From Candidatus Desulfofervidaceae bacterium (GTDB taxonomy: Bacteria; Desulfobacterota; Desulfofervidia; Desulfofervidales; Desulfofervidaceae): a DNA stretch of 59,775 nt. The notes under the pieces are model-generated. The model did not search any database. It had not been told where the DNA came from and saw nothing but the letters and a program-made list of their open reading frames with translations. Below, piece after piece: positions 1 to 59,775 of this stretch. Both the position numbers and the translations under genes were made by a program. Every line of letters begins with the position of its first letter. The stretch's first letter is position 1. The stretch covers positions 1-59,775 of the forward strand of contig JAMOPI010000009.1 of assembly GCA_027064585.1 (NCBI GenBank). The letters are read 5' to 3'.

Positions 1-41
1 TAAATTCACTTAAATTTAAATGAAAGGAGGTGAAAGGGAAG

Positions 42-473
42 ATGAAGGGATGGAAAGGTTTAACAGTCATCTTAGCGATAGCAGCCTTCTTAGCTGTAGG
101 TTATACGTTTGCCATAAGTGGTTCCTGTCCAGAAAAGATGGTGATAAAAGATCCTGCTTTTGGAACCTTCAAGAAAAAGGGAGTGCCGTTTTCTCACAAA
201 AAGCATGCAGATATGTATGGTTGCAAAGAGTGCCACCATACGGCTAAAGACGATGCAGCGGTGAAGGCAGGTCCGGTAAAGAAGTGCTCTGAATGTCATA
301 AGGCAAATGCGGCGGAAAAGAATAGCATAGGGTATTGCAAAAGAACTTACAAAGGCAAGGCTCCTGGCTTGAAGTGTGCCTTTCACATGAATTGCTGGGG
401 CTGCCACAAGAAGGCTAAAAAAGAAGGCAAGAAAGCACCTACAGGTTGCGCCAAATGTCATTCTGCCAAGTAA
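42..473 (+). CDS. Tetraheme cytochrome c3 family protein (class III)
   Basis: Periplasmic electron carrier. The 143-residue protein has a signal peptide (positively charged start, then a hydrophobic stretch at about residues 7-24) followed by a mature domain with four CXXCH heme-binding motifs (CKECH, CSECH, CWGCH, CAKCH) and further histidines such as FSHKKH that can serve as axial ligands. Length and heme count match the class III cytochromes c3 of sulfate reducers, which pass electrons between periplasmic hydrogenases and membrane complexes. The start at 42 is chosen because AAAGGAGG at 23-30 sits about 11 bases upstream; the earlier GTG at 30 lies inside that ribosome binding site. The gene is monocistronic, ended by a hairpin terminator. 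The heme motifs make the call firm; the redox partner is not visible here. Confidence 0.93.
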   Translation: MKGWKGLTVILAIAAFLAVGYTFAISGSCPEKMVIKDPAFGTFKKKGVPFSHKKHADMYGCKECHHTAKDDAAVKAGPVKKCSECHKANAAEKNSIGYCKRTYKGKAPGLKCAFHMNCWGCHKKAKKEGKKAPTGCAKCHSAK

Positions 474-492
474 ATTTTTGAAATTTACCAAA

Positions 493-530
493 GGGAAGTC
501 GCTCGTAAGGGTGACTTCCCATTTTTGTTT
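493..530 (+). terminator. Rho-independent terminator of cytochrome c3 gene
   Basis: GGGAAGTC at 493-500 pairs with GACTTCCC at 513-520. A C-G pair and a G-U wobble extend the stem to 10 bp around an 8-base loop. A T-rich tract follows at 522-530. Confidence 0.85.
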
Positions 531-544
531 TAGCTAGACTATTT

Positions 545-1393
545 ATGAAAAAAACTTCTTTAGGTACAAATTTTGTCATTTCCTTTCATCCTTGTATTGA
601 GGCCGACTTAAATTTACTGATTGCTGACCATGCCTTACACCCTCGCCAAAAAGAGTTGATTTACCAGGCAAAGGCCATTATTTTACCTCAAGGGTGTCGT
701 AGGGATGTTTATTGGTTTTGCCGCTGGCATTGTCCGCATGTATTTCCTAATTATGACCTTCGTTTCCCAGGAGAAGGCAAGGTTGGAGATGCCCTTTTAT
801 GGAAGTCTTTAGGTCTTCCTCATCCGAGGACGGTTATTTATCCAGATACCACTTCCTTTTATCATCTTCACTTTGTAAGAAATACCTCCCTACCCTTTTC
901 TTTTCCCTTTGTCCTTAAGGCCAACCGAGGCGGGGAAGGAAGTATGGTTTTTTTGATTGAAAGTCAGAAAGAAATTGAAGAGAAACTCTCTATGCTTAAG
1001 TCGCTAGAAAAAAATCAAAATTGGCATGGATTTATTTTGCAAGAATTTATCCCTAACCAAAAAAAAGACCTGCGTGTGGTCATTATAGGCCAAAGGCGAT
1101 TTTTCTTCTGGCGGATACAGAGGGAAGACCATTGGAAGACAAATCTCGCCCAAGGGGCTGTGATTGATAAAGAAGTTTCTACAAAAGTTCAGAAACGAGT
1201 TAATCCTTATTTGGACAAGTTCTGTTGTCAAACAGGCATAAATCTAGCAGCCATTGATTTACTTATACCGAATGTAGAAACACCTCTTTTCCTTGAGATA
1301 AATTATTATTTTGGCCGGCAGGCCTTAGGAGGATCTGACCGTTTTTATCAGTTGTTAGATGAGGTCATAAAGGAGTGGTTAAAAACGATATAG
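545..1393 (+). CDS. ATP-grasp domain protein (RimK-like)
   Basis: A 282-residue protein of the ATP-grasp superfamily. Visible signatures are the nucleotide-binding segment PFVLKANRGGEGS (about residues 119-131), the adenine-contacting QEFIP with DLRVVIIG, and the metal-binding FLEINYYFG near residues 248-256, where E and N match the family's acidic-x-N triad. ATP-grasp enzymes ligate a carboxylate to an amine or thiol through an acylphosphate; the substrate cannot be told from sequence. It is paralogous to the protein at 32352-33131: both carry (L/I)PHPRT, DLRVVII or DIRVVII, and NLAQGA. The start has no strong Shine-Dalgarno sequence. The gene stands alone and converges on the next operon. 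Confidence 0.75.
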   Translation: MKKTSLGTNFVISFHPCIEADLNLLIADHALHPRQKELIYQAKAIILPQGCRRDVYWFCRWHCPHVFPNYDLRFPGEGKVGDALLWKSLGLPHPRTVIYPDTTSFYHLHFVRNTSLPFSFPFVLKANRGGEGSMVFLIESQKEIEEKLSMLKSLEKNQNWHGFILQEFIPNQKKDLRVVIIGQRRFFFWRIQREDHWKTNLAQGAVIDKEVSTKVQKRVNPYLDKFCCQTGINLAAIDLLIPNVETPLFLEINYYFGRQALGGSDRFYQLLDEVIKEWLKTI

Positions 1394-1427
1394 GGGCATT
1401 GGCCCTGTTAGAGAAAAACCAATGCCC
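1394..1427. terminator. Bidirectional hairpin between convergent genes
   Basis: GGGCATTGG at 1394-1402 pairs perfectly with CCAATGCCC at 1419-1427. The T-rich tract is better on the minus strand, serving the regulator operon, than on the plus strand. It lies in the 39-base gap between two convergent genes. Confidence 0.6.
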
Positions 1428-1432
1428 TCAAT

Positions 1433-2371
1433 TTATCTCATTACCAAGGCATCTTTAGGTAGACCAAAGGTCTGAGCAATTCTTTCCAAGTTTTTTCCTT
1501 TAGGAATAGATTTACCCTTTTCCCACATATTTACCGTAATCCTTGCACAACCAATCCGCTCTGCCAAATCAGCTTGAGTCCAACCCTGCATCTTGCGTAA
1601 CATTTTTATCTTCTTGCCAATCTCAGCCTGGCGACAGATACGGCGATAGTGGGAATCAAAAGTGCATTTCACTTCTTCTTCTAACAATTTACGTCCCAAA
1701 GTGACAATTTCTGCACATTCTGTATCCTTACCTTCAAAGTATAACTGTTCCAGTAAGATAAAGGTTGCACAAGCTACTGGCAAGAAATCTTTAAAGGTCT
1801 CTTTAAGCCGCCTTCTTATTTCTTCCTTAGGAAGCAGCCTTCCTTTTTCATCCTTAAACAGAGGCACGATGTGCTTTTCTAGATAGAGGTTAACTGCCCT
1901 TTCCCAATTAGGCGTTTGCAGACTCCGCTTTGCCTTTAAGAGCTTCTGTCTTACTGCCTCTCTCGTTAAACCGTAGTCCTTGCCAATCTCATTCAAAGTT
2001 TCACCATAGAAGTAGCGTCTTACAAAGAATACCCTCTCCTTTTCGGGAACAAAGCGAGCCATTTTTTGCAATATTTCTCTAAAGGGTGTTTGCAAAAACT
2101 CTCTTTCTGCCTCTTCCCAGTCGGTTACAAACTTGTTTAGTTTATTTACAAGACTTTGGACCGAACGGTGCCATAAGTTTCTTAGGGTTAAGGCCTTGCT
2201 AATGGGTGTGATAGCTAGTTTACCTAAGGTCTTTATCCCTAAGGCCTTACAAAGTTTGGCCTCTCTTTCGTTCAAAACTAGGCACTCTACTGGATAGTCC
2301 TTAAACTTTTCTAATCGCTTAAGGCTCACTTCGTCTCCAAAAGTAGTTATTTTTTTAACTACTGCCTTCAT
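1433..2371 (-). CDS. Triple-domain regulator: alpha-CTD-like + sigma-4-like + XRE HTH
   Basis: A 312-residue putative transcription factor with an unusual architecture. Residues ~27-80 resemble the RNA polymerase alpha C-terminal domain (helix-hairpin-helix pattern with ALGIKTLGKLA, then RNLWHRSVQSLVNKL). Residues ~108-152 look like sigma-70 region 4 (VPEKERVFFVRRYFYGETL followed by the helix-turn-helix LTREAVRQKLLKAKRSL). Residues ~252-310 are a Cro/C1 (XRE) helix-turn-helix (MQGWTQADLAERIG, then ITVNMWEKG). The middle (~155-250) is helical and unassigned. No sigma region 2 is present, so it is not a conventional sigma factor. It is last in an operon with the radical SAM gene, overlapping it by the four bases ATGA. 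Domain calls are from motif reading; function is inferred only as DNA binding and possibly polymerase contact. Confidence 0.7.
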   Translation of the reverse strand: MKAVVKKITTFGDEVSLKRLEKFKDYPVECLVLNEREAKLCKALGIKTLGKLAITPISKALTLRNLWHRSVQSLVNKLNKFVTDWEEAEREFLQTPFREILQKMARFVPEKERVFFVRRYFYGETLNEIGKDYGLTREAVRQKLLKAKRSLQTPNWERAVNLYLEKHIVPLFKDEKGRLLPKEEIRRRLKETFKDFLPVACATFILLEQLYFEGKDTECAEIVTLGRKLLEEEVKCTFDSHYRRICRQAEIGKKIKMLRKMQGWTQADLAERIGCARITVNMWEKGKSIPKGKNLERIAQTFGLPKDALVMR

Positions 2372-3771
2372 CTCCTATCACCCCTTTCTTTTTGCTTATA
2401 AAATAGCACACTTTTTGCTTGTTTGCAAGAGGCGTGCCAAATTTTTCTTTTAATATCCTTTAGGTCGGAAAGTTCAAAAGAATTACTAGCGCAAGGAAGA
2501 ATAGAATTGTTATGAAAAAGCGGGTCTTTATCTATAGGATGTCTACATTTTTTGATGGCTTCTAACCAAAGTTTTGTGCCTGGGATGGGAGAATATTCGG
2601 CCAGTCGTGGTGTTACTCCTATTCTTTGTGCAAAAATAACAGTTTCTTCTACTTCTTCTCTTGTCTGTCCTGGCAGGCCTACTAGGATATAGGCACCGAT
2701 TTGTTCCTTAGTAAAACCGGCCTCTTGTAAGTAACGCACGGCCTGTATAAATTCTTCACGGGTCAACTTTTGGTCATGCCGTTTAGGGCTGGCTGTCTCT
2801 AACCCCAGCCTAACGGTTTTAACTCCAGCCAGTTTCATCTTTTGGGCTACCTCGGCGGTGATAAAACGGGCGTGGAGGCCATTTGGAGTGTGAAAATGAA
2901 GCTCGGCCTTGCTTTTGATAAGCATCTCAAACAAAGGAAGGGCATGTTCTCTGGCATTCACAAGCAAGGCGTCATCATAAAAGGCAAACTCTTTTACACC
3001 GTAATGTTTGTGCCAATAAAGAATTTCTTTAAACACATCCTCAGGGGGGCGTTGGTAAAAATGAGGGAAAAGTAAGGAAGAAGCGCAATAATCACAACGA
3101 AAGGGACATCCCCTAGAGGTAAGAATGCAAACATAGTCCAGTCGTCGCAAGAGGTCAAAGGCTGGATAAGGGGCATCGGGATCATATTCCATTTGGGGAA
3201 GATAGTCTGGTTTAAAATTACAAATTTGTTCTAAAAGGGGGAAAAGTGTCTTTTCGGCTGGCCCTTTTAGGACAAAATCGGCCTGGCTGTGTCTTAACGC
3301 ATGTTCGTAACAGAGGGTGGCATAAATACCACCTAAAATGACCGGCACCCCTAGCCACCTTTGCTTACAAAAATGAATGACAGCAAAGACCCCTGGGTAC
3401 CAGTAAGTCATACCAGAAGTAACCAGGATGGCATTAGGCCTGGGTAGATTCTCTAATTCCTCTTTAAAAATGCGAAAGGTCAGGCCGTAGCGATAATAAT
3501 ACCGGGGGATGTCTTTAAAAAAGATTGGCTTGGGTATGCGCTGGCGGAAAAACTTGCCAGTGCCGTCTGGCCGGCGCGAGGCCTGCTTGACACCTGGTTC
3601 AAAGGGCATTTTAGGATGATGAGGATCAAGGCAGTCCAAAAAATACACCTCTGCTCCACTACGTCTTAACCAGCTGGCGATATATAACAGACCAAGAGGC
3701 TTTGCCCAAAAATCGTGGGCGGCAAAGTCATAAATCCAGGGATTGATTAAGAGAAAGCGGTGCTTAGGCAT
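2368..3771 (-). CDS. B12-binding-domain radical SAM protein
   Basis: A 467-residue member of the cobalamin-binding radical SAM group. The N-terminal ~160 residues have the layout of a B12-binding domain (LLINPW, then KPLGLLYIASWLRRSGAEV). The radical SAM motif CxxxCxxC is at C222, C226 and C229 (SRGCPFRCDYC) and would bind the [4Fe-4S] cluster that cleaves S-adenosylmethionine. Such enzymes methylate or rearrange unactivated carbons; the substrate is unknown. The start at 3771 is chosen over an upstream one because it overlaps the end of rlmB by 8 bases (ATGCCTAA), which implies translational coupling. Its stop overlaps the start of the following regulator. The B12-domain assignment rests on layout and is less sure than the radical SAM motif. 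Confidence 0.82.
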   Translation of the reverse strand: MPKHRFLLINPWIYDFAAHDFWAKPLGLLYIASWLRRSGAEVYFLDCLDPHHPKMPFEPGVKQASRRPDGTGKFFRQRIPKPIFFKDIPRYYYRYGLTFRIFKEELENLPRPNAILVTSGMTYWYPGVFAVIHFCKQRWLGVPVILGGIYATLCYEHALRHSQADFVLKGPAEKTLFPLLEQICNFKPDYLPQMEYDPDAPYPAFDLLRRLDYVCILTSRGCPFRCDYCASSLLFPHFYQRPPEDVFKEILYWHKHYGVKEFAFYDDALLVNAREHALPLFEMLIKSKAELHFHTPNGLHARFITAEVAQKMKLAGVKTVRLGLETASPKRHDQKLTREEFIQAVRYLQEAGFTKEQIGAYILVGLPGQTREEVEETVIFAQRIGVTPRLAEYSPIPGTKLWLEAIKKCRHPIDKDPLFHNNSILPCASNSFELSDLKDIKRKIWHASCKQAKSVLFYKQKERGDRR

Positions 3772-4525
3772 TCTTGATTTTTTTACGCCAGATTTCATAA
3801 AGACAAATGGCCGTAGCACTGCCCACATTGAGAGAGTCAATATTTTTCTGCATAGGAATAGTAACCAAAAAGTCACACTTTTCCTTTATCAACCGGCTCA
3901 TCCCCTTATGCTCATGGCCTACGACTATGACCAGAGGCAAATCGTGTGGAACCTCCCACACAGGCATTTTCCCTCTTGCCACTGTGCCGACAACCCAAAG
4001 ACCATTTTCCTTTAATATCTCTAAGGTCTGCCCCAGGTTGGCTACCTGGACTATCGGCATGCGCAGGACCGTTCCAGCTGAGGCCTTTATGACCGTGGGC
4101 GTAATCCTAGCCGCCCTGTTTTTAGGCATAATTATCCCTTCTACGCCAAAGGCAGTAGCTGTTCTGATGATATTACCTAAATTCTGAGGGTCTTGAATAT
4201 GATCTAAGGCCAAAAGCAAAGTTGGTTTTTGAGCCAAGAGGTCTTCTAGATAGGCTTCCTTGTATTGCTTTAATAATCCTACTACGCCTTGATGAACGAT
4301 TTTATGGCCAGCCTCTTTTCCCAAACTATCAAAATAAGAAGGAGGGCGAAACTTTATCGTCACACCCTTTTCTTTGGCCAAAGAAACTAACTTTTTCTTT
4401 TTAGAAGGACTTAAATTCTCTACTATAAATAGAATATCTATTGTTTCTGGCCGCTGGTTTAGGGCCTCCCAGATGGGTTGCCAACCATAAATGTATTCTC
4501 CCTCTTTTGACACACTCATCTTCAA
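3764..4525 (-). CDS. rlmB: 23S rRNA guanosine-2'-O-methyltransferase (TrmH/SpoU family)
   Basis: A 253-residue SPOUT methyltransferase. The N-terminal substrate-binding domain begins YIYGWQPIWEAL. The catalytic domain has motif 1 (DPQNLGNIIRTATAFG, around residues 112-127), motif 2 (VGHEHKGM, 202-209) and motif 3 (SLNVGSA, 231-237), which together form the trefoil knot that binds S-adenosylmethionine. The family methylates the 2'-OH of G2251 in 23S rRNA, or related sites in TrmH relatives. It is the first gene of a three-gene overlapping operon, an odd pairing with a B12 radical SAM protein and a regulator. An alternative start two codons downstream is possible. Confidence 0.9.
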   Translation of the reverse strand: MKMSVSKEGEYIYGWQPIWEALNQRPETIDILFIVENLSPSKKKKLVSLAKEKGVTIKFRPPSYFDSLGKEAGHKIVHQGVVGLLKQYKEAYLEDLLAQKPTLLLALDHIQDPQNLGNIIRTATAFGVEGIIMPKNRAARITPTVIKASAGTVLRMPIVQVANLGQTLEILKENGLWVVGTVARGKMPVWEVPHDLPLVIVVGHEHKGMSRLIKEKCDFLVTIPMQKNIDSLNVGSATAICLYEIWRKKIKNA

Positions 4526-4602
4526 ATGATATAATTTTTTTGTGAAAGCTTAACATTTTTGTGTGTTTTTTCAATGGTGTATAAGTAAAGGGCAAAAGTT
4601 AG

Positions 4603-4823
4603 CCAAAATCCGCGATTGATTTATAGTATTCCGCAAAAAATTGATGAATTTCCCTTCTGGCTTCAAAAAGAAATTTGCGCCGCAGCGAGTGCCTCTCACC
4701 GCTGGCCAAAGGTCATCCGTAGGGCTTGGCCTTGACCGCATGAGCGAGCGAAGGCGCTATAATTACGATTGGGCCTTGGAAGAAAAAGTCTCCATAAATT
4801 ACATAGAATTATGCGGTTAACTA
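4603..4823. repeat. Dispersed repeat, copy 1 (GC-rich core with conserved flanks)
   Basis: This region between rlmB and tsaC begins with CCAAAATCCGCGATTG and ends with GCGGTTAACTA. Its outer parts match, in reverse orientation, the inside of the MITE at 54912-55213: the segment around TTTATAGTATTCCGCAAAAA on one side and ATAAATTACATAGAATTATG on the other. Its GC-rich centre (about 4680-4752) is homologous, on the opposite strand, to 8851-8938. No coding potential is visible. Unlike the copy at 54.9 kb it has no GAGGCTGTTTGAAAA ends. Confidence 0.8.
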
Positions 4824-4854
4824 CAAAAATATACTAAAAATAGATGCTTAATCA

Positions 4855-5454
4855 ATGTTATTATCTCCAGACAAAATAAAAAAGGCAGTAGAAATTATTC
4901 AAGAGGGAGGTATTATTGCCTATCCCACAGAAACCTTTTATGGTCTGGGCACCAATGCCTTAAATGCAAAGGCCGTAGAAAGGCTGTTTAACATTAAAAA
5001 ACGCCCTTACACAAAGCCTATTCCCATCCTTATTCCCAATTTAGATTGGCTTAAAAAACTCACTTTGTCCATTCCGCCCCTTGCTGAAGAATTGATTGCC
5101 CGTTATTGGCCAGGGCCTCTTACGATTGTCTTCGCCGCCACTGATCTTTTACCTCAAAACCTAACGGCCTCTACGGGCAAAATCGCTATCCGTATCTCTA
5201 GCCATCCTCTAGCTCAAAGATTAGTAGAGGTTTTAGACATTCCCCTTACGGCCACGAGTGCAAATCTTTCCCAGATGCCACCTCCTACCTGCCCAGATGA
5301 AATCCATTCTGAGATAAAGGCAGAAATAGATGCTATTTTAGATGGAGGGAAGACCAAGGGAGGGCTTGCGTCTACCATTATCGATGTAACTGTAAACCCA
5401 CCTCAGATTTTGAGGGAGGGAGCCACCAAGATAAAACTCCCTCCCTTATATTAA
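4855..5454 (+). CDS. tsaC: Threonylcarbamoyl-AMP synthase (Sua5/YciO/YrdC family)
   Basis: A 199-residue YrdC-domain protein that forms threonylcarbamoyl-adenylate from threonine, bicarbonate and ATP, the first step of t6A37 modification of ANN-decoding tRNAs. The characteristic opening GGIIAYPTETFYGLG is present, followed by IKKRPYTKPIPILI, the ATP and bicarbonate pocket of this family, then RYWPGPLTIVF and TATSANLSQMP. Length fits the short TsaC form without the Sua5 C-terminal domain. No strong ribosome binding site precedes the ATG at 4855. The gene is monocistronic, converging on clpB with only seven bases between the stop codons. Confidence 0.92.
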   Translation: MLLSPDKIKKAVEIIQEGGIIAYPTETFYGLGTNALNAKAVERLFNIKKRPYTKPIPILIPNLDWLKKLTLSIPPLAEELIARYWPGPLTIVFAATDLLPQNLTASTGKIAIRISSHPLAQRLVEVLDIPLTATSANLSQMPPPTCPDEIHSEIKAEIDAILDGGKTKGGLASTIIDVTVNPPQILREGATKIKLPPLY

Positions 5455-5461
5455 AGCTACT

Positions 5462-8400
5462 TCACTTCACTTCAAACTTAAACTGATCGCCTTCAGCGTC
5501 AATAACCACTTCATGTCCTTCTTTTACCTCTCCTTTAAGGATTAATTCAGATAGCTTATTTTCAATGTCACGCTGGATGACTCGCTTTAAAGGCCTGGCT
5601 CCCATGAGCGGATCAAATCCACGGCGGATAAGCAACTCCTTAGCTTTGTCGGTCAATTCCACCTTGATGTTTCTATCGGCTAGCCGTTCGTTTAAGCGTG
5701 CAATCAGGATGTCTACGATCTTTAACACCTGTTCGGTCTTAAGCGGATGGAAGACAACAATTTCATCAATGCGGTTTAAGAATTCAGGTCTAAAGTATTG
5801 TTTGACCACCTCAAGCACCTTCTCGGCTGCCTTCACGAATTCTTCATCAAATGCCTTTTCTAGTTGCTTTCGTGCGGTCTCAATCTCTTCCCGTTCTTTC
5901 TTATATTGTTCTTCAGTTATTTCTCCCTTAGCCCGTTTTTCTTCTAGGACCTGCAGGCGGTTGTGAATGGCCTTATAGCGTGGGTTGTACTTTTCCATCA
6001 AATCTCGCAGATATTCACTGCCCAGGTTAGAGGTCATAATCAAGACGGCATTCCGAAAAGATACCACTCGTCCCTGGGAATCGGTCAAACGTCCGTCATC
6101 TAAGACCTGCAAGAAGAGGTCAAAGACCCGCGGATGTGCTTTTTCAATCTCATCCAGCAGGATGACACAATATGGCCGCCTGCGCACGATTTCTGTCAGC
6201 TTACCGCCCTCTTCGTAGCCGACATAACCAGGAGGCGCACCGATGAGTTTGGCTACCGAATGTTCTTCTTTGAATTCAGACATATCTAGCCTAACCATAG
6301 CGTCCTCATCCCCAAACAGGAACTCTGCCAGGGTCTTGGCCAGCTCGGTCTTACCCACACCTGTTGGCCCAAGGAAGAGGAAAGAACCAAGGGGTCTTCT
6401 CGGATCAGACACCCCAGCCCTAGCCCGACGCACGGCCTCAGCCACCTTTCTTACCGCTGTCTCTTGGCCAATCACCCGTTTGTGTAAGTGTTCTTCCATG
6501 GAAAGGAGCTTTTCCTTCTCCTCTTCTACCATCTTAGAGAGCGGAATACCGGTCATCTCAGATACAACCTCGGCCACATCCTCGGCCGTAACGATAAGTT
6601 TTTCTTTGCTTTCTTTTTTCTTCTGCGCCAAAATCTTTTTCTTTTTAAGCTCTTTTATCTCATCGCTCAGTTTCTCCCACTCCTCTAGGTTACCTTCTTC
6701 CTCTGCCCTCTTGGCCTTTTCTTCAAGCTCTTTTATTTTTTCTTCTAAGGCGGCTATATCCATCGTTTCCTTCTTACCCAAACTTACCAATTTCTTTTCT
6801 AATTCTTCTTTCTCCTTTTTTAGCTGTGCTAGCTTTTCTTCATCCTTTTCATTTTCAGCCTGTTTGATTTCTTGTTCTAAACGTTTTAAGCGATTGCGGA
6901 TCTCCATCTCTTCAGGAGAAGGCCAGAGGGATTTAATTTTTTTCCGGGCTGCCGCTGTATCTAGGATATCAATGGCCTTATCCGGCAGGTTTCTGTTTTG
7001 AATGTAGCGATGGCTTAAGTTAACAGCCGCTTCTATTGCTTCATCACTGATTTTTACGCCATGATGATCTTCATATTTAGGTCTTAGGCCTTTAAGGATT
7101 TCAATGGTAGCCTCTGGAGATGGCTCTTCTACCCACACTGGTTGGAAACGACGTTCAAGGGCTGAGTCTTTTTCAATGTATTTGCGATATTCATCAGGTG
7201 TCGTCGCACCAATAATCTGAAATTCGCCTCTGGCCAAGGCCGGTTTCAAGAGGTTGGCCGCATCCATGGCCGTACCCTCAGCCCGACCGGCCCCAACCAC
7301 ATTGTGAATTTCATCAATAAACAGGATGATATCTTTCTTCGCCTTGACCTCATCTATGATGTTTTTCATCCGTTCTTCAAACTCTCCCCGGTATTTGGTG
7401 CCAGCCATAAGGGCACCCATATCTAATTGCAGGATGCGTTTGTCCTTCAAGTTTTCTGGCACTTCACCATTGGCAATGCGTTGGGCAATGCCCTCTACGA
7501 TGGCCGTCTTGCCCACGCCGGCCCCACCAACAAAGACGGGATTATTCTTCTGACGCCTACTTAAAATCTCTATGGCTTGGTTGATTTCCTTCTCGCGGCC
7601 AATTACCGGATCAAGTTTTCCTTCCTTGGCTAGTTGAGTCAAATCAACCGTAAACCGCTCTAAGGCCGATTTTTCTTCCTCGGCCAATTCTTCCCGCATA
7701 CGATTTGGTCCAACCATCTTTCCCCCCTTTCTTCCTTCTAAGGCAGAAATAAGCTGACTTAAATAATGCCCGCCAATGGTCTTTGGGGCATTATAAAGGG
7801 CCTCAATAATGGGCGTTACACCAATTTCCTTTTCACTCTGTTTGGCCGCTTCATCTAAGATTTTTTCTATAAAGAACGAATATCTCACCTCTTTAGGCTC
7901 TTCTCCAAAAGCCTCCTGCCGCAGCTTAACGACAATTCGTCTTGGGTCAAGGCCGTTTTCCAAAAATTGGAGCAGGGAATCTTTGTATTTTTCGGCCATG
8001 TCTATGACGGTGTGTAGAAGTTCATCGGATTCCTCATCCCGCATTCCCCGTTTGGCAAAAATGGCCTTTAATTCATCTAAAAAACGGGTAGGCACCGTAA
8101 TGGTCTCTTGGCGAGGCACCCAGCGTCGCCTAGATGTGTAAACATCACCAAAAAAGTCCTCAAAAAAACGAGAAAACTCCGTATCAAAGAGATCAAAGAT
8201 GCGGCTCATCGGCTCATAGGTAGACACCCAGCGGGTCAGGGTAATTTGGGTTAATTCCCGCTCTCTTTCTCCCTTCATCTCCTTTTCTAGGGCCTCTTCT
8301 ATATACTTAAGGGTCACTTCTAGCACTTCATCTACCAGCCCAAGCACAAAGTTCTGGGACAAAGAAGACTTAATGCGCATAAGGTCACTTTGATAAGAAG

Positions 8401-8647
8401 AAATGACCTTATCTAGTTGGTCATAGAAAAGCTCTAAGGCTTTATTTACCTCTGCCCGTGCCTGTTCTGGATGAACACCCCGTTTTTCAAGCCAGCGGGC
8501 AAAGGGATTTTTGTCATTGGTATTAAACAATGCCCACAACAAGTGGTCGGTATCTATATAGCCTTCTTGGCGTTTTTTAGCTAATTTTGTCGCCCCTTCT
8601 AATAACTGCCCCGCCGCTTCGCTAAACCGCTTATTCTTCCAAGCCAT
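5462..8647 (-). CDS. clpB: Enlarged ClpB/ClpC-type AAA+ unfoldase
   Basis: A 1061-residue Hsp100 chaperone. Residues ~6-70 are a Clp N-terminal repeat; ~71-340 form an expanded helical N-region. Nucleotide domain 1 has Walker A GGAGVGKT at 374-381 and Walker [10 protein letters not shown] near 441-449. A long charged coiled coil (~580-680) is the middle domain. Domain 2 has Walker A GPTGVGKT at 760-767 and [12 protein letters not shown] near 828-839, then a ~60-residue coiled-coil insertion (~885-945) before [11 protein letters not shown]. ClpB is usually ~860 residues, so both insertions are unusual, although long ClpB forms exist in deep-branching thermophiles. The start at 8647 is supported by AAGGAGG seven bases upstream; the frame stays open further upstream, but that stretch includes the inverted end of a mobile element. 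No ClpP-binding loop was identified. Confidence 0.9.
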
Positions 8648-8683
8648 TCTTTTCCTCCTTGATCTTTTTCCTTTCCGTAGTTT

Positions 8684-8712
8684 AGAATAAACATTGAAAA
8701 AATTATAGTCAA
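8684..8712 (-). promoter_or_regulatory. Probable sigma-70 promoter of clpB
   Basis: On the minus strand TTGACT (complement of 8707-8712) and TATTCT (complement of 8684-8689) are separated by 17 bases, about 40 bases before the clpB start. It lies just outside the left inverted end of the element at 8722. No CIRCE heat-shock operator is visible. Confidence 0.55.
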
Positions 8713-8721
8713 CAAAAACTT

Positions 8722-9509
8722 CTCCAAATCCGTGATTCCCCTCCAAGAAACCCCGGAAGTATGCCATAATAAAACAATTTTTTAAAAAAACATCTTTCAC
8801 CTAAAAGGTGAAAAGAAATTTATCTTTTCCTCAAACCCGATTATAAATAATTATAGCGCCTCCGCTCGCTTAGCGGTCAAGGCCAAGCCCTGCGGGTGGC
8901 CTTACGGCTAGCGGTGAGACGCGCTCGCTTCGGCGCTGACTTTTTATTTGAGGTTGGAAGGAAAAAGAGAAATTTTCTTTTTCTCTTTCCTCCTTTCGCA
9001 ACTTCTTTCTTTTTATTGCTGGCGCATTAGGTGGTTTTATCGGGGAAAACTGTAGAGAAGTTTTCCAATAAATAAAAAATTATAACAAGGCAATACACTT
9101 GACCTTTTTCCGTTGGGCTCCAAAAAGCAAGTGATTTCTATGATAAATTGAAAAAATATTTAAAAGACTTAAAATCTTTTATAGAAAACCAATGTTTGGG
9201 AGAGAATAAATGGAAGTTAGATTTAATTTAATATTTTAGTACCTTGAAAAGGAAGATCTTAAAAATGAGAAGTCTTAATCCATAAACAAACTTACCAAAT
9301 AAAACTAAACCTGCTCTGGGAGTGATAATTTCGTAAGTCTTCTCTAAAATGAATGGAAAAATAGTTTGTTTACTTTAAAGTTTTTTTGTTTTATCATTGT
9401 TCTTACCCCGTGAGTGTGTTTTCACCTTTTAGGTGAAAGGTATTTTTTAAAAAATTACTTTATTATAGCACACTTGCGGGTTTCTTGTAGGGTAATCACG
9501 GATTTTGAG
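8722..9509. mobile_element. 788 bp non-autonomous element with ~94 bp terminal inverted repeats
   Basis: The left end (8722-8815) and the right end (9416-9509) are inverted copies with roughly 85% identity by eye. Both run from CTC(C/A)AAATCCGTGATT through AAGAAACCC and TTTTTTAAAAAA to a 19-base palindrome (TTTCACCTAAAAGGTGAAA at 8795-8813, its complement-type partner at 9420-9438). The interior holds the GC-rich core shared with two other loci (8851-8938) and AT-rich sequence without a convincing transposase. It fills almost all of the 929-base gap between clpB and radA. The right palindrome followed by T-runs could also act as a terminator. Confidence 0.75.
8851..8938. repeat. GC-rich dispersed core, copy 2
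   Basis: The core starts TTATAGCGCCTCCGCTCGCT and contains TCAAGGCCAAGCCC and AGCGGTGAGA. The same order of blocks occurs on the complementary strand at about 4752-4680 and, more diverged, around 54997-55050. It is rich in short self-complementary blocks and stands out from the AT-rich surroundings. Confidence 0.7.
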
Positions 9510-9576
9510 ATAGAGTAAAGTTTGATTTAGGAAATTTAAGAATAAGTTAATTACACCAGAGCTATTAGGATTTAAT

Positions 9577-10923
9577 ATGAAAAAGACACTTTTTATTTGT
9601 CAACAATGTGGTTATACCTCACCTAAATGGTTAGGGAGGTGTCCAAACTGTGGTGGTTGGAATACATTTGCCGAAGAAAAGACAGAAAAGAAAACAGGGA
9701 ATGTCTTTAGAACTAAAAATGTTTTCCCTTTGCCTATCACTCAGATAGATACTGTTTGTCTCCCCCGGTTAAAGACAAATTTGACGGAACTAGACAGGGT
9801 ATTGGGAGGGGGGATTGTTCCTGGTTCGGTCATTCTTATTGGCGGACCTCCGGGTATTGGTAAGTCTACTTTGACCCTGCAGCTCCTTTCGCATTTGGCT
9901 ACCCAGGGGCTTAACGTGCTTTATGTTTCAGGAGAGGAATCAGCAGTACAAATCAAACTCAGGGCAGAGAGACTTAACATAGAAAATGAACATTTGTTTG
10001 TTCTAACTGAAAACGAACTGGAAAACATACTTGAGGCCATTAATTCCTTAAAAGTCAAGGCCGTGGTTGTTGATTCTATCCAAACCATATTTACCAGCAC
10101 GCTTAGCTCGGCCCCGGGCAGTGTATCCCAAGTTAGAGAAGTGACTGGGCTCTTGGTGCAACTGGCTAAAAAACAAGATGTAACTTTGTTTATTGTTGGT
10201 CATGTAACTAAAGAAGGGGCTATCGCCGGACCAAGACTCTTGGAACACATGGTAGATACTGTTCTTTACTTTGAAGGGGAGCGAGACCATCCTTATCGTA
10301 TTTTACGGGCCGTGAAAAACCGGTTTGGTTCTACCAACGAAGTGGGTATATTTGAGATGCAAGAAAGGGGATTGGTAGAGGTAAGAAATCCTTCAGAGCT
10401 TTTTCTTTCTGAACGTCCATTAGATGCCCCTGGCTCAGTTGTAGTGCCCATCCTTGAGGGGACACGACCACTCTTGATAGAACTTCAGGCCCTTGTTAGT
10501 CCCAGTTTTTTGGCCATGCCTAGACGCACCAGCTTAGGCATAGATCCTTACCGGGTTACACTTTTAGTAGCCATCTTAGAAAAAAGACTTGGCCTTAATC
10601 TAGGTGGACAGGACATCTTTTTAAATGTAGCTGGTGGTATTAAAGTTAGCGAACCTGCTGCTGATTTGGGTATTGCCCTTGCCATTACTTCAAGCCTTTT
10701 CAACAAAGTAGTAGCACCTGAATGGGTTTTTTTAGGAGAAGTAGGTCTTACAGGAGAAGTGCGGGCAATTACTCAAGCTGAAGTGCGCCTCATAGAGGCC
10801 GAAAAAATGGGCTTTAAAAAATGTATTTTACCAAAAGGCAATGTCAAACATTTGAAAAGGCTCTTTCTTAAAGCTGTGGGTGTAAATAGACTAGAAGAAG
10901 CATTTGAAATAGTGTTTGGATAA
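9577..10923 (+). CDS. radA: DNA repair protein RadA (Sms)
   Basis: A 448-residue RadA/Sms protein, a RecA-like ATPase that helps branch migration and processing of recombination intermediates. The N-terminal zinc finger has C8, C11, C22 and C25. Walker A GGPPGIGKST is at 89-98. The RadA-specific KNRFG motif is in VKNRFGSTNEVG. The C-terminal ~170 residues are the Lon-protease-like domain (GGIKVSEPAADLGIA, then FLGEVGLTGEVRA). Length and domain order are standard. It is transcribed alone behind the 788 bp element; only a weak ribosome binding site (TAGGA) precedes the ATG. Confidence 0.95.
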   Translation: MKKTLFICQQCGYTSPKWLGRCPNCGGWNTFAEEKTEKKTGNVFRTKNVFPLPITQIDTVCLPRLKTNLTELDRVLGGGIVPGSVILIGGPPGIGKSTLTLQLLSHLATQGLNVLYVSGEESAVQIKLRAERLNIENEHLFVLTENELENILEAINSLKVKAVVVDSIQTIFTSTLSSAPGSVSQVREVTGLLVQLAKKQDVTLFIVGHVTKEGAIAGPRLLEHMVDTVLYFEGERDHPYRILRAVKNRFGSTNEVGIFEMQERGLVEVRNPSELFLSERPLDAPGSVVVPILEGTRPLLIELQALVSPSFLAMPRRTSLGIDPYRVTLLVAILEKRLGLNLGGQDIFLNVAGGIKVSEPAADLGIALAITSSLFNKVVAPEWVFLGEVGLTGEVRAITQAEVRLIEAEKMGFKKCILPKGNVKHLKRLFLKAVGVNRLEEAFEIVFG

Positions 10924-10962
10924 ACTAAAGGTCTTTAAATAAAGGCTTAAACAACAATGTGT

Positions 10963-11166
10963 TCAGACATAAATGTCTATTTTCCCGTGCTTAGGACTGA
11001 TTATGTTTGGAGAGGATTTGGTTATCTGCGGATGTTGCGTTTGAAGAGGTTGAGTTTGCAAGCCTTGAAAAAGCATCTGTACCAAATCTTTCTGCAGCTC
11101 AAAGGCCTTCTTAAGACTGTACATACTTGTTGAAAGTAAAACGGGAGTTAAAGAAGAATCTATCAT
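10963..11166 (-). CDS. Small YjfB-like (putative motility) protein
   Basis: A 67-residue protein. The N-terminal half, with LLSTSMYSLKKAFELQKDL and then VQMLFQGLQ, resembles the YjfB family of small putative motility proteins, in which an amphipathic helix of the form LKKAxDxxxxxxxxLL is typical. The C-terminal half is polar and rich in Q, S, T and P. The start at 11166 is chosen because GGAGGT lies seven bases upstream; the longer frame runs into the IS remnant. It is isolated, between radA and a transposase fragment. The family resemblance is modest; the gene itself is well supported by its ribosome binding site. Confidence 0.5.
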   Translation of the reverse strand: MIDSSLTPVLLSTSMYSLKKAFELQKDLVQMLFQGLQTQPLQTQHPQITKSSPNIISPKHGKIDIYV

Positions 11167-11227
11167 TCGGATTACCTCCTTGTAAATCTTATAGCAAATT
11201 TCCAGATAAAAGTCAAACCCAAAATCC

Positions 11228-11479
11228 GTGATTGCCCCACACTGTTTCCAACCGACTTCAAGGGCATTTATGCGAGAAATGGCCAATTTAGGGATTGAGC
11301 AGATATTTACAAGTTATGATAATCCTAAAAGGAATGCAGAAACACAACGGATGATACGGACGATAAAGGAAGAAGTTATTTGGCTGCATGAGTTTACAAG
11401 CTTAACAGAAGCAAGGGAAATTATAGGGAATTGGATTGAGAAATATAACCGTGGCTATGTGCATTCGGCCTTGGGTTAA
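11228..11479 (+). pseudogene. IS3-family transposase OrfB, C-terminal fragment
   Basis: The readable product matches the end of an rve/DDE integrase core: FQPTSRAFMREMANLGI, SYDNPKRNAETQRMIRTIKEE (its E is the third catalytic acid) and IGNWIEKYNRG with YVHSALG. The first two catalytic aspartates and the whole N-terminus are absent. Compared with the copy at 25 kb, four bases are missing at LG/Y, which creates a premature stop. It cannot encode an active enzyme. Confidence 0.85.
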
Positions 11480-11565
11480 GTCCACTTGCATTTGAGCAGA
11501 AGTTTTATCAAAATTACTACCAGGAGGCTGCTTAATGACCTTTACCTTAAAATGGGCTAAAATAT

Positions 11566-11614
11566 GTCCACCCTGGAGGGGGCATTACAGTCCACTCTGG
11601 AGGGAAGCACTACA
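11566..11614 (+). repeat. Two tandem degenerate 24-25-mers
   Basis: GTCCACCCTGGAGGGGGCAT followed by TACA (11566-11589) is directly followed by GTCCACTCTGGAGGGAAGCA and CTACA (11590-11614). A related single unit occurs in the other remnant near 24905-24930. Each unit contains the short palindrome CCCTGGAGGG or a variant of it. Confidence 0.6.
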
Positions 11615-11691
11615 AAAACTTGACCCTCCAAATCCCAAAATGCTATAAATCAGAAAAGAACGGCATAAAAAATTTTAAAAAGATTAAGAAA

Positions 11692-11955
11692 ATGGATACC
11701 ATTCAGAAATACTCTTGGGATGCTGAAAAAAATGAGCAAATTATCCTTTTGCGCCGCATGAAGTATGATGATCCTCTCATAGTGTTGAGAAAGTACTCCA
11801 AAAAAATTTTAAAAAAGCTGTTTTTAGACCATATCCATTACTTTGACAAAAAAAACATTGCCTTTTGGCGTCTGGTTTTAGAAGTGAAAGATGAAGAAAT
11901 TAAACAAACAACAAAGAACAACTTTAGAACTGGTTGTAAAATCTGGCGTTACTGA
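11692..11955 (+). CDS. Putative antitoxin partner of AbiEii-type toxin
   Basis: An 87-residue protein (start at 11692, MDTIQKYSW) with a W near the start, an ILLRRMKYDDP segment, a central KKILKKLFLDHIHYFDKKNIAFW and then EVKDEEI. This pattern resembles the small proteins found just upstream of nucleotidyltransferase toxins in many anaerobes (a W/D start, a per-gene 'RVLERGD'-like block, FW then F/C). It overlaps the toxin start by 65 bases, so the two are translated together. Function as an antitoxin is inferred from position and pattern, not shown. A longer version starting at 11620 would extend into IS debris. Confidence 0.5.
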   Translation: MDTIQKYSWDAEKNEQIILLRRMKYDDPLIVLRKYSKKILKKLFLDHIHYFDKKNIAFWRLVLEVKDEEIKQTTKNNFRTGCKIWRY

Positions 11956-12538
11956 AAATTTTTACCTTGCCGCTGGAACGGCTTTGACGATTAAGTATGG
12001 CCATAGAATTTCGGAGGATTTTGATTTTTTTCTATATCCGGATAAAAAAATAGATTTTCTTAAACTCCTGTCTAAGATTGAAGGTGTGGCACAAAACATA
12101 AGTTTGGAAGTGGAGGAAATTACGCAAGACACAGCCATTTTTTATCTAAACGGTATTGGGTTTTCTTTTTTTGAATACCCTTATCCTTTGTTAAAACCTG
12201 TTTCCGCAATGACTGTTGGAAATAGTTGTGTAATGATTGCCTCTGACCCAGACATAAGTGCTATGAAGGCAATTGCCATCATCCAAAGAGGAGAGAAAAA
12301 AGATTTTTATGACCTCTGGTTTCTTATGCAAAAAAATAAGTGGGAAATAACTGACATTTGCAGCTTTTGTGAGCAAAAATACCAGAGGATTTTCCCTTTT
12401 AAGACATTTTTTAAGTCCATAGCCTATTTTGAAGATGCTGAGAAGAGTGAGATTCCTGACATAGAGCCTTACTGGAAGGAAGTTAAAGACTTTTTTAAAA
12501 AACAAGTCAAAGAATTGTGTTCATCTCTAAGTTTTTAA
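11891..12538 (+). CDS. AbiEii/AbiGii-family nucleotidyltransferase toxin
   Basis: A 215-residue protein with the family core FYLAAGTALTIKYGHRISEDFDFF (here split as residues ~21-44), including the metal-binding SxDxD-type motif SEDFDF. The C-terminal half (SDPDISAMKAIAIIQRGEKKDFYDLWFL) matches the family's KxxA...R...KDxxDLxxL block. Members of this family in type IV toxin-antitoxin systems transfer nucleotides to tRNA or other targets and can give phage-abortive infection. All visible motifs are intact. Its 3' end overlaps aroK convergently by 32 bases. Confidence 0.8.
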   Translation: MKKLNKQQRTTLELVVKSGVTENFYLAAGTALTIKYGHRISEDFDFFLYPDKKIDFLKLLSKIEGVAQNISLEVEEITQDTAIFYLNGIGFSFFEYPYPLLKPVSAMTVGNSCVMIASDPDISAMKAIAIIQRGEKKDFYDLWFLMQKNKWEITDICSFCEQKYQRIFPFKTFFKSIAYFEDAEKSEIPDIEPYWKEVKDFFKKQVKELCSSLSF

Positions 12539-13040
12539 TTATCAGGCTTGCAATTTCTTCTGGTGAATATCTTTCAGTGTCCACTTCTATATCAGCTGCC
12601 TGTTGATATAGCGGCAGGCGTTCCCTAAGCACTTCTTCTATTTCTTCTACCACAGACTTTCCTGTTAAGCTTGGGCGCTGGGAGGCGGTTTTTTTATCCT
12701 TTAAAAGGCGTTTGGCAATGGTATCCGCATTGGCCTTTAACCAGATAAGAATTCCGTTTTGTTTAAGGTTTTTAACATTCTCCGTGTTTATTACTGCCCC
12801 ACCACCAACGGCGATAACCATGTTTTCCTTGGCACTTACTTCAGCAATAACCTCTTTTTCCCGCCTTCGAAAGCCCTGCCAGCCCTCCTGGGCCACGATT
12901 TCAGCAATGCTTTTCTTTGCCTGTTGCTCTATAAGGACATCGGTATCCACAAACTCCCATCCTAATCTTTGGGCGATAAGCCTTCCCACGGTGGTCTTTC
13001 CTGTCGTCCGATACCCGATTAAAACGATATTTTTGGCCAT
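12507..13040 (-). CDS. aroK: Shikimate kinase
   Basis: A 177-residue kinase that phosphorylates shikimate at the 3-hydroxyl in aromatic amino acid synthesis. Walker A is GYRTTGKTT (residues 8-16). The substrate-binding aspartate and arginines are in FVDTDVLIE and FRRREKEVI, followed by AVGGGAV, and the lid contains SQRPSL. Length fits the family. It lies 9 bases downstream of an uncharacterised gene on the same strand, so the two are probably cotranscribed; no other shikimate pathway genes are in the window. Confidence 0.93.
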   Translation of the reverse strand: MAKNIVLIGYRTTGKTTVGRLIAQRLGWEFVDTDVLIEQQAKKSIAEIVAQEGWQGFRRREKEVIAEVSAKENMVIAVGGGAVINTENVKNLKQNGILIWLKANADTIAKRLLKDKKTASQRPSLTGKSVVEEIEEVLRERLPLYQQAADIEVDTERYSPEEIASLIIKNLEMNTIL

Positions 13041-13049
13041 CGTCCTCTC

Positions 13050-14222
13050 CTAATTCAAGTTGGCCAAGGTAGCATAAAAATACCAAAAAGATTCCTTACT
13101 TTGCGGGATAAGGGCATATTCCTTTAGCTTAAGCCGCACATATTGTCCAAGGGGAACAGGGCCTGTGTCAGTAATTACTAATTCTTTTATATCACTGCCA
13201 CTTAAAAATTCTACCTGTGTGCCGTAAAAAAGCCCTTCTAGTCCGTCCCGCCAGGCCGGATGATATGAGTTAGGGTATTGCTCACGGATTTCCCTAAAGG
13301 AAAATGGCTTCGTTTTTTCCTGAAAGGCAGAGACAAAAAATATCTGATAACGCCTACTTAAGGCGGCAATGTCTTGGGCCTCAATGAGCTCTCCTTTTCC
13401 ATAAACTCCTAGCCCTTTTATCCATTCTTTTTCTTTATTAAGGACAGCGATGACCAATTTAAGCGTTGGACCCTTGGGATGCACGGTTTCATCAAAAAAG
13501 AGGATAATTACTTCTGGCACATGCTGCGTGATAAAGTCAAAAAACGCCTTGGCAAAATCAATGTCTTTATCCCCGTAACTAGAGCGGATAAACTTGTCTA
13601 TATACGGCAAGACAAAGCTCCTTCCTCCTCCTTTTAAAAACAAGGCCCCTGTTTTAAGCATCTTTATTAAAAGAGGAAAGAAGAGAAAAAGACGCTGCCT
13701 TTCTTGAAGGCATTTGTGCTTAAGAAAAAAAATACGCTTTTTTAATAAGTCAACCGGCCATTCCCAACACACTCCTTCTTGGGCAGAGAATTTTTCCCAA
13801 AAGCCAGGCAAAACAATGTCCTTTATCTTCTTTTGCATATCTTTAAAAGCATCCTTTTTAACCTCTTTTAGCTGCCATAGGTATTCCCTTAACCGAGATT
13901 CAATAAGCCGTTTTTGCCAGAGGGTAACAAGTCTTTTTATTTCTTTTTTTGAAACGGGTTTGTTATCTTTTCCTATTTTCTGTTTAAAAGCAAAGAGGTT
14001 CTTACCTAACTGGGTTTTAAGGTCTGGTATACCCCAGCCAGAGGGAGCGCCCATGCTGGCATTATGCAGGCTAAGGACTGGTCGTTTGGTCAAAAGACTT
14101 ACTTTAGCCGTTAACTTGGAGGCAAAAACAAGTTCTTTAGCGTTTTGTCTTAGCATCCAGGTAAAATAATTTAAATCCAAATCTGGATACCTGGGCCAAG
14201 AAAGAATTTGCATGCCTTGCAT
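13050..14222 (-). CDS. Uncharacterised 390-residue protein
   Basis: I do not recognise this protein. It is soluble, basic and helix-rich in the middle (residues ~80-200 with many K, L, E and R). The C-terminal half reads like an alpha/beta fold (VPEVIILFFDETVHPKG, LKLVIAVLNKE, FYGTQVEFLSG, LVITDTGPVPLGQYVRLK). No signal peptide or membrane segment stands out. A start three codons downstream (14213) is equally possible. It precedes aroK by 9 bases and is divergent from nadX with a 58-base spacer. Codon use looks like its neighbours, so it is probably a real, lineage-restricted gene. Confidence 0.7.
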   Translation of the reverse strand: MQGMQILSWPRYPDLDLNYFTWMLRQNAKELVFASKLTAKVSLLTKRPVLSLHNASMGAPSGWGIPDLKTQLGKNLFAFKQKIGKDNKPVSKKEIKRLVTLWQKRLIESRLREYLWQLKEVKKDAFKDMQKKIKDIVLPGFWEKFSAQEGVCWEWPVDLLKKRIFFLKHKCLQERQRLFLFFPLLIKMLKTGALFLKGGGRSFVLPYIDKFIRSSYGDKDIDFAKAFFDFITQHVPEVIILFFDETVHPKGPTLKLVIAVLNKEKEWIKGLGVYGKGELIEAQDIAALSRRYQIFFVSAFQEKTKPFSFREIREQYPNSYHPAWRDGLEGLFYGTQVEFLSGSDIKELVITDTGPVPLGQYVRLKLKEYALIPQSKESFWYFYATLANLN

Positions 14223-14280
14223 TATATAGAGAGAAGGGCTAAAATGCCAGTGTTATTTTCTCAGCTATAGGAAGAAAAAA

Positions 14281-15102
14281 ATGCTTAAGGTTGGCTTGAT
14301 TGGTTGTGGCTCTATTGGTACGGTTTTAGCGAGGGCAATTGAGAAGGGACTAGTAAAAGGAGTGGTTTTAGGGGCAGTGTTTGATATTTCTAGAGAAAAT
14401 GCTGAGAGATTAACAGCCATTCTTTCAGTAAAGCCCTTTATTGCCCCTGATTTTGAAAGCTTTCTTGCCCAGCCTATAGACATTGTCATTGAAGCGGCTT
14501 CACAGGAGGCGGTGGCCGCCTATGGTGAGCAGATTTTGCAAGCGCAAAAAGACCTTATGATTATGAGCGTAGGTGCCCTTTTACAAAACGGCCTTTTAGA
14601 AAGGCTTGAACAAGCAGCCCAAAAGTATGGCTGCAAGATTTACATCCCTTCAGGGGCTATTGCAGGCATAGATGCCATTAAGGCTGCAAGTCTAGCCGGT
14701 CTGGATGAAGTTGTCATCACGACACGGAAACCCCCTGCTGGATTAAAGGGCGCACCATATCTAAATGAGAAAGGGATAAACCTAGATAAAATCACAACTC
14801 CAACCATTATCTACGAAGGTCCAGCCGCGGAGGCGGTAAGGGCCTTTCCTGCCAATGTAAATGTGGCGGCTGTGCTAAGCCTTGCTGGTATAGGTAAATG
14901 GCAAACACGGGTCCGCGTAATTGCCGATCCCACCATCAATACCAATCAGCATGAAATAAGGGCAAAGGGGAAATTCGGCGAGATGTGTTGTATAACCAAG
15001 AACTTTCCCTGTCCAGACAATCCCAAGACAAGCTATCTGGCGGCCCTAGCGGCGATCAAAACCTTAGAGAGAATTGCCAGCGTGTTACGACTTGGTACAT
15101 AG
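14281..15102 (+). CDS. nadX: L-aspartate dehydrogenase
   Basis: A 273-residue NAD(P)-dependent dehydrogenase converting aspartate to iminoaspartate, the substrate of NadA. The Rossmann motif is GLIGCGSIG near residues 5-13. The catalytic region shows SGAIAGIDAIKAAS, the substrate segment TTRKPP, and the conserved histidine in NTNQHEI. Its position directly before nadA (9 bases) supports this role over homoserine dehydrogenase or other relatives. It replaces oxygen-using NadB, which suits an anaerobe. GGAAG precedes the ATG by a few bases. Confidence 0.9.
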   Translation: MLKVGLIGCGSIGTVLARAIEKGLVKGVVLGAVFDISRENAERLTAILSVKPFIAPDFESFLAQPIDIVIEAASQEAVAAYGEQILQAQKDLMIMSVGALLQNGLLERLEQAAQKYGCKIYIPSGAIAGIDAIKAASLAGLDEVVITTRKPPAGLKGAPYLNEKGINLDKITTPTIIYEGPAAEAVRAFPANVNVAAVLSLAGIGKWQTRVRVIADPTINTNQHEIRAKGKFGEMCCITKNFPCPDNPKTSYLAALAAIKTLERIASVLRLGT

Positions 15103-15111
15103 GAGGGAGAA

Positions 15112-16023
15112 ATGACCGAGTTACAAAAAAAAATCCTGGATCTAAAACAGGAAAAAGATGCCATTATCCTGGCCCACAATTATCAACGTCCTGAGATACA
15201 AGATATTGCCGATTTTATCGGTGATAGCATTGAGTTGTGTCGTAAGGCAATGTCAACCAAAGCAAAGATAATTGTCTTTTGTGGAGTAGATTTTATGGCC
15301 CAATCGGCCGTTATTCTAAATCCCGACAAAAAGGTGCTCATTCCTAGTAAGGGCGCCCTCTGTCCAATGGCACAAATGTTACCTGCTGATTACTTCAAAC
15401 TTTGGCAGGAGAGATATCCAGGTGTGCCCACGGTTCTTTATGTAAATACCCTTGGCGAGGCTAAGGCCTTGTGCGATGTTTGCTGCACCTCTGCTAATGC
15501 AGTAAAGGTAGTAGAAAAAATCCCTAGTGAACGGGTGCTCTTTGGCCCTGATAGTCACCTCGCGGCCTATGTAGCTAAGAGGACAGGCAAAGAAATTATT
15601 CCTGTGCCTGAAGGGGGATATTGCCCGGTGCATGTGCTGTTTGAAAAGGAAGATTTATTGAAATTGAAACAAAAATACCCCCAAGCCTTGCTTATGGTTC
15701 ATCCGGAATGTCCGGCTGAGGTAATAGAAGTCGCAGATTTTACTGGCAGTACTTCCCAAATGTGTAGATTTGCCAAGGAAACAGAGGCAAAACAACTTAT
15801 TGTCGGCACAGAGATTGGTCTTATTTACCGCTTGCGCAAGGAAAATCCAGATAAGGAATTCATTCCTGCCAATCCTGAGGCCATTTGTACGGCGATGAAG
15901 ACCATTACCCTAGAGAAGGTCTATTTGGCCTTAAAAGAAGAAAGATATGAAGTAACCCTTTCAGATGAGATTATAAGTAAGGCCCAACAGAGTCTGGAAA
16001 AGATGGTAGAAATAGTTTCTTAA
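15112..16023 (+). CDS. nadA: Quinolinate synthase A
   Basis: A 303-residue [4Fe-4S] enzyme condensing iminoaspartate with dihydroxyacetone phosphate to quinolinate. Family signatures are LAHNYQRPEIQDIADFIGDS, VDFMAQSAVILNP, the cluster cysteine in CDVCCTSANA, VHPECP (second cluster cysteine) and NPEAICTAMKT (third). Length is standard. GGAGGGAGAA precedes the start, and the gene forms an operon with nadX. nadC is not in the window. Confidence 0.95.
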   Translation: MTELQKKILDLKQEKDAIILAHNYQRPEIQDIADFIGDSIELCRKAMSTKAKIIVFCGVDFMAQSAVILNPDKKVLIPSKGALCPMAQMLPADYFKLWQERYPGVPTVLYVNTLGEAKALCDVCCTSANAVKVVEKIPSERVLFGPDSHLAAYVAKRTGKEIIPVPEGGYCPVHVLFEKEDLLKLKQKYPQALLMVHPECPAEVIEVADFTGSTSQMCRFAKETEAKQLIVGTEIGLIYRLRKENPDKEFIPANPEAICTAMKTITLEKVYLALKEERYEVTLSDEIISKAQQSLEKMVEIVS

Positions 16024-16033
16024 ACAATTTTAC

Positions 16034-16062
16034 TTGACAAACCCTGTTTAAGCCTTTAAAAC
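16034..16062 (+). promoter_or_regulatory. Possible promoter of hypA-hypB
   Basis: A perfect TTGACA at 16034-16039 is followed after about 16-17 bases by TTAAAA/TAAAAC. The hypA ATG at 16069 is so close that the message would be nearly leaderless. The -10 match is weak. Confidence 0.35.
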
Positions 16063-16068
16063 CAGCCT

Positions 16069-16437
16069 ATGCACGAATTGGCCATTGCCGAAAACCTCTT
16101 ACAGATCGTTAATGAAACGATCAAGCAACATCACCTTATCAAGGTAGAGCGGATCAAATTGAAAATTGGCATCCTTACAGCCGTTGTGCCAGAGGCACTA
16201 GAATTTTCTTGGCGGGCCTTAACCAAGGACACGATGCTTGAGCACACGCAGCTTGATATGGAAATAGTGCCAGTCAAAGGACGCTGTAAGGGATGTGGGA
16301 AGGAAGTGTTTTATGAAACAAACGATGCCTTTTGTTTTCTCTGCCCTGATTGCGGGGGAGAGATAGAAATTTTAACAGGAAGAGAATTGAACATAGAAGA
16401 AATAGAGGGGGAAGGGGATGAAGATTCCAGTTGTTAA
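16069..16437 (+). CDS. hypA: Hydrogenase/nickel metallochaperone HypA
   Basis: A 122-residue HypA that delivers nickel to [NiFe]-hydrogenase precursors. The invariant start MHE places the nickel-binding histidine at position 2. Two CxxC pairs (CKGC and CPDC, near residues 75-111) form the structural zinc site. It overlaps hypB by 20 bases, a normal coupled arrangement. Hydrogenase structural genes are not in the window, so the target lies elsewhere; the MvhD gene at 35.5 kb is consistent with an Mvh-type enzyme. Confidence 0.94.
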   Translation: MHELAIAENLLQIVNETIKQHHLIKVERIKLKIGILTAVVPEALEFSWRALTKDTMLEHTQLDMEIVPVKGRCKGCGKEVFYETNDAFCFLCPDCGGEIEILTGRELNIEEIEGEGDEDSSC

Positions 16438-17077
16438 GAATATTCTTGAGGCTAATGAAAGGATTTCTTTAGAACTTAAAGAAATGTTTGATCAAAAGGG
16501 GATTCTGGTTATCAATCTTATGAGTTCGCCTGGGGCAGGTAAAACCAGCCTTTTGGAGAAAACGATTGAGGCATTAAAGGATAAGATTAGACTGGCAGTA
16601 ATAGAGGGAGATATTCAGACCACCATTGATGCTGAAAGGATTGGTAAATACGGCATTCCTACGGTGCAGATTAACACCCACGGGGCCTGTCATATTGATG
16701 GCAATATGGTTAAAGATGCCCTGCCAAGCTTAAATCTGGACGAAATTGACATTTTAATTGTAGAGAATGTGGGTAACCTTGTCTGTCCGGCCGAGTTTAA
16801 GGTGGGAGAAGACTATAAAGTTGTAATCTTAAGTGTGCCCGAAGGCGATGATAAACCGGCTAAATATCCCCTGATGTTTCAGGAATCAAAGGTGCTTTTA
16901 ATCAATAAGATTGATCTTGCGCCATATTTAGAGTGTGATGTAGAAAAAATAAAAAGAGAGGCCTTAAAAATTAATCCTACCCTAGAAGTGTTTCCTATTT
17001 CCTGTAAAACAGGAGAGGGGATTTCTGCCTGGACGGAGTGGCTTTTAAAGGCGTGGGAGAAAAAGAAAAGTAGTTAA
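16418..17077 (+). CDS. hypB: Hydrogenase nickel incorporation GTPase HypB
   Basis: A 219-residue SIMIBI-class GTPase that drives nickel insertion with HypA. The P-loop is SSPGAGKTSL; the switch and metal-site regions are EGDIQTTIDAERI, the HGACHID histidine-cysteine metal site and VENVGNLVCPAEF; the guanine-specificity motif is NKIDL. There is no histidine-rich N-terminus, so nickel storage is unlikely. It is translationally coupled to hypA and followed 3 bases later by a SemiSWEET gene. Confidence 0.95.
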   Translation: MKIPVVKNILEANERISLELKEMFDQKGILVINLMSSPGAGKTSLLEKTIEALKDKIRLAVIEGDIQTTIDAERIGKYGIPTVQINTHGACHIDGNMVKDALPSLNLDEIDILIVENVGNLVCPAEFKVGEDYKVVILSVPEGDDKPAKYPLMFQESKVLLINKIDLAPYLECDVEKIKREALKINPTLEVFPISCKTGEGISAWTEWLLKAWEKKKSS

Positions 17078-17080
17078 ATA

Positions 17081-17344
17081 ATGGATATTAAAGAACTTGT
17101 TGGTTTTATAGCAGGTATTTTGACGACCTTTAGTGGGGCCCCTCAGCTCTATTATTCTTACAAATACAGAGATGTACAGAGCTTTACCCTGAAGTTTCTC
17201 ATTCCCTTTTTGATAGGGCTTTCCTTGTGGACCCTTTATGGTGTGTTTATAAAGTCGCTGCCGGTTATTATTTTTAACATCATTGCCCTTTGTCTTTGGC
17301 TGCCTATTTTTATTTTAAAGCTTACGTTCAGAAACAAAAGGTAG
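17081..17344 (+). CDS. SemiSWEET-type PQ-loop transporter
   Basis: An 87-residue, three-helix membrane protein. The first helix and PQ motif (GFIAGILTTFSGAPQL), the YRDVQSFTLKFLI segment and a conserved-type W (LSLWTLYGVFIKSLP) match bacterial SemiSWEET proteins, which dimerise to form small sugar channels. The GAPQL in place of PQL-with-leading-hydrophobics is within family variation. It follows hypB closely and is likely in the same transcript, although a functional link is not obvious. Confidence 0.8.
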   Translation: MDIKELVGFIAGILTTFSGAPQLYYSYKYRDVQSFTLKFLIPFLIGLSLWTLYGVFIKSLPVIIFNIIALCLWLPIFILKLTFRNKR

Positions 17345-17380
17345 TTAGTCATTCGCTATATGGCATAGTGAAATTATCAC

Positions 17381-18250
17381 TCACCCCTTTCCGTACGGGG
17401 ATTCGAAACCCTCTACAAGTTGGCTCATCCGTTCAAATCGTTCTCGTGTTTCCGGCTGTTCTGCTAAGACTTGCTGGGGATTTTCCACGGCACCTGCTAC
17501 CAACTCTAAAACCTTATTTGGTTGATCTCCTTCCGCTCCATAGCCGGAGATGCAGTAGCCATCAATGGCATGCAGCACATGCCGGAAGTTTTCCGCATAG
17601 GGCCCTTAGTAAACCCTAGCCTTAACGGTTCACCGGCTCCTTGCATGAAATGCATCAGTTTGTGCAGTTCAAGTAGGGAAACAAAAGGGTTAAGCAAACC
17701 CTTAACGTAGCGATCCATAAGGCCTATCAGAACTGCTTGCCCGGTAGTCATCTTCGGCACTTTACCTTGCCGCATACTTTTAGAAAACGAAGAATTTTAC
17801 GTATGTTCAGATACAATTACTTTAGCATCAGAAAGATCGCCCAGGATTCGTTTGATAAGACGGCGCACTTCGGTCCAGTTGAGCCCTCCTAATTCGCACC
17901 CGAGTGGCGGCAGAGCAATTAACGAATATAGCGGCGACGAATTTCTTCCGTCAGCGCTCGCAGGCCTGCTTTGATATCTTCAATACGTGACTTGCTACGT
18001 CAGTGTCTCTTTGTAGGGAAATTGATAATGTAACGTGGATTTTGGTAAGGCGGCCTGTCCTGAACACAAACATTCTTCCGGGCTGGACTTCCTTACGGCG
18101 ACAGGCTGCAACATAGGCTTTAAAGTTTTCGGGCCATACTTTCTTGAATTGGAGCGCGATACCACGCCCCATAACCACTACACAATTTACGGAGTTCACA
18201 AGGGCTTCGGCATCTACTTCAAGGATATTCCCTTTTTTGTATATGGTTAA
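17381..18250 (-). pseudogene. Decayed DarG (macrodomain DNA ADP-ribosylglycohydrolase antitoxin)
   Basis: Reading the minus strand across frames recovers most of a DarG. The macrodomain start is in GNILEVDAEALVNSVNC, then MGRGIALQFKKVWPENF and KEVQPGRMFVFRTGRL. A frameshift and stops follow, after which RIEDIKAGLRALTEEI and PPLGCELGGLNWTEVRRLI appear in other frames. The C-terminal domain survives as MTTGQAVLIGLMDRYVKGLL, LLELHKLMHFMQGAGEPL and, in a third frame, HVLHAIDGYCISGYGAEGD and ETRERFERMSQLVEGFESP. At least four disruptions make it non-functional. In DarTG systems DarG removes ADP-ribose placed on DNA by DarT. Base composition is noticeably more GC-rich than the flanks, suggesting horizontal origin. 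Confidence 0.82.
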
Positions 18251-18268
18251 TCCTCCAACTTTCCAACT

Positions 18269-18502
18269 TTAATAATACTAAGCCCGGCGTATTTCTACTG
18301 ATGGCCTATGGTCAACCCCGGCTAGCGCTCGCTGTACCTTTGCCCGGATAGTTTTGTTATAGACACAATCCGCTCCACAAGCTTGTAGGGCAAGAAACCA
18401 TAAATGAAAAACTCTGCCTGCTTCTGCTCCTTCACATCTGAGTCGCGGAAGTTTCTAGCAGCAATGGCTGATTGCCCGCCACTGCGTTTGGTCGTTAAGC
18501 AT
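18269..18502 (-). pseudogene. C-terminal remnant of DarT (DNA ADP-ribosyltransferase toxin)
   Basis: Directly upstream of the darG remnant on the minus strand, three short frames give successive pieces of a DarT C-terminus: MLNDQTQWRAI, then NFRDSDVKEQKQAEFFIYG with FLPYKLVERI, then VYNKTIRAKVQRAL and HRPSVEIRR followed by a stop where the family has WYY. The catalytic N-terminal ~150 residues are gone. The order darT then darG is that of intact DarTG loci. Confidence 0.75.
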
Positions 18503-18520
18503 TTTAAAAATGCGAACGAC
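18491..18520. repeat. 30-base inverted repeat at the edge of the darTG remnant
   Basis: GTCGTT (18491-18496) pairs with AACGAC (18515-18520), and the inner GCATTT pairs with AAATGC. It lies where recognisable darT sequence stops, about 22 bases from the phoR stop codon. It may be a terminator-like hairpin or a junction scar. Confidence 0.45.
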
Positions 18521-18542
18521 TAGATAGAAAGTTGACTTTATT

Positions 18543-20306
18543 TTAGTTGTTTTTCCTTTTTGCTGATTTGGGCAAAATAATGATAAACCTTGTGCCCTTT
18601 CCCAGCTTGCTTTCTACTTCTATCTCACCCCTATGCAGTTGTACAATGTGCTTAACGATAGAAAGGCCAAGGCCAGTGCCGCCGCTGCGGCGGCTGCGGG
18701 ATTTATCCACGACATAAAAGCGTTCAAAGATATAGGGCAAGTGTTCTTTGGGAATCCCAATGCCTGTATCGGCCACAACAATCTTTATTTGATCTGCACC
18801 GAGGGGACTAATTTCTACCGCGATTTCACCCCTTTCGGTATATTTAATGGCATTATCTAAAAGATTAAGAAAGAGCTGTTCCAGTTTAAACCCGTCGGCC
18901 ACAATGGTCTCTGCTCCTGGATAAATGTCTATTCTAAAAAGGAGTCCCTTTTCCTCTAACCGCGAGGTAAAAAAATCTTTTAGTTTTTTAAGCATTTCAG
19001 CCAAATTGACCTCTTCAAGGGTTAATTCCTTTTTTGTTTCTAAAGCACTCAGGGTGAGGAGGTCATTGACAATATTACAGAGGCGCTTGGTGTGACGGTC
19101 TACAATCTCCAGGTAATATTTCTTTTTCTCATCTTCTTCTTCCTCAAGTAGGGTTTCTATATAGCCACGGATGGCCGTAAGTGGGGTCTTGAGTTCATGC
19201 GAGACATTGGCTACTAGATCCCTTTTGACCCGCTCTATCTCTTTTAGGGGAGTGATATCATGGAAAATAAGTACCAATTGTTTTTTTCGGCGCATATAAG
19301 TAGCGCTACAAAGAAAGCGATTATTACCAATAGCAATTTCTTGCAGACAATTGGTTGGCTGCTGGCGCAATTGTTGCAGAAAGGTGTTAAAGGCAGGCTC
19401 GCGTAAAATTTCCCAATAAAACTTTCCTTTTGTTTCCTTAGTCTGCGTTATTTCTTCAAAACTTCTATTGGCCATAAGGATTCTTCCTTCCAAGTCTAAT
19501 ACTGCTAAGCCCGCTTGCAGTCCGTGCATAATAGCCTTTAATTCTTCTCTTTCTAAAGAAAGTTCTTGAAATAGCTGTTCAAACTGTTTGGCCATTTCAT
19601 TCAAGTGCCGTGCTAACTGGCCTAGTTCATCATTGCTTTTAATATGCACACGGGTTTTAAGATTGCCCCTGGCAAGAGATGAAACCGTCTTTGTAAGTGA
19701 GACCAGAGGACGGGAAAGGGTTTGGGAGAGAAAGAAGGCCAATAAGGAGGCAAAAAAGGAAAGAAAAAGAATTGAAGTAAACAATTGTTTTTTGAGCTTC
19801 CCTAAAAGTTCATTGATTTTCTCAGCAAAGAGGCTAACCCGAAAGACACCAAGCATTTTTCCGTTTTTATATACAGGAATGGCTAAATAAAACATACATT
19901 TTTGAAGTGTGGCACTGAAGCGTAAAGAAGTTCCCTTTCCCCTTTTAAGGGCTTGCTTTACTTCTGGCCGATTGGCATGGTTTTCCATTGTCTTTGGATT
20001 TCTTTCTGAATCGCCCAAGACGGTGCCATCTGGTGAGATGACGGTGATCCTGATCTTAAGTCTTTTGCCGTATGCCTTGGCTAAATGGTCTATAACCGTC
20101 TCATTTTTCCTTTCCAAATAGGGGATAAACCGGTCAGAAAGAACAAGGGCAATTTTATCCAAACTGTCTTCAAGTTGATGTAGATAAAAGGTGCGTAGGC
20201 TCTTAAAAGAAACAAAAAGAATAAAACCTGCCAGGAGGAAGATAAGGATGAGATTGCTAATGAAGAACTTAAAAAAGACAGACTGCAGTCTAATTTTGTG
20301 TTTCAC
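18543..20306 (-). CDS. phoR: Phosphate-regulon sensor histidine kinase PhoR
   Basis: A 587-residue membrane kinase. Transmembrane helix 1 is at ~13-34 and helix 2 at ~176-197, enclosing a ~140-residue extracytoplasmic sensor domain. A HAMP linker (~198-250), a PAS domain (~255-350), the HisKA domain with H370 in NVSHELKTPLT, and the HATPase domain (DNAIKYTERG, DTGIGIPKEH, GGTGLGLSIV) follow. This is the Gram-positive/deltaproteobacterial PhoR layout with a true periplasmic sensor. It is last in the pst-pho operon, 2 bases from phoB, and would phosphorylate PhoB when phosphate is low. Confidence 0.92.
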   Translation of the reverse strand: MKHKIRLQSVFFKFFISNLILIFLLAGFILFVSFKSLRTFYLHQLEDSLDKIALVLSDRFIPYLERKNETVIDHLAKAYGKRLKIRITVISPDGTVLGDSERNPKTMENHANRPEVKQALKRGKGTSLRFSATLQKCMFYLAIPVYKNGKMLGVFRVSLFAEKINELLGKLKKQLFTSILFLSFFASLLAFFLSQTLSRPLVSLTKTVSSLARGNLKTRVHIKSNDELGQLARHLNEMAKQFEQLFQELSLEREELKAIMHGLQAGLAVLDLEGRILMANRSFEEITQTKETKGKFYWEILREPAFNTFLQQLRQQPTNCLQEIAIGNNRFLCSATYMRRKKQLVLIFHDITPLKEIERVKRDLVANVSHELKTPLTAIRGYIETLLEEEEDEKKKYYLEIVDRHTKRLCNIVNDLLTLSALETKKELTLEEVNLAEMLKKLKDFFTSRLEEKGLLFRIDIYPGAETIVADGFKLEQLFLNLLDNAIKYTERGEIAVEISPLGADQIKIVVADTGIGIPKEHLPYIFERFYVVDKSRSRRSGGTGLGLSIVKHIVQLHRGEIEVESKLGKGTRFIIILPKSAKRKNN

Positions 20307-20308
20307 AT

Positions 20309-20992
20309 CTATGCCTCTAGCTTGTATCCAACTCCTCGTATGCTCTTAATGCATTTGCCCGCTTCGCCTAATTTTTCTCGCAAATTCTTGATGTGGACGT
20401 CAATTGTGCGATCAATAACCGCCTTTTCCCGCCCCCACAGGGCCTCTAGGAGTTGATCTCGCGAAAACACCCAGCCTCTACGCTTGGCCAGAATAAGAAG
20501 AATTTTGAATTCAGTTGGGGTAAGTTTTATCTTTTCTCCTTGCACGAATACTTCATACCTTTGGGGGTCAATAAGCAAAATCCCACCAATTTTGATTAAT
20601 TCTGTCGTGTCTTTTTCTTCAGTTCTTCTCAGCACTGCCTTTACCCTGGCTACTAACTCGCGTGGGGAAAATGGTTTGGTTACATAGTCATCCGCTCCAA
20701 GTTCTAGGCCCAAGATTCTATCTGTTTCTTCTCCTTTGGCAGTAAGCATGATGATAGGCAGGCGGGCCGTGCGCTTGTCATTTCTTAAAAACTTACACAG
20801 CTCAAGCCCATCCATATCTGGTAACATAAGGTCTAAAACGACTAAATCAGGAGGATATGCTCTTACTGCCTGTAAGAACTCTGTAGCTGTAAGGAATGAT
20901 TTGGTTTTAAATCCGCTTTTTTGAAGATGCAAACTTACTAATTCACAAATGTCTGCTTCATCATCTACAATAAAGATAGTTTTGGGGAGCAT
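20309..20992 (-). CDS. phoB: Phosphate-regulon response regulator PhoB (OmpR family)
   Basis: A 227-residue regulator. The receiver has D10, D11, phosphoacceptor D54 (VVLDLMLPDMDG) and K near 103 (VTKPFSPRE). The C-terminal winged helix (residues ~130-225) shows LTPTEFKILLILAKR and the recognition segment VIDRTIDVHIKNLREKLG with the RGVGYKL wing. It sits between phoU and phoR, so its targets presumably include the PHO box upstream of pstC. Confidence 0.94.
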   Translation of the reverse strand: MLPKTIFIVDDEADICELVSLHLQKSGFKTKSFLTATEFLQAVRAYPPDLVVLDLMLPDMDGLELCKFLRNDKRTARLPIIMLTAKGEETDRILGLELGADDYVTKPFSPRELVARVKAVLRRTEEKDTTELIKIGGILLIDPQRYEVFVQGEKIKLTPTEFKILLILAKRRGWVFSRDQLLEALWGREKAVIDRTIDVHIKNLREKLGEAGKCIKSIRGVGYKLEA

Positions 20993-21001
20993 GGTTATTT
21001 T

Positions 21002-21661
21002 TTACAGCCTTTCATCCTGGCCATGTTTTATTATTTCTCCTTTTATCACAAAAAGGGCATATTCAGCAATATTTGTTGCTAGGTCGGCTACTCTTTCTAA
21101 GCTCCGGACAATCCGCATTAAATGGGCAAAAAGGGCGCTCGTCTCTGGCCGTTTTTTAATAAGTTGAATAAATTGCCTTACACATTCATCTCTTAACTTA
21201 TCTACCTCGTCGTCCTGCCTACATACCTCTCTGGCCAGGGCTTCATCCTCATGGATAAAGGCGTTAAGACTGTCCTGAAGCATCTTTAATGCAGCATCTG
21301 CCGTCTGCCGAATAATGGGTTCTACTTCCTTAAAATCATACGGTAAGATTTCTACAGCACTCTGGGCAATATTGACCGCATGATCTCCAATTCTTTCTAG
21401 GTCGTAATTAACCTTAAGCATCATAAGCACCATGCGTAGATACTTCGCCTCTGGTTGGTATAAGGCCGCAATCTGAGTACAGAGTTTGTCAACTTCAATA
21501 TCAAGTCCATTAACCATAGGCTCATCTTCTTCTATGACTTCGTGCAAAATGCCAACTTTCTTTCCCATCAAGCCTTGAATACTCTTTTGTAGCATATTTT
21601 CCACCAAACCTGCTTCGGTAAGAAGTAACTCTTTTAAGCGATTTAACCTTTTTTGCAGCAT
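21002..21661 (-). CDS. phoU: Phosphate transport regulator PhoU
   Basis: A 219-residue, all-helical protein made of two three-helix PhoU repeats, each with an E/D-rich metal-binding motif of the type ExxxD...D: (GLDIEVDKLCTQI in the first; DDEVDKLRDECV in the second) plus DYDLERIGDHAVNIA-like ERIGDHAV and the matching LERVADLATNIAEYA. PhoU links the Pst transporter to PhoR and dampens signalling when phosphate is plentiful. Its position directly after pstB (9 bases) is typical. Confidence 0.94.
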   Translation of the reverse strand: MLQKRLNRLKELLLTEAGLVENMLQKSIQGLMGKKVGILHEVIEEDEPMVNGLDIEVDKLCTQIAALYQPEAKYLRMVLMMLKVNYDLERIGDHAVNIAQSAVEILPYDFKEVEPIIRQTADAALKMLQDSLNAFIHEDEALAREVCRQDDEVDKLRDECVRQFIQLIKKRPETSALFAHLMRIVRSLERVADLATNIAEYALFVIKGEIIKHGQDERL

Positions 21662-21670
21662 TTTTCCCCC

Positions 21671-22429
21671 CTAACCAAATTTACCCGTTAAATATTCCTC
21701 GGTGCGTTTATCTTTGGGAGCCGTAAAGAGACGCTCGGTTGGACCAAACTCTACTAATTCTCCTAAATATAAAAAGGCCGTGTAATCAGCTACCCGCCCA
21801 GCCTGGCCAATGTTGTGGGTAACAATGACAATGCTTACCGTATCCTTCAGCTCTACAATCAATTCTTCAATATGGGCCGTAGACTTAGGATCTAAAGCCG
21901 AGGTGGGTTCATCTAAAAGCAATACCTCCGGATTCATCGCTAGAGCACGCGCAATACAGAGGCGCTGTTGTTGTCCTCCTGAAAGAAATGTCCCGCGCCT
22001 ATATAATACGTCCTTTACTTCATCCCAAAGGGCGGTCTTTTTTAAGGCCTGTTCTACGATCTCATCGGCCTTGTTTTGAGACAGTTTAATGCCATTTAAC
22101 CTATATCCAGCAATAACGTTCTCATAGATGCTCATCGTTGGAAAAGGATTAGGCCGCTGAAAGACCATACCAATGCGGCGTCTTACCTGGATAGGATTTA
22201 AGGAAAGTAAGTCTGTGTTTCTTAAACGGATTTTTCCCTTAATCCTACCTCCAGGAGAAAGCTCATGCAGACGATTAAAACACCGTAACAAGGTCGTCTT
22301 GCCACATCCTGATGGACCCATAATGGCTGTAACCTTAAATTTAGGAATAGACATATTGATATCCTTTAAGACGCAGTGCTGGTCATAATAGGCATAAAGA
22401 TGTTCAGTGGTTAGAATTTTATCTCCCAT
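21671..22429 (-). CDS. pstB: Phosphate ABC transporter ATPase PstB
   Basis: A 252-residue ABC ATPase. Walker A is [11 protein letters not shown], the Q-loop is VFQRPNPFP (the PNPFP variant is characteristic of PstB), the signature is [16 protein letters not shown], Walker B is [13 protein letters not shown] and the switch histidine is in [13 protein letters not shown]. It overlaps pstA by 19 bases. Confidence 0.96.
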
Positions 22430-23256
22430 TTTCTTGCTCCTATTTTTGCTGCCAGATTAAACACAAGTACCATTACTGTTAAGACAAAAGATGCGCCCCA
22501 GGCCTGACGCCACCAGTCTGGATAAGGGGATGAAGCGTAGTTAAATACCACTAAAGGTAACGCATTGATTGGTTTAAGGGGATTAAGATTGAGATAAGGG
22601 CTACCAAAAGCAGTAAAAAGCAGTGGGGCCGTCTCTCCAGCAATGCGGGCAATGCCTAACAGAATACCTGTAAGGATACCACTAAACCCTGCTGGTAAGA
22701 TTACTTTTAAAATTGTGCGATAGTAGGGCGCTCCTAAGGCAAGGGCAGCCTCTTTAAGGGAATAGGGAATGAGTTTTAATGTTTCTTCAGTACTACAAAT
22801 AATCACCGGAAGCATCATAATGGCCAAAGCGACACTGCCTGCAAGGGCAGAAAAACTCTTCATTGGTTTCACAACCCAAAGATAGGCAATTACACCAAGC
22901 ACAATAGAAGGTGTCCCCTGCAAGATATCTGTCCCCAGACGTAAGAGATAAACCAGTTTTCCAGTCTTTACCTCAGCTAGATAAATACCTGCCCCAATCC
23001 CTAAAGGCACGGCCATAAGGGTGGAGAGAATGATTAAGATAATTGTGCCAACAATAGCATTAAATACCCCGCCACCACTTTCTCCTACAGGCTTGGGCAG
23101 GTGAGTTAAAAACTCCCAGTTAATGGCGCCAATACCCTGTTTAATGAGATAAAACAAAATAAACAAAAGGGGAACTAAGGAAAGAGTAGTAAAAAAAAAG
23201 ACCAATCCTTTCATAAGCGTGTTAATCAACTCTCGTTTTCTGTAGTTTTCCATCAT
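22411..23256 (-). CDS. pstA: Phosphate ABC transporter permease PstA
   Basis: A 281-residue permease with six predicted transmembrane helices. The EAA-type coupling loop [20 protein letters not shown] is present, as is the PstA-typical [16 protein letters not shown]. It forms the inner-membrane channel with PstC. The gene is 6 bases after pstC and overlaps pstB. Confidence 0.94.
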
Positions 23257-23262
23257 TTTTCC

Positions 23263-24132
23263 CTACACACTCAGTTTTTTAATAATATACCGTCCGATAA
23301 TGTTTATAACCGTAGTAACCAAAAACAACAAAAGGGCAATTCCTATCAGGGCTGAGAGATAAACATCACTTGTGGCCTCAGTAAACTCATTGGCAATTAC
23401 GCTGGCCATCGTATTGGCCGGGGCAAAAAGGCTAGAAGGAAACTGATTGTTATTACCAATGACCATCGTTACGGCCATCGTTTCGCCAATAGCCCTCCCT
23501 AAAGAAAGCAAGATACCAGCAAAGATGCCAGAGCGGGCATAAGGAAAAATGACATGCCGTATGACTTCCCACCTCGTTGCCCCAAGGGCATAGGCGGCTT
23601 CTTTAAGCTCAGAGGGCACAAGGCTAATAACCTCCCGTCCGACAGAGGCAGCGTAAGGAATGATCATAATACTTAAGATAAGAGAGGCGGTAAAGATGCC
23701 CACACCATAAGGCAACACGCCCAATTTTATCTCTAGCTTTCGCACTAAAGGAACCAAGACAAACAATCCCCAAAAACCATAAATGACTGAAGGAATACCA
23801 GCCAAAAGGCTGGTGGTATTTTGAAAAAAAAGGGCAATTTTGCCGCTATTAAAATATTCTCCTAAAAATATGGCGATAGCCAGAGAAAAAGGCAAACTAA
23901 AAAGCAGTGCTAAAAAGGAAGTAAGTAAAGTGCCTACCAAAAAGGGCATGGCTCCAAACTTACCTTCCAAGGGATCCCAAACGCGGTGGAAAAGAAATCC
24001 CCAACCAATTGCTCTAAATACAGGTAGCGAATAAACCATAAGACTTAAACACATGGCCGCTACTAAGATAACAACCAACCAAGCAGTAAAGGTTAAACTT
24101 CTTTCAAATAGCTTATCCCGATTGAATGTCAT
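23263..24132 (-). CDS. pstC: Phosphate ABC transporter permease PstC
   Basis: A 289-residue permease. It shows GIPSVIYGFWGLFVLVPL and the coupling loop KEAAYALGATRWEVIRHVIF, followed by GRAIGETMAVTMVIGN, all hallmarks of PstC. It is the first gene of the operon. In most bacteria pstS, the periplasmic phosphate-binding protein, precedes pstC; here the upstream region has only a PHO box and IS debris, so the binding protein must be encoded elsewhere or has been lost. Confidence 0.94.
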   Translation of the reverse strand: MTFNRDKLFERSLTFTAWLVVILVAAMCLSLMVYSLPVFRAIGWGFLFHRVWDPLEGKFGAMPFLVGTLLTSFLALLFSLPFSLAIAIFLGEYFNSGKIALFFQNTTSLLAGIPSVIYGFWGLFVLVPLVRKLEIKLGVLPYGVGIFTASLILSIMIIPYAASVGREVISLVPSELKEAAYALGATRWEVIRHVIFPYARSGIFAGILLSLGRAIGETMAVTMVIGNNNQFPSSLFAPANTMASVIANEFTEATSDVYLSALIGIALLLFLVTTVINIIGRYIIKKLSV

Positions 24133-24220
24133 TTTTGAATTACCTGATTTATTCGTTATAATATGGCGTTACATAAGACATCTTAATTTTGCTTACTAAA
24201 ACAATCTTTTTTTAAAAAAG

Positions 24221-24248
24221 GATTAAGCTTTTGTTAATTTTCTGTTAA
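24221..24248 (-). promoter_or_regulatory. PHO box upstream of pstC
   Basis: On the minus strand TTAACA (24248-24243), TTAACA (24237-24232) and TTAATC (24226-24221) occur as direct repeats with exact 11-base periodicity, the arrangement bound by PhoB/PhoP-type regulators. It lies ~90 bases before the pstC start. The spacing and the neighbouring phoB make autoregulation likely. Confidence 0.65.
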
Positions 24249-24427
24249 GGAGTCAACTATAAGCAAAACCCAAAATCCGCAATTGATTTGAGGGAAAGGC
24301 GCATTTAAGAGGGAATGAAGGAAAATTTAAGAAGGAAAAAGACAGACCTAAATTAACCAAAAATTACCTACTTTAGACACACTTCTGCCTTGGTTTGACA
24401 AAGCAATCACAAACTACACACCTTTCC

Positions 24428-24930
24428 TCATAAATGCCCACAGCAAAATTGCCATATCCCATAACGAATCTCCTCAAAAATAGCATAGACATAATTTCTG
24501 ACTTTAAGAAAAATCTGTCGGCTGTGATATACCACTCTGCCCGCTATGTTGTATAACTTCCACCTGATGGTTTTAACCTGATGCTTTCTATATTCTTTAG
24601 GTAAAATATTTAGTTGAAATATCCGGAAAAGATTATAAGCTAAAGTCCCTATTCTGAAAAATATGGCATTTGCTTTAAAGAAAGACGAAGGCATCCTCTC
24701 CATTGAAAATCCATTCTTTAGCTCCTTTATCCGATTTTCACTATATTCTCCCCTCGCATCATACCATTTGACCACTTCCTCTGCCTCCCAATCAAGGTTT
24801 GTTGCTATTACTTTATATCTTTCTTTTAAATCCACTTCTTCCTCTCCAAACAGCCTCCCCTGATATGTCCTCCTTACCACAATCAGCCTGAATGCCTTTT
24901 GTAATGTCCCCTTCCAGGGTAGACATGGCA
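24428..24930 (-). pseudogene. IS1380-family transposase, C-terminal fragment
   Basis: The frame reads GTLQKAFRLIVVRRTY, then KVIATNLDWEAEEVVKWYD, RGEYSENRIKELKNGF, SMERMPSSFFKANAIFFRIG and TIRWKLYNIAGRVVYHSRQI, which match the C-terminal third of IS1380-type DDE transposases (the ENRIKELK block holds the final catalytic acid). The N-terminal two-thirds, with the first two catalytic residues, are missing, and the upstream end is fused to an IS3 fragment. Confidence 0.82.
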
Positions 24931-25274
24931 CATTTTTAAGGTAGAGGTCATTAAGCAACCTCCTGGTAATAATTTTGATAAAACTTCTACTCAAATGCAA
25001 GTGGACTTAAATAGCCCAAGGTCGAATGCACATAGCCACGGTTATACTTCTCAATCCAATTCCCTATAATTTCCCTTGCTTCTGTTAAGCTTGTAAACTC
25101 ATGCAGCCAAATAACTTCTTCCTTTATCGTCCGTATCATCCGTTGTGTTTCTGCATTCCTTTTAGGATTATCATAACTTGTAAATATCTGCTCAATCCCT
25201 AAATTGGCCATTTCTCGCATAAATGCCCTTGAAGTCAGTTGGAAACAGTGTGAGGCAATCACGGATTTTGGGTT
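24905..25274 (-). mobile_element. IS3/IS1380 remnant, copy 2 (inverted relative to 11.2 kb)
   Basis: This stretch is nearly identical to 11218-11589 in the opposite orientation, with only scattered substitutions and a 4-base difference. It begins with AACCCAAAATCCGTGATTGCC and crosses the same IS3-to-IS1380 junction. The IS1380 part is longer here, extending to 24428. It separates the pst operon from cspA. Confidence 0.82.
24987..25256 (-). pseudogene. IS3-family transposase OrfB, C-terminal fragment (copy 2)
   Basis: It has the same product as the fragment at 11.2 kb but with an intact end: FQLTSRAFMREMANLGI, NPKRNAETQRMIRTIKEE, NWIEKYNRGYVHSTLG and then YLSPLAFE before the stop. The N-terminal half, including the first two acids of the DDE triad, is missing. 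Confidence 0.85.
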
Positions 25275-25275
25275 A

Positions 25276-25304
25276 TTGACAAAATTCATCTCCTGTGTTA
25301 TATC
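25276..25304 (+). promoter_or_regulatory. Sigma-70 promoter of the cold-shock gene
   Basis: TTGACA at 25276-25281 and TATATC at 25299-25304 are separated by 17 bases. The transcript would start about 40 bases before the AGGAGG ribosome binding site. It directly abuts the end of the IS remnant. Confidence 0.7.
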
Positions 25305-25351
25305 AGCTTCATTGGCGTAAGCCAAGGATTTTTATTTTTTAGGAGGTTTAG

Positions 25352-25555
25352 ATGAAGTTTAGAGGTACAGTGAAGTGGTTTAATGACAGCAAGGGCTATG
25401 GTTTCATCAAGCAGGAAGATGGTCCGGATGTGTTTGTGCATTTTTCTGCCATTGAAGGTGATGGTTACAAAAGTTTGCAGGAAGGACAGGCAGTGGAGTT
25501 TGAAATAGTAGAGACACCCAAGGGATTACAGGCCGCGAAGGTAGTAAGGATCTAA
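25352..25555 (+). CDS. cspA: Cold-shock domain protein (CspA family)
   Basis: A 67-residue OB-fold nucleic-acid chaperone. RNP1 is [10 protein letters not shown] and RNP2 is VFVHFSAI; the start [13 protein letters not shown] is canonical. AGGAGG lies six bases before the ATG. The gene is monocistronic with its own promoter and a strong bidirectional terminator. Confidence 0.95.
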
Positions 25556-25578
25556 AGGCTAAAACATAGCTCTGACCA

Positions 25579-25610
25579 AAAGCCCGCCACTTAGGCGGGC
25601 TTTTTCTTTT
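25579..25610. terminator. Bidirectional terminator between cspA and prfB
   Basis: AAAGCCCGCC (25579-25588) pairs with GGCGGGCTTT (25594-25603) around a five-base loop. T-runs follow on the plus strand, and A-runs precede it that serve the minus strand. Confidence 0.92.
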
Positions 25611-26711
25611 TAACTACCCTTTTTCTGAGAAAGAAGGTAGGCCTCAATAAAAATGTCTATTTCCCCATCCAATACTGTTTCTACTTGAGGTACTTCTATC
25701 TGCGTACGGTGATCCTTTACTAGTTTATAAGGATGTAAAGTATAGGTACGGATTTGACTGCCCCAAGCAATCTCCTTTTGGGCAGCGTAGATTTCCTTCT
25801 TTTTTTCCTCCCTCTTTCGGCGTTCCAAATCATAGAGCCGGGATCTTAAGATCATCAGAGCTGTTTTTTTATTGGCAAATTGTGACCTTTCATCCTGACA
25901 CTGCACGACAATTCCTGTAGGAAGATGAGTAATCCTCACTCCAGTCTCTACTTTGTTTACATGCTGACCTCCGGCCCCACTGGCCCGGAAGGTTTCTATC
26001 TTTAAATCACTTTCTTTTATTTCAATCTGAATTTCCTCGTTCACCTGTGGATATACAGATACGGCCGCAAATGACGTATGTCGCCTCCTTCCTGTATCAA
26101 AAGGAGAAAGACGAATAAGTCGATGTACCCCTGTTTCTCCTTTTAAGAAGCCATAAGCATAGACACCTTTTACAAGAAAAGTAACATTTTTTATCCCTGC
26201 CTCTTCTCCTCTAAGCATGTCCAATATCTTTGTCTTAAACCCACTTTTATCGGCCCAACGCAAATACATGCGAAAGAGCATCTCAGTCCAATCTTGAGCG
26301 TCTGTTCCCCCTGCCCCGGCGTGGATTTCTATAATGGCATTAAGCCGGTCCGCAGAATCATGTAAAAGCCACTGCAACTCCAGCCGTCTTATTTCCTTTT
26401 GTAACCTTTGGATGTCCCTTTCAACTTCTTTTAGACTCTCCAAATCTTCTTCTTCTACTGCCAGCTCATATAGAACATTCAAGTCTTCCAAGGCATTTTT
26501 ATATTTCTGCCAAAGGGAAACACACTCCTCCAATTGACTTTTTTCCTGCAGGAGAGGTTTGATTTTATCAATATTTTGCCAGTCTTGTTCTTTGGAAAGA
26601 AGGTGGTCTAACTCTTTTATGCGGGCAGTCTTGGCAGGAATGTCAAAGATACTCTCCAAGCCTATAAAAACGGACATTTAAATGATTTAAACACTCTTTG
26701 ATTTCTTCCAC
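25610..26711 (-). CDS. prfB: Peptide chain release factor 2 with programmed +1 frameshift
   Basis: RF2 recognises UAA and UGA stop codons. The main frame (to 25610) contains the SPF codon-recognition motif ([11 protein letters not shown]) and the catalytic GAGGQHVNK. Its natural start is not the in-frame ATG at 26677: a GTG at 26711, preceded by AGGGAGG, opens a 22-codon leader frame ([12 protein letters not shown]...RLGEYL) ending CTT TGA, where ribosomes must slip +1 to TTT GAC to enter the main frame. The joined product is 366 residues, the usual RF2 size. The leader overlaps the end of lnt by 25 bases. Confidence 0.93.
26643..26657 (-). promoter_or_regulatory. RF2 autoregulatory frameshift site
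   Basis: On the minus strand GGAGAG, an internal Shine-Dalgarno-like element, is followed by TAT CTT TGA C. This is the same layout as the classical prfB signal (SD, three-base spacer, CTT, TGA, C). Low RF2 slows reading of TGA and favours the +1 slip. Confidence 0.9.
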
Positions 26712-28216
26712 TTCTGCCTCCCTTTAAGGAATATATAAATAAGAATACCACACATACAAAAATACGCCAAGACATCTCCATGACGAGCATAAAATGTTTT
26801 CTCCTCAACCAAAGGTAATGTGCCTATAAGAAATTCTGGTTTGAATAGTTTGCTTCTTTGGTTAATCTCACCGGTAGGCAAAATGTATGCACTAAAACCT
26901 GTATTGGCACATCTAGCAATGCCCCTTCGGTTTTCTATGGCCCTTAAAACTAACATAGACAAATGTTGGTAAGGAGCACTGGTACGACCAAACCAAGCGT
27001 CATTGGTGATATTGACTAAAAAACTGGCCCCTTCTTGCACCAACTGACGGCTGATTTCGGGGAAAATACCTTCAAAGCAAATCAAGACCCCAAATGGTAT
27101 TTTTCCTTTTAAGATCAAAGGTCTCAACCGTTTTCCTGGAGAAAAATCACCTTCTTGGGCGGCCACGGCTGGGAGAAATTTCAGCAAACGCCGACAAGGG
27201 ACATATTCCCCAAAAGGAACAAGATGCACCTTGTCATAATAATCTACCACTTCTCCCTTTTTGCTGATGAGATAGGCACGGTTAAAATATTGGACATTCT
27301 GAGAAGTCATTTTATAGGCAGGACTACCTACTAAAAGAGGGATATTGATTTGCTTTACCAAATTTAAAATAAACTGTCTATAGGCAGACGGCTGTTGGAA
27401 ATAAAAGGGCAGAGCCGTTTCTGGCCAAATAAGCAAATCAGGTTTCTGTTCTCCAGCTTTAAGAGAAAGCTCAGTATAAATCTTTAAGGTAGCAGTTTGG
27501 AATGCAGGATCCCACTTTTTAGATTCATCAATGTTACCCTGGATAAGGCCAACCTTAAGATGAGGAAGATGTTTGATCTTTGTCTCCCAAAAATGTAACT
27601 GGTGCCATCCATAACCTAACGCGGCCAAAAGCACTCCTAAAAATACAGCTAAATTTAAAAATGCAACTTTATTTCTTTTCTCTAAACAGAGAAAAAGACA
27701 TGCATTGGCAGTCATAACGAAGAAGGAAAGGAGGTAAATACCCCCAATGTCTGCTACTTGGATAAAACTCAGCCACTTGTATTGAGAATTGCCAAGAAGT
27801 TCCCAAGGGAAACCTGTTAATAAATGTCCCCTTAAATATTCTAGAGCTACCCATAACATACCGGTTAACCATGGGAAAAGGACATGTTCAAAAAGTTCTA
27901 ACCATACAATAAGATAGCAAAAGGCTCCTAAGTACAAGGCTAAATATATGACAAGTAATATCAAAAGGCCAAGGGAAAAAAGAAAAGAAAGGTGGCCATA
28001 AATGGTCATAGCGTGTAAAAGCCAATAAAGAAGACCTAAAAAAAAGGCCATCCCTGCCCCAAACCCCTGTTGAAAGGCCGAAAAAGCAGATATTTCTTTA
28101 ATACTCCAGAAGAGAGGTAAAAAGGCAACCCAAGCAAGGAGATATAAATCAAATGAAGGAAAGCTTAAGATAAGCAATCCTGCACTAAAAAAACTAAACA
28201 GGCTCCTTTTCCACAT
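26687..28216 (-). CDS. lnt: Apolipoprotein N-acyltransferase
   Basis: A 509-residue inner-membrane enzyme that adds the third acyl chain to lipoproteins. The N-terminal ~200 residues contain six to seven hydrophobic helices. The nitrilase-like periplasmic domain has the catalytic glutamate in WPETALPF, the lysine in YDKVHLVPFGEY and the cysteine in GVLICFEGIFPE. A last helix is near the C-terminus. It is followed by prfB, whose leader overlaps its end. Its presence, with lpxC, indicates a diderm envelope. Confidence 0.94.
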   Translation of the reverse strand: MWKRSLFSFFSAGLLILSFPSFDLYLLAWVAFLPLFWSIKEISAFSAFQQGFGAGMAFFLGLLYWLLHAMTIYGHLSFLFSLGLLILLVIYLALYLGAFCYLIVWLELFEHVLFPWLTGMLWVALEYLRGHLLTGFPWELLGNSQYKWLSFIQVADIGGIYLLSFFVMTANACLFLCLEKRNKVAFLNLAVFLGVLLAALGYGWHQLHFWETKIKHLPHLKVGLIQGNIDESKKWDPAFQTATLKIYTELSLKAGEQKPDLLIWPETALPFYFQQPSAYRQFILNLVKQINIPLLVGSPAYKMTSQNVQYFNRAYLISKKGEVVDYYDKVHLVPFGEYVPCRRLLKFLPAVAAQEGDFSPGKRLRPLILKGKIPFGVLICFEGIFPEISRQLVQEGASFLVNITNDAWFGRTSAPYQHLSMLVLRAIENRRGIARCANTGFSAYILPTGEINQRSKLFKPEFLIGTLPLVEEKTFYARHGDVLAYFCMCGILIYIFLKGRQKWKKSKSV

Positions 28217-28550
28217 ACCGGAGTTATTTTTAACACTGATTTCTCATAGTTAAAAGACCTCCATTTTAAATAGTCCTTTCTGGAATTACTTTTTCCATCC
28301 TTTAACTGAAAAAAAGAATAAACAAAAGTGATAAGTAAGGAAATTTTTTGTCACTTGCTACTCGTTATCTGTTACTTTCTTCTTGCTAAAAATCCAGTTG
28401 TGGTTAGTGCTAGAACTTTTAGGAAGTTAGCAAAAGTGATGACAGATGAATTTTTTAATATTATATTTTATATTGACCACAGCAAATTCAGTATTAAAAT
28501 GATAAAATAGTAGAGGGAAAAGGATGTATAAATAAAAAAGGAGTGCAGAT
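28217..28550. other. 334-base intergenic region
   Basis: This is a divergent spacer between lnt and an ABC exporter. It is AT-rich; the only feature I can support is the candidate promoter at 28473-28500. A frame of 60 codons at 28328-28510 has no ribosome binding site or family resemblance and is not called. Confidence 0.5.
28473..28500 (+). promoter_or_regulatory. Possible promoter of the ABC exporter operon
   Basis: TTGACC at 28473-28478 and TAAAAT at 28495-28500 are separated by 16 bases, about 50 bases upstream of the TTG start at 28551. Confidence 0.4.
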
Positions 28551-29267
28551 TTGGCGGTTATCGTCTTAAAGGAAATTTTTAAGACTTACAAAAGGAGCTT
28601 AAGACAAAGGATAGAGGCTGTAAAGGGTCTGAGCTTTACGGTGGAAAAAGGAGAAATATTTGGCTTTGTAGGTCCCAATGGAGCAGGTAAGAGCACGACG
28701 ATCAAAATTTTAATGGGGCTGATCTTTGCTGATAAAGGAGAAGCCAGATTGTTGGACCTTCCTTGTACTTGTCCTAAGGCACGGGCCAAAGTAGGTTTTG
28801 TTCCAGAACAACCAGTTCTTTATGATCATCTGACGGGAGAAGAATTCCTTTACTTTACAGGAGAACTCTACGGTTTACCTAAAAAGATTTACAAAAAAAA
28901 GGCCATAGAGCTTTTGGAAAGAGTAGGTCTAAAAGAGGTAAAAAATCTTAGACTAAGACAGTACTCCAAGGGTATGCAACAGCGCCTAGTGATTGCCCAA
29001 GCCCTTATAGGCGATCCTACGCTTATTATCATGGACGAGCCCCTTTCTGGCCTTGACCCTATTGGACGAATGGAAATTATAGACTTAATTAGATCCTTAA
29101 AACAACAGGGAAAGACGATCTTTTTTAGTTCTCATATCCTGCACGATGTGGAAAGTGTATGTGATCGGGTGGCCTTGATGGTAAAGGGTGAGTTAAAATT
29201 TTTAGGCAAACCGGATAACATTGAAAAGACCTTTAGAGAAGAGTTACGCCAATGGGCCAGGTCATAA
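28551..29267 (+). CDS. ABC-2 type transporter ATP-binding protein
   Basis: A 238-residue ABC ATPase of the exporter (CcmA/NatA-like) class. Walker A is GPNGAGKSTTIK, the Q-loop is VPEQPVLYDHLTGEEFL, the signature is YSKGMQQRLVIAQAL, Walker B is LIIMDEPLSGLDP and the switch histidine is in FFSSHILHDVESV. The start is the unusual TTG at 28551, seven bases after AAAGGAG. It overlaps the permease gene by 16 bases. The substrate is unknown. Confidence 0.9.
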   Translation: MAVIVLKEIFKTYKRSLRQRIEAVKGLSFTVEKGEIFGFVGPNGAGKSTTIKILMGLIFADKGEARLLDLPCTCPKARAKVGFVPEQPVLYDHLTGEEFLYFTGELYGLPKKIYKKKAIELLERVGLKEVKNLRLRQYSKGMQQRLVIAQALIGDPTLIIMDEPLSGLDPIGRMEIIDLIRSLKQQGKTIFFSSHILHDVESVCDRVALMVKGELKFLGKPDNIEKTFREELRQWARS

Positions 29268-30061
29268 GTATTGCCAAGGTGACATTTAAAGAGGGAATGC
29301 GTGAGAGGATATTTTTAGGGGTACTTATCTTTGTAGGGTTCCTCTTAATCGGTTCTGGATTTGTTGCCGATCTATCTATTGGGGACATTTTAAAGGTAAC
29401 CCAAGACATTGGTCTTTCTGGTCTCTCCTTTCTTGGCCTTTTTATCTCTTTGTTTTTAAGTACTCACCTCATCGCCAAGGATTTGGATAAAAAGACTATT
29501 TTCTTAGTTATCTCTAAACCCATTGCCCGATGGCAATATCTTTTAGGAAAGTTTTTAGGGCTATGTTTTTTAACTACTTTTGCTCTCTTTATTGGGTTCT
29601 TCGTATTTATCATCACCCTTTTTTATTTCTGGAAGACAGCCAACCTTTTTCAAATTCCTCATATTGCCTGGTATAAACATATCCTTGCCTTTATCTATCT
29701 CAATCTGAAGATGTATCTCTTGGTAGCTATAGGCATCTTTTTCAGCAGCTTTAGCAGTAGTGCCCTTGTCGCTTTCTTTTTCTCCCTTTTTGTCTACTTT
29801 ATCGGAAGCAACTTAGAAAATGTAAAGATGATTTTAGAAAGCAAGGCAGGCGAAAATATAAGTTCCTTTATTAAAGGTATTTTTCATCTAGCCTATTGGC
29901 TCTTCCCCAATCTTTCTTTATTGGATTTAAAGGCAGTAGCCGTGCACAATCTTCCCTTAGATATGAGTTCCTTAGCTCTAAGATTGATTTACGGAATCTT
30001 TTACACCGTGGCCTTACTTCTCTTTGCCTTTTTCATCTTTGAAAAGAGAGAATTTACTTAA
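29252..30061 (+). CDS. ABC-2 type permease
   Basis: A 269-residue membrane protein with six hydrophobic segments (first at ~21-38, last near 243-262). The pattern THLIAKDLDKKTIFLVISKPIARWQYLLGKFLG near residues 70-100 is typical of ABC-2 exporter permeases (recorded here in pieces: AKDLDKKT, then ISKPIARWQYLLGK). It is coupled to the preceding ATPase and followed one base later by a TPR-like membrane-anchored protein, so the three probably work as one export unit. Confidence 0.85.
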   Translation: MGQVISIAKVTFKEGMRERIFLGVLIFVGFLLIGSGFVADLSIGDILKVTQDIGLSGLSFLGLFISLFLSTHLIAKDLDKKTIFLVISKPIARWQYLLGKFLGLCFLTTFALFIGFFVFIITLFYFWKTANLFQIPHIAWYKHILAFIYLNLKMYLLVAIGIFFSSFSSSALVAFFFSLFVYFIGSNLENVKMILESKAGENISSFIKGIFHLAYWLFPNLSLLDLKAVAVHNLPLDMSSLALRLIYGIFYTVALLLFAFFIFEKREFT

Positions 30062-30062
30062 A

Positions 30063-30860
30063 ATGCGGTTAATTATAGGCCTCATTTGCATATTCATAAG
30101 TTTATGGATAAATGCCACGTTAAAATCTAATTTTAGACAATGGGCCCTTTCCCCTTTGCCAAGACCAGAAGTAGCTAGGTTATTGAGTGGTGAGTTTACC
30201 GCTTTAGGTAGTGATTATTTCCTTATGAAGGCCGCTATTTTTTACGGCGGGGAAGAAGGATTAACCAAGGCCGAAAGTTTATGGCTAAGTAAGGCTCTGT
30301 ATTTGACCAGTTATCTTGATCCCTATTACTTTGAACCCTATTGGATGGCGGGTAGTATTTTGCCGTGGGAAGGAAGAATACAAGAGGCTAAAAATATTTT
30401 AAAACAAGGTTTAATATATCTTCCCCAAAATTGGCAAATTCCTTTTTATCTAGGCTTTGTTAGCTTTTATTTTGAAAAGAATTATAAAGAGGCAGCACGG
30501 TATTTTCTTAGGGCCAGTAAATTGCCCGGGGCACCTTCTTACTTACCTCTTTTGGCTGCCCGTCTAGCTGTGAAAGGTAATGAAACAAAAATGGCCATTA
30601 TCTTTCTACAGGAACAATTAAAAAGGTTTAAAGACATAAAGATCAGGACCCAGTTAGAAAAACGTTTAAATACCTTAAAAATCATCCTTTTTTTAGAAGA
30701 AGCTGTCAAGAAATATCAGCAGAGATATAGACGTCTTCCTTCGGATCTAAATGAGCTTGTGGACAAGAAGATCATCCCTGCCCTTCCCCTAGATCCCTAT
30801 GGCGGCCGTTTTTACCTAACAAAAGAGGGTAGAGTATGGAGCACAAGTAACTTGCGATAA
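30063..30860 (+). CDS. Membrane-anchored TPR-like protein with pseudopilin-G-like tail
   Basis: A 265-residue protein. A single N-terminal hydrophobic helix (~2-20) is followed by helical repeats resembling tetratricopeptide repeats (GRIQEAKNILKQGLIYLP, NYKEAARYFLRASKLPG). The final ~50 residues (RRLPSDLNELVDKKIIPALP and DPYGGRFYL) look like the C-terminal end of type II secretion GspG-type pseudopilins, whose calcium-site region has LPxDPYGxP-like sequence. The start at 30063 is chosen because it lies one base after the permease stop. It probably acts as a scaffold on the outer face of the exporter; this is inferred. Confidence 0.65.
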   Translation: MRLIIGLICIFISLWINATLKSNFRQWALSPLPRPEVARLLSGEFTALGSDYFLMKAAIFYGGEEGLTKAESLWLSKALYLTSYLDPYYFEPYWMAGSILPWEGRIQEAKNILKQGLIYLPQNWQIPFYLGFVSFYFEKNYKEAARYFLRASKLPGAPSYLPLLAARLAVKGNETKMAIIFLQEQLKRFKDIKIRTQLEKRLNTLKIILFLEEAVKKYQQRYRRLPSDLNELVDKKIIPALPLDPYGGRFYLTKEGRVWSTSNLR

Positions 30861-31199
30861 CTTAAAATCCTCCTATTTCTTATGAACCTATTTAAAAAGT
30901 GTCATAAGTTAGAGATTAAGAGGTCGGAAGTAAAACCTACACGTGCTTTTTCAAACATAGTTGTTGGATTACAGTTAAAACCATTTTAGGCCTTTAGTTT
31001 TTAACGGTGTTTCAAGTGTTTAAAAAGTTTAAATAAGAATTTTCTTCCCTGCTCTCCCATCTTGAAAAGGAATAAGATATAAAAATTCAACATTTGCTTC
31101 ATGTCTTCAACGTCAATTCTCATGTCCTGAAGGTAAACAGGGAAAATGACGAATTGATAGTTTAGAAAAGAAGCTGTGTTTATTTGTTATTTTATTTTT
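30861..31199. other. Intergenic region without a supported gene
   Basis: AT-rich sequence between the exporter operon and a PilZ remnant. A 40-codon minus-strand frame at 31001-31123 lacks a clear ribosome binding site. Nothing else is recognisable. Confidence 0.5.
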
Positions 31200-31395
31200 T
31201 CTAAGCAAAAATTAAAAGAAGGTTTAGCTCGGACGTTAAACGGCAGACAGATTGAAACTTTCAGTCCCCTTGGAATTAGATATTGCCATTGGCGAGGAAG
31301 TTTATCACCTAAAGGGAAAAACCGTTTGGACTAAAGAAGAGAATGGTTTATATTTAGTAGGTGTTGCCTTTGAAGATTTAAATCTGCCTGTGTAG
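31200..31395 (+). pseudogene. Remnant of a PilZ-domain protein
   Basis: Two plus-strand frames joined by a one-base shift give EGLARTLNGRQIETFSP and then LELDIAIGEEVYHLKGKTVW with VGVAFEDLNLPV and a stop at 31393-31395. The spacing of a beta strand, GKTVW and the final VGVAFEDL matches the C-terminal half of PilZ domains, which bind cyclic di-GMP. The N-terminal RxxxR and DxSxxG parts are not visible. It overlaps the end of the next gene by 18 bases. Confidence 0.5.
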
Positions 31396-32292
31396 ACGTT
31401 TTAATCCGGCCTTAATAGCAGCCTGAATGGCTTCCTCATATTCTTCCATTGTAATAGGGCGGTTTATAAGAGGATCTTTATAGGCCTCACCACACGGGCG
31501 GTATTGGGCCATAATATTTACGTAGGTATAAGGAGAAATTTCTTTTGCAATAAATTCCATTACCTCTTTAGTACCAGCTAGTCCGTGGGGAAGCACTAGA
31601 TGTCGCACTAAAAGGCCATATTCGGCTAAGCTCATCTCATTAATGTGTAAATCTCCTACCTGGCGATGCATTTCTTTTAATGCCTCTTTTGCCCTTTGAG
31701 GATAATCAGGAGACTTAGAATATTTCTCAGCCACCTTTGGTTCCCAATACTTAAAGTCTGGCATGTAGATATCTACAATACCATCTAACAATTTTAAGGT
31801 TTCTATCTTTTCATAGCCGCTGGTGTTGTAAACTAAGGGTACAGAAAGCCCCCTTTCTACGGCTAGCTTTAAGGCCTGCAAGATTTGGGGAACAACATGT
31901 GTGGGAGTAACGATATTGATATTATGACACCCCTGATATTGTAAAGAAAGCATCATCTGTGCCATCTCTTCACAAGAAACCTCTTTTCCCTCACCCAGAT
32001 GGCTAACTTCGTAATTCTGACAATAGATACAAAGCAAGCTACAGTAGGAAATAAAAATTGTGCCAGAGCCATATTGTCCTACCAGTGGCGCCTCTTCTCC
32101 AAAGTGGGGAAAATAACTTGAAACCCTAGCTAATTCTCCTGTTTTACAGATACCCCTTTCTCCTTTAAGGCGGTTTACCTTACATTCGCGTGGACAAAGG
32201 GTACATTTCTCTAAAATAGCATAAGCCTCAGCTATTTTTTCATCTAAAAGTCCTGTTTCATAGGCCCTTACATAGCGGGGAACATAACGCAT
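31378..32292 (-). CDS. PflA-related radical SAM protein (PflX/COG1313-like)
   Basis: A 304-residue radical SAM protein. The N-terminal cysteines CTLCPRECKVNR plus GICKTG form an accessory cysteine cluster. The radical SAM motif is CxxxCxxC in YCSLLCIYCQN, followed by the glycine-rich region and VTPTHVVPQI. The C-terminus ends in VNIMAQYRPCGEA, as in the PflX group of pyruvate-formate-lyase-activase homologues. These are widespread in anaerobes but their substrate is unsettled. It lies 59 bases downstream of an ATP-grasp gene on the same strand. Confidence 0.85.
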   Translation of the reverse strand: MRYVPRYVRAYETGLLDEKIAEAYAILEKCTLCPRECKVNRLKGERGICKTGELARVSSYFPHFGEEAPLVGQYGSGTIFISYCSLLCIYCQNYEVSHLGEGKEVSCEEMAQMMLSLQYQGCHNINIVTPTHVVPQILQALKLAVERGLSVPLVYNTSGYEKIETLKLLDGIVDIYMPDFKYWEPKVAEKYSKSPDYPQRAKEALKEMHRQVGDLHINEMSLAEYGLLVRHLVLPHGLAGTKEVMEFIAKEISPYTYVNIMAQYRPCGEAYKDPLINRPITMEEYEEAIQAAIKAGLKRLHRQI

Positions 32293-32351
32293 TTCATTTT
32301 TCTTAACTTAGTTTTTTCCTAAGCTAGCAAAAAGGAAAATGGGTGTCAACT

Positions 32352-33131
32352 TTATAATATTCCCTTCTCCACCATCTCTGCTAGCATCTTTTCATAGTTA
32401 ATTCCAGCTAAGGCAAAGGCCTTAAGTCCGTATTTCATGTTGGCTTCAAGGACATAACATCTCCCTTTATAAAAGCAGATATCTATGCCTACATTGTCCA
32501 GTTTGCATAATTTGGCTGTCTTAAGGGCAAGATCCAAGGCTGGTTTAGGAACAGCGTTAAAGCTAATCGTTGCTCCCTGTGCTAAATTACACCGAAATTC
32601 ACCTCTCTTTTTTATGCGCCAGTAGGCCAAGACAATTCTATCTTTAATAATTACTACCCTTATGTCTCGGTCAATGGGTAAATATTCTTGAATATATGCT
32701 ACATGCGTCATCTTATTGTAAGCAGCCAGATCTTTTTCATTTTTAATAAGAAAAACACCTGTTCCTCTAGAAGAACCTCGCGGGATTTTGGCAATAAAGG
32801 GATAGGAAAAATAGTTTAAGATCCACCTTTTTTGTCGCGGTCCATAAAAGATACGTGTCCGTGGGTGAGGAATGTCTAAAAGCTTAAAAAGGGTCGTTTG
32901 TTTAATCTTATCACAGGCATACAGATAACATTCATAGCTAGGGAATATTCTTTTCCCCATTGTTCGCAAAAGACCTGCATAAAAAAAGGTAGGGTAATAA
33001 ATGATTTCTGCCTCACGAATAAGTTTTTGTTCCTCAGGGGTATAATCTTCAAAATTAGGTTTTACACCTAAGGTAATGACACTTTTACAACGACAAAGTT
33101 CCTTGCCGATTGCTACTTTAGGCCTTTGCAT
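32352..33131 (-). CDS. ATP-grasp domain protein (RimK-like), second paralogue
   Basis: A 259-residue ATP-grasp protein paralogous to 545-1393. It shows LDIPHPRTRIFYG, the glycine-rich nucleotide loop PFIAKIPRGSSRGTGVFLI, QEYLPIDRDIRVVII, the NLAQGA segment and YVLEANMKYG, the metal-binding acid-x-N site. The N-terminal KELCRCKSVITLGVKPNFED differs from the first copy. Substrate unknown. It is read with the PflX-like gene in the same direction, so the two may be cotranscribed. Confidence 0.75.
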   Translation of the reverse strand: MQRPKVAIGKELCRCKSVITLGVKPNFEDYTPEEQKLIREAEIIYYPTFFYAGLLRTMGKRIFPSYECYLYACDKIKQTTLFKLLDIPHPRTRIFYGPRQKRWILNYFSYPFIAKIPRGSSRGTGVFLIKNEKDLAAYNKMTHVAYIQEYLPIDRDIRVVIIKDRIVLAYWRIKKRGEFRCNLAQGATISFNAVPKPALDLALKTAKLCKLDNVGIDICFYKGRCYVLEANMKYGLKAFALAGINYEKMLAEMVEKGIL

Positions 33132-33250
33132 AGGCTGTCTTTAATAGTATCACAAATGAGAGTATAAGTTCAAATTATTTTTTGTAACTCATTGTCTTTT
33201 TGGCATTTAGCTGTTAAAGTTATTCAAAAAATAAATCATAAAGGAAAGAA

Positions 33251-35362
33251 ATGGCAAGGAAGAAAAAGAAGAAATCATTTAGCGCAGAAAATGTCCTAAA
33301 GTTTATGGCCCGGACAGGAAGGCCTTTGACCTTAAGAGAAATCTGCCGTCATTTTGGTCTGACCAAACAAAAAGAGAAGGTAAAGATTCTCCTAGAAGAG
33401 CTTGAAAAAAAGGGTAAGATCATTCAGGTCAGCAGTAAGAGATACGGCCTCACCAAAAAGATGAATCTGGTTGTAGGACGTCTCTCTTGCCATCCCGATG
33501 GCTATGGCTTTGTTATTCCAGAGGAGGAAGGCAAGGCAGATATTTTTATTAGCCCCCGCCACTTAAAGGAGGCCATGCATGGCGACCGGGTACTTGTAAG
33601 GGTAGAGCGAAAGCGGCGGGGAAAGCTAAAAGAGGGTGAAATTGTCCGTATTTTAGAGCGAAGAAATAAGTATATCGTCGGTCGTTTTGAAACTGATGGC
33701 CAAGTAGGCTTTCTTTTACCAGAGGAAGAACGTTTTACCACTGAGATCATAGTACCCCTTTCCTGGGCTAAAGAGGCTGCCTCAGGGCAGATGGTCGTGG
33801 CGGAAATTGTTAGGTATCCTAGCCCTAACCGGGGAGCTTTGGCCAAGGTTGCCAAGGTTTTAGGGGATGAATCTCTAGCCAGCACGCATGCCGAGATTGT
33901 TACCTATAAATACAACCTGCCTAAAGATTTTAGCGAAGAGGCCTTAAAGGAAGCAGAAGAAAGGGCAAAGGAACCTATTTCTGTGGAGGGACGTCGTGAT
34001 TTAAGAAAACTAACCTTTTTTACGATTGATGGAGAAAAGGCAAGGGACTTTGACGATGCCGTAGGCATAAAAAAGGAAAGGAATGGCTATCGGCTGTTTG
34101 TTTCTATTGCTGATGTCGGCCATTATGTAAGACCAGGTTCTGCCTTAGATGAAGAGGCCTATATGCGGGGCAATAGCGTTTATTTTCCCGATCGGGTATT
34201 GCCCATGCTACCCTTTGCCCTTTCGCAAGGTATCTGTAGCCTCAATCCAAATGAGGATCGTCTTGCCATTACGGTAGAGATGAAATTTAACAAACAAGGA
34301 GACTTGCTAAATTATGACATATACGAAAGTGTCATTAGAAGCAAGGCAAGGCTTACCTACCGGCAGGTACAGGCCGTTTTAGACGGAAATACTGAGGCGA
34401 TTAAGGGTAAACGCATTGTGCGGGCTCTTCATTATATGAAAGAACTGGCCGAGATCCTACTTAAACGTCGCCTTGAACGCGGTAGCCTTGATTTTGACTT
34501 ACCTGAGCCAGAAGTTACTCTTGATCTTTTGGGGCACACCACGGACATTTTAAGAGCAGAAAGACTATTTTCTCACCGCATTATTGAGGAGTTTATGATT
34601 GCTGCTAACGAAACCGTAGCTATGCACCTGACAGAAAGGGAGTGGCCAATGATTTATCGGGTGCATGATAGACCAAGCGGTGATAAAATTGCTGCCTTTG
34701 CCAAGTTTATTGAAACGCTAGGCTATAGTCTGCCTAAAACAAGGGAATATACCCCTCTTGACTTTCAAAACCTCCTTAATGAAGTCAAAGATACCCCGCA
34801 TGAGTTTTTGGTCAATCGGCTGCTCCTGCGCTCGCTTAAACAGGCCCGCTATAGCCCTTCTAACATTGGCCACTTTGGCTTGGCCTCAGAGTGCTATACC
34901 CATTTTACCTCCCCCATCCGGCGTTATGCCGATTTGGTCGTTCACCGCCTTCTTAAAAAGCAACTGCAGGGGGCAAAGCCCAAGAAGAAGTGGATAGAAG
35001 TGCTTGAGACCACTGCTCAACACATTTCTGAAAGAGAACGCATTGCTATGGAGGCAGAAAGGGAAATTATAGACCGGCTGCGGGTGCAGTTTATGACGAA
35101 TAAGGTTGGCGAAGAATACGAAGGCGTCATTTCTGGAGTAACTAGCTTTGGCTTTTTTGTGGAGTTGGATGAAGTTTTCGTAGAGGGACTCGTTAGGCTT
35201 TCTTCTCTGCATGATGACTACTATTTGTTTAGTGAACGTACCTTTTCCCTTATTGGCAAGCGCACTAAACGTCAATTTCGTTTGGGTGATCGCGTGCGGG
35301 TAAGAGTTATTAACGTTAATCCGTCCCGACGAGAGATAGAATTACACTTAGTAACCAGCTAA
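33251..35362 (+). CDS. rnr: Ribonuclease R
   Basis: A 703-residue 3'-to-5' exoribonuclease able to degrade structured RNA. An N-terminal winged helix (~10-70) precedes two cold-shock domains (RLSCHPDGYGFVIPEE; GDRVLVRVER). The RNB catalytic domain has FFTIDGEKARDFDDAVGI, whose aspartates bind magnesium, and YTHFTSPIRRYADLVVHR. A C-terminal S1 domain starts at GEEYEGVISGVTSFGFFVEL. Length and order are those of RNase R, not RNase II. AAAGGAAAG precedes the ATG. Confidence 0.95.
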   Translation: MARKKKKKSFSAENVLKFMARTGRPLTLREICRHFGLTKQKEKVKILLEELEKKGKIIQVSSKRYGLTKKMNLVVGRLSCHPDGYGFVIPEEEGKADIFISPRHLKEAMHGDRVLVRVERKRRGKLKEGEIVRILERRNKYIVGRFETDGQVGFLLPEEERFTTEIIVPLSWAKEAASGQMVVAEIVRYPSPNRGALAKVAKVLGDESLASTHAEIVTYKYNLPKDFSEEALKEAEERAKEPISVEGRRDLRKLTFFTIDGEKARDFDDAVGIKKERNGYRLFVSIADVGHYVRPGSALDEEAYMRGNSVYFPDRVLPMLPFALSQGICSLNPNEDRLAITVEMKFNKQGDLLNYDIYESVIRSKARLTYRQVQAVLDGNTEAIKGKRIVRALHYMKELAEILLKRRLERGSLDFDLPEPEVTLDLLGHTTDILRAERLFSHRIIEEFMIAANETVAMHLTEREWPMIYRVHDRPSGDKIAAFAKFIETLGYSLPKTREYTPLDFQNLLNEVKDTPHEFLVNRLLLRSLKQARYSPSNIGHFGLASECYTHFTSPIRRYADLVVHRLLKKQLQGAKPKKKWIEVLETTAQHISERERIAMEAEREIIDRLRVQFMTNKVGEEYEGVISGVTSFGFFVELDEVFVEGLVRLSSLHDDYYLFSERTFSLIGKRTKRQFRLGDRVRVRVINVNPSRREIELHLVTS

Positions 35363-35513
35363 ATACCATCTATCAATTATGATTTGCCTTCTGACCGTCG
35401 TTATAAGCCATCTACCCAAACAAGCTGATTTAAGACTTGACTAAAACCTAATTTTTATGTCATAAATATCCCTGATTAAATAAGGTAGGGTGGAAAAAAA
35501 GGAGGGCTAGAGG

Positions 35514-35930
35514 ATGGCGGAAGAATTTGAACCTATTATCATTGGCTTTCTCTGTAACTGGTGTGCTTACGCTGGGGCTGATTTGGCTGGGACTTCACGC
35601 ATTCAGTATCCCCCTAATATCCGTATTATCCGGGTAATGTGTTCTGGAATGGTTCATCCTAAATTGGTTATAGAAGCCCTTACGAAAGGGGCTGATGGGG
35701 TATTGGTAGCTGGCTGACACATTGGTGAGTGTCATTACCTGGAGGGTAATAAAAGAGCACAGGATAGGGCAGAGGCCGTTAAGTTAATGTTAGAGGATTT
35801 CGGCCTTGAACAAGAACGTTTTCGGCTAGAGTGGATTTCAGCGGCCGAGGCAGAGAAGTTTGCTAAGGTCGTAACCGAAATGACTCAAACTTTGAAAAAA
35901 CTCGGTCCTAGCCCTTACCGGAAGCATTAA
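35514..35930 (+). CDS. mvhD: Selenocysteine-containing MvhD (hydrogenase/heterodisulfide reductase delta subunit)
   Basis: A 138-residue [2Fe-2S] protein that passes electrons from hydrogenase or other modules to heterodisulfide reductase HdrA. The frame runs to TAA at 35928-35930 only if the in-frame TGA at 35715-35717 is read through. That codon sits exactly where MvhD has a cluster cysteine: [18 protein letters not shown], with C14, C17, C43 and C73 as the other ligands. The reading frame after TGA ([25 protein letters not shown]) is fully conserved with the family. A stem-loop of SECIS type lies 16-33 bases after the TGA. AAAAAAGGAGGG precedes the ATG. HdrA is not in the window. Confidence 0.88.
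35718..35750 (+). promoter_or_regulatory. Candidate bacterial SECIS element
   Basis: Immediately after the TGA, ATTACC (35734-35739) pairs with GGTAAT (35745-35750) around the loop TGGAG, with the paired G residues 24-25 bases from the TGA. Position and G-containing apical loop suit SelB recognition. It lies within the mvhD coding frame. Confidence 0.65.
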
Positions 35931-35941
35931 GAAGACAAAAG

Positions 35942-36118
35942 ATGTCTCCTCTAACCAAATTTATTATCAGGCTTGGATTGAGCCTTGGTGGAGCTAAGGT
36001 ATTACTTCATTTTTTCCCTTTTTTAGGTAATAGTTATTTCATGTGGCTTATCCTAACAGGGCTTATTCTCTTTATGGCCTACGGTTTAGAAGGCATAAGG
36101 AGTGGCCGCTTGCCTTAA
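35942..36118 (+). CDS. Small membrane protein, 58 residues
   Basis: An unrecognised short protein (MSPLTKFIIRLGLSLGGAKV...GRLP) with one clear hydrophobic helix (residues ~34-48, MWLILTGLILFMAYG) and a weaker one before it. It begins 11 bases after mvhD and ends 3 bases before the SAM hydrolase gene, so it fits the operon tightly. Codon use matches its neighbours. It is not readily assigned to a family. Confidence 0.55.
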   Translation: MSPLTKFIIRLGLSLGGAKVLLHFFPFLGNSYFMWLILTGLILFMAYGLEGIRSGRLP

Positions 36119-36121
36119 ACA

Positions 36122-36919
36122 ATGTCAATCATTACCTTAACCACTGACTTTGGTCTTAAAGACCCCTTCGTTGGCATAATGAAGGGGGTGATTTTATCTA
36201 TTTGCCCTCAAGTCACGCTGATAGACCTTACCCACAATGTGACCTCCCAAGATATCAAAGAAGCCGCTTTTGTTTTGGCAGGAGCATATCGTTTTTTCCC
36301 TAAAGGCACCATTCATGTTATTGTCGTAGACCCAGGCGTAGGCAGTCAGCGCCGTCCTTTGTTAGTAGAAACACCAAATCATTTTTTTATCGCCCCGGAT
36401 AACGGGGTATTGGAGTTAATTTATCAAAAGGAAAAAGTAAAAGTGTATCACCTTAACCGTTCTGAATACTTTTTACCACAAATAAGTGCTACCTTTCATG
36501 GCCGTGATATCTTTGCCCCTGTAGCTGCCCATCTTGCTCACGGTGTATCGCCTAATGCTTTAGGAGAAAAAATCACAGACTTTGTTAGACTTAATTGGCC
36601 CTACCCTGAAAGCTCAGGCCGTAGATTAAGGGGGGAAGTGGTTTATATTGACCGTTTTGGCAACTTAATTACCAATATTTCTAAAGAAGATTTCGCAAAA
36701 TTCATTAAGCCCTTTGGCCAACCAGCTTCCCTGTGCATTCACATAAAAGACATTACCCTTGATCACATCTCTCCCTTTTATCTCGCCGAAAGACCAGGCA
36801 CCATCCTTGCCCTTTGGAACAGCAGCGACTACTTGGAAATTGCCTGCTGTTTAGGGAACGCCAAGGAAAGGCTTGGTGTAGGCGTGGGAGAAATAGTGGT
36901 AGTGGAAATCATTGTTTAA
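36122..36919 (+). CDS. SAM hydrolase / SAM hydroxide adenosyltransferase (DUF62 family)
   Basis: A 265-residue member of the family that includes fluorinase and chlorinase, but whose common form splits S-adenosylmethionine with water into adenosine and methionine. Signatures are TLTTDFGLKDPFVGIMKG at the start, VVDPGVGSQRRPL, APDNGVLELI, FHGRDIFAPVAAHLA and VYIDRFGNLITNIS. The halide-specific loop of true fluorinases is not obvious. It follows the small membrane protein by 3 bases. Confidence 0.88.
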   Translation: MSIITLTTDFGLKDPFVGIMKGVILSICPQVTLIDLTHNVTSQDIKEAAFVLAGAYRFFPKGTIHVIVVDPGVGSQRRPLLVETPNHFFIAPDNGVLELIYQKEKVKVYHLNRSEYFLPQISATFHGRDIFAPVAAHLAHGVSPNALGEKITDFVRLNWPYPESSGRRLRGEVVYIDRFGNLITNISKEDFAKFIKPFGQPASLCIHIKDITLDHISPFYLAERPGTILALWNSSDYLEIACCLGNAKERLGVGVGEIVVVEIIV

Positions 36920-36923
36920 AAGA

Positions 36924-36952
36924 TTGACGCTATCCTTCTTCCTGTGTTATTT
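36924..36952 (+). promoter_or_regulatory. Probable promoter of purB
   Basis: TTGACG at 36924-36929 and TTATTT at 36947-36952 are 17 bases apart, with AAAGGAGG and the purB start about 25-35 bases further on. Confidence 0.45.
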
Positions 36953-36985
36953 ACTTTGCCAGAGCTTATTAAAGGAGGTAGGTAA

Positions 36986-38278
36986 ATGATTCCACGCTAC
37001 ACCCGTCCGGAGATGGGCAAGATTTGGTCGCTGGAAAATAAGTATCAGAAGTGGTTGGAAGTAGAGTTGGCTGTTTGTGAAGCTTGGAACAAATTAGGAG
37101 TAATTCCTAATGATGCCTTAGCAAAGATTAAAGAGAAGGCCACCTTTTCAGTAGAACGCATTGATGAGATTGAGGCAAGGGTAAAACACGATGTCATTGC
37201 CTTTATCACCAATGTAGAGGAAAACATAGGGCCTGAAGGTAGGTATTTACACCTGGGCCTTACTTCCTCTGACATCCTAGATACCGCCAACGCGCTTTTG
37301 TTAAAGGAGGCCATGGAAATTATTTTGGCAGATGTAGACGCCGTGCTTGATGTCGTAAAGGAACAGGCCCTACGCTATAAAGACACAGTCATGATCGGCC
37401 GTTCCCATGGCGTGCACGCTGAACCTATTACCTTTGGCCTTAAGCTGGCCCTGTGGTATGAGGAATTAAAGCGGAATAAAAGGCGTCTGGAGCATGCCTT
37501 GGAAGATATTAGTTATGGTAAGATCTCTGGGGCCGTTGGCACCTATGCCTATTTAAACCCAGAAGTAGAAAGGTATGTTTGCGAAAGGTTGGGCCTAAAA
37601 CCAGCCCCAGTCTCCAATCAGATCATTCAGCGGGATAGATACGCCCATTATTTTACCGCCCTGGCCATCCTGGCCGGCACGATAGAAAAAATTGCCTTAG
37701 AAATTAGACATCTACAAAGAACCGAAGTTCTAGAAGTTGAAGAACCCTTCAGCAAAGGACAAAAAGGTTCTTCAGCCATGCCACATAAGAGAAATCCGAT
37801 TCAGTGTGAAAATCTGTGTGGTTTAGCCAGGCTTGTGCGCACAAATGCCATGGCTGCTTTGGAAAACATTGCCCTTTGGCATGAAAGGGATATTAGCCAT
37901 TCTTCGGTGGAACGGGTGATCATGCCAGATAGCACTATTTTAATTGACTTTATGCTTCATCGGTTAAAAAATATCCTAGCAAACATGCATGTCTATCCTG
38001 AAAGAATGAAGAAAAACCTTGAAATTACAAAAGGACTTATCTTTTCCCAAGGTATCTTACTGACCCTAGTGCAAAAAGGACTACCTCGTCAAAGGGCCTA
38101 TGAAATGGTGCAAGGCTGTGCCATGAAAGTTTGGCAGGGAGAAGGAGATCTAAAAAGCCAAATTCTGGCCAGTGAAAAAATCCAACAATATCTTTCCCCT
38201 GAAGAAATTGAACAAATCTTTGATCTAAAACACCACCTACGGCATGTGGAAACGATATTTAAACGGGTGTTTTCCTAA
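36986..38278 (+). CDS. purB: Adenylosuccinate lyase
   Basis: A 430-residue member of the fumarase/aspartase superfamily that acts twice in purine synthesis (SAICAR to AICAR and adenylosuccinate to AMP). It starts MIPRYTRPEMGKIWS and shows HLGLTSSDILDTANAL, GRSHGVHAEPITFG and the signature loop KGSSAMPHKRNP (catalytic serine within GSSAMPHK). AAAGGAGGT precedes the ATG. It is followed by a Uma2 gene two bases later. Confidence 0.95.
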   Translation: MIPRYTRPEMGKIWSLENKYQKWLEVELAVCEAWNKLGVIPNDALAKIKEKATFSVERIDEIEARVKHDVIAFITNVEENIGPEGRYLHLGLTSSDILDTANALLLKEAMEIILADVDAVLDVVKEQALRYKDTVMIGRSHGVHAEPITFGLKLALWYEELKRNKRRLEHALEDISYGKISGAVGTYAYLNPEVERYVCERLGLKPAPVSNQIIQRDRYAHYFTALAILAGTIEKIALEIRHLQRTEVLEVEEPFSKGQKGSSAMPHKRNPIQCENLCGLARLVRTNAMAALENIALWHERDISHSSVERVIMPDSTILIDFMLHRLKNILANMHVYPERMKKNLEITKGLIFSQGILLTLVQKGLPRQRAYEMVQGCAMKVWQGEGDLKSQILASEKIQQYLSPEEIEQIFDLKHHLRHVETIFKRVFS

Positions 38279-38280
38279 AA

Positions 38281-38850
38281 ATGGGACATAAGATGAGATT
38301 TTTAACAAAAGAAAATTTGCCTTCTTACACTTATGAAGACTATAAACAATGGCACGATCGGTGGGAATTAATAGAAGGCATTCCCTATGCGATGACGCCT
38401 TTACCATCGTTTAAACACCAAGTCATTAGCACTAAATTGGCGAGATATTTAGATACTCTCCTTGAAAATTGCCCTTATTGTCTTACCTCCATTGCCGTAG
38501 ATTGGAAAATTAGTGAAGATACCATTCTCCAACCAGACAATCTGATTGTGTGTAGCCGAAATTTAAAAGAGATTTTAAATAAACCCTATCTTGACATACC
38601 TCCGATAGTGGTGTTTGAAATCTTATCTCCTTCTACAGAGAGAAAGGACAGACTGATAAAATTTCATATCTATGCAAAGGAAGGGGTAAAATATTATGTT
38701 CTCATCAATCCAGAAAGCGAACAGGTAGAGATTTATGAGCTTGTCAAAGAACATTATTGTCTTAAGGCTTCCTTTAAAAGGAAAGGAATTTTTTTGTTTA
38801 CCTTACCCTATTGCACGATAAAACTTGATTTTTTAAAAATTTTTCCTTAG
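38281..38850 (+). CDS. Uma2 family endonuclease-like protein
   Basis: A 189-residue PD-(D/E)XK-like Uma2 (DUF820) protein. Typical features are WELIEGIPYAMTPLPSFKHQ at the start, VDWKISEDTILQPDNLIV (family D/E and PD), IPPIVVFEILSPST and KFHIYAKEGVKYYVLINPES. It belongs to the restriction-endonuclease fold; the biological role of Uma2 proteins is unclear. It lies two bases after purB, an unusual position for such a protein. A start at 38293 is also possible. Confidence 0.85.
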   Translation: MGHKMRFLTKENLPSYTYEDYKQWHDRWELIEGIPYAMTPLPSFKHQVISTKLARYLDTLLENCPYCLTSIAVDWKISEDTILQPDNLIVCSRNLKEILNKPYLDIPPIVVFEILSPSTERKDRLIKFHIYAKEGVKYYVLINPESEQVEIYELVKEHYCLKASFKRKGIFLFTLPYCTIKLDFLKIFP

Positions 38851-38862
38851 GTTATGTAAATT

Positions 38863-39366
38863 ATGATAGATAATCCTCCTTTAATTGCTATTATTGGCCG
38901 TTCTAAAACAGGAAAAACAACCTTAATTGAAAGGTTGATTGAAATTTTTAAGTATCAGGGATACCGCATAGGTACAGTTAAGCACCACCTGGCTGATTTT
39001 GATTTTGACCTAAAGGGCAAAGACAGCTGGCGTCACCGCCAGGCCGGGGCGGATGTAGTTGTTATGTCCTCACCTGCCCAGTTGGCCTTTATTGAAAAAA
39101 GAGAACAAGAGTTGTCCTTGGCCGAAATTCAGAGGCTGTTTGAAAATAAAGTTGATCTTATTCTGGCGGAGGGCTTTAAAAGAAGTCATTACCCTAAAAT
39201 AGAGGTCTATCGGAAAAAAGTGGGTGAACATGGCCTGCTCGCTGAAAGAGTAGAAGGAGTAATAGCCGTAGTAACGGATGAAGACATAAACTGTGCTCCC
39301 CTTCCCCTTTTTCGTTGGTCAGAGATAGAAAGATTGGCGGAATTTATTAAAACAGTTGCCCTTTAA
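38863..39366 (+). CDS. mobB: Molybdopterin-guanine dinucleotide biosynthesis protein MobB
   Basis: A 167-residue P-loop GTPase-like protein with Walker A GRSKTGKTTL, the switch-like GTVKHHLADFDFD with DSWRHRQAGADVVV and LILAEGFKRSHYPKIEVYR. MobB assists MobA in converting molybdopterin to its dinucleotide, used by formate dehydrogenases and other molybdenum/tungsten enzymes. mobA lies 0.6 kb downstream, separated by a toxin-antitoxin pair. Confidence 0.92.
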   Translation: MIDNPPLIAIIGRSKTGKTTLIERLIEIFKYQGYRIGTVKHHLADFDFDLKGKDSWRHRQAGADVVVMSSPAQLAFIEKREQELSLAEIQRLFENKVDLILAEGFKRSHYPKIEVYRKKVGEHGLLAERVEGVIAVVTDEDINCAPLPLFRWSEIERLAEFIKTVAL

Positions 39367-39379
39367 GGAGAAATAACTG

Positions 39380-39589
39380 ATGAAACAAGTTGTATTAAAA
39401 GTTAACAACGAGTTTTGTGAGAAGTTATTGGCGTGGTTAAAATTCTTCCAAACAGAAGTAGAAATAGAAGAAGTAAAAGATATCGGTCAAGAGGAAAGAA
39501 AGCCTGGATTATTGAAACAACTGGTAGAATTCTATGAAGATATTGAAGCACCTTTGCCTGAAAAGATAGTGAAGGAGTTTTATAGGTGA
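39380..39589 (+). CDS. Putative antitoxin of PIN-domain pair
   Basis: A 69-residue acidic protein (KQVVLKVNNEFCEKLLAWL, then EVEIEEVKDI and LPEKIVKEFYR). The family is not recognised, but its size, charge and four-base overlap (GTGA) with the PIN toxin start are typical of type II antitoxins. AAGGAGAAA precedes the ATG. Confidence 0.65.
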   Translation: MKQVVLKVNNEFCEKLLAWLKFFQTEVEIEEVKDIGQEERKPGLLKQLVEFYEDIEAPLPEKIVKEFYR

Positions 39590-39972
39590 GATATTTACTT
39601 GATACACATACTTTTATATGGTTTTGTGTTAATGATAAACGACTTTCTTTAACAGCTAGAGAAATTATAAAAGATAGTAAAAATTGCATTTTTCTTAGCG
39701 TTATCTCCGTCTGGGAAATTATTATAAAAATAAGTATAGGAAAACTTAGATTAAAAATTCCTCTAAATGAATTTATAAAAAAAGCCTTAAAGGAGTATGA
39801 TTTTAGAATTTTAAATTTATCGCTATCTCATGTCTTCGTTTTAGAAGATTTGCCCTATTTTCATAAAGATCCTTTTGATAGAATTTTAGTTTCTCAAGCC
39901 ATAGTGGAGGATTTAATTATAATTACTCAAGATAACTTCATCCCGAAGTATAAAGTGAAAACTATATGGTAA
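39586..39972 (+). CDS. PIN-domain toxin (VapC-like)
   Basis: A 128-residue PIN-fold ribonuclease of the type II toxin class with first acidic residue in LLDTHTFIWFC, the central SVISVWEIIIKISIGKL (E), and DPFDRILVSQA with D residues for the metal site, plus a final VITQDN-like IIITQDNF. It uses a GTG start overlapping the antitoxin stop. It overlaps the earliest mobA start but not the preferred one at 39993. All four acidic sites look intact. Confidence 0.82.
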   Translation: MRYLLDTHTFIWFCVNDKRLSLTAREIIKDSKNCIFLSVISVWEIIIKISIGKLRLKIPLNEFIKKALKEYDFRILNLSLSHVFVLEDLPYFHKDPFDRILVSQAIVEDLIIITQDNFIPKYKVKTIW

Positions 39973-39992
39973 TATTTGCAGGGTGTTTTAAA

Positions 39993-40586
39993 ATGACAGG
40001 CATCGTCCTTGCTGGTGGGAAAAATAGCCGCATGGGAGTAGAAAAGGCCTTTCTTAAAGTATGTGGTCAAAGGATTATTGACCGGGTATATGCCAGTTTA
40101 AAGCCTATTACACCTCATATTATCATCGTTACTAACCGTCCTCTGCTTTACCAGCAGTTTCCAGCACGTATTGTTACCGATCTTATACCTCATCAAGGCC
40201 CTCTAGGTGGCATTCTCACCGGGCTTTTTTATACTACTTCTTTTCCAGCCTTAGTTTTGGCCTGCGATTTACCCTTTGTTACAACTAAGTTTTTAGAATT
40301 TTTAATTTCTTACTGGGACGAAAGGCTGGATGCCCTTATTCCGAAAACCCCTGATGGACATCAGCCCCTATGTGCTATATACGGAAAAGGGGCTATGCCT
40401 GTTTTGGAAGCACAGCTTAAAAGGGGTGATTTACGGCTATATCAAGCCTTAAGGCGGTTAAAAAAACAATACCTTCTACCTGAAACCATTGCCCGAATTG
40501 ATCCAGGAGGACGGACTTTTTTTAATCTAAATACCCCATCCGATTTTCTTATGGCTCAAAAACTGTGTGAAAAAAAACACACTTAA
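39993..40586 (+). CDS. mobA: Molybdenum cofactor guanylyltransferase MobA
   Basis: A 197-residue nucleotidyltransferase. The nucleotide-binding start MTGIVLAGGKNSRMGVEKA is canonical, followed by the metal-binding ACDLPFVT and QPLCAIYGK. The start at 39993 is chosen because it gives the family's exact N-terminus. It links GMP to molybdopterin together with MobB. The region after it (40570-40606) has a weak hairpin with T-rich sequence. Confidence 0.92.
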   Translation: MTGIVLAGGKNSRMGVEKAFLKVCGQRIIDRVYASLKPITPHIIIVTNRPLLYQQFPARIVTDLIPHQGPLGGILTGLFYTTSFPALVLACDLPFVTTKFLEFLISYWDERLDALIPKTPDGHQPLCAIYGKGAMPVLEAQLKRGDLRLYQALRRLKKQYLLPETIARIDPGGRTFFNLNTPSDFLMAQKLCEKKHT

Positions 40587-40699
40587 AAAGTTAGGTGTGG
40601 GTTTTCTCCCATGTTTATATAAGGACTAAAATTTCATTTTACGTATAATTAAGGGTAAAATGAATTCGGCATTCTTTTTGCTTGAAGAACGGGATTGCT

Positions 40700-41611
40700 A
40701 TGTTTTGGGCACAGAAGACTCTAAAAGACGAAGTTGCTTGTACAGGGATTGGCTTACATTCTGGCAAGAAGGTTAATCTTAAATTATGCCCTGCTCCACC
40801 TAATACAGGTATTATCTTTAGACGTATAGACTTAGCTTCGCGGCCAGAAATAAAGGCCCACATTGCAAACGTAGTGGATGGCCGTTATGCGACTACCATT
40901 GGCCAAAACAAGGTTACCATCAGCACTGTAGAACACCTTTTAGCTGCCCTTTTGGGGCTAGGTATAGATAACATCTTTGTAGAAGTAGATGCCCCAGAAG
41001 TGCCTATTATGGATGGCAGTGCGGCTCCTTTCGTTTACCTAATCAAGGAAACTGGCCTTAAGATTCAGCCTGTACCCAAACGAGTATTTGTGTTAAAGAA
41101 GCCATGTATTATTAAAGAAGGAGATAGGTGGATTTACGCTGCTCCTGTGGCTGATGGAGGACTTAGGATTAATTTCACGATTGATTTTGATCATCCGCTT
41201 TTAAAGAAGCAAACATATACCTTTCACTTTTCACCTAAACGCTTTGAAAAGGAAATTAGCCGTGCCCGTACCTTTGGCTTCTTAAAGGAAGTCAAATGGT
41301 TACATGAACAGGGGCTTGCACGGGGAGGTTCTTTAGATAACGCTGTGGTGATAGATGAATTTCGTGTCCTTAATAAAGAAGGGCTGCGCTATAAAAATGA
41401 GTTTGTCAGACATAAAATCTTAGATTTGTTAGGCGATTTATCTCTTCTTGGTGGGCTTTTAGTGGCTAAAATAAAGGCCTATAAGACAGGTCATGCTTTA
41501 AATCACAAACTGGCGCGTTATCTTTGGCAAGACCGCCATCTTATAAAAGAAGTTTCCCTCCATCCGCCTCAGACCGTAAGGCATGTTACCCAAAGGCATT
41601 ATTCCCTTTAA
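40700..41611 (+). CDS. lpxC: UDP-3-O-acyl-GlcNAc deacetylase LpxC
   Basis: A 303-residue zinc deacetylase, the committed step of lipid A synthesis. Signatures are TGIGLHSGKKV, TVEHLLAALLGLGIDN (the EH is part of the zinc site), PIMDGSAAPFV, RARTFGF, the D-site in GSLDNAVVI, and FVRHKILDLLGDL (zinc-binding histidine and aspartate). A TTG start at 40682 would add six codons; the ATG at 40700 is preferred. It implies an LPS-containing outer membrane. Confidence 0.94.
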   Translation: MFWAQKTLKDEVACTGIGLHSGKKVNLKLCPAPPNTGIIFRRIDLASRPEIKAHIANVVDGRYATTIGQNKVTISTVEHLLAALLGLGIDNIFVEVDAPEVPIMDGSAAPFVYLIKETGLKIQPVPKRVFVLKKPCIIKEGDRWIYAAPVADGGLRINFTIDFDHPLLKKQTYTFHFSPKRFEKEISRARTFGFLKEVKWLHEQGLARGGSLDNAVVIDEFRVLNKEGLRYKNEFVRHKILDLLGDLSLLGGLLVAKIKAYKTGHALNHKLARYLWQDRHLIKEVSLHPPQTVRHVTQRHYSL

Positions 41612-41677
41612 CTCTTGACGGCACTTTCTGGGTAGGCTATGTTAGGAACACCTTAAAATTGTTAAGGAGGGTTATCT

Positions 41678-41890
41678 GTGCCTCAATGTAAGGTTAATAA
41701 AAATAAAAAGCATTGTCCTTGTACTTATGAACCCTGTGAAAAAAAGGGTATATGCTGTGAGTGCATAAGATATCACCGGCAGAGAGGAGAGTTACCCGCA
41801 TGTTACTTTCCTCCGGACATAGAGGCCACCTATGATCGTTCCATTGAAAAATTCATTGAAATTTACCAGAAAAGAGGCCGCTGGTGGTAA
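41678..41890 (+). CDS. Cysteine-rich small protein (DUF6485-like)
   Basis: A 70-residue protein with eight cysteines, most of them in [20 protein letters not shown] and one more in LPACYFPP. It ends KRGRWW. This pattern is that of a small zinc- or iron-binding family common in anaerobes (DUF6485-like); no function is known. It uses GTG preceded by AAGGAGGG. It lies between lpxC and the carboxylase cluster. Confidence 0.7.
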
Positions 41891-41918
41891 TTACTGATTA
41901 TTGATTACTAGGTTAAAT

Positions 41919-43325
41919 ATGGCACGGGTTTTAATTGCAAATCGGGCTGAGATTGCCATCCGGGTAATGCGTGCCTGTCAGGCCCTTGGGTTAGAGTATG
42001 TAATGGTGTATACTGAAGAGGATAAAGAGTCCCTTCATGTCCGCTTAGGCAGAGAAGGGGGTGGAAAGGTATTTCGGATTGCTAGTTATACTGATCCTAA
42101 TGAAATCCTAGAAATCGCTGACTACACTAAGTGTGACGCCATTCATCCTGGCTATGGCTTTTTGGCCGAAAACTATAGATTTGCCCGCAGAGTAACCTTG
42201 CGTAAACGGCCCTTAATCTTTATTGGACCTAGGTGGGAAGTTATACGAGAGCTAGGAAGCAAAATTAACACCAAGGCTGTGGCCCAACGCTTGGGCATAC
42301 CGGTAATTCCAGGTTCTGACCGTCCTATTTACAATGAAATGGAAGCTGAAAATATTGGCATGCAGTTGTTTCACTTGCAGTGGGAAGAAGGAATTAAACA
42401 CCCTGCCATTCTGGTTAAGGCATCGGCTGGTGGTGGTGGCATGGGTATAGAAGAAGTAACTGACTTAAATCAGCTACGAGCGGCCTATCGGCGCATCAGA
42501 AGATATGCCAAACGGGAATTTGGAGATGAAGGGGTATTGCTAGAAAAAAAATTGCCGGTTTTCAATCACATTGAGGTACAACTTGTCTGCAGTCGGCATG
42601 GGGAGCGCGTCCATTTTGGCACCCGAAACTGTACCATTCAGAGTATCTCTCGGCAAAAGCGGATAGAAGTAGCCCCTGCCTTTGATATAGATTATCAATA
42701 TCAATTTAACCCCAAAGAGGTGATAAAAAAAATCATTTATTATTCCCTTAAAATGGCTGCTTATTTAGACTATGATAGTGTAGGCACCTGGGAATGGATT
42801 GTTACACCAGAGGGTAAGTTTTACCTTTTAGAGGTCAATCCTCGCATTCAGGTAGAAAGTGGAGTATCTGGTTTGATTGCCCAGATTAAAAAGCAACCAC
42901 GAGGGGTGGATCTGGTTAAAGAACAAATTCGTCTTGCTCTAGGGGAAAAGCTTAAATATAAACAAAAACATATTTACTTTCAAGGCTGTAGCATTGAATT
43001 TCGGATTGTAGCTGAAGATACCAAACAGGGATTTCGGCCTTGGGGAGGTACCATTACCAAGTTTAAGTTTCCCCAGTATGATTGGTTAAAAGTATACAGC
43101 CATGTGCCCCAAGATCGGCCCTATACTATCCCCAGCAATTATGATCCCAATCTGGCCTTGGCTTTAGTATGGGGAAAAACAGTAGAAGAAGCTAAAAAAA
43201 GAGGGAAACAACTTTTAGAAGAAATAGAAATAGAAGGTAAAAATACGCAAGGAAAGCCAATTGTAACCAACATCCCCTTTTTAAAAGAAAAAATAAATGT
43301 AATTTTGCGATTTGTAACATGTTAG
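41919..43325 (+). CDS. accC: Biotin carboxylase subunit
   Basis: A 468-residue ATP-grasp biotin carboxylase. It starts MARVLIANRAEIAIRVMRAC, with CDAIHPGYGFLAEN, the glycine-rich ATP loop KASAGGGGMGIE, HIEVQLVCS, RNCTIQSISRQKRIEVAPA (usually RxCSxQRRxQKxxEExP, so the RRxQK block is altered) and EVNPRIQVES. It carboxylates biotin on a carrier protein using bicarbonate and ATP. A TTG at 41901 is an alternative start. It overlaps the carboxyltransferase gene by seven bases. Confidence 0.9.
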   Translation: MARVLIANRAEIAIRVMRACQALGLEYVMVYTEEDKESLHVRLGREGGGKVFRIASYTDPNEILEIADYTKCDAIHPGYGFLAENYRFARRVTLRKRPLIFIGPRWEVIRELGSKINTKAVAQRLGIPVIPGSDRPIYNEMEAENIGMQLFHLQWEEGIKHPAILVKASAGGGGMGIEEVTDLNQLRAAYRRIRRYAKREFGDEGVLLEKKLPVFNHIEVQLVCSRHGERVHFGTRNCTIQSISRQKRIEVAPAFDIDYQYQFNPKEVIKKIIYYSLKMAAYLDYDSVGTWEWIVTPEGKFYLLEVNPRIQVESGVSGLIAQIKKQPRGVDLVKEQIRLALGEKLKYKQKHIYFQGCSIEFRIVAEDTKQGFRPWGGTITKFKFPQYDWLKVYSHVPQDRPYTIPSNYDPNLALALVWGKTVEEAKKRGKQLLEEIEIEGKNTQGKPIVTNIPFLKEKINVILRFVTC

Positions 43326-45568
43326 AGCTGGAAAAAAAGGTTTTATTTTTACAGAAAAGATTGGTTTATTTGATGGATATTAAGGGTGAGCTTTTTGGCG
43401 ATCGTCTCGTCCCTCTTCAGAATTGGTTGGATACCCTCAAAAGTCAGCTTTATACCCTTTCGGCGGCAGAACTGAAAGATAGTTTAGATAAAATTGCCGC
43501 TCAGATTTACCTCTATGAAAAGGAAGCCGAAGAAAAACTTACCCCTTTAGACTATGTTCGCATTGTTCGCCATCCTTTCCGTATGACGTTAAAGGACATT
43601 TTAGAAAACGTCTACGATGACTATGTAGAGTTGGGAGGAGAAGATGAATGTAACATTGATCCGGCGGTGATTGCCGCCCGGGCTACAATTAGCCGTAAGG
43701 TAGGAAATCGCATTTATACTTACCAGGTAATGGTCCTCGGGCATGAAAAGGGACATGGAGAAGAATTTCGCAACGGCGGGAGTGCCAAGCCATGGGGAAA
43801 CGCTAAGGCACTACAATTTATGCAGGTAGCCGAGACAGAAGGCATTCCTATTCATTCCTATATTTTTACACCTGGTGCCTTTCCCATAGAGGATTATCCT
43901 GGCGCTGCCCAGCAGATTGCCCGCAATCTTTACGCCATGGCTGGATTAAAGGTGCCCATTATCTCCTTCATTTCTGAAGGTGGATCCGGTGGAGCCGAGG
44001 CCATAGGGCTTTCTGATCTAAGGCTTATGTTCTCACATGGTTACTACTCGGTCATCTCGCCTGAGGGGGCAGCAGCTATTGAAGGCAAGCTCAAAGAAGG
44101 AGAAAAGGCACCGCTAGACCTTGTGCGGCGTTGTGCCGAACAGTTAAAGATCACGGCAAAAGATAATCTAGAGCTAGGCACGATTGACCGCATTATTCAG
44201 GAACCTCCTTTAGGGGCAAAAAGCGAGGACTATGCGTTCTTCCAGCAACTCAAGAAGGAAGTTATCAAGGCCACTGATGAAGTTGTCCTCTCTGTAAAGA
44301 GCCTGAGTGCTTTAAGGGCTTATCATTTAAAGAAAAACGGACTACAGGACACTAGCAATATCTATATTCGTTGGGAACTGAATGAAAAGGAAAAACAGAA
44401 GCTTGTGCAAAAGCGTAGGCAAAAATATAGGGCCATGGCACGTAATTTTTATGCCGATTTGCGGAGTCCATGGCAAAAGAAGGTTGAAGAAGTTAAAAAT
44501 TACTTTTTAAGGGTAAAGACATATTTCTACTTTGACCTCCTTAAGCGTCCCAGACGTCGTTTAGAAAGGATTGGTGAGGACATAAAAGCAGAGGCACATG
44601 TAATCCTTAGCTACTTTTTTTCGCCTTTTATCCAATTGAAAGAAAGGTTCTTCCCGCCCAAACAGAAATATTACTTTAAACTAGAATATGAAACAGAGGT
44701 ATATGAAACAGAGGTAGAAGACACTCAATCAAACAACGGCTATGTCAGTCCTTTAGCCAAGGTAGATAAGACTATTACTTGCCCTAATGCCGAAAGGTGT
44801 GGGTGTTATGACATTTGGATTCCAGATCTTTACACCGACCTTTGTGGTATCTGCCCCAACTGTGGGCATCATTTTCCCTTGGAATATCAGTGGTATCTTA
44901 ACTGTCTCTTTGACAAAAATTCCGTCAGGGAGTTTAATGCCGAAATTGCCTCCATCAATCCCTTAGGTTATGAAGGATTTGACGCAAAACTAAATCAAGC
45001 CAAGCAAAAAACAGGCAGACACAGTGCCATTATTACCTTTGACGCCAAGGTTATGGGAATTAGTCTGGTTGTCGTCATGCTTTACACTGATTTTCGGGGA
45101 GGCACAGTGGGAGCGGCTGAAGGAGAAAAGTTTGTCCTTGCTTGTGAACGCGCAAGATTGCTTAGAAGACCACTTCTGGCCTATGTTCACGGGACGGCTG
45201 GCATTCGGATCCAAGAAGGTACGATAGGGGTCATCCAGATGCCCAAGTGCACGGTGGCGGTAAGGGAATACTTAGAAGCAGGGGGGCTTTATATCGTAGT
45301 CTATGACAACAATTCTTATGCCGGACCAGTGGCTAGTTTCTTAGGCTGTGCCCCTTATCAGTTTGCTATTCGCTCTTCTCGCATTGGCTTTGCCGGGCCA
45401 CGCGTGATAAGAGAAACCACAGGCACAGAAGTTCCTCCAGACTACCACTCGGCTGAAAACGCCTTGAAACGAGGCCATATTCAAGGTATTTGGGACAGGA
45501 GGGAATTTCGCAAAAACCTTTACATGGCCTTACGCACGATGGGGGGGAAGAATCTGTATTACAGGTAA
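43319..45568 (+). CDS. Fused acyl-CoA carboxyltransferase, alpha then beta
   Basis: A 749-residue single chain. Residues ~1-330 are AccA-like: PFRMTLKDILENVYDDYVEL, KGHGEEFRNGGSAKPWGNAK, then SEGGSGGAEAIGLSDLRLM and ISPEGAAAIE. A charged helical linker follows (~330-470). Residues ~485-749 are AccD-like, with a zinc-finger cysteine cluster (CPNAERCGC and LCGICPNCGHHF), VVVMLYTDFRGGTVGAAEGEK, YVHGTAGIRIQEGTIG and IGFAGPRVIRETTG. The alpha-first order is unusual: separate accA and accD, or D-then-A fusions, are commoner. The acceptor is probably acetyl-CoA, but propionyl-CoA cannot be excluded. Confidence 0.88.
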   Translation: MLELEKKVLFLQKRLVYLMDIKGELFGDRLVPLQNWLDTLKSQLYTLSAAELKDSLDKIAAQIYLYEKEAEEKLTPLDYVRIVRHPFRMTLKDILENVYDDYVELGGEDECNIDPAVIAARATISRKVGNRIYTYQVMVLGHEKGHGEEFRNGGSAKPWGNAKALQFMQVAETEGIPIHSYIFTPGAFPIEDYPGAAQQIARNLYAMAGLKVPIISFISEGGSGGAEAIGLSDLRLMFSHGYYSVISPEGAAAIEGKLKEGEKAPLDLVRRCAEQLKITAKDNLELGTIDRIIQEPPLGAKSEDYAFFQQLKKEVIKATDEVVLSVKSLSALRAYHLKKNGLQDTSNIYIRWELNEKEKQKLVQKRRQKYRAMARNFYADLRSPWQKKVEEVKNYFLRVKTYFYFDLLKRPRRRLERIGEDIKAEAHVILSYFFSPFIQLKERFFPPKQKYYFKLEYETEVYETEVEDTQSNNGYVSPLAKVDKTITCPNAERCGCYDIWIPDLYTDLCGICPNCGHHFPLEYQWYLNCLFDKNSVREFNAEIASINPLGYEGFDAKLNQAKQKTGRHSAIITFDAKVMGISLVVVMLYTDFRGGTVGAAEGEKFVLACERARLLRRPLLAYVHGTAGIRIQEGTIGVIQMPKCTVAVREYLEAGGLYIVVYDNNSYAGPVASFLGCAPYQFAIRSSRIGFAGPRVIRETTGTEVPPDYHSAENALKRGHIQGIWDRREFRKNLYMALRTMGGKNLYYR

Positions 45569-45641
45569 ATTAGACACAGCTTTACAGTTAAAGCTTTTAT
45601 AAGGGAGACTACACGTAAACTAAATTTTTAAGGAGTTTGTA

Positions 45642-45850
45642 ATGGGAGAGATAGTCATCAAAATTCCTTGTGATGAAAATAAATTTTTTGATTTAACTAA
45701 AGAGAATATTAATTCCGAGCTAAAAAAATAGAACGTGTTCTTAAAGAATTAAGACAAAAAAAGGCTTTAAGAGAGTTAATCAAACTAGCAGGAACTTTAC
45801 CAGAAGATTTTAAGATTTCTGATGAAGAATTATATATGCAAGGGGATTAA
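45642..45850 (+). pseudogene. Frameshifted antitoxin-like gene
   Basis: A start with AAGGAG upstream gives MGEIVIKIPCDENKFFDLTK and then a stop after an A7 run (45725-45731). One extra A would restore the frame to KIERVLKELRQKKALRELIK, LAGTLPEDFKISDEELYMQGD and TAA at 45848-45850. The ~70-residue product would look like a PIN-toxin antitoxin. Downstream ATGTTAAAAAGGTTCTAG could be the stub of a lost toxin. Transcript slippage at the A-run could still make a full product. Confidence 0.6.
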
Positions 45851-45871
45851 ATGTTAAAAAGGTTCTAGAGA

Positions 45872-46528
45872 ATGAAACCTACTCTGGGGTTTGAAGAAAT
45901 AGAAAAAGTTATTGCGGAGTTTAAAAGAAATCCTTTTCAGAATTACCCTGTCTTTACCCCTCACACCGGCGTAGTTTCCCTTAAGGTAAAAAAAGGAGAT
46001 AAAGTAAAGGGCACAAGCGGCAAGTGGTTGGAGAAAAAGGGCACGTTGTTATACACCTTAACGCGGCAAGGAAACGTAAAGCCCTTTTATGCCCCTATTG
46101 AAGGTGAAATAACTGATCTTAAAAAAGAATTAGAGGGACAGTTTGTAGAAGCCAATACCTATCTTTTAACCATTAGACACCGTTTATCCAAAGAAGAAAC
46201 GATCAACAAAATTCTAGAAAAATTCTTAGATATTTACCGGGCACCAGAAACGGCCAAATATTATCTAGCACCGGAGTTAAGTAAAAAGATTGAACAAAAG
46301 GGACTACAACAGATACTTATCCAGCCAGGGGATGAATTTTTGGTCATGTCCCGGATGAAACGGGATGTTACCCTTGTCTACGATGGTCAGCCGGGTATCA
46401 TTTATGCCCTTTATTTTAAGCCCAATACCACCATTGCCCAAGGTGAACCCCTTTTAGGTATCTGCCCACCTGAACAGGCAGAGTTCATTTCTAATTTGGT
46501 CAAGAAGATCCAATTAGAATGGGATTGA
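45872..46528 (+). CDS. Biotin/lipoyl-like carrier protein with two hammerhead motifs
   Basis: A 218-residue protein. Residues ~26-100 form one biotinyl/lipoyl-type hammerhead (GVVSLKVKKGDKVKG, then FYAPIEGEIT), but the usual MKM is replaced by RQGN, so it lacks the attachment lysine. Residues ~147-198 form a second domain with MSRMKRDV (K163 in the MKM position), GQPGIIYALYFKPN and GEPLLGI. K163 is the likely biotinylation site. Position between the carboxyltransferase and a biotin ligase (ten-base overlap) supports a BCCP role; it differs strongly from standard BCCP. Confidence 0.65.
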   Translation: MKPTLGFEEIEKVIAEFKRNPFQNYPVFTPHTGVVSLKVKKGDKVKGTSGKWLEKKGTLLYTLTRQGNVKPFYAPIEGEITDLKKELEGQFVEANTYLLTIRHRLSKEETINKILEKFLDIYRAPETAKYYLAPELSKKIEQKGLQQILIQPGDEFLVMSRMKRDVTLVYDGQPGIIYALYFKPNTTIAQGEPLLGICPPEQAEFISNLVKKIQLEWD

Positions 46529-47424
46529 TTCCCTTGCGTGATCCAGATAAAGAAATTATCCTTAAGGCTCAATACGAGGCCCTTAAGCCACAGGCCTTGG
46601 CTAAGCGGATAACAACATACGGAAAGGGAGCGAAACGGATCTGGCGCCGCGGAGCATTTATTGGTCATAAGCTATTTTATTTTAAACAAGCTATACGCAC
46701 GATGGAATTGGCTAAGGAATATGTTACTACCACTTCTAAAAAAGGCCAGGTGCCTTATTCGGGCACTGTCTTTATGGCTGAAACCCTTTTAAGGGCCAAG
46801 GGCAGATATACACGGAAATGGTTTGCCCCTAAAGGTGGACTATGGTTTAGTCTTTTAATTTATCCCGAAGTAGACACACCCTATATTTATCTTTATCCGC
46901 TAGTAGCAGGCATTGCCTGTTGTGAGGCCTTAAGAGAAATAGGTGTGAAAGCAACGCTAAAGTGGATAAATGACCTTTTGTACAATGGCCGTAAAATAGG
47001 AGGAATTTTAACTGAAACCTTCTTTTCCCCTCAAAAAGACCCATATCTTATTTTGGGAATAGGCATAAACCTAAATAATACCCTTCCTACTTTTCTTAAA
47101 AATACCGCTATTTCTGCTAAAGAAATTACGGGGAAGGAAATAGATATAGATCTCTTTTTTTGCTTCACGCTGCTAAAATTAATCTGGTATATAGGTTTAC
47201 TACACGAAGCAGAAATTCAAAAAAATACCAAAGGCATTATAGATATCTGGAGGCAATATACGGACTCTTTGGGCCGAAAGGCCATATATGGTGAAGATTT
47301 AACCAAAGAAAAAGGGGAAGAGGTGGAAATATTGGGTATTAATCCCTATGGAGGGCTTATTTTGCGTTTTTCTAAAACACAAGAAGTACAAACCGTTTAT
47401 TCGGGGGAGTTAATTTATTGTTGA
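46519..47424 (+). CDS. birA: Biotin-protein ligase
   Basis: A 301-residue ligase. The biotin- and ATP-binding segment is GRYTRKWFAPKGGLWFS (the GRGxxxRxW loop, modified), followed by KWINDLLYNGRKIGGILTE and GIGINLNN. The first ~55 residues are not the DNA-binding helix-turn-helix of repressor BirA, so it is probably a pure ligase. The C-terminal ~45 residues form a small SH3-like tail. It overlaps the carrier gene by ten bases and presumably modifies it. Confidence 0.85.
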   Translation: MGLIPLRDPDKEIILKAQYEALKPQALAKRITTYGKGAKRIWRRGAFIGHKLFYFKQAIRTMELAKEYVTTTSKKGQVPYSGTVFMAETLLRAKGRYTRKWFAPKGGLWFSLLIYPEVDTPYIYLYPLVAGIACCEALREIGVKATLKWINDLLYNGRKIGGILTETFFSPQKDPYLILGIGINLNNTLPTFLKNTAISAKEITGKEIDIDLFFCFTLLKLIWYIGLLHEAEIQKNTKGIIDIWRQYTDSLGRKAIYGEDLTKEKGEEVEILGINPYGGLILRFSKTQEVQTVYSGELIYC

Positions 47425-47434
47425 GGAGGTAATC

Positions 47435-48517
47435 ATGGCCAAAATAGATGCTTTTTTTGAATTAATGCAAAAGTATAAGGCATCCGATTTACACCTTTTG
47501 TCAGGTTCTCCGCCTATTTTAAGAATTAACGGAGAGTTACAAAGGGTGAAATATAAAGTACTAGACGATGTAGAATTAAAACCCATGCTTTATGAGATCA
47601 TTACCGAAGAGCAAGCTAAAGAATTTGAGGAGACAGGAGATCTTGACTTTGCCTATGAGGTGCCGGGACTAGCCAGATATAGGGCAAACTACTTCATGCA
47701 TAAAGATGGTATTGGGGCAGCCTTTCGGGAAATTCCCGAAAATATAAAGACCATTGATGAACTAGGTCTGCCTCAGGTGCTTAAAAGTTTCGCTTTATTG
47801 CCTAAAGGATTGGTGTTGGTTACCGGCCCCACAGGGAGTGGTAAGTCCACCACTCTGGCCGCCATTATTGACTACGCCAACGAAAAAAGAAAGGCTAGAA
47901 TTATCACTATTGAAGATCCCATAGAATTTGTCCATAAACACAAAAATTGTGTGATTAGCCACCGTGAGGTAGGACATCACACCCATTCCTTTGCCGCAGC
48001 ATTAAGGGCTGCCTTAAGAGAAGACCCCGATATTATTTTAGTGGGTGAAATTAGAGACTTAGAAACGGCTCGTCTGGTTATGGAAGCAGCAGCCACTGGA
48101 CACTTGGTTTTGAGCACTCTTCATACCGTTGGTGCAACTAAAACTGTGGATCGTTTGGTAGAAATGTTTCCTACTGATGAACAGAATTTTATCCGTTCAC
48201 TATTTTCTGATGTCATTCGGGGCGTTATCTCCCAGACATTATTTAAACGTATAGACCGTCCAGGAAGAGTAGCAGCCTTAGAAATTATGGTGGCTACCTA
48301 TGGTGTACGCAATCTGATTAGAGAAAATAAAACACATCAGTTGTCTTCTTTAATTCAAACTGGTAAAAAATATGGCATGCAGACACTGGACGATGCGATT
48401 ATGGATCTTCTTTCTAAGGGAGTTATAGATCCTGAAGATGCTTATCTCAACGCAATTGATAAAGCTAAATTTAAACCATTTTTAAAACGCATTCCCAAGG
48501 ATTTTACCGAGGTGTAA
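47435..48517 (+). CDS. pilT: Type IV pilus retraction ATPase PilT
   Basis: A 360-residue hexameric ATPase that depolymerises type IV pili. Features in order: the start FELMQKYKASDLHLLSGSPP, Walker A GPTGSGKSTTLAA (~residues 130-142), the aspartate box TIEDPIEFVHKH, Walker B DPDIILVGEIRDLETA and the histidine box TGHLVLSTLHT. The AIRNLIRE motif appears as GVRNLIRE. It starts an operon with a second PilT-like ATPase; GGAGGT precedes the ATG. Confidence 0.94.
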   Translation: MAKIDAFFELMQKYKASDLHLLSGSPPILRINGELQRVKYKVLDDVELKPMLYEIITEEQAKEFEETGDLDFAYEVPGLARYRANYFMHKDGIGAAFREIPENIKTIDELGLPQVLKSFALLPKGLVLVTGPTGSGKSTTLAAIIDYANEKRKARIITIEDPIEFVHKHKNCVISHREVGHHTHSFAAALRAALREDPDIILVGEIRDLETARLVMEAAATGHLVLSTLHTVGATKTVDRLVEMFPTDEQNFIRSLFSDVIRGVISQTLFKRIDRPGRVAALEIMVATYGVRNLIRENKTHQLSSLIQTGKKYGMQTLDDAIMDLLSKGVIDPEDAYLNAIDKAKFKPFLKRIPKDFTEV

Positions 48518-48518
48518 A

Positions 48519-49685
48519 ATGGATAAAAGAATCGCTGTTTATATCATTCAGAAAGTGCTTGAATTCTCAAAAAGTTTTTCAGATATTCTTTTTTCTCCTT
48601 GGCATCCTGTTGAAATTCTTGAAGAAGGAACAATAAAAAAGGTAGAAGTACCAGGAATCAAAGTCCTTTCTCCATTTCAAACAGAAACTCTTTCGTTGGC
48701 ACTCATAGATAACAGGAGACGCTTATTGCATGATCTAATTAGCACTGGTTCGTGTGATCTTTCTTATCAAGTAGGAAAAATACGGTTTAGAGTAAATGTT
48801 TTTGCTGAACAAACAGGTTATGCCATCGTCATGAGAAAGTTACCAGGAAAAGTGCCTACTATTGAAGAACTTGGGCTTCCTTCTATATTTAAAGAAATAG
48901 CTAAAGAGGTCTCAGGTATTGTACTTTTTGCTGGTCCTACAGGTAGTGGTAAGTCAACTTCTATTGCTGCTATTTTAGAAGAGATAAATCAGACGAAAAT
49001 GGTTCACATTGTTACTTTGGAAGACCCTATTGAATTTGCCTTTACCTCTTTCAAAGCCACTTTTAACCAGCGGGAATTAGGTTCTCACTTTAACGATTTT
49101 GCTACGGCCTTAAGGGCCGCTCTACGCCAGGCCCCGCATATAATTATGGTGGGAGAAATGCGGGATGCAGAAACCGTCAAAGTAGCCTTAAGTGCCGCTG
49201 AAACAGGACACCTGGTCGTAAGCACCATTCATGCTTCCTATGCAGGACAGGCTATTTCTAGAATAGTGGATATGGTGGGTAAGGAAGAGGAAAGCTTTAC
49301 CCGTGTCCGTTTAGCTGGAACATTACGCTGGATCATTTGTCAGAAGTTAATTCCTAAAAAAGATGGCCGCAGGCTGGCCATCTTTGAAATTTTAAGAAAT
49401 AATCTACGTGTGCAGGAGGCCATTTTACAAGGAGCCAAACCAAGTGTCTTTTATGATATTTTAGCCAAAGGTAGTGTATATGGTATGTGTACATTTGACC
49501 AACAATTGATAAGTGCTTACGAAAAACAGCTTATAGACGAAAAAACCGCCCTTACCTACGCTAGTTTCCGGTCAGTAGTAAGAAAAGGTATAGACCAAAT
49601 CAAGGCGAAACGAGGAGAGGCTACCTCCGACCTGAATGGGTTAGAGCTAGATATAGAAAAGGAAAATTCATTTCATCTACTTTAA
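48519..49685 (+). CDS. PilT/PilU-like retraction ATPase
   Basis: A 388-residue paralogue of the preceding PilT. It has Walker A AGPTGSGKSTSIAAI, the aspartate box TLEDPIEFAFTSF, Walker B APHIIMVGEMRDAETV and the histidine box TGHLVVSTIHA. The N-terminal domain is diverged. The C-terminal extension after GVYGMC-like VYGMCTFDQQL is acidic. Position right after pilT (one base) and divergence fit PilU, which assists PilT. Confidence 0.82.
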   Translation: MDKRIAVYIIQKVLEFSKSFSDILFSPWHPVEILEEGTIKKVEVPGIKVLSPFQTETLSLALIDNRRRLLHDLISTGSCDLSYQVGKIRFRVNVFAEQTGYAIVMRKLPGKVPTIEELGLPSIFKEIAKEVSGIVLFAGPTGSGKSTSIAAILEEINQTKMVHIVTLEDPIEFAFTSFKATFNQRELGSHFNDFATALRAALRQAPHIIMVGEMRDAETVKVALSAAETGHLVVSTIHASYAGQAISRIVDMVGKEEESFTRVRLAGTLRWIICQKLIPKKDGRRLAIFEILRNNLRVQEAILQGAKPSVFYDILAKGSVYGMCTFDQQLISAYEKQLIDEKTALTYASFRSVVRKGIDQIKAKRGEATSDLNGLELDIEKENSFHLL

Positions 49686-49696
49686 GGAGAAATAAC

Positions 49697-50110
49697 ATGA
49701 AAGTGTTATTAGTAGAAATACCACCCCAAATAGTTAAATTTATTCAATTAGCTTTAAAGCAGATAGATAAAGAAGTTATCACTCTTACTACTACTATTGA
49801 GGGGCTTTCAGATGCCCTTTATTTTCAAACCTATAAATTAGTTTTTTTTCTTGATCAGTCATATCCCAAATTTATACCTATCATAACTAAATTTCCAATG
49901 GAAAAACGAAGAGAAATGATCTTTGTATTATTTGTTGAAAGAGGTAGAAGTTTAGATCCGCTTCAGGCATTTATAAAACATGTAGATGCCGTAATTAATA
50001 TAGAAGAGCTTTCGGGGCTAGGTCAATATATTGAAAGTATTTTGGAAAATCATCAGCGACTCTACCGAGGTTTTTTTCAAGTATATCAAGCTGTAGAAGA
50101 AATGAAATAA
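49697..50110 (+). CDS. Degenerate receiver-like protein
   Basis: A 137-residue protein whose pattern (MKVLLVEIPPQIVKFIQLAL at the start, then YKLVFFLDQSYPKF) resembles a response-regulator receiver with an aspartate at position 53. The N-terminal acidic pair is reduced to E7, and the conserved lysine near the end is not evident. It may be a pseudoreceiver acting by protein contact. It sits between the PilT pair and the HD-GYP gene; AAGGAGAAA precedes the start. Low-level resemblance only. Confidence 0.5.
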   Translation: MKVLLVEIPPQIVKFIQLALKQIDKEVITLTTTIEGLSDALYFQTYKLVFFLDQSYPKFIPIITKFPMEKRREMIFVLFVERGRSLDPLQAFIKHVDAVINIEELSGLGQYIESILENHQRLYRGFFQVYQAVEEMK

Positions 50111-50128
50111 TCTAAAAAGTGATTTTTT

Positions 50129-51259
50129 ATGTCTAAACCTATCATCTTAGTAATAGACCGTAGCGAATTTAACCGGGAATTTGTAAAAGAATTTCTAGCA
50201 GAGGCCAGTGTTGTTGCTACCTCTAGTGGTAAAGAAGGATTACAAAGTCTTAAGCAGACTATTCCGCACTTAATTTTGCTTGAGCTACAATTGCCAGATA
50301 TGGACGGTATTAATTTTCTCACTCACATCCAACCGGTTATAAAAAAATATCATATTCCTGTATTGGTATTAGTATCGCGTAAACTTACTCGTCCTCAAAA
50401 AATTGAGCTCATTTCTTTAGGGTGTTATGATTTTATTATGAAACCAATTGACATTACCGAACTGCAACTACGGGTTAAACATGCCCTTGAGTTTAAAACA
50501 TATCAAGAGGAGTTAGAAAGAAAAGTAGCGGAAAAGACGCAAGAATTGCAAAAGGCATATAAGGCCCTTCAAAAAGCTAATCAGCAACTTAAAAAGGCCC
50601 ATCTAGAAATTATCAACATTCTAGGAAAAGTAGCCGAGTTAAAAGATGAAGGTACAGGGGCACATATTATAAGAACCAGTAAATATGTAGAAATCATTGC
50701 ACGGGCCTTAGGCTTGCCAAAAGAACAGTGTGAGATACTTGCTTATGCCTCTCCGCTTCACGATATAGGAAAAATATGTATTCCTGAGGTCATTTTACTC
50801 AAAAAAGGTAAACTGACGGATGAAGAGTTTGAAATCATGAAACTGCATACCAAAATGGGTGCAGCTATTTTAGAAGGAATAAATATTCCTTTGATTAAAA
50901 CTGCTAAGGAAATTGCTCTTACCCATCATGAAAAATGGGACGGTACTGGATATCCTCAAGGACTGAAAGGTACTGAAATACCTTTAAGTGGTAGAATTAT
51001 GGCCATTGCTGATGTCTTTGATGCCCTTTCTCAAGAAAGGGCCTATAAAAATGCTTGGCCTATAGAACAAATTATGAACTATTTTTTTGAAAACATGGGG
51101 CAACATTTTGATCCGCAGTTGGTGGATATATTTGCCTACCATCTGGATGAGTTTTTAGAGGTAAGAGATAAATTTAAAGATACGAAAACTAATCATTCAG
51201 AGTTAGCAGAATTTTTGGAAAAGATCAAATGGTTTTATCAGAAAAAATTATGTTTATAG
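50129..51259 (+). CDS. HD-GYP cyclic-di-GMP phosphodiesterase with degenerate receiver
   Basis: A 376-residue RpfG-like protein. Residues ~1-125 are a receiver in which the acidic pair is D10-R11 and the phosphoacceptor aspartate is E52 (LLELQLPDMDG), so normal phosphorylation is unlikely and E52 may mimic it. A coiled coil (~128-165) joins it to an HD-GYP domain with HDIGK (~211-215), HTKMGAAI, HHEKWDGTGYPQGLKG and IADVFDAL. This domain hydrolyses c-di-GMP to GMP. Being in an operon with two pilus-retraction ATPases, it probably ties pilus motion to c-di-GMP. Confidence 0.85.
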   Translation: MSKPIILVIDRSEFNREFVKEFLAEASVVATSSGKEGLQSLKQTIPHLILLELQLPDMDGINFLTHIQPVIKKYHIPVLVLVSRKLTRPQKIELISLGCYDFIMKPIDITELQLRVKHALEFKTYQEELERKVAEKTQELQKAYKALQKANQQLKKAHLEIINILGKVAELKDEGTGAHIIRTSKYVEIIARALGLPKEQCEILAYASPLHDIGKICIPEVILLKKGKLTDEEFEIMKLHTKMGAAILEGINIPLIKTAKEIALTHHEKWDGTGYPQGLKGTEIPLSGRIMAIADVFDALSQERAYKNAWPIEQIMNYFFENMGQHFDPQLVDIFAYHLDEFLEVRDKFKDTKTNHSELAEFLEKIKWFYQKKLCL

Positions 51260-51281
51260 CTATTACGAAAAGTTAAATCCC

Positions 51282-52241
51282 TCACCCAAATAAATGGCAA
51301 GCAACAAAATGTCCTGGTGTAATTTCCTTTAACATAGGTACTTCCTGTGTGCAAATTTTCTTTTTTTCCGGACAACGAGGGTGAAATACACAGCCTTTAG
51401 GTAAAGAAAGGGGATTTGGAGGTTCCCCAGCAACTGTAGCTTCTACTTTTTTACCAAAGGCAGGAATAGCCTGCCAAAGGGCGTGTGTGTAAGGATGATG
51501 GTCGCTTTTAAAATGTTTTCTCTCCATTATTTCTATAATTCTCCCCAAATACATAACGGCAATGCGGTCAGCAATCAGGGCCGTAAGACTCAAATTGTGG
51601 GAGATAAAAAGATAGGTAATACCCTTTTGGATCTGAATATCCAGCAAGAGATTGACAATCTGGGCCTGTACTGAAACATCAAGGGCCGAGGTAGGCTCAT
51701 CAGCCACGATAAACATTGGTTCTAAAATAAGTGCCCGCGCAATCGCCACCCTTTGCCTTTGTCCACCAGAAAGTTCATGTGGGTAAACATCCTTTACCTT
51801 AGCAGGAAGGCCTACTTCTCTCAATATCCTCACAATTTTTCTCTCTCGCTTCCGTTTATCTTTTAAAATCCCATGGACAAGTAAGGGTTCTTCTAAAATT
51901 TGTTTAATAGTCTGGCGTGGATTAAGAGAGGCAAAAGGGTCCTGAAAGATAGGCTGGCAAAATCGCCGCCAGCTTTTAAGTTGACGTGGTTTTAAAGTGG
52001 TCAAACAGATATCTTCCCACCAAATCTCTCCCTTATCCGGCTGTTCTAAAAGCAGAAGTAATCGGCCCAAGGTAGATTTTCCACATCCGCTTTCTCCCAC
52101 CAGTCCAAGCAATTCCCCCCTTCTTATTTCTAAATTGACTCCATTTACGGCCCAGAGTATCTTTTTTTGAACACTTAAAGGATGGGTCTTTACCTTATAG
52201 CTCTTAGATAAATTGTTGGCCCTTAAAAGTGTCTCACGCAT
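51282..52241 (-). CDS. Oligopeptide/dipeptide ABC transporter ATPase (OppF/DppF type)
   Basis: A 319-residue ABC ATPase with Walker A GESGCGKSTLGRLLL, Q-loop PIFQDPFASLNPRQT, signature LSGGQRQRVAIARAL, Walker [17 protein letters not shown] and the C-terminal oligopeptide-transporter zinc-like motif CVFHPRCPEKKKIC. It overlaps the OppD-type gene by eight bases. Permeases and binding protein are not in the window. Confidence 0.9.
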   Translation of the reverse strand: MRETLLRANNLSKSYKVKTHPLSVQKKILWAVNGVNLEIRRGELLGLVGESGCGKSTLGRLLLLLEQPDKGEIWWEDICLTTLKPRQLKSWRRFCQPIFQDPFASLNPRQTIKQILEEPLLVHGILKDKRKRERKIVRILREVGLPAKVKDVYPHELSGGQRQRVAIARALILEPMFIVADEPTSALDVSVQAQIVNLLLDIQIQKGITYLFISHNLSLTALIADRIAVMYLGRIIEIMERKHFKSDHHPYTHALWQAIPAFGKKVEATVAGEPPNPLSLPKGCVFHPRCPEKKKICTQEVPMLKEITPGHFVACHLFG

Positions 52242-53193
52242 ATAACCAACACGCCACCTTGTGATGAGGTAAAACTTCCTTTAAAGGTGGTCTCTCTTGC
52301 TGGCAGAGAGACATTTTTTGCGGACAGCGAGAAGAAAAAGGACAGCCAATATCTGTTTGTTCTGGCCTCTCTCCAGGAATAGGTATTAATTTTCTTTTTT
52401 CTGCCGACGCCTCTTCGATAGAAGGAATTGCCTTTAGTAATCCCTGTGTATAGGGGTGAAGGGGATTTTTAAAGAGCTCTTCTGTAGGAGCAACTTCCAC
52501 AATTATGCCTGCATACATGACCATGATTTTTTGGGCAATTTGGGCTACCACGGTGAGATCGTGAGAGATAAAAAGAATGCTCATCTGCCTTTCTTGGCTC
52601 AATTTATTTAAAAGGTTTAAGATCTGGGCCTGAATAGTTACATCCAGGGCCGTGGTTGGTTCATCGGCGATTAAAAGCTTAGGTCTTAAAGCTAAGGCCA
52701 TGGCAATCATCACCCGTTGCCGCATACCTCCACTCAACTGATGGGGATAGGCATTAAGGCGTGAGGAGGCTGCAGGCATCCCTACGGCTTCTAAGAGGGT
52801 AATAGCCTGTTGCCTTGCTTCTTTTTTAGATAGACCAAAGTGATACCGCAGGCCTTCGCTAATCTGTTCTCCAATGGTAAACACTGGATTTAAGGCCGTC
52901 ATGGGGTCTTGAAAGATCATGGCTATTTGTTTACCCCTTATGGCACAAAGCCCTTCTTCAGGCAAAGAAAGCAGATTTCTCCCTTGAAACCAGATTTCTC
53001 CTTTAACATATTCTCCAGGCCTAGGCACCAAACGAAGGAGAGAAAGAGCAGTGATACTTTTACCCGAACCTGATTCCCCTACCAACCCTAACCGCTCGTT
53101 TTCATTTATGGCAAAAGAAACGCCATTGACTGCCTTTAAGATGAAATCTTTCTTCCTAAACCAGATATGCAGATCTTTAACCTCTAGGAGCAT
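52234..53193 (-). CDS. Oligopeptide/dipeptide ABC transporter ATPase (OppD/DppD type)
   Basis: A 319-residue ABC ATPase with Walker [17 protein letters not shown]-loop [15 protein letters not shown], signature [15 protein letters not shown], Walker [17 protein letters not shown] and the C-terminal [14 protein letters not shown] motif that can hold an iron-sulfur cluster. It follows tldD by five bases, suggesting a peptide-processing and uptake operon. Confidence 0.9.
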
Positions 53194-53198
53194 CTTGC

Positions 53199-54569
53199 TT
53201 ATGCCGTTCCACCAACCACAATCTCTGGAAGTAATAAGGTTGGTTGACCATCGCTGACTGGGGCATGTTGTCCGTCCTTACCACAGGTACCAAAGCCAAA
53301 GTTTAAATCATTCCCAACCATGGCAATGGATTGTAACACCCTTGGGCCATTACCAACCAAGGTTGCCCCTCTGACCGGTTCTCCAATTTTACCCTTTTCC
53401 AAGAGATAGGCCTCGGCGGCCTCAAAGACAAAATCACCGTTGATAGTGTTTACCTGCCCTCCTCCCATCTTACGAACAAATAATCCCCTTTCCACAGCCT
53501 TAACGATGTCTTCTGGTGGGGTTTCGCCAGGGGCAATAAAGGTATTGCCCATGCGTGGGATGGGCTTGTGCCGATAGGACTGCCTGCGGCCATGACCATT
53601 GCTTTCTAGACCCTGTTTAAGGGCGTATTCCAGGTTGTAAAGATATGTTCTTAACACACCATTTTCAATCAACACTGTCCTTTGAGCAGGCGTACCTTCA
53701 TCGTCATAGGCATAAAAACCATAATGTCCTTTAAGGGTAGGATCGTCTATGACCGTAATCAGAGGAGAAGCCACTTGTTCTCCAATTTTATTGGCATAAA
53801 CCGAAAGCCCCTCCGTGGCCAAGTCTGCTTCCAATCCGTGTCCAATGGCCTCGTGGATCATCGTTCCACCCGCTTCACTAGAAAGCACGACTGGCATCGT
53901 GCCGCTTGGGGCCGGTGTGGCCTTAAGCATTTTCAAAGCACGTGCAGTCGCTATTTCAGCAATTTCTTCTGGAGTCTTCTCCGTAAATAGCTCCATGCCT
54001 TTAGATGCCCCCCAAGGCTCATATCCTGTTTGTAAAATACCGTCTTTTTCCGCCACGGCTTGAACATAAAAGACAATTCTTACCTGCGTTTCATCCACAA
54101 ATCCATTTAGACTGCTAAAAATTTTCACCCTTCTTATTTTCTCGCGGTAAACCACCTTTACCTGCTTAATGAAAGGGCTTTTCCCCCAGGCCACTTGCTC
54201 TGCCCTTTTTATTAAGTCTACCTTCTTTTCTAGGGGCCAATCTAGAGGAGAAATGGCCAGTTCTGTGCTTACTACGGCCCTTTGTGGAAGTTCCTTTTTT
54301 GCTTCTTCCCCTGTCTTACTCATAAAACGGGCCAGTTCATACAGGCTCTTTGGCGAAAGATCATTAGTATAACCGTAAATCGTCTCTCCCTGCCTTAATA
54401 TGCGCAGCCCTACGCCCTTATCTATGCCATAACTCACCTTCTCTATCTTTTTATTTTCAGAAATGATAGTCGCACCATAGGTCTCTTCCCAAAAGATATC
54501 AGCTAAATCACTGTTTTTTTGTAACAAACCTAATACCTTTGTTAATGTTCCCATTACTTTCGGCATCAT
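53199..54569 (-). CDS. tldD: TldD-type metalloprotease
   Basis: A 456-residue TldD/PmbA family protease. It has the catalytic HEAIGHGLEADL (HExxxH zinc motif) and typical GTCGKDGQ (here FGTCGKDGQHAPVSDGQP) near the C-terminus. TldD works with TldE on unfolded or modified peptides such as microcins. No tldE/pmbA partner lies in the window. It is the first gene of an operon with two peptide-transporter ATPases; alternative starts at the second or sixth methionine are possible. Confidence 0.92.
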   Translation of the reverse strand: MMPKVMGTLTKVLGLLQKNSDLADIFWEETYGATIISENKKIEKVSYGIDKGVGLRILRQGETIYGYTNDLSPKSLYELARFMSKTGEEAKKELPQRAVVSTELAISPLDWPLEKKVDLIKRAEQVAWGKSPFIKQVKVVYREKIRRVKIFSSLNGFVDETQVRIVFYVQAVAEKDGILQTGYEPWGASKGMELFTEKTPEEIAEIATARALKMLKATPAPSGTMPVVLSSEAGGTMIHEAIGHGLEADLATEGLSVYANKIGEQVASPLITVIDDPTLKGHYGFYAYDDEGTPAQRTVLIENGVLRTYLYNLEYALKQGLESNGHGRRQSYRHKPIPRMGNTFIAPGETPPEDIVKAVERGLFVRKMGGGQVNTINGDFVFEAAEAYLLEKGKIGEPVRGATLVGNGPRVLQSIAMVGNDLNFGFGTCGKDGQHAPVSDGQPTLLLPEIVVGGTA

Positions 54570-54593
54570 TGCTTACCTTATCCCTCTTCCTCA

Positions 54594-54623
54594 AAACAAA
54601 AAAGGGGAGTGAACCTCACCCCC
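54594..54623 (-). terminator. Terminator of the ferredoxin gene
   Basis: GTGA (54609-54612) pairs with TCAC (54616-54619), extended by GGGG and CCCC with one bulged base. On the minus strand a T-run (complement of 54594-54603) follows. It lies between the ferredoxin and tldD. Confidence 0.7.
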
Positions 54624-54652
54624 CCTCTACTCTTACCTAAAATAGAACAACT

Positions 54653-54841
54653 TTAAACTTCTTCAACAGTGATACAATTGTCGGGGCAAACCTCCACACA
54701 GCTCATGCAACCTACACACTCATCGGCATTTACTGGGTCAGACTTGCCATCTACAATTTCCCACACCCCGACCGGACAAATCTCTACACACTCACCACAT
54801 CCTGTGCAACAATCTTTGTCATTGCTGGGTTTAAAAGCCAT
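54653..54841 (-). CDS. 2[4Fe-4S] ferredoxin
   Basis: A 62-residue low-potential electron carrier with two cysteine motifs, CTGCGECVEICP and CVGCMSCVEVCP, each ligating a [4Fe-4S] cluster. Length is standard for clostridial-type ferredoxins. A ribosome binding site (GGAGGTTAGAG on the minus strand) precedes the start. It is monocistronic, upstream of tldD with its own terminator. Confidence 0.95.
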   Translation of the reverse strand: MAFKPSNDKDCCTGCGECVEICPVGVWEIVDGKSDPVNADECVGCMSCVEVCPDNCITVEEV

Positions 54842-54911
54842 CTCTAACCTCCTTCAAAAAATTTGTAAAAACACTTATAAAAAAAACTGTCTTTTTTGTC
54901 AAGAAAATTTT
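54842..54911. other. Ferredoxin upstream region ending in a target duplication
   Basis: Short AT-rich spacer; its last ten bases (54902-54911, AGAAAATTTT) are the left copy of the duplication flanking the MITE. The promoter of the ferredoxin gene probably lies here or in the MITE; I could not choose one. Confidence 0.4.
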
Positions 54912-55213
54912 GAGGCTGTTTGAAAAATATAGTTAACCGCATAATTCTATGTAATTTATGGAGACCTTTTTCTTCCCAAGGCCCAATCTAACTAACTGTA
55001 GCACCTTCGCTCGCTCATGCGGTTAAGGGCAAGCCCGAAGGGCACAGCCTGCACCTTTGGCGCAGGTCTATAGCAAGCAAAGTTGACCATCCAACAAGGC
55101 CTTGGCGTATAATTTCTGTAAGTAAGAAGGAAAATTCATCAATTTTTGCGGAATACTATATACTATAAATCAATTGCGGATTTTGGCCCAATGTTCAATT
55201 TTCAAACAGCCTC
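54912..55213. mobile_element. 302 bp MITE with perfect 15 bp TIRs and 10 bp target duplication
   Basis: GAGGCTGTTTGAAAA at 54912-54926 is exactly inverted at 55199-55213, and AGAAAATTTT occurs directly on both sides (54902-54911 and 55214-55223). This is the signature of a transposed, non-autonomous element. The interior is homologous in reverse to the repeat at 4603-4823, including GCGGTTAACTA-type, CAATTGCGGATTTTGG-type and GC-rich parts, and codes for nothing evident. The ~10 base duplication is in the range reported for IS4-type transposases, which is only a hint at the mobilising enzyme. Confidence 0.88.
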
Positions 55214-55229
55214 AGAAAATTTTTAACTT

Positions 55230-55409
55230 TTAAGTTGTCTTTTTCCGAAAACCTTGCATTATCACCGGAGGAACAATCGTTAAGGCAATAATCGCCTCAC
55301 CAATCCACACTGCCTTCCATGAGGCCGTAAAATGCCAAATGGCTCCCCCACTAACTATAAACAGAATACCAAACACAATTAAAATTCCCAAAACTCTAGG
55401 CCATGGCAT
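55230..55409 (-). CDS. Small two-helix membrane protein
   Basis: A 59-residue protein (start at 55409, MPWPRVLGILIVFGILFIVS) with two hydrophobic helices and a basic C-terminal tail (GFRKKTT). GGAGG lies seven bases upstream of this ATG, which is preferred over the TTG two codons earlier. Family not recognised. It is next to the MITE insertion. Confidence 0.65.
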   Translation of the reverse strand: MPWPRVLGILIVFGILFIVSGGAIWHFTASWKAVWIGEAIIALTIVPPVIMQGFRKKTT

Positions 55410-55521
55410 AACCAAACCTCCTTTTTAATTTCCCTTTACCTATTCTCTTTAGCTCATTTTTAAATGAAAGGCAAGAAAAAATACTCAAAAAACTCCTTAT
55501 TAAAGGGAAACGGTAAGCCCC

Positions 55522-55647
55522 CTAACAAGGTATTGTTAAACACCTGATTTTTTTCACCGTTTTTAATCCCTTATCTTTTAAAGCCAAAATTAAACCTAAA
55601 ATTCCTAAAATTCCTAAGCCAATAAAAACTCATGTTAATTCATTCAT
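55522..55647 (-). pseudogene. Small membrane protein interrupted by an in-frame TGA
   Basis: The frame begins ATG at 55647, overlapping the end of the preceding gene, and reads MNELT, TGA, then VFIGLGILGILGLILALKDK and GLKTVKKIRC before TAG. The TGA stands where a Trp codon (TGG) would give a natural start to a transmembrane helix. One substitution probably inactivated it. No SECIS-like structure was identified, so selenocysteine is not favoured. Confidence 0.45.
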
Positions 55648-55849
55648 CCATTATCTCCTTTCCATCCAAAATATACCCTACTAACCAAAAAAGCAATCCT
55701 ACTAATAGTCCTAAAATGATGTTAAGTAGGTTAAGCAACGAGGGTTTTGCTAAAGGAGCTAGCACTAAAGTTGCAATTGTAATCTTTCCTATGTCCCCAA
55801 AAGCTTTCGCTAAATTATCTTTTTGTTTCTCTGTTTTTATTACTTTCAT
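55640..55849 (-). CDS. Small membrane protein (AtpI- or DUF6722-like)
   Basis: A 69-residue protein with a charged start (MKVIKTEKQKDNLAKAFGDI) and two hydrophobic helices, the second LLVGLLFWLVGYILDG. The family is not firmly recognised; small proteins of this kind occur in many anaerobe genomes. It follows the inositol-phosphate synthase by nine bases and overlaps the interrupted frame downstream. Confidence 0.6.
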   Translation of the reverse strand: MKVIKTEKQKDNLAKAFGDIGKITIATLVLAPLAKPSLLNLLNIILGLLVGLLFWLVGYILDGKEIMDE

Positions 55850-55858
55850 CCAACCGTT

Positions 55859-57193
55859 TTATTCAACATAATAATCCAATCCCGTATGTGTAATCTCATC
55901 TTCTTTCATTAAAAACCGCAAGGTATTTTTAAGCTTCATCAATTGAATAAAAAGGTCATGTTCAGGATAAAGTCCTTCTTTTACCATCGGGCTTTTGAAA
56001 TAGAAGGAAAGCCATTCTTGAATACCGTAAAGTCCTGCCCTTTGGGCAAAGTCAATAAACAGGGCAAGGTCTAATACCACTGGTGCAGCCAAGATACTAT
56101 CCCGACAGAGGAAATTAACCTTGATCTGCATTTTATAGCCTAGCCATCCAAAGATGTCTATGTTATCCCATGCCTCTTTGTTATCTCCTCTGGGTGGATA
56201 GTAATTAATACGCACCTTGTGATAAACATCCTTGTATAGCTCAGGATAAACATCTGGCTGCAGGATATAATCAAGCACAGACCTTTTGCTTATCTCTTTT
56301 GTTTTAAAAGAGGCTGCATCATCTAAAACTAATCCATCCCTATTTCCTAAAATATTGGTAGAAAACCAGCCCTTTAATCCCAACATCCTTGCCTTAATAC
56401 CAGGGGCAATGATGGTCTTTAAAAGAGTTTGGCCTGTTTTAAAATCCTTTCCTGCAATAGGCACCTTATGCTTCTCAGCCAATTCTATCAAGGCGGGGAT
56501 GTCCACGGTCAAATTAGGCGCACCGTTGACAAATGGAATTCCACTTGTAATGGCCGCATACGCATAAAGCATACTCGGAGCAATATCAGGGTCGTTTCTT
56601 TTTAATCCTTCTTCAAAGTTGGCTAAGGACTTGTGCACATCTTTTAAGGGTAAGTAGGCCTCAGTACTTCCGCACCAGACCATGACACAGCGATCTACAT
56701 TGTTTTTTTTCTTGAAGTCTTCAATATCCGCCTTTAATGCCTCAATTAAATCAAGATAATTTGTTTCTTTTTTTACATATTCTCCCTGTAAATTATGCAC
56801 AAATTCCTGTCTAAAAACAGCTGGATAGGGTTTGATAGAGCCTAAAAAGTCCTTTAATGTCTCTACCAAATTCTTCTCTAATACTTGAGCCTTCAAGCAG
56901 GCATCATAAAGATTATCAGGAAAGATATCCCATCCACCAAAGACAAGGTCTTCTAGAGAGGCCAAGGGAATAAAGTCCTTAATCTTAGGGACACGGCCTT
57001 CTGTCCTTTTGCCTAAACGAATGGTTCCCATCTGGGTAAGTGAACCAATAGGTAAGGCCATTCCCCTCCTTACAGCCTCTACACCAGCAATAAAAGTAGT
57101 ACTTACTGCCCCTGCTAATCCAGGTAATAACACGCCTAACCGTCCTTTAGCAGATAAAATATCATCCTTTTTCCGAATCTCCTTCTCCTTCAC
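55859..57193 (-). CDS. Inositol-1-phosphate synthase
   Basis: A 444-residue enzyme of the Ino1 family, converting glucose-6-phosphate to inositol-1-phosphate with bound NAD. Visible motifs are the N-terminal GVLLPGLAGAVSTTFIAGVEA, FGGWDIFPDN, VMVWCGSTE, PFVNGAPNLTVDIPAL, IAGKDFKTGQT, SFKTKEISK and GYKMQIKVNFLCRDSILAAP. In thermophiles it often feeds di-myo-inositol phosphate, a heat-protective solute, but inositol lipids are another use. It is followed by small membrane proteins; the phosphoesterase lies 4 bases upstream. Confidence 0.9.
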   Translation of the reverse strand: MKEKEIRKKDDILSAKGRLGVLLPGLAGAVSTTFIAGVEAVRRGMALPIGSLTQMGTIRLGKRTEGRVPKIKDFIPLASLEDLVFGGWDIFPDNLYDACLKAQVLEKNLVETLKDFLGSIKPYPAVFRQEFVHNLQGEYVKKETNYLDLIEALKADIEDFKKKNNVDRCVMVWCGSTEAYLPLKDVHKSLANFEEGLKRNDPDIAPSMLYAYAAITSGIPFVNGAPNLTVDIPALIELAEKHKVPIAGKDFKTGQTLLKTIIAPGIKARMLGLKGWFSTNILGNRDGLVLDDAASFKTKEISKRSVLDYILQPDVYPELYKDVYHKVRINYYPPRGDNKEAWDNIDIFGWLGYKMQIKVNFLCRDSILAAPVVLDLALFIDFAQRAGLYGIQEWLSFYFKSPMVKEGLYPEHDLFIQLMKLKNTLRFLMKEDEITHTGLDYYVE

Positions 57194-57197
57194 TTTC

Positions 57198-57866
57198 TCA
57201 CCTCCTTATTTTATTGTAAGATGCCAAACTGGCCCTTAATTCTTCTCCATTCCAATGGATAATAGCATACCCCCTATCAATACTTCCTGGATTAAGGATA
57301 AGTGTCCTACCAATTTGGTCTTTGTTCCTAGACTCATGAATATGTCCACAAATACATAAATCAGGCTGATGTTTTTCTATAAATTCTCTTATTACCTTAC
57401 TACCTACATGTTCTCCCCGGCCAACAATATCTGTAGTAGTACCATAAGGGGGACTATGGGTAATGAGGATTTTATGAGATACATCCTTGATTTCTTCATA
57501 GGCCGTGTATAAAAAGGCAGCAATTTCCTCTTCTTCATATTCACTAGGAGTGTTAAAAGGCGTGGGTGGAGAACCTCCTACGCCAAAAATGGCCAAATTT
57601 TCATCTAATTTAACACCGCGCCCATGAAGATTGATACCCAATTTTGTAAAATATTGATCTATCTCCAACCGATCCATATTTCCAATTTGAGCTAAGATAT
57701 TGGAATTATATTGTCTTATCTTTTTTATTACCCTCTCTGCCGCCACTTTTCCTCCAGCATTGGTTAAATCGCCAGTTATAATTACCCAATCTGCCTGCGG
57801 TAGCTCTTTTATCCTGTCGATATAATTTTCTTGACCATGAATATCTCCAAAAGCAACCATAATCAT
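57198..57866 (-). CDS. Metallophosphoesterase
   Basis: A 222-residue calcineurin-like phosphoesterase with the metal motifs GDIHGQENY (D/H), TGDLTNAG, QIGNMDR, THSPPYG and CGHIHES. The start at 57866 (MIMVAFGDIHG) is chosen because GGGGGAG precedes it and it gives the motif's normal position near the N-terminus. Substrate unknown. It lies 4 bases before the inositol-phosphate synthase, so a role in dephosphorylating inositol phosphate is conceivable but not shown. Confidence 0.82.
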   Translation of the reverse strand: MIMVAFGDIHGQENYIDRIKELPQADWVIITGDLTNAGGKVAAERVIKKIRQYNSNILAQIGNMDRLEIDQYFTKLGINLHGRGVKLDENLAIFGVGGSPPTPFNTPSEYEEEEIAAFLYTAYEEIKDVSHKILITHSPPYGTTTDIVGRGEHVGSKVIREFIEKHQPDLCICGHIHESRNKDQIGRTLILNPGSIDRGYAIIHWNGEELRASLASYNKIRR

Positions 57867-57914
57867 TTTTCTCCCCCTTGGCAAGGATTAAAAAAATGAT
57901 AAATTTTATAAGGC

Positions 57915-58958
57915 TTAATCAAAAATTAGACTTTTTGTTTCGTCTTTAATTTTTATTTTCCCCTTTTTTAACATTAAGTCCGGAGTTAAAGCAATCCTTT
58001 GATCTGGAAATAGACGCTTAAGGGCTAACAAATTGCATCTCTTTTGACCAACAATCTGTGAAACCATAGCTGGAGAAACATAAATACAAATCTTCTTACT
58101 TCCTGAAAAATGCGTTCGCAAAATGTCTTTTATCTTCTCTAAATAAATAGCCCCCTTTACGAGTTCACCAAAAGCTGGATGCCAGGGGCCGGCTAAAATA
58201 TGACCTGGAGTTAAAAGGCTTTGGGTTGGCTGAAGTCCCATGCGAATCACTTTAATGCCAGCAGTCTCAAAACAAATAAACATATCCTTACATATTTCTA
58301 TTGCCTTCTCTAAGGAGAGGGGTTTGTATCTGCCTTCTTTCCACCACCGCGCCAGGACAGTACCTTTAATGACAAGGGTAGGATAGATGCGGACAAAATC
58401 AGGCTGCCAATGAACTACGGCCTCTATCGTCTTCTGAAGGCTTGCTTTCGTCTCCCCAGGCAGGCCAGGCATAAGTTGCCAGCCTAAAGAAAAACCCATT
58501 TTTTTTATTAATCGGCTTGCTTGATAAACATCCTTAGCTGTATGTCCTCTCTTAGCCAAGGCAAGGACTTGATCATCCAGAGACTGAACACCCAGTTCAA
58601 TAATCTGTACACCATAGGCCTTAAGTTCTTTTAACCTCTCTTCATCAATAGCATCTGGACGGGTAGATAAGCGAATCAAATCTACTAATCCTTTTTTTAC
58701 ATATGTATAGGCCAAATCCAATAATGACTTACGTAAGTCTGACTGTAAGGCAGTAAAACTTCCCCCATAAAAGGCAATTTGCACTTCCTGACGCTTGGGA
58801 TGTCTCTTTCGGGTGAGAAAGAAATTAATCTCTGCTTTAATCTTAGCCAAATCAATGTGAGACTTGACCCCAGTAATGGTATTTTGGTTACAATAAACAC
58901 ATTGATGTGGACACCCTAAATGAGGAATAAATATGGGAATAACATAAGGCCTATTCAT
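57915..58958 (-). CDS. Elp3-like radical SAM protein
   Basis: A 347-residue radical SAM protein with CxxxxxCxxC spacing variants in PHLGCPHQCVYCNQNTITG (CxxxCxxC at CPHQCVYC), followed by AFYGGSFTAL and a TIM-barrel core ending in ELGVQSLDD and LMPGLPGET. It resembles the Elp3/YhcC-type family often found next to rnc. Substrate unknown. The start at 58958 overlaps rnc by four bases (ATGA). Confidence 0.85.
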   Translation of the reverse strand: MNRPYVIPIFIPHLGCPHQCVYCNQNTITGVKSHIDLAKIKAEINFFLTRKRHPKRQEVQIAFYGGSFTALQSDLRKSLLDLAYTYVKKGLVDLIRLSTRPDAIDEERLKELKAYGVQIIELGVQSLDDQVLALAKRGHTAKDVYQASRLIKKMGFSLGWQLMPGLPGETKASLQKTIEAVVHWQPDFVRIYPTLVIKGTVLARWWKEGRYKPLSLEKAIEICKDMFICFETAGIKVIRMGLQPTQSLLTPGHILAGPWHPAFGELVKGAIYLEKIKDILRTHFSGSKKICIYVSPAMVSQIVGQKRCNLLALKRLFPDQRIALTPDLMLKKGKIKIKDETKSLIFD

Positions 58959-59623
58959 TTCTCCCACCTTTCTAGTGCCTCCTTAGCGGCCATCTGCTCC
59001 GCCATTTTACGGGATTTACCCCTACCCTTCCCCCAAAGCTTGCCGTGAATGTAGACTCCTACGATAAATTCCTTATCATGATCTGGTCCTATTGTTTTTA
59101 AGATCCGGTACTTAGGCAATATCTGAAGTTCAGCCTGAAGGCGATTTTGTAAGGTACTTTTGTAATCATTAAGTCGTGAAAGATTGATCTGACGTAAAAA
59201 AGGGGAAAATATCCTCAACACTACCTCTTTCGCCTTGACAAAGTCACTATCTAAATATACTGCGCCAATCAAGGCCTCTAGGGCATCGGCTAAAATAGAA
59301 TCTTTGTTAGCCCCGCCCCCTTGTTGTTCACTTTTTCCCAAAAGCAGAACTTTATTTAAACAGATAGAACGTGCTACCTTGGCAAGAGCGGCCTCACCTA
59401 CTAAACTTGCCTTTAAACGGGTTAAATCTCCTTCTCTTATTTTAGGGTAATGTATAAAAAGCCACTCTCTTATAATTAACTCCAACACCGCATCCCCTAA
59501 AAACTCAAGCCTTTCATTGCTCACTACCTTCATTTTATGGGCATAAGAACGGTGAGTCAAGGCCTGTCTTAAAAGAGCCTTATCTTTAAACCGATATCCT
59601 ATCCTTTCTTCTAGTTCCTCCAT
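58955..59623 (-). CDS. rnc: Ribonuclease III
   Basis: A 222-residue double-strand-specific endoribonuclease. The signature NERLEFLGDAVLEL carries catalytic acids, with a second set in ADALEALIGAVYLD. The C-terminal dsRNA-binding domain (~150-222) ends in GKGRGKSRKMAEQMAAKEAL. It is the first gene of a minus-strand operon with the Elp3-like protein. Confidence 0.95.
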   Translation of the reverse strand: MEELEERIGYRFKDKALLRQALTHRSYAHKMKVVSNERLEFLGDAVLELIIREWLFIHYPKIREGDLTRLKASLVGEAALAKVARSICLNKVLLLGKSEQQGGGANKDSILADALEALIGAVYLDSDFVKAKEVVLRIFSPFLRQINLSRLNDYKSTLQNRLQAELQILPKYRILKTIGPDHDKEFIVGVYIHGKLWGKGRGKSRKMAEQMAAKEALERWEK

Positions 59624-59732
59624 TGATTTTATAACTTAAAATAATAATAGCCAACGGTCAACCTGAAGATAATTATCTTTTAAATATCAGGCATTACCAG
59701 ATCGCGGATTTTAGATTATAGCATAATAAATA

Positions 59733-59760
59733 TTGACAAAATGATAAAATGTGTTATTTT
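59733..59760 (+). promoter_or_regulatory. Possible promoter for a gene beyond the window
   Basis: TTGACA at 59733-59738 and TATTTT at 59755-59760 are 16 bases apart on the plus strand, just after the motif ATCGCGGATTTTAG at 59701-59714. The downstream gene is cut off. Confidence 0.4.
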
Positions 59761-59775
59761 TGGGTTACTTAAAAA

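Follow-up and report, generated by a model that had tools for sequence, protein, structure and literature searches.

What does a bacterial protein do that joins, in one chain, domains resembling two promoter-recognition parts of RNA polymerase with the DNA-binding domain of a repressor? This question is raised by a gene on the minus strand of a 59,775-nucleotide stretch of DNA (contig JAMOPI010000009.1, referred to in its entirety as the window) from Candidatus Desulfofervidaceae bacterium, a member of the Desulfofervidales, which are a small group of heat-loving sediment bacteria. The original prediction, made by eye, combined parts similar to the C-terminal domain of the polymerase alpha subunit (alpha-CTD), to sigma region 4 (sigma-4) and to Cro/C1 (XRE) repressors, with no sigma region 2, and proposed that the protein contacts polymerase like a built-in activator. 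The coordinates given for the open reading frame (1433-2371, minus strand; 312 aa, ATG start) are correct, and a three-domain protein of alpha-CTD-like, sigma-4 and XRE parts, without sigma region 2, is confirmed by the analysis reported here. The by-eye reading is borne out by Pfam for sigma-4 and XRE and by profile comparison, orthologs and structure search for the alpha-CTD.

Conservation and domain architecture

Full-length orthologs of the regulator (59-82% identity) occur in four genomes in addition to that of the window (G000), namely one of the same genus (G001), two of the same family (G003 and G004) and one of the same order (G005). All ortholog pairs have synonymous sites at or near saturation (pS 0.65-0.85) and a low pN of 0.12-0.26, and the contrast between the two values identifies the regulator as a real gene under purifying selection. 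At its C-terminal end, the XRE call is sustained by a Pfam HTH_3 match at residues 255-307 (E 4e-16); the domain (residues 250-309; 1445..1624, minus strand, as for all parts of the regulator) is a complete five-helix Cro/C1 helix-turn-helix with a best VIA-align Z of 12.1, and matches to it take up the rows of a structure search with the full-length protein. The N-terminal domain and sigma-4 are joined by a long-helix linker (residues 84-96; helix 65-94 in the AF2 model; 2084..2122). A helical middle region in the same model (residues 166-245; 1637..1876) is the least conserved domain-sized part, and no convincing family was found for it by sequence.

The sigma-4 domain

The sigma-70 region 4 domain extends over residues 97-165 (1877..2083). 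The segment at residues 108-152 that had been called sigma-4-like is matched by Pfam Sigma70_r4 (residues 109-152, E 7e-14), and an RpoD profile aligns by hhalign over residues 67-165 (E 5e-10). Its identity, 88% between G000 and G001 and 77% between G000 and G005, is the highest among all segments of the regulator. The -35 element is read in sigma70 by T583, R584, E585, R588, Q589 and K593 (PMC4943231; PMC8561392), and all six are kept, as T136, R137, E138, R141, Q142 and K146, and invariant in the five orthologs. The -35 recognition helix (residues 136-149, TREAVRQKLLKAKR; 1925..1966) aligns with sigma70 R584, E585, R588, Q589, K593 and R596 (residue roles from PMC4943231 and PMC8561392), the last of these being R149 in the window protein and K or H in some orthologs. 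The core-binding sigma residues R562, G577 and L598 are kept as R118, G130 and L151; sigma70 R603 is replaced by W156 and E555 by K111, and the F563 equivalent is also changed, in an alignment to RpoD that contains a 4-residue gap in region 4.1.

Sigma region 2, with which a sigma factor reads and melts the -10 and binds core, is missing as claimed: Pfam finds no region 2 match in the regulator, and a search of the genome with the Pfam region 2 model misses it as well. That search returns four proteins, each a full-length sigma factor that has region 4 as well. With region 2 absent and all four of these proteins complete, the regulator cannot be a sigma factor alone. A region 4 without region 2 is nevertheless what SigO has (PMC8103513), and the protein might be imagined as one half, carrying region 4, of a sigma factor split in the manner of Bacillus SigO-RsoA, with its region-2 protein encoded elsewhere; this is very improbable given that every region-2 protein of the genome already has its own region 4 and that the genome search gave no region-2-only partner.

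The alpha-CTD-like N-terminal domain

In the whole regulator, Pfam RNA_pol_A_CTD matches residues 22-79 at an E of 0.1, which is under the curated cut-off. When the N-terminal fragment is searched in isolation against 24,736 families, the same family comes out on top for all five orthologs (best E 1.5e-4) and is the sole family in three; in whole-genome scans the alpha-CTD model matched this region in 5/5 orthologs and most of the domain in four. The ortholog profile aligns by hhalign with same-phylum RpoA C-termini over 62 gapless columns (residues 22-83; 2123..2308) with a score of 37.8; none of 300 column shuffles exceeds 23.6, and the reversed profile gives 13.8. Single RpoA sequences score from 18.8 to 40.6 against the N-terminal domain profile, some reaching just 19-27. 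The RpoA profile and the top single sequence together span 37.8-40.6. A generic helix-hairpin-helix was rejected as an identification, since the NusA, LigA and TM0106-like controls from the same genomes score at most 20.5 over 29-43 columns and cover less of the domain.

A model of residues 8-104 (pLDDT 79.6), compared by VIA-align, has alpha-CTD entries of the PDB at all of ranks 1-37, the best superposing 63 residues at 1.7 A (Z 7.7). RAD51-type helix-hairpins come next at Z 6.5, near the alpha-CTD rows, and for this reason the fold by itself is not decisive for an alpha-CTD. Sequence and structure give one and the same register, in which regulator residue i corresponds to alpha residue i + 229, and the alpha-CTD originally placed at residues 27-80 is found at 22-83. 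The protein has no alpha N-terminal assembly domain by Pfam, and a separate RpoA is encoded in the genome.

A different origin for this domain, as a decayed sigma region 3 in a truncated sigma factor to which an XRE domain was added, is suggested by an NCBIfam RpoD_Cterm match and some tblastn matches that span residue 46 into region 4. Residues 1-95 alone, however, score 11.4 against RpoD regions 3-4 and 38.0 against the alpha-CTD, and the fold search returns alpha-CTDs; we therefore rejected region 3 as the identity of the domain, and regard this origin as barely credible.

In the polymerase, the alpha residues R265 and N294 reach into the minor groove, and K291 and K298 touch the backbone (PMC7822876). 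The first two correspond to R36 and N65, which are invariant across the five orthologs; the K291 equivalent (position 62) is not basic, that of K298 (position 69) is R or K, and W67 stands in place of alpha-CTD glycine 296, a replacement that may disturb the DNA-meeting helix. The invariance of the base-reading residues of both modules, in a protein whose overall identity is 59-82%, speaks against a reading in which an XRE autoregulator has recycled the alpha-CTD and sigma-4 folds, which would serve only in assembly or in responding to a ligand and play no part related to polymerase. Such recycling is conceivable insofar as helix-hairpin-helix and sigma-4-type helix-turn-helix folds are common building blocks, the NusA/TM0106-like helix-hairpins score close to the weaker single RpoA sequences, and an XRE domain alone would suffice for a palindromic element of the kind described below; we consider it unlikely.

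The residues through which the two modules would meet each other and the polymerase are partly lost. Alpha D259 and E261 contact sigma70 R603 (PMC5511352), and in the regulator they have become C30 and V32. As judged by alignment, the DNA-reading residues thus appear better kept than several polymerase-docking residues, and contact with polymerase could still occur. These residues bear directly on the proposal of a polymerase-contacting activator, in which the XRE domain would bind DNA and polymerase would be recruited by sigma-4 docking on the beta flap or the resident sigma, or by the alpha-CTD contacting sigma. The strong conservation of sigma-4 and the three kept core-binding positions are in its favour; the alpha/sigma contact, lost on its alpha side (C30/V32) as well as its sigma side (W156), and the changes at the E555 and F563 equivalents count against it, as does the position of the sole conserved DNA element between -35 and -10 (see below). 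With alpha D259/E261, sigma R603 and E555 all changed, the built-in activator of the original prediction finds no specific support, and we consider it rather doubtful.

Gene neighborhood

The regulator lies downstream of a B12-binding-type radical SAM (rSAM) gene (2368..3771, minus strand; Pfam), which follows rlmB, encoding the 23S rRNA G2251 2'-O-methyltransferase (3764..4525, minus strand; NCBIfam TIGR00186). The three genes had been described as an odd operon coupled by overlaps, and both overlaps exist in this genome, of 8 bases between rlmB and rSAM (3764-3771) and of 4 bases between rSAM and the regulator (2368-2371). The 4-base overlap is not conserved: it arises because the rSAM frame of this genome reads through the stop position of G001 and G004, and an earlier rSAM stop in G001, G003 and G004 leaves a spacer of ~40-60 bases before the regulator. 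The order rlmB - rSAM - regulator is found in the window, G003 and G004; in G001 rSAM adjoins the regulator and rlmB is not next to them, and in G005 rSAM is on a different contig, among unrelated genes. The rSAM gene is present in 67 of 118 genomes of the phylum, nearly all without the regulator, which makes a dedicated rSAM/regulator pair unlikely; G002, a complete genome of the class, is without both genes, a loss or absence that counts as one event. No shared motif was found upstream of rlmB/rSAM across three genomes.

In G003-G005, lnt and prfB come after the regulator, and these two genes are still adjacent in G002 (lnt region, L070), where a search without positive control gave no rlmB match at E 1e-20. 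A RimK-type ATP-grasp gene (545-1393, plus strand) is convergent to the regulator, as it is in G001, and in G003 a gene that is dksA-like by eye (L071, 7017-7394) is divergent from the rlmB-rSAM-regulator cluster. An interspersed repeat lies upstream of rlmB (window 4600-4830) and recurs at 8848-8965 and 54930-55187; copies are found at 54 places in this genome, 24 in G004 and none in G001, with no Rfam match, and G002 and G003 also contain the 20-base motif at its end (window 4603-4622). At the rlmB start there is a 12/12 sigma70 consensus promoter (TTGACA, 17, TATAAT; 4507-4535, plus strand), directed away from rlmB toward a gene at 4855, with the repeat in a long leader.

A candidate operator and promoter

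Conservation upstream of the regulator gene points to a 17-bp palindromic element, AAGCAAAAAGTGTGCTA (AGCA-N7-TGCT; 2404..2420, minus strand), as a candidate operator. It is identical at 17/17 positions in G000, G001 and G004 and at 16/17 in G003, is embedded in more divergent flanking DNA, and has been kept across these four genomes despite the near-saturation of synonymous sites; in G001, G003 and G004 it lies past the rSAM stop, outside coding sequence. In the order-level ortholog G005 it is not recognizable beyond a loose resemblance. The palindrome is imperfect, with arms (AGCA/TGCT) of just 4 bp that are 11 bases apart centre to centre. In the window it occupies the 17-base spacer of a candidate regulator promoter (2400..2428, minus strand) read from the sequence as a -35-like TTGCAA (2428-2423), 17 nt and an extended -10-like TGC-TATTTT (2405-2400), which a consensus promoter scan did not pick up; the -10 in G003, TACCTA, is poor. 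From these features we infer that the region is the regulator's own promoter with a candidate operator inside it. The main alternative is that the element could have been kept as a promoter, for its extended -10 TGTGCTAT, and not as an operator.

The 15-bp core of the element has no second site with fewer than two mismatches in G000 and G001, and several one-mismatch sites in G004. When up to two mismatches are allowed, all genomes give high counts, and because this includes G002, where the regulator is absent, such matches do not define a wider regulon.

A regulator that may occupy its own promoter

A position between -35 and -10 is usual for operators that serve repression, and we infer that an autoregulator occupying its own promoter is to be favored over an activator that contacts polymerase. 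Specifically, we incline, at somewhat short of an even chance, to an XRE-anchored autoregulator whose sigma-4 and alpha-CTD modules mimic the half of polymerase that reads the upstream promoter. The XRE domain would anchor the protein at the AGCA-N7-TGCT element within its own promoter's spacer, probably as a dimer with one half-site per AGCA arm, and the other two modules would read the adjacent -35 and A/T-rich upstream DNA, side by side as in the holoenzyme. As a protein without sigma region 2 cannot open DNA, the expected outcome would be occlusion of the promoter (autorepression), possibly also at a few other sites.

More broadly, the regulator could mimic, in a single chain, the half of the holoenzyme that docks on promoters, and be steered by its XRE domain to specific promoters, where it would compete with or replace the UP and -35 contacts of polymerase; we put this forward only tentatively. 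We know of no bacterial transcription factor for which such XRE-steered polymerase mimicry has been reported. If -35 and UP DNA are indeed still read by the modules, the regulator is an example of promoter-recognition parts being taken out of polymerase and reassembled into a regulator. If true, this would provide a polymerase competitor of natural origin that acts at the enzyme's own recognition elements, a compact tool for alpha-CTD/sigma-4 cooperation on DNA without the remaining enzyme, and a regulator specific to the Desulfofervidales lineage.

Spread and origin

The regulator family is present in five of six Desulfofervidales genomes, the complete genome G002 being the one without it. 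Neither a full-length relative nor an alpha-CTD/sigma-4 pair was found elsewhere in 297 genomes of the phylum, viral contigs, phages and plasmids, and the full architecture is seen in this collection only in the Desulfofervidales; a 327-aa candidate for an alpha-CTD/sigma-4 pair in G069 proved to be an ordinary sigma factor. N-terminal-domain patterns run against 84,980 species genomes, a scan that reaches close relatives only, gave three records, all of this class. The architecture with XRE looks confined to this order among the genomes searched, and a search of the accessible literature found no paper on an alpha-CTD + sigma-4 + XRE architecture.

A phage or plasmid origin was rejected, as the searches gave only XRE-only or RpoD-like matches, and an association with defense was likewise rejected, as the XRE part accounts for all PADLOC matches save one weak sigma-4 match to MzaA. 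The best explanation is that the regulator is chromosomal and vertically inherited.

Comparison with known systems

SigO of the SigO-RsoA pair has, like the regulator, region 4 without region 2 in its chain (PMC8103513). The regulator differs in that no region-2 partner was found in its genome and in its additional alpha-CTD and XRE domains. We know of no XRE or alpha-CTD domain in SigO.

The two polymerase-like modules are those of PDB 3n97, in which the alpha-CTD and sigma region 4 lie side by side on UP/-35 DNA: the alpha-CTD of that structure matches the N-terminal model of the regulator at Z 7.1, and the sigma-4 of the regulator matches RpoD region 4. In contrast to 3n97, the regulator combines both modules and an XRE domain in a single polypeptide that lacks alpha-NTD and sigma region 2, and it has not retained the alpha/sigma contact residues. 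In other phyla, alpha-CTD and sigma-4 may be fused in single chains, which would share the N-terminal half of the regulator.

With XRE repressors such as P22 c2, SinR and the C-proteins, the regulator has in common a complete XRE helix-turn-helix and, at its own promoter, a palindrome that is a candidate site. The known XRE repressors, as far as we are aware, combine this domain with protease-like, oligomerization or ligand domains and not with sigma-4 and alpha-CTD modules, and the regulator extends the XRE-type regulators rather than forming a new category.
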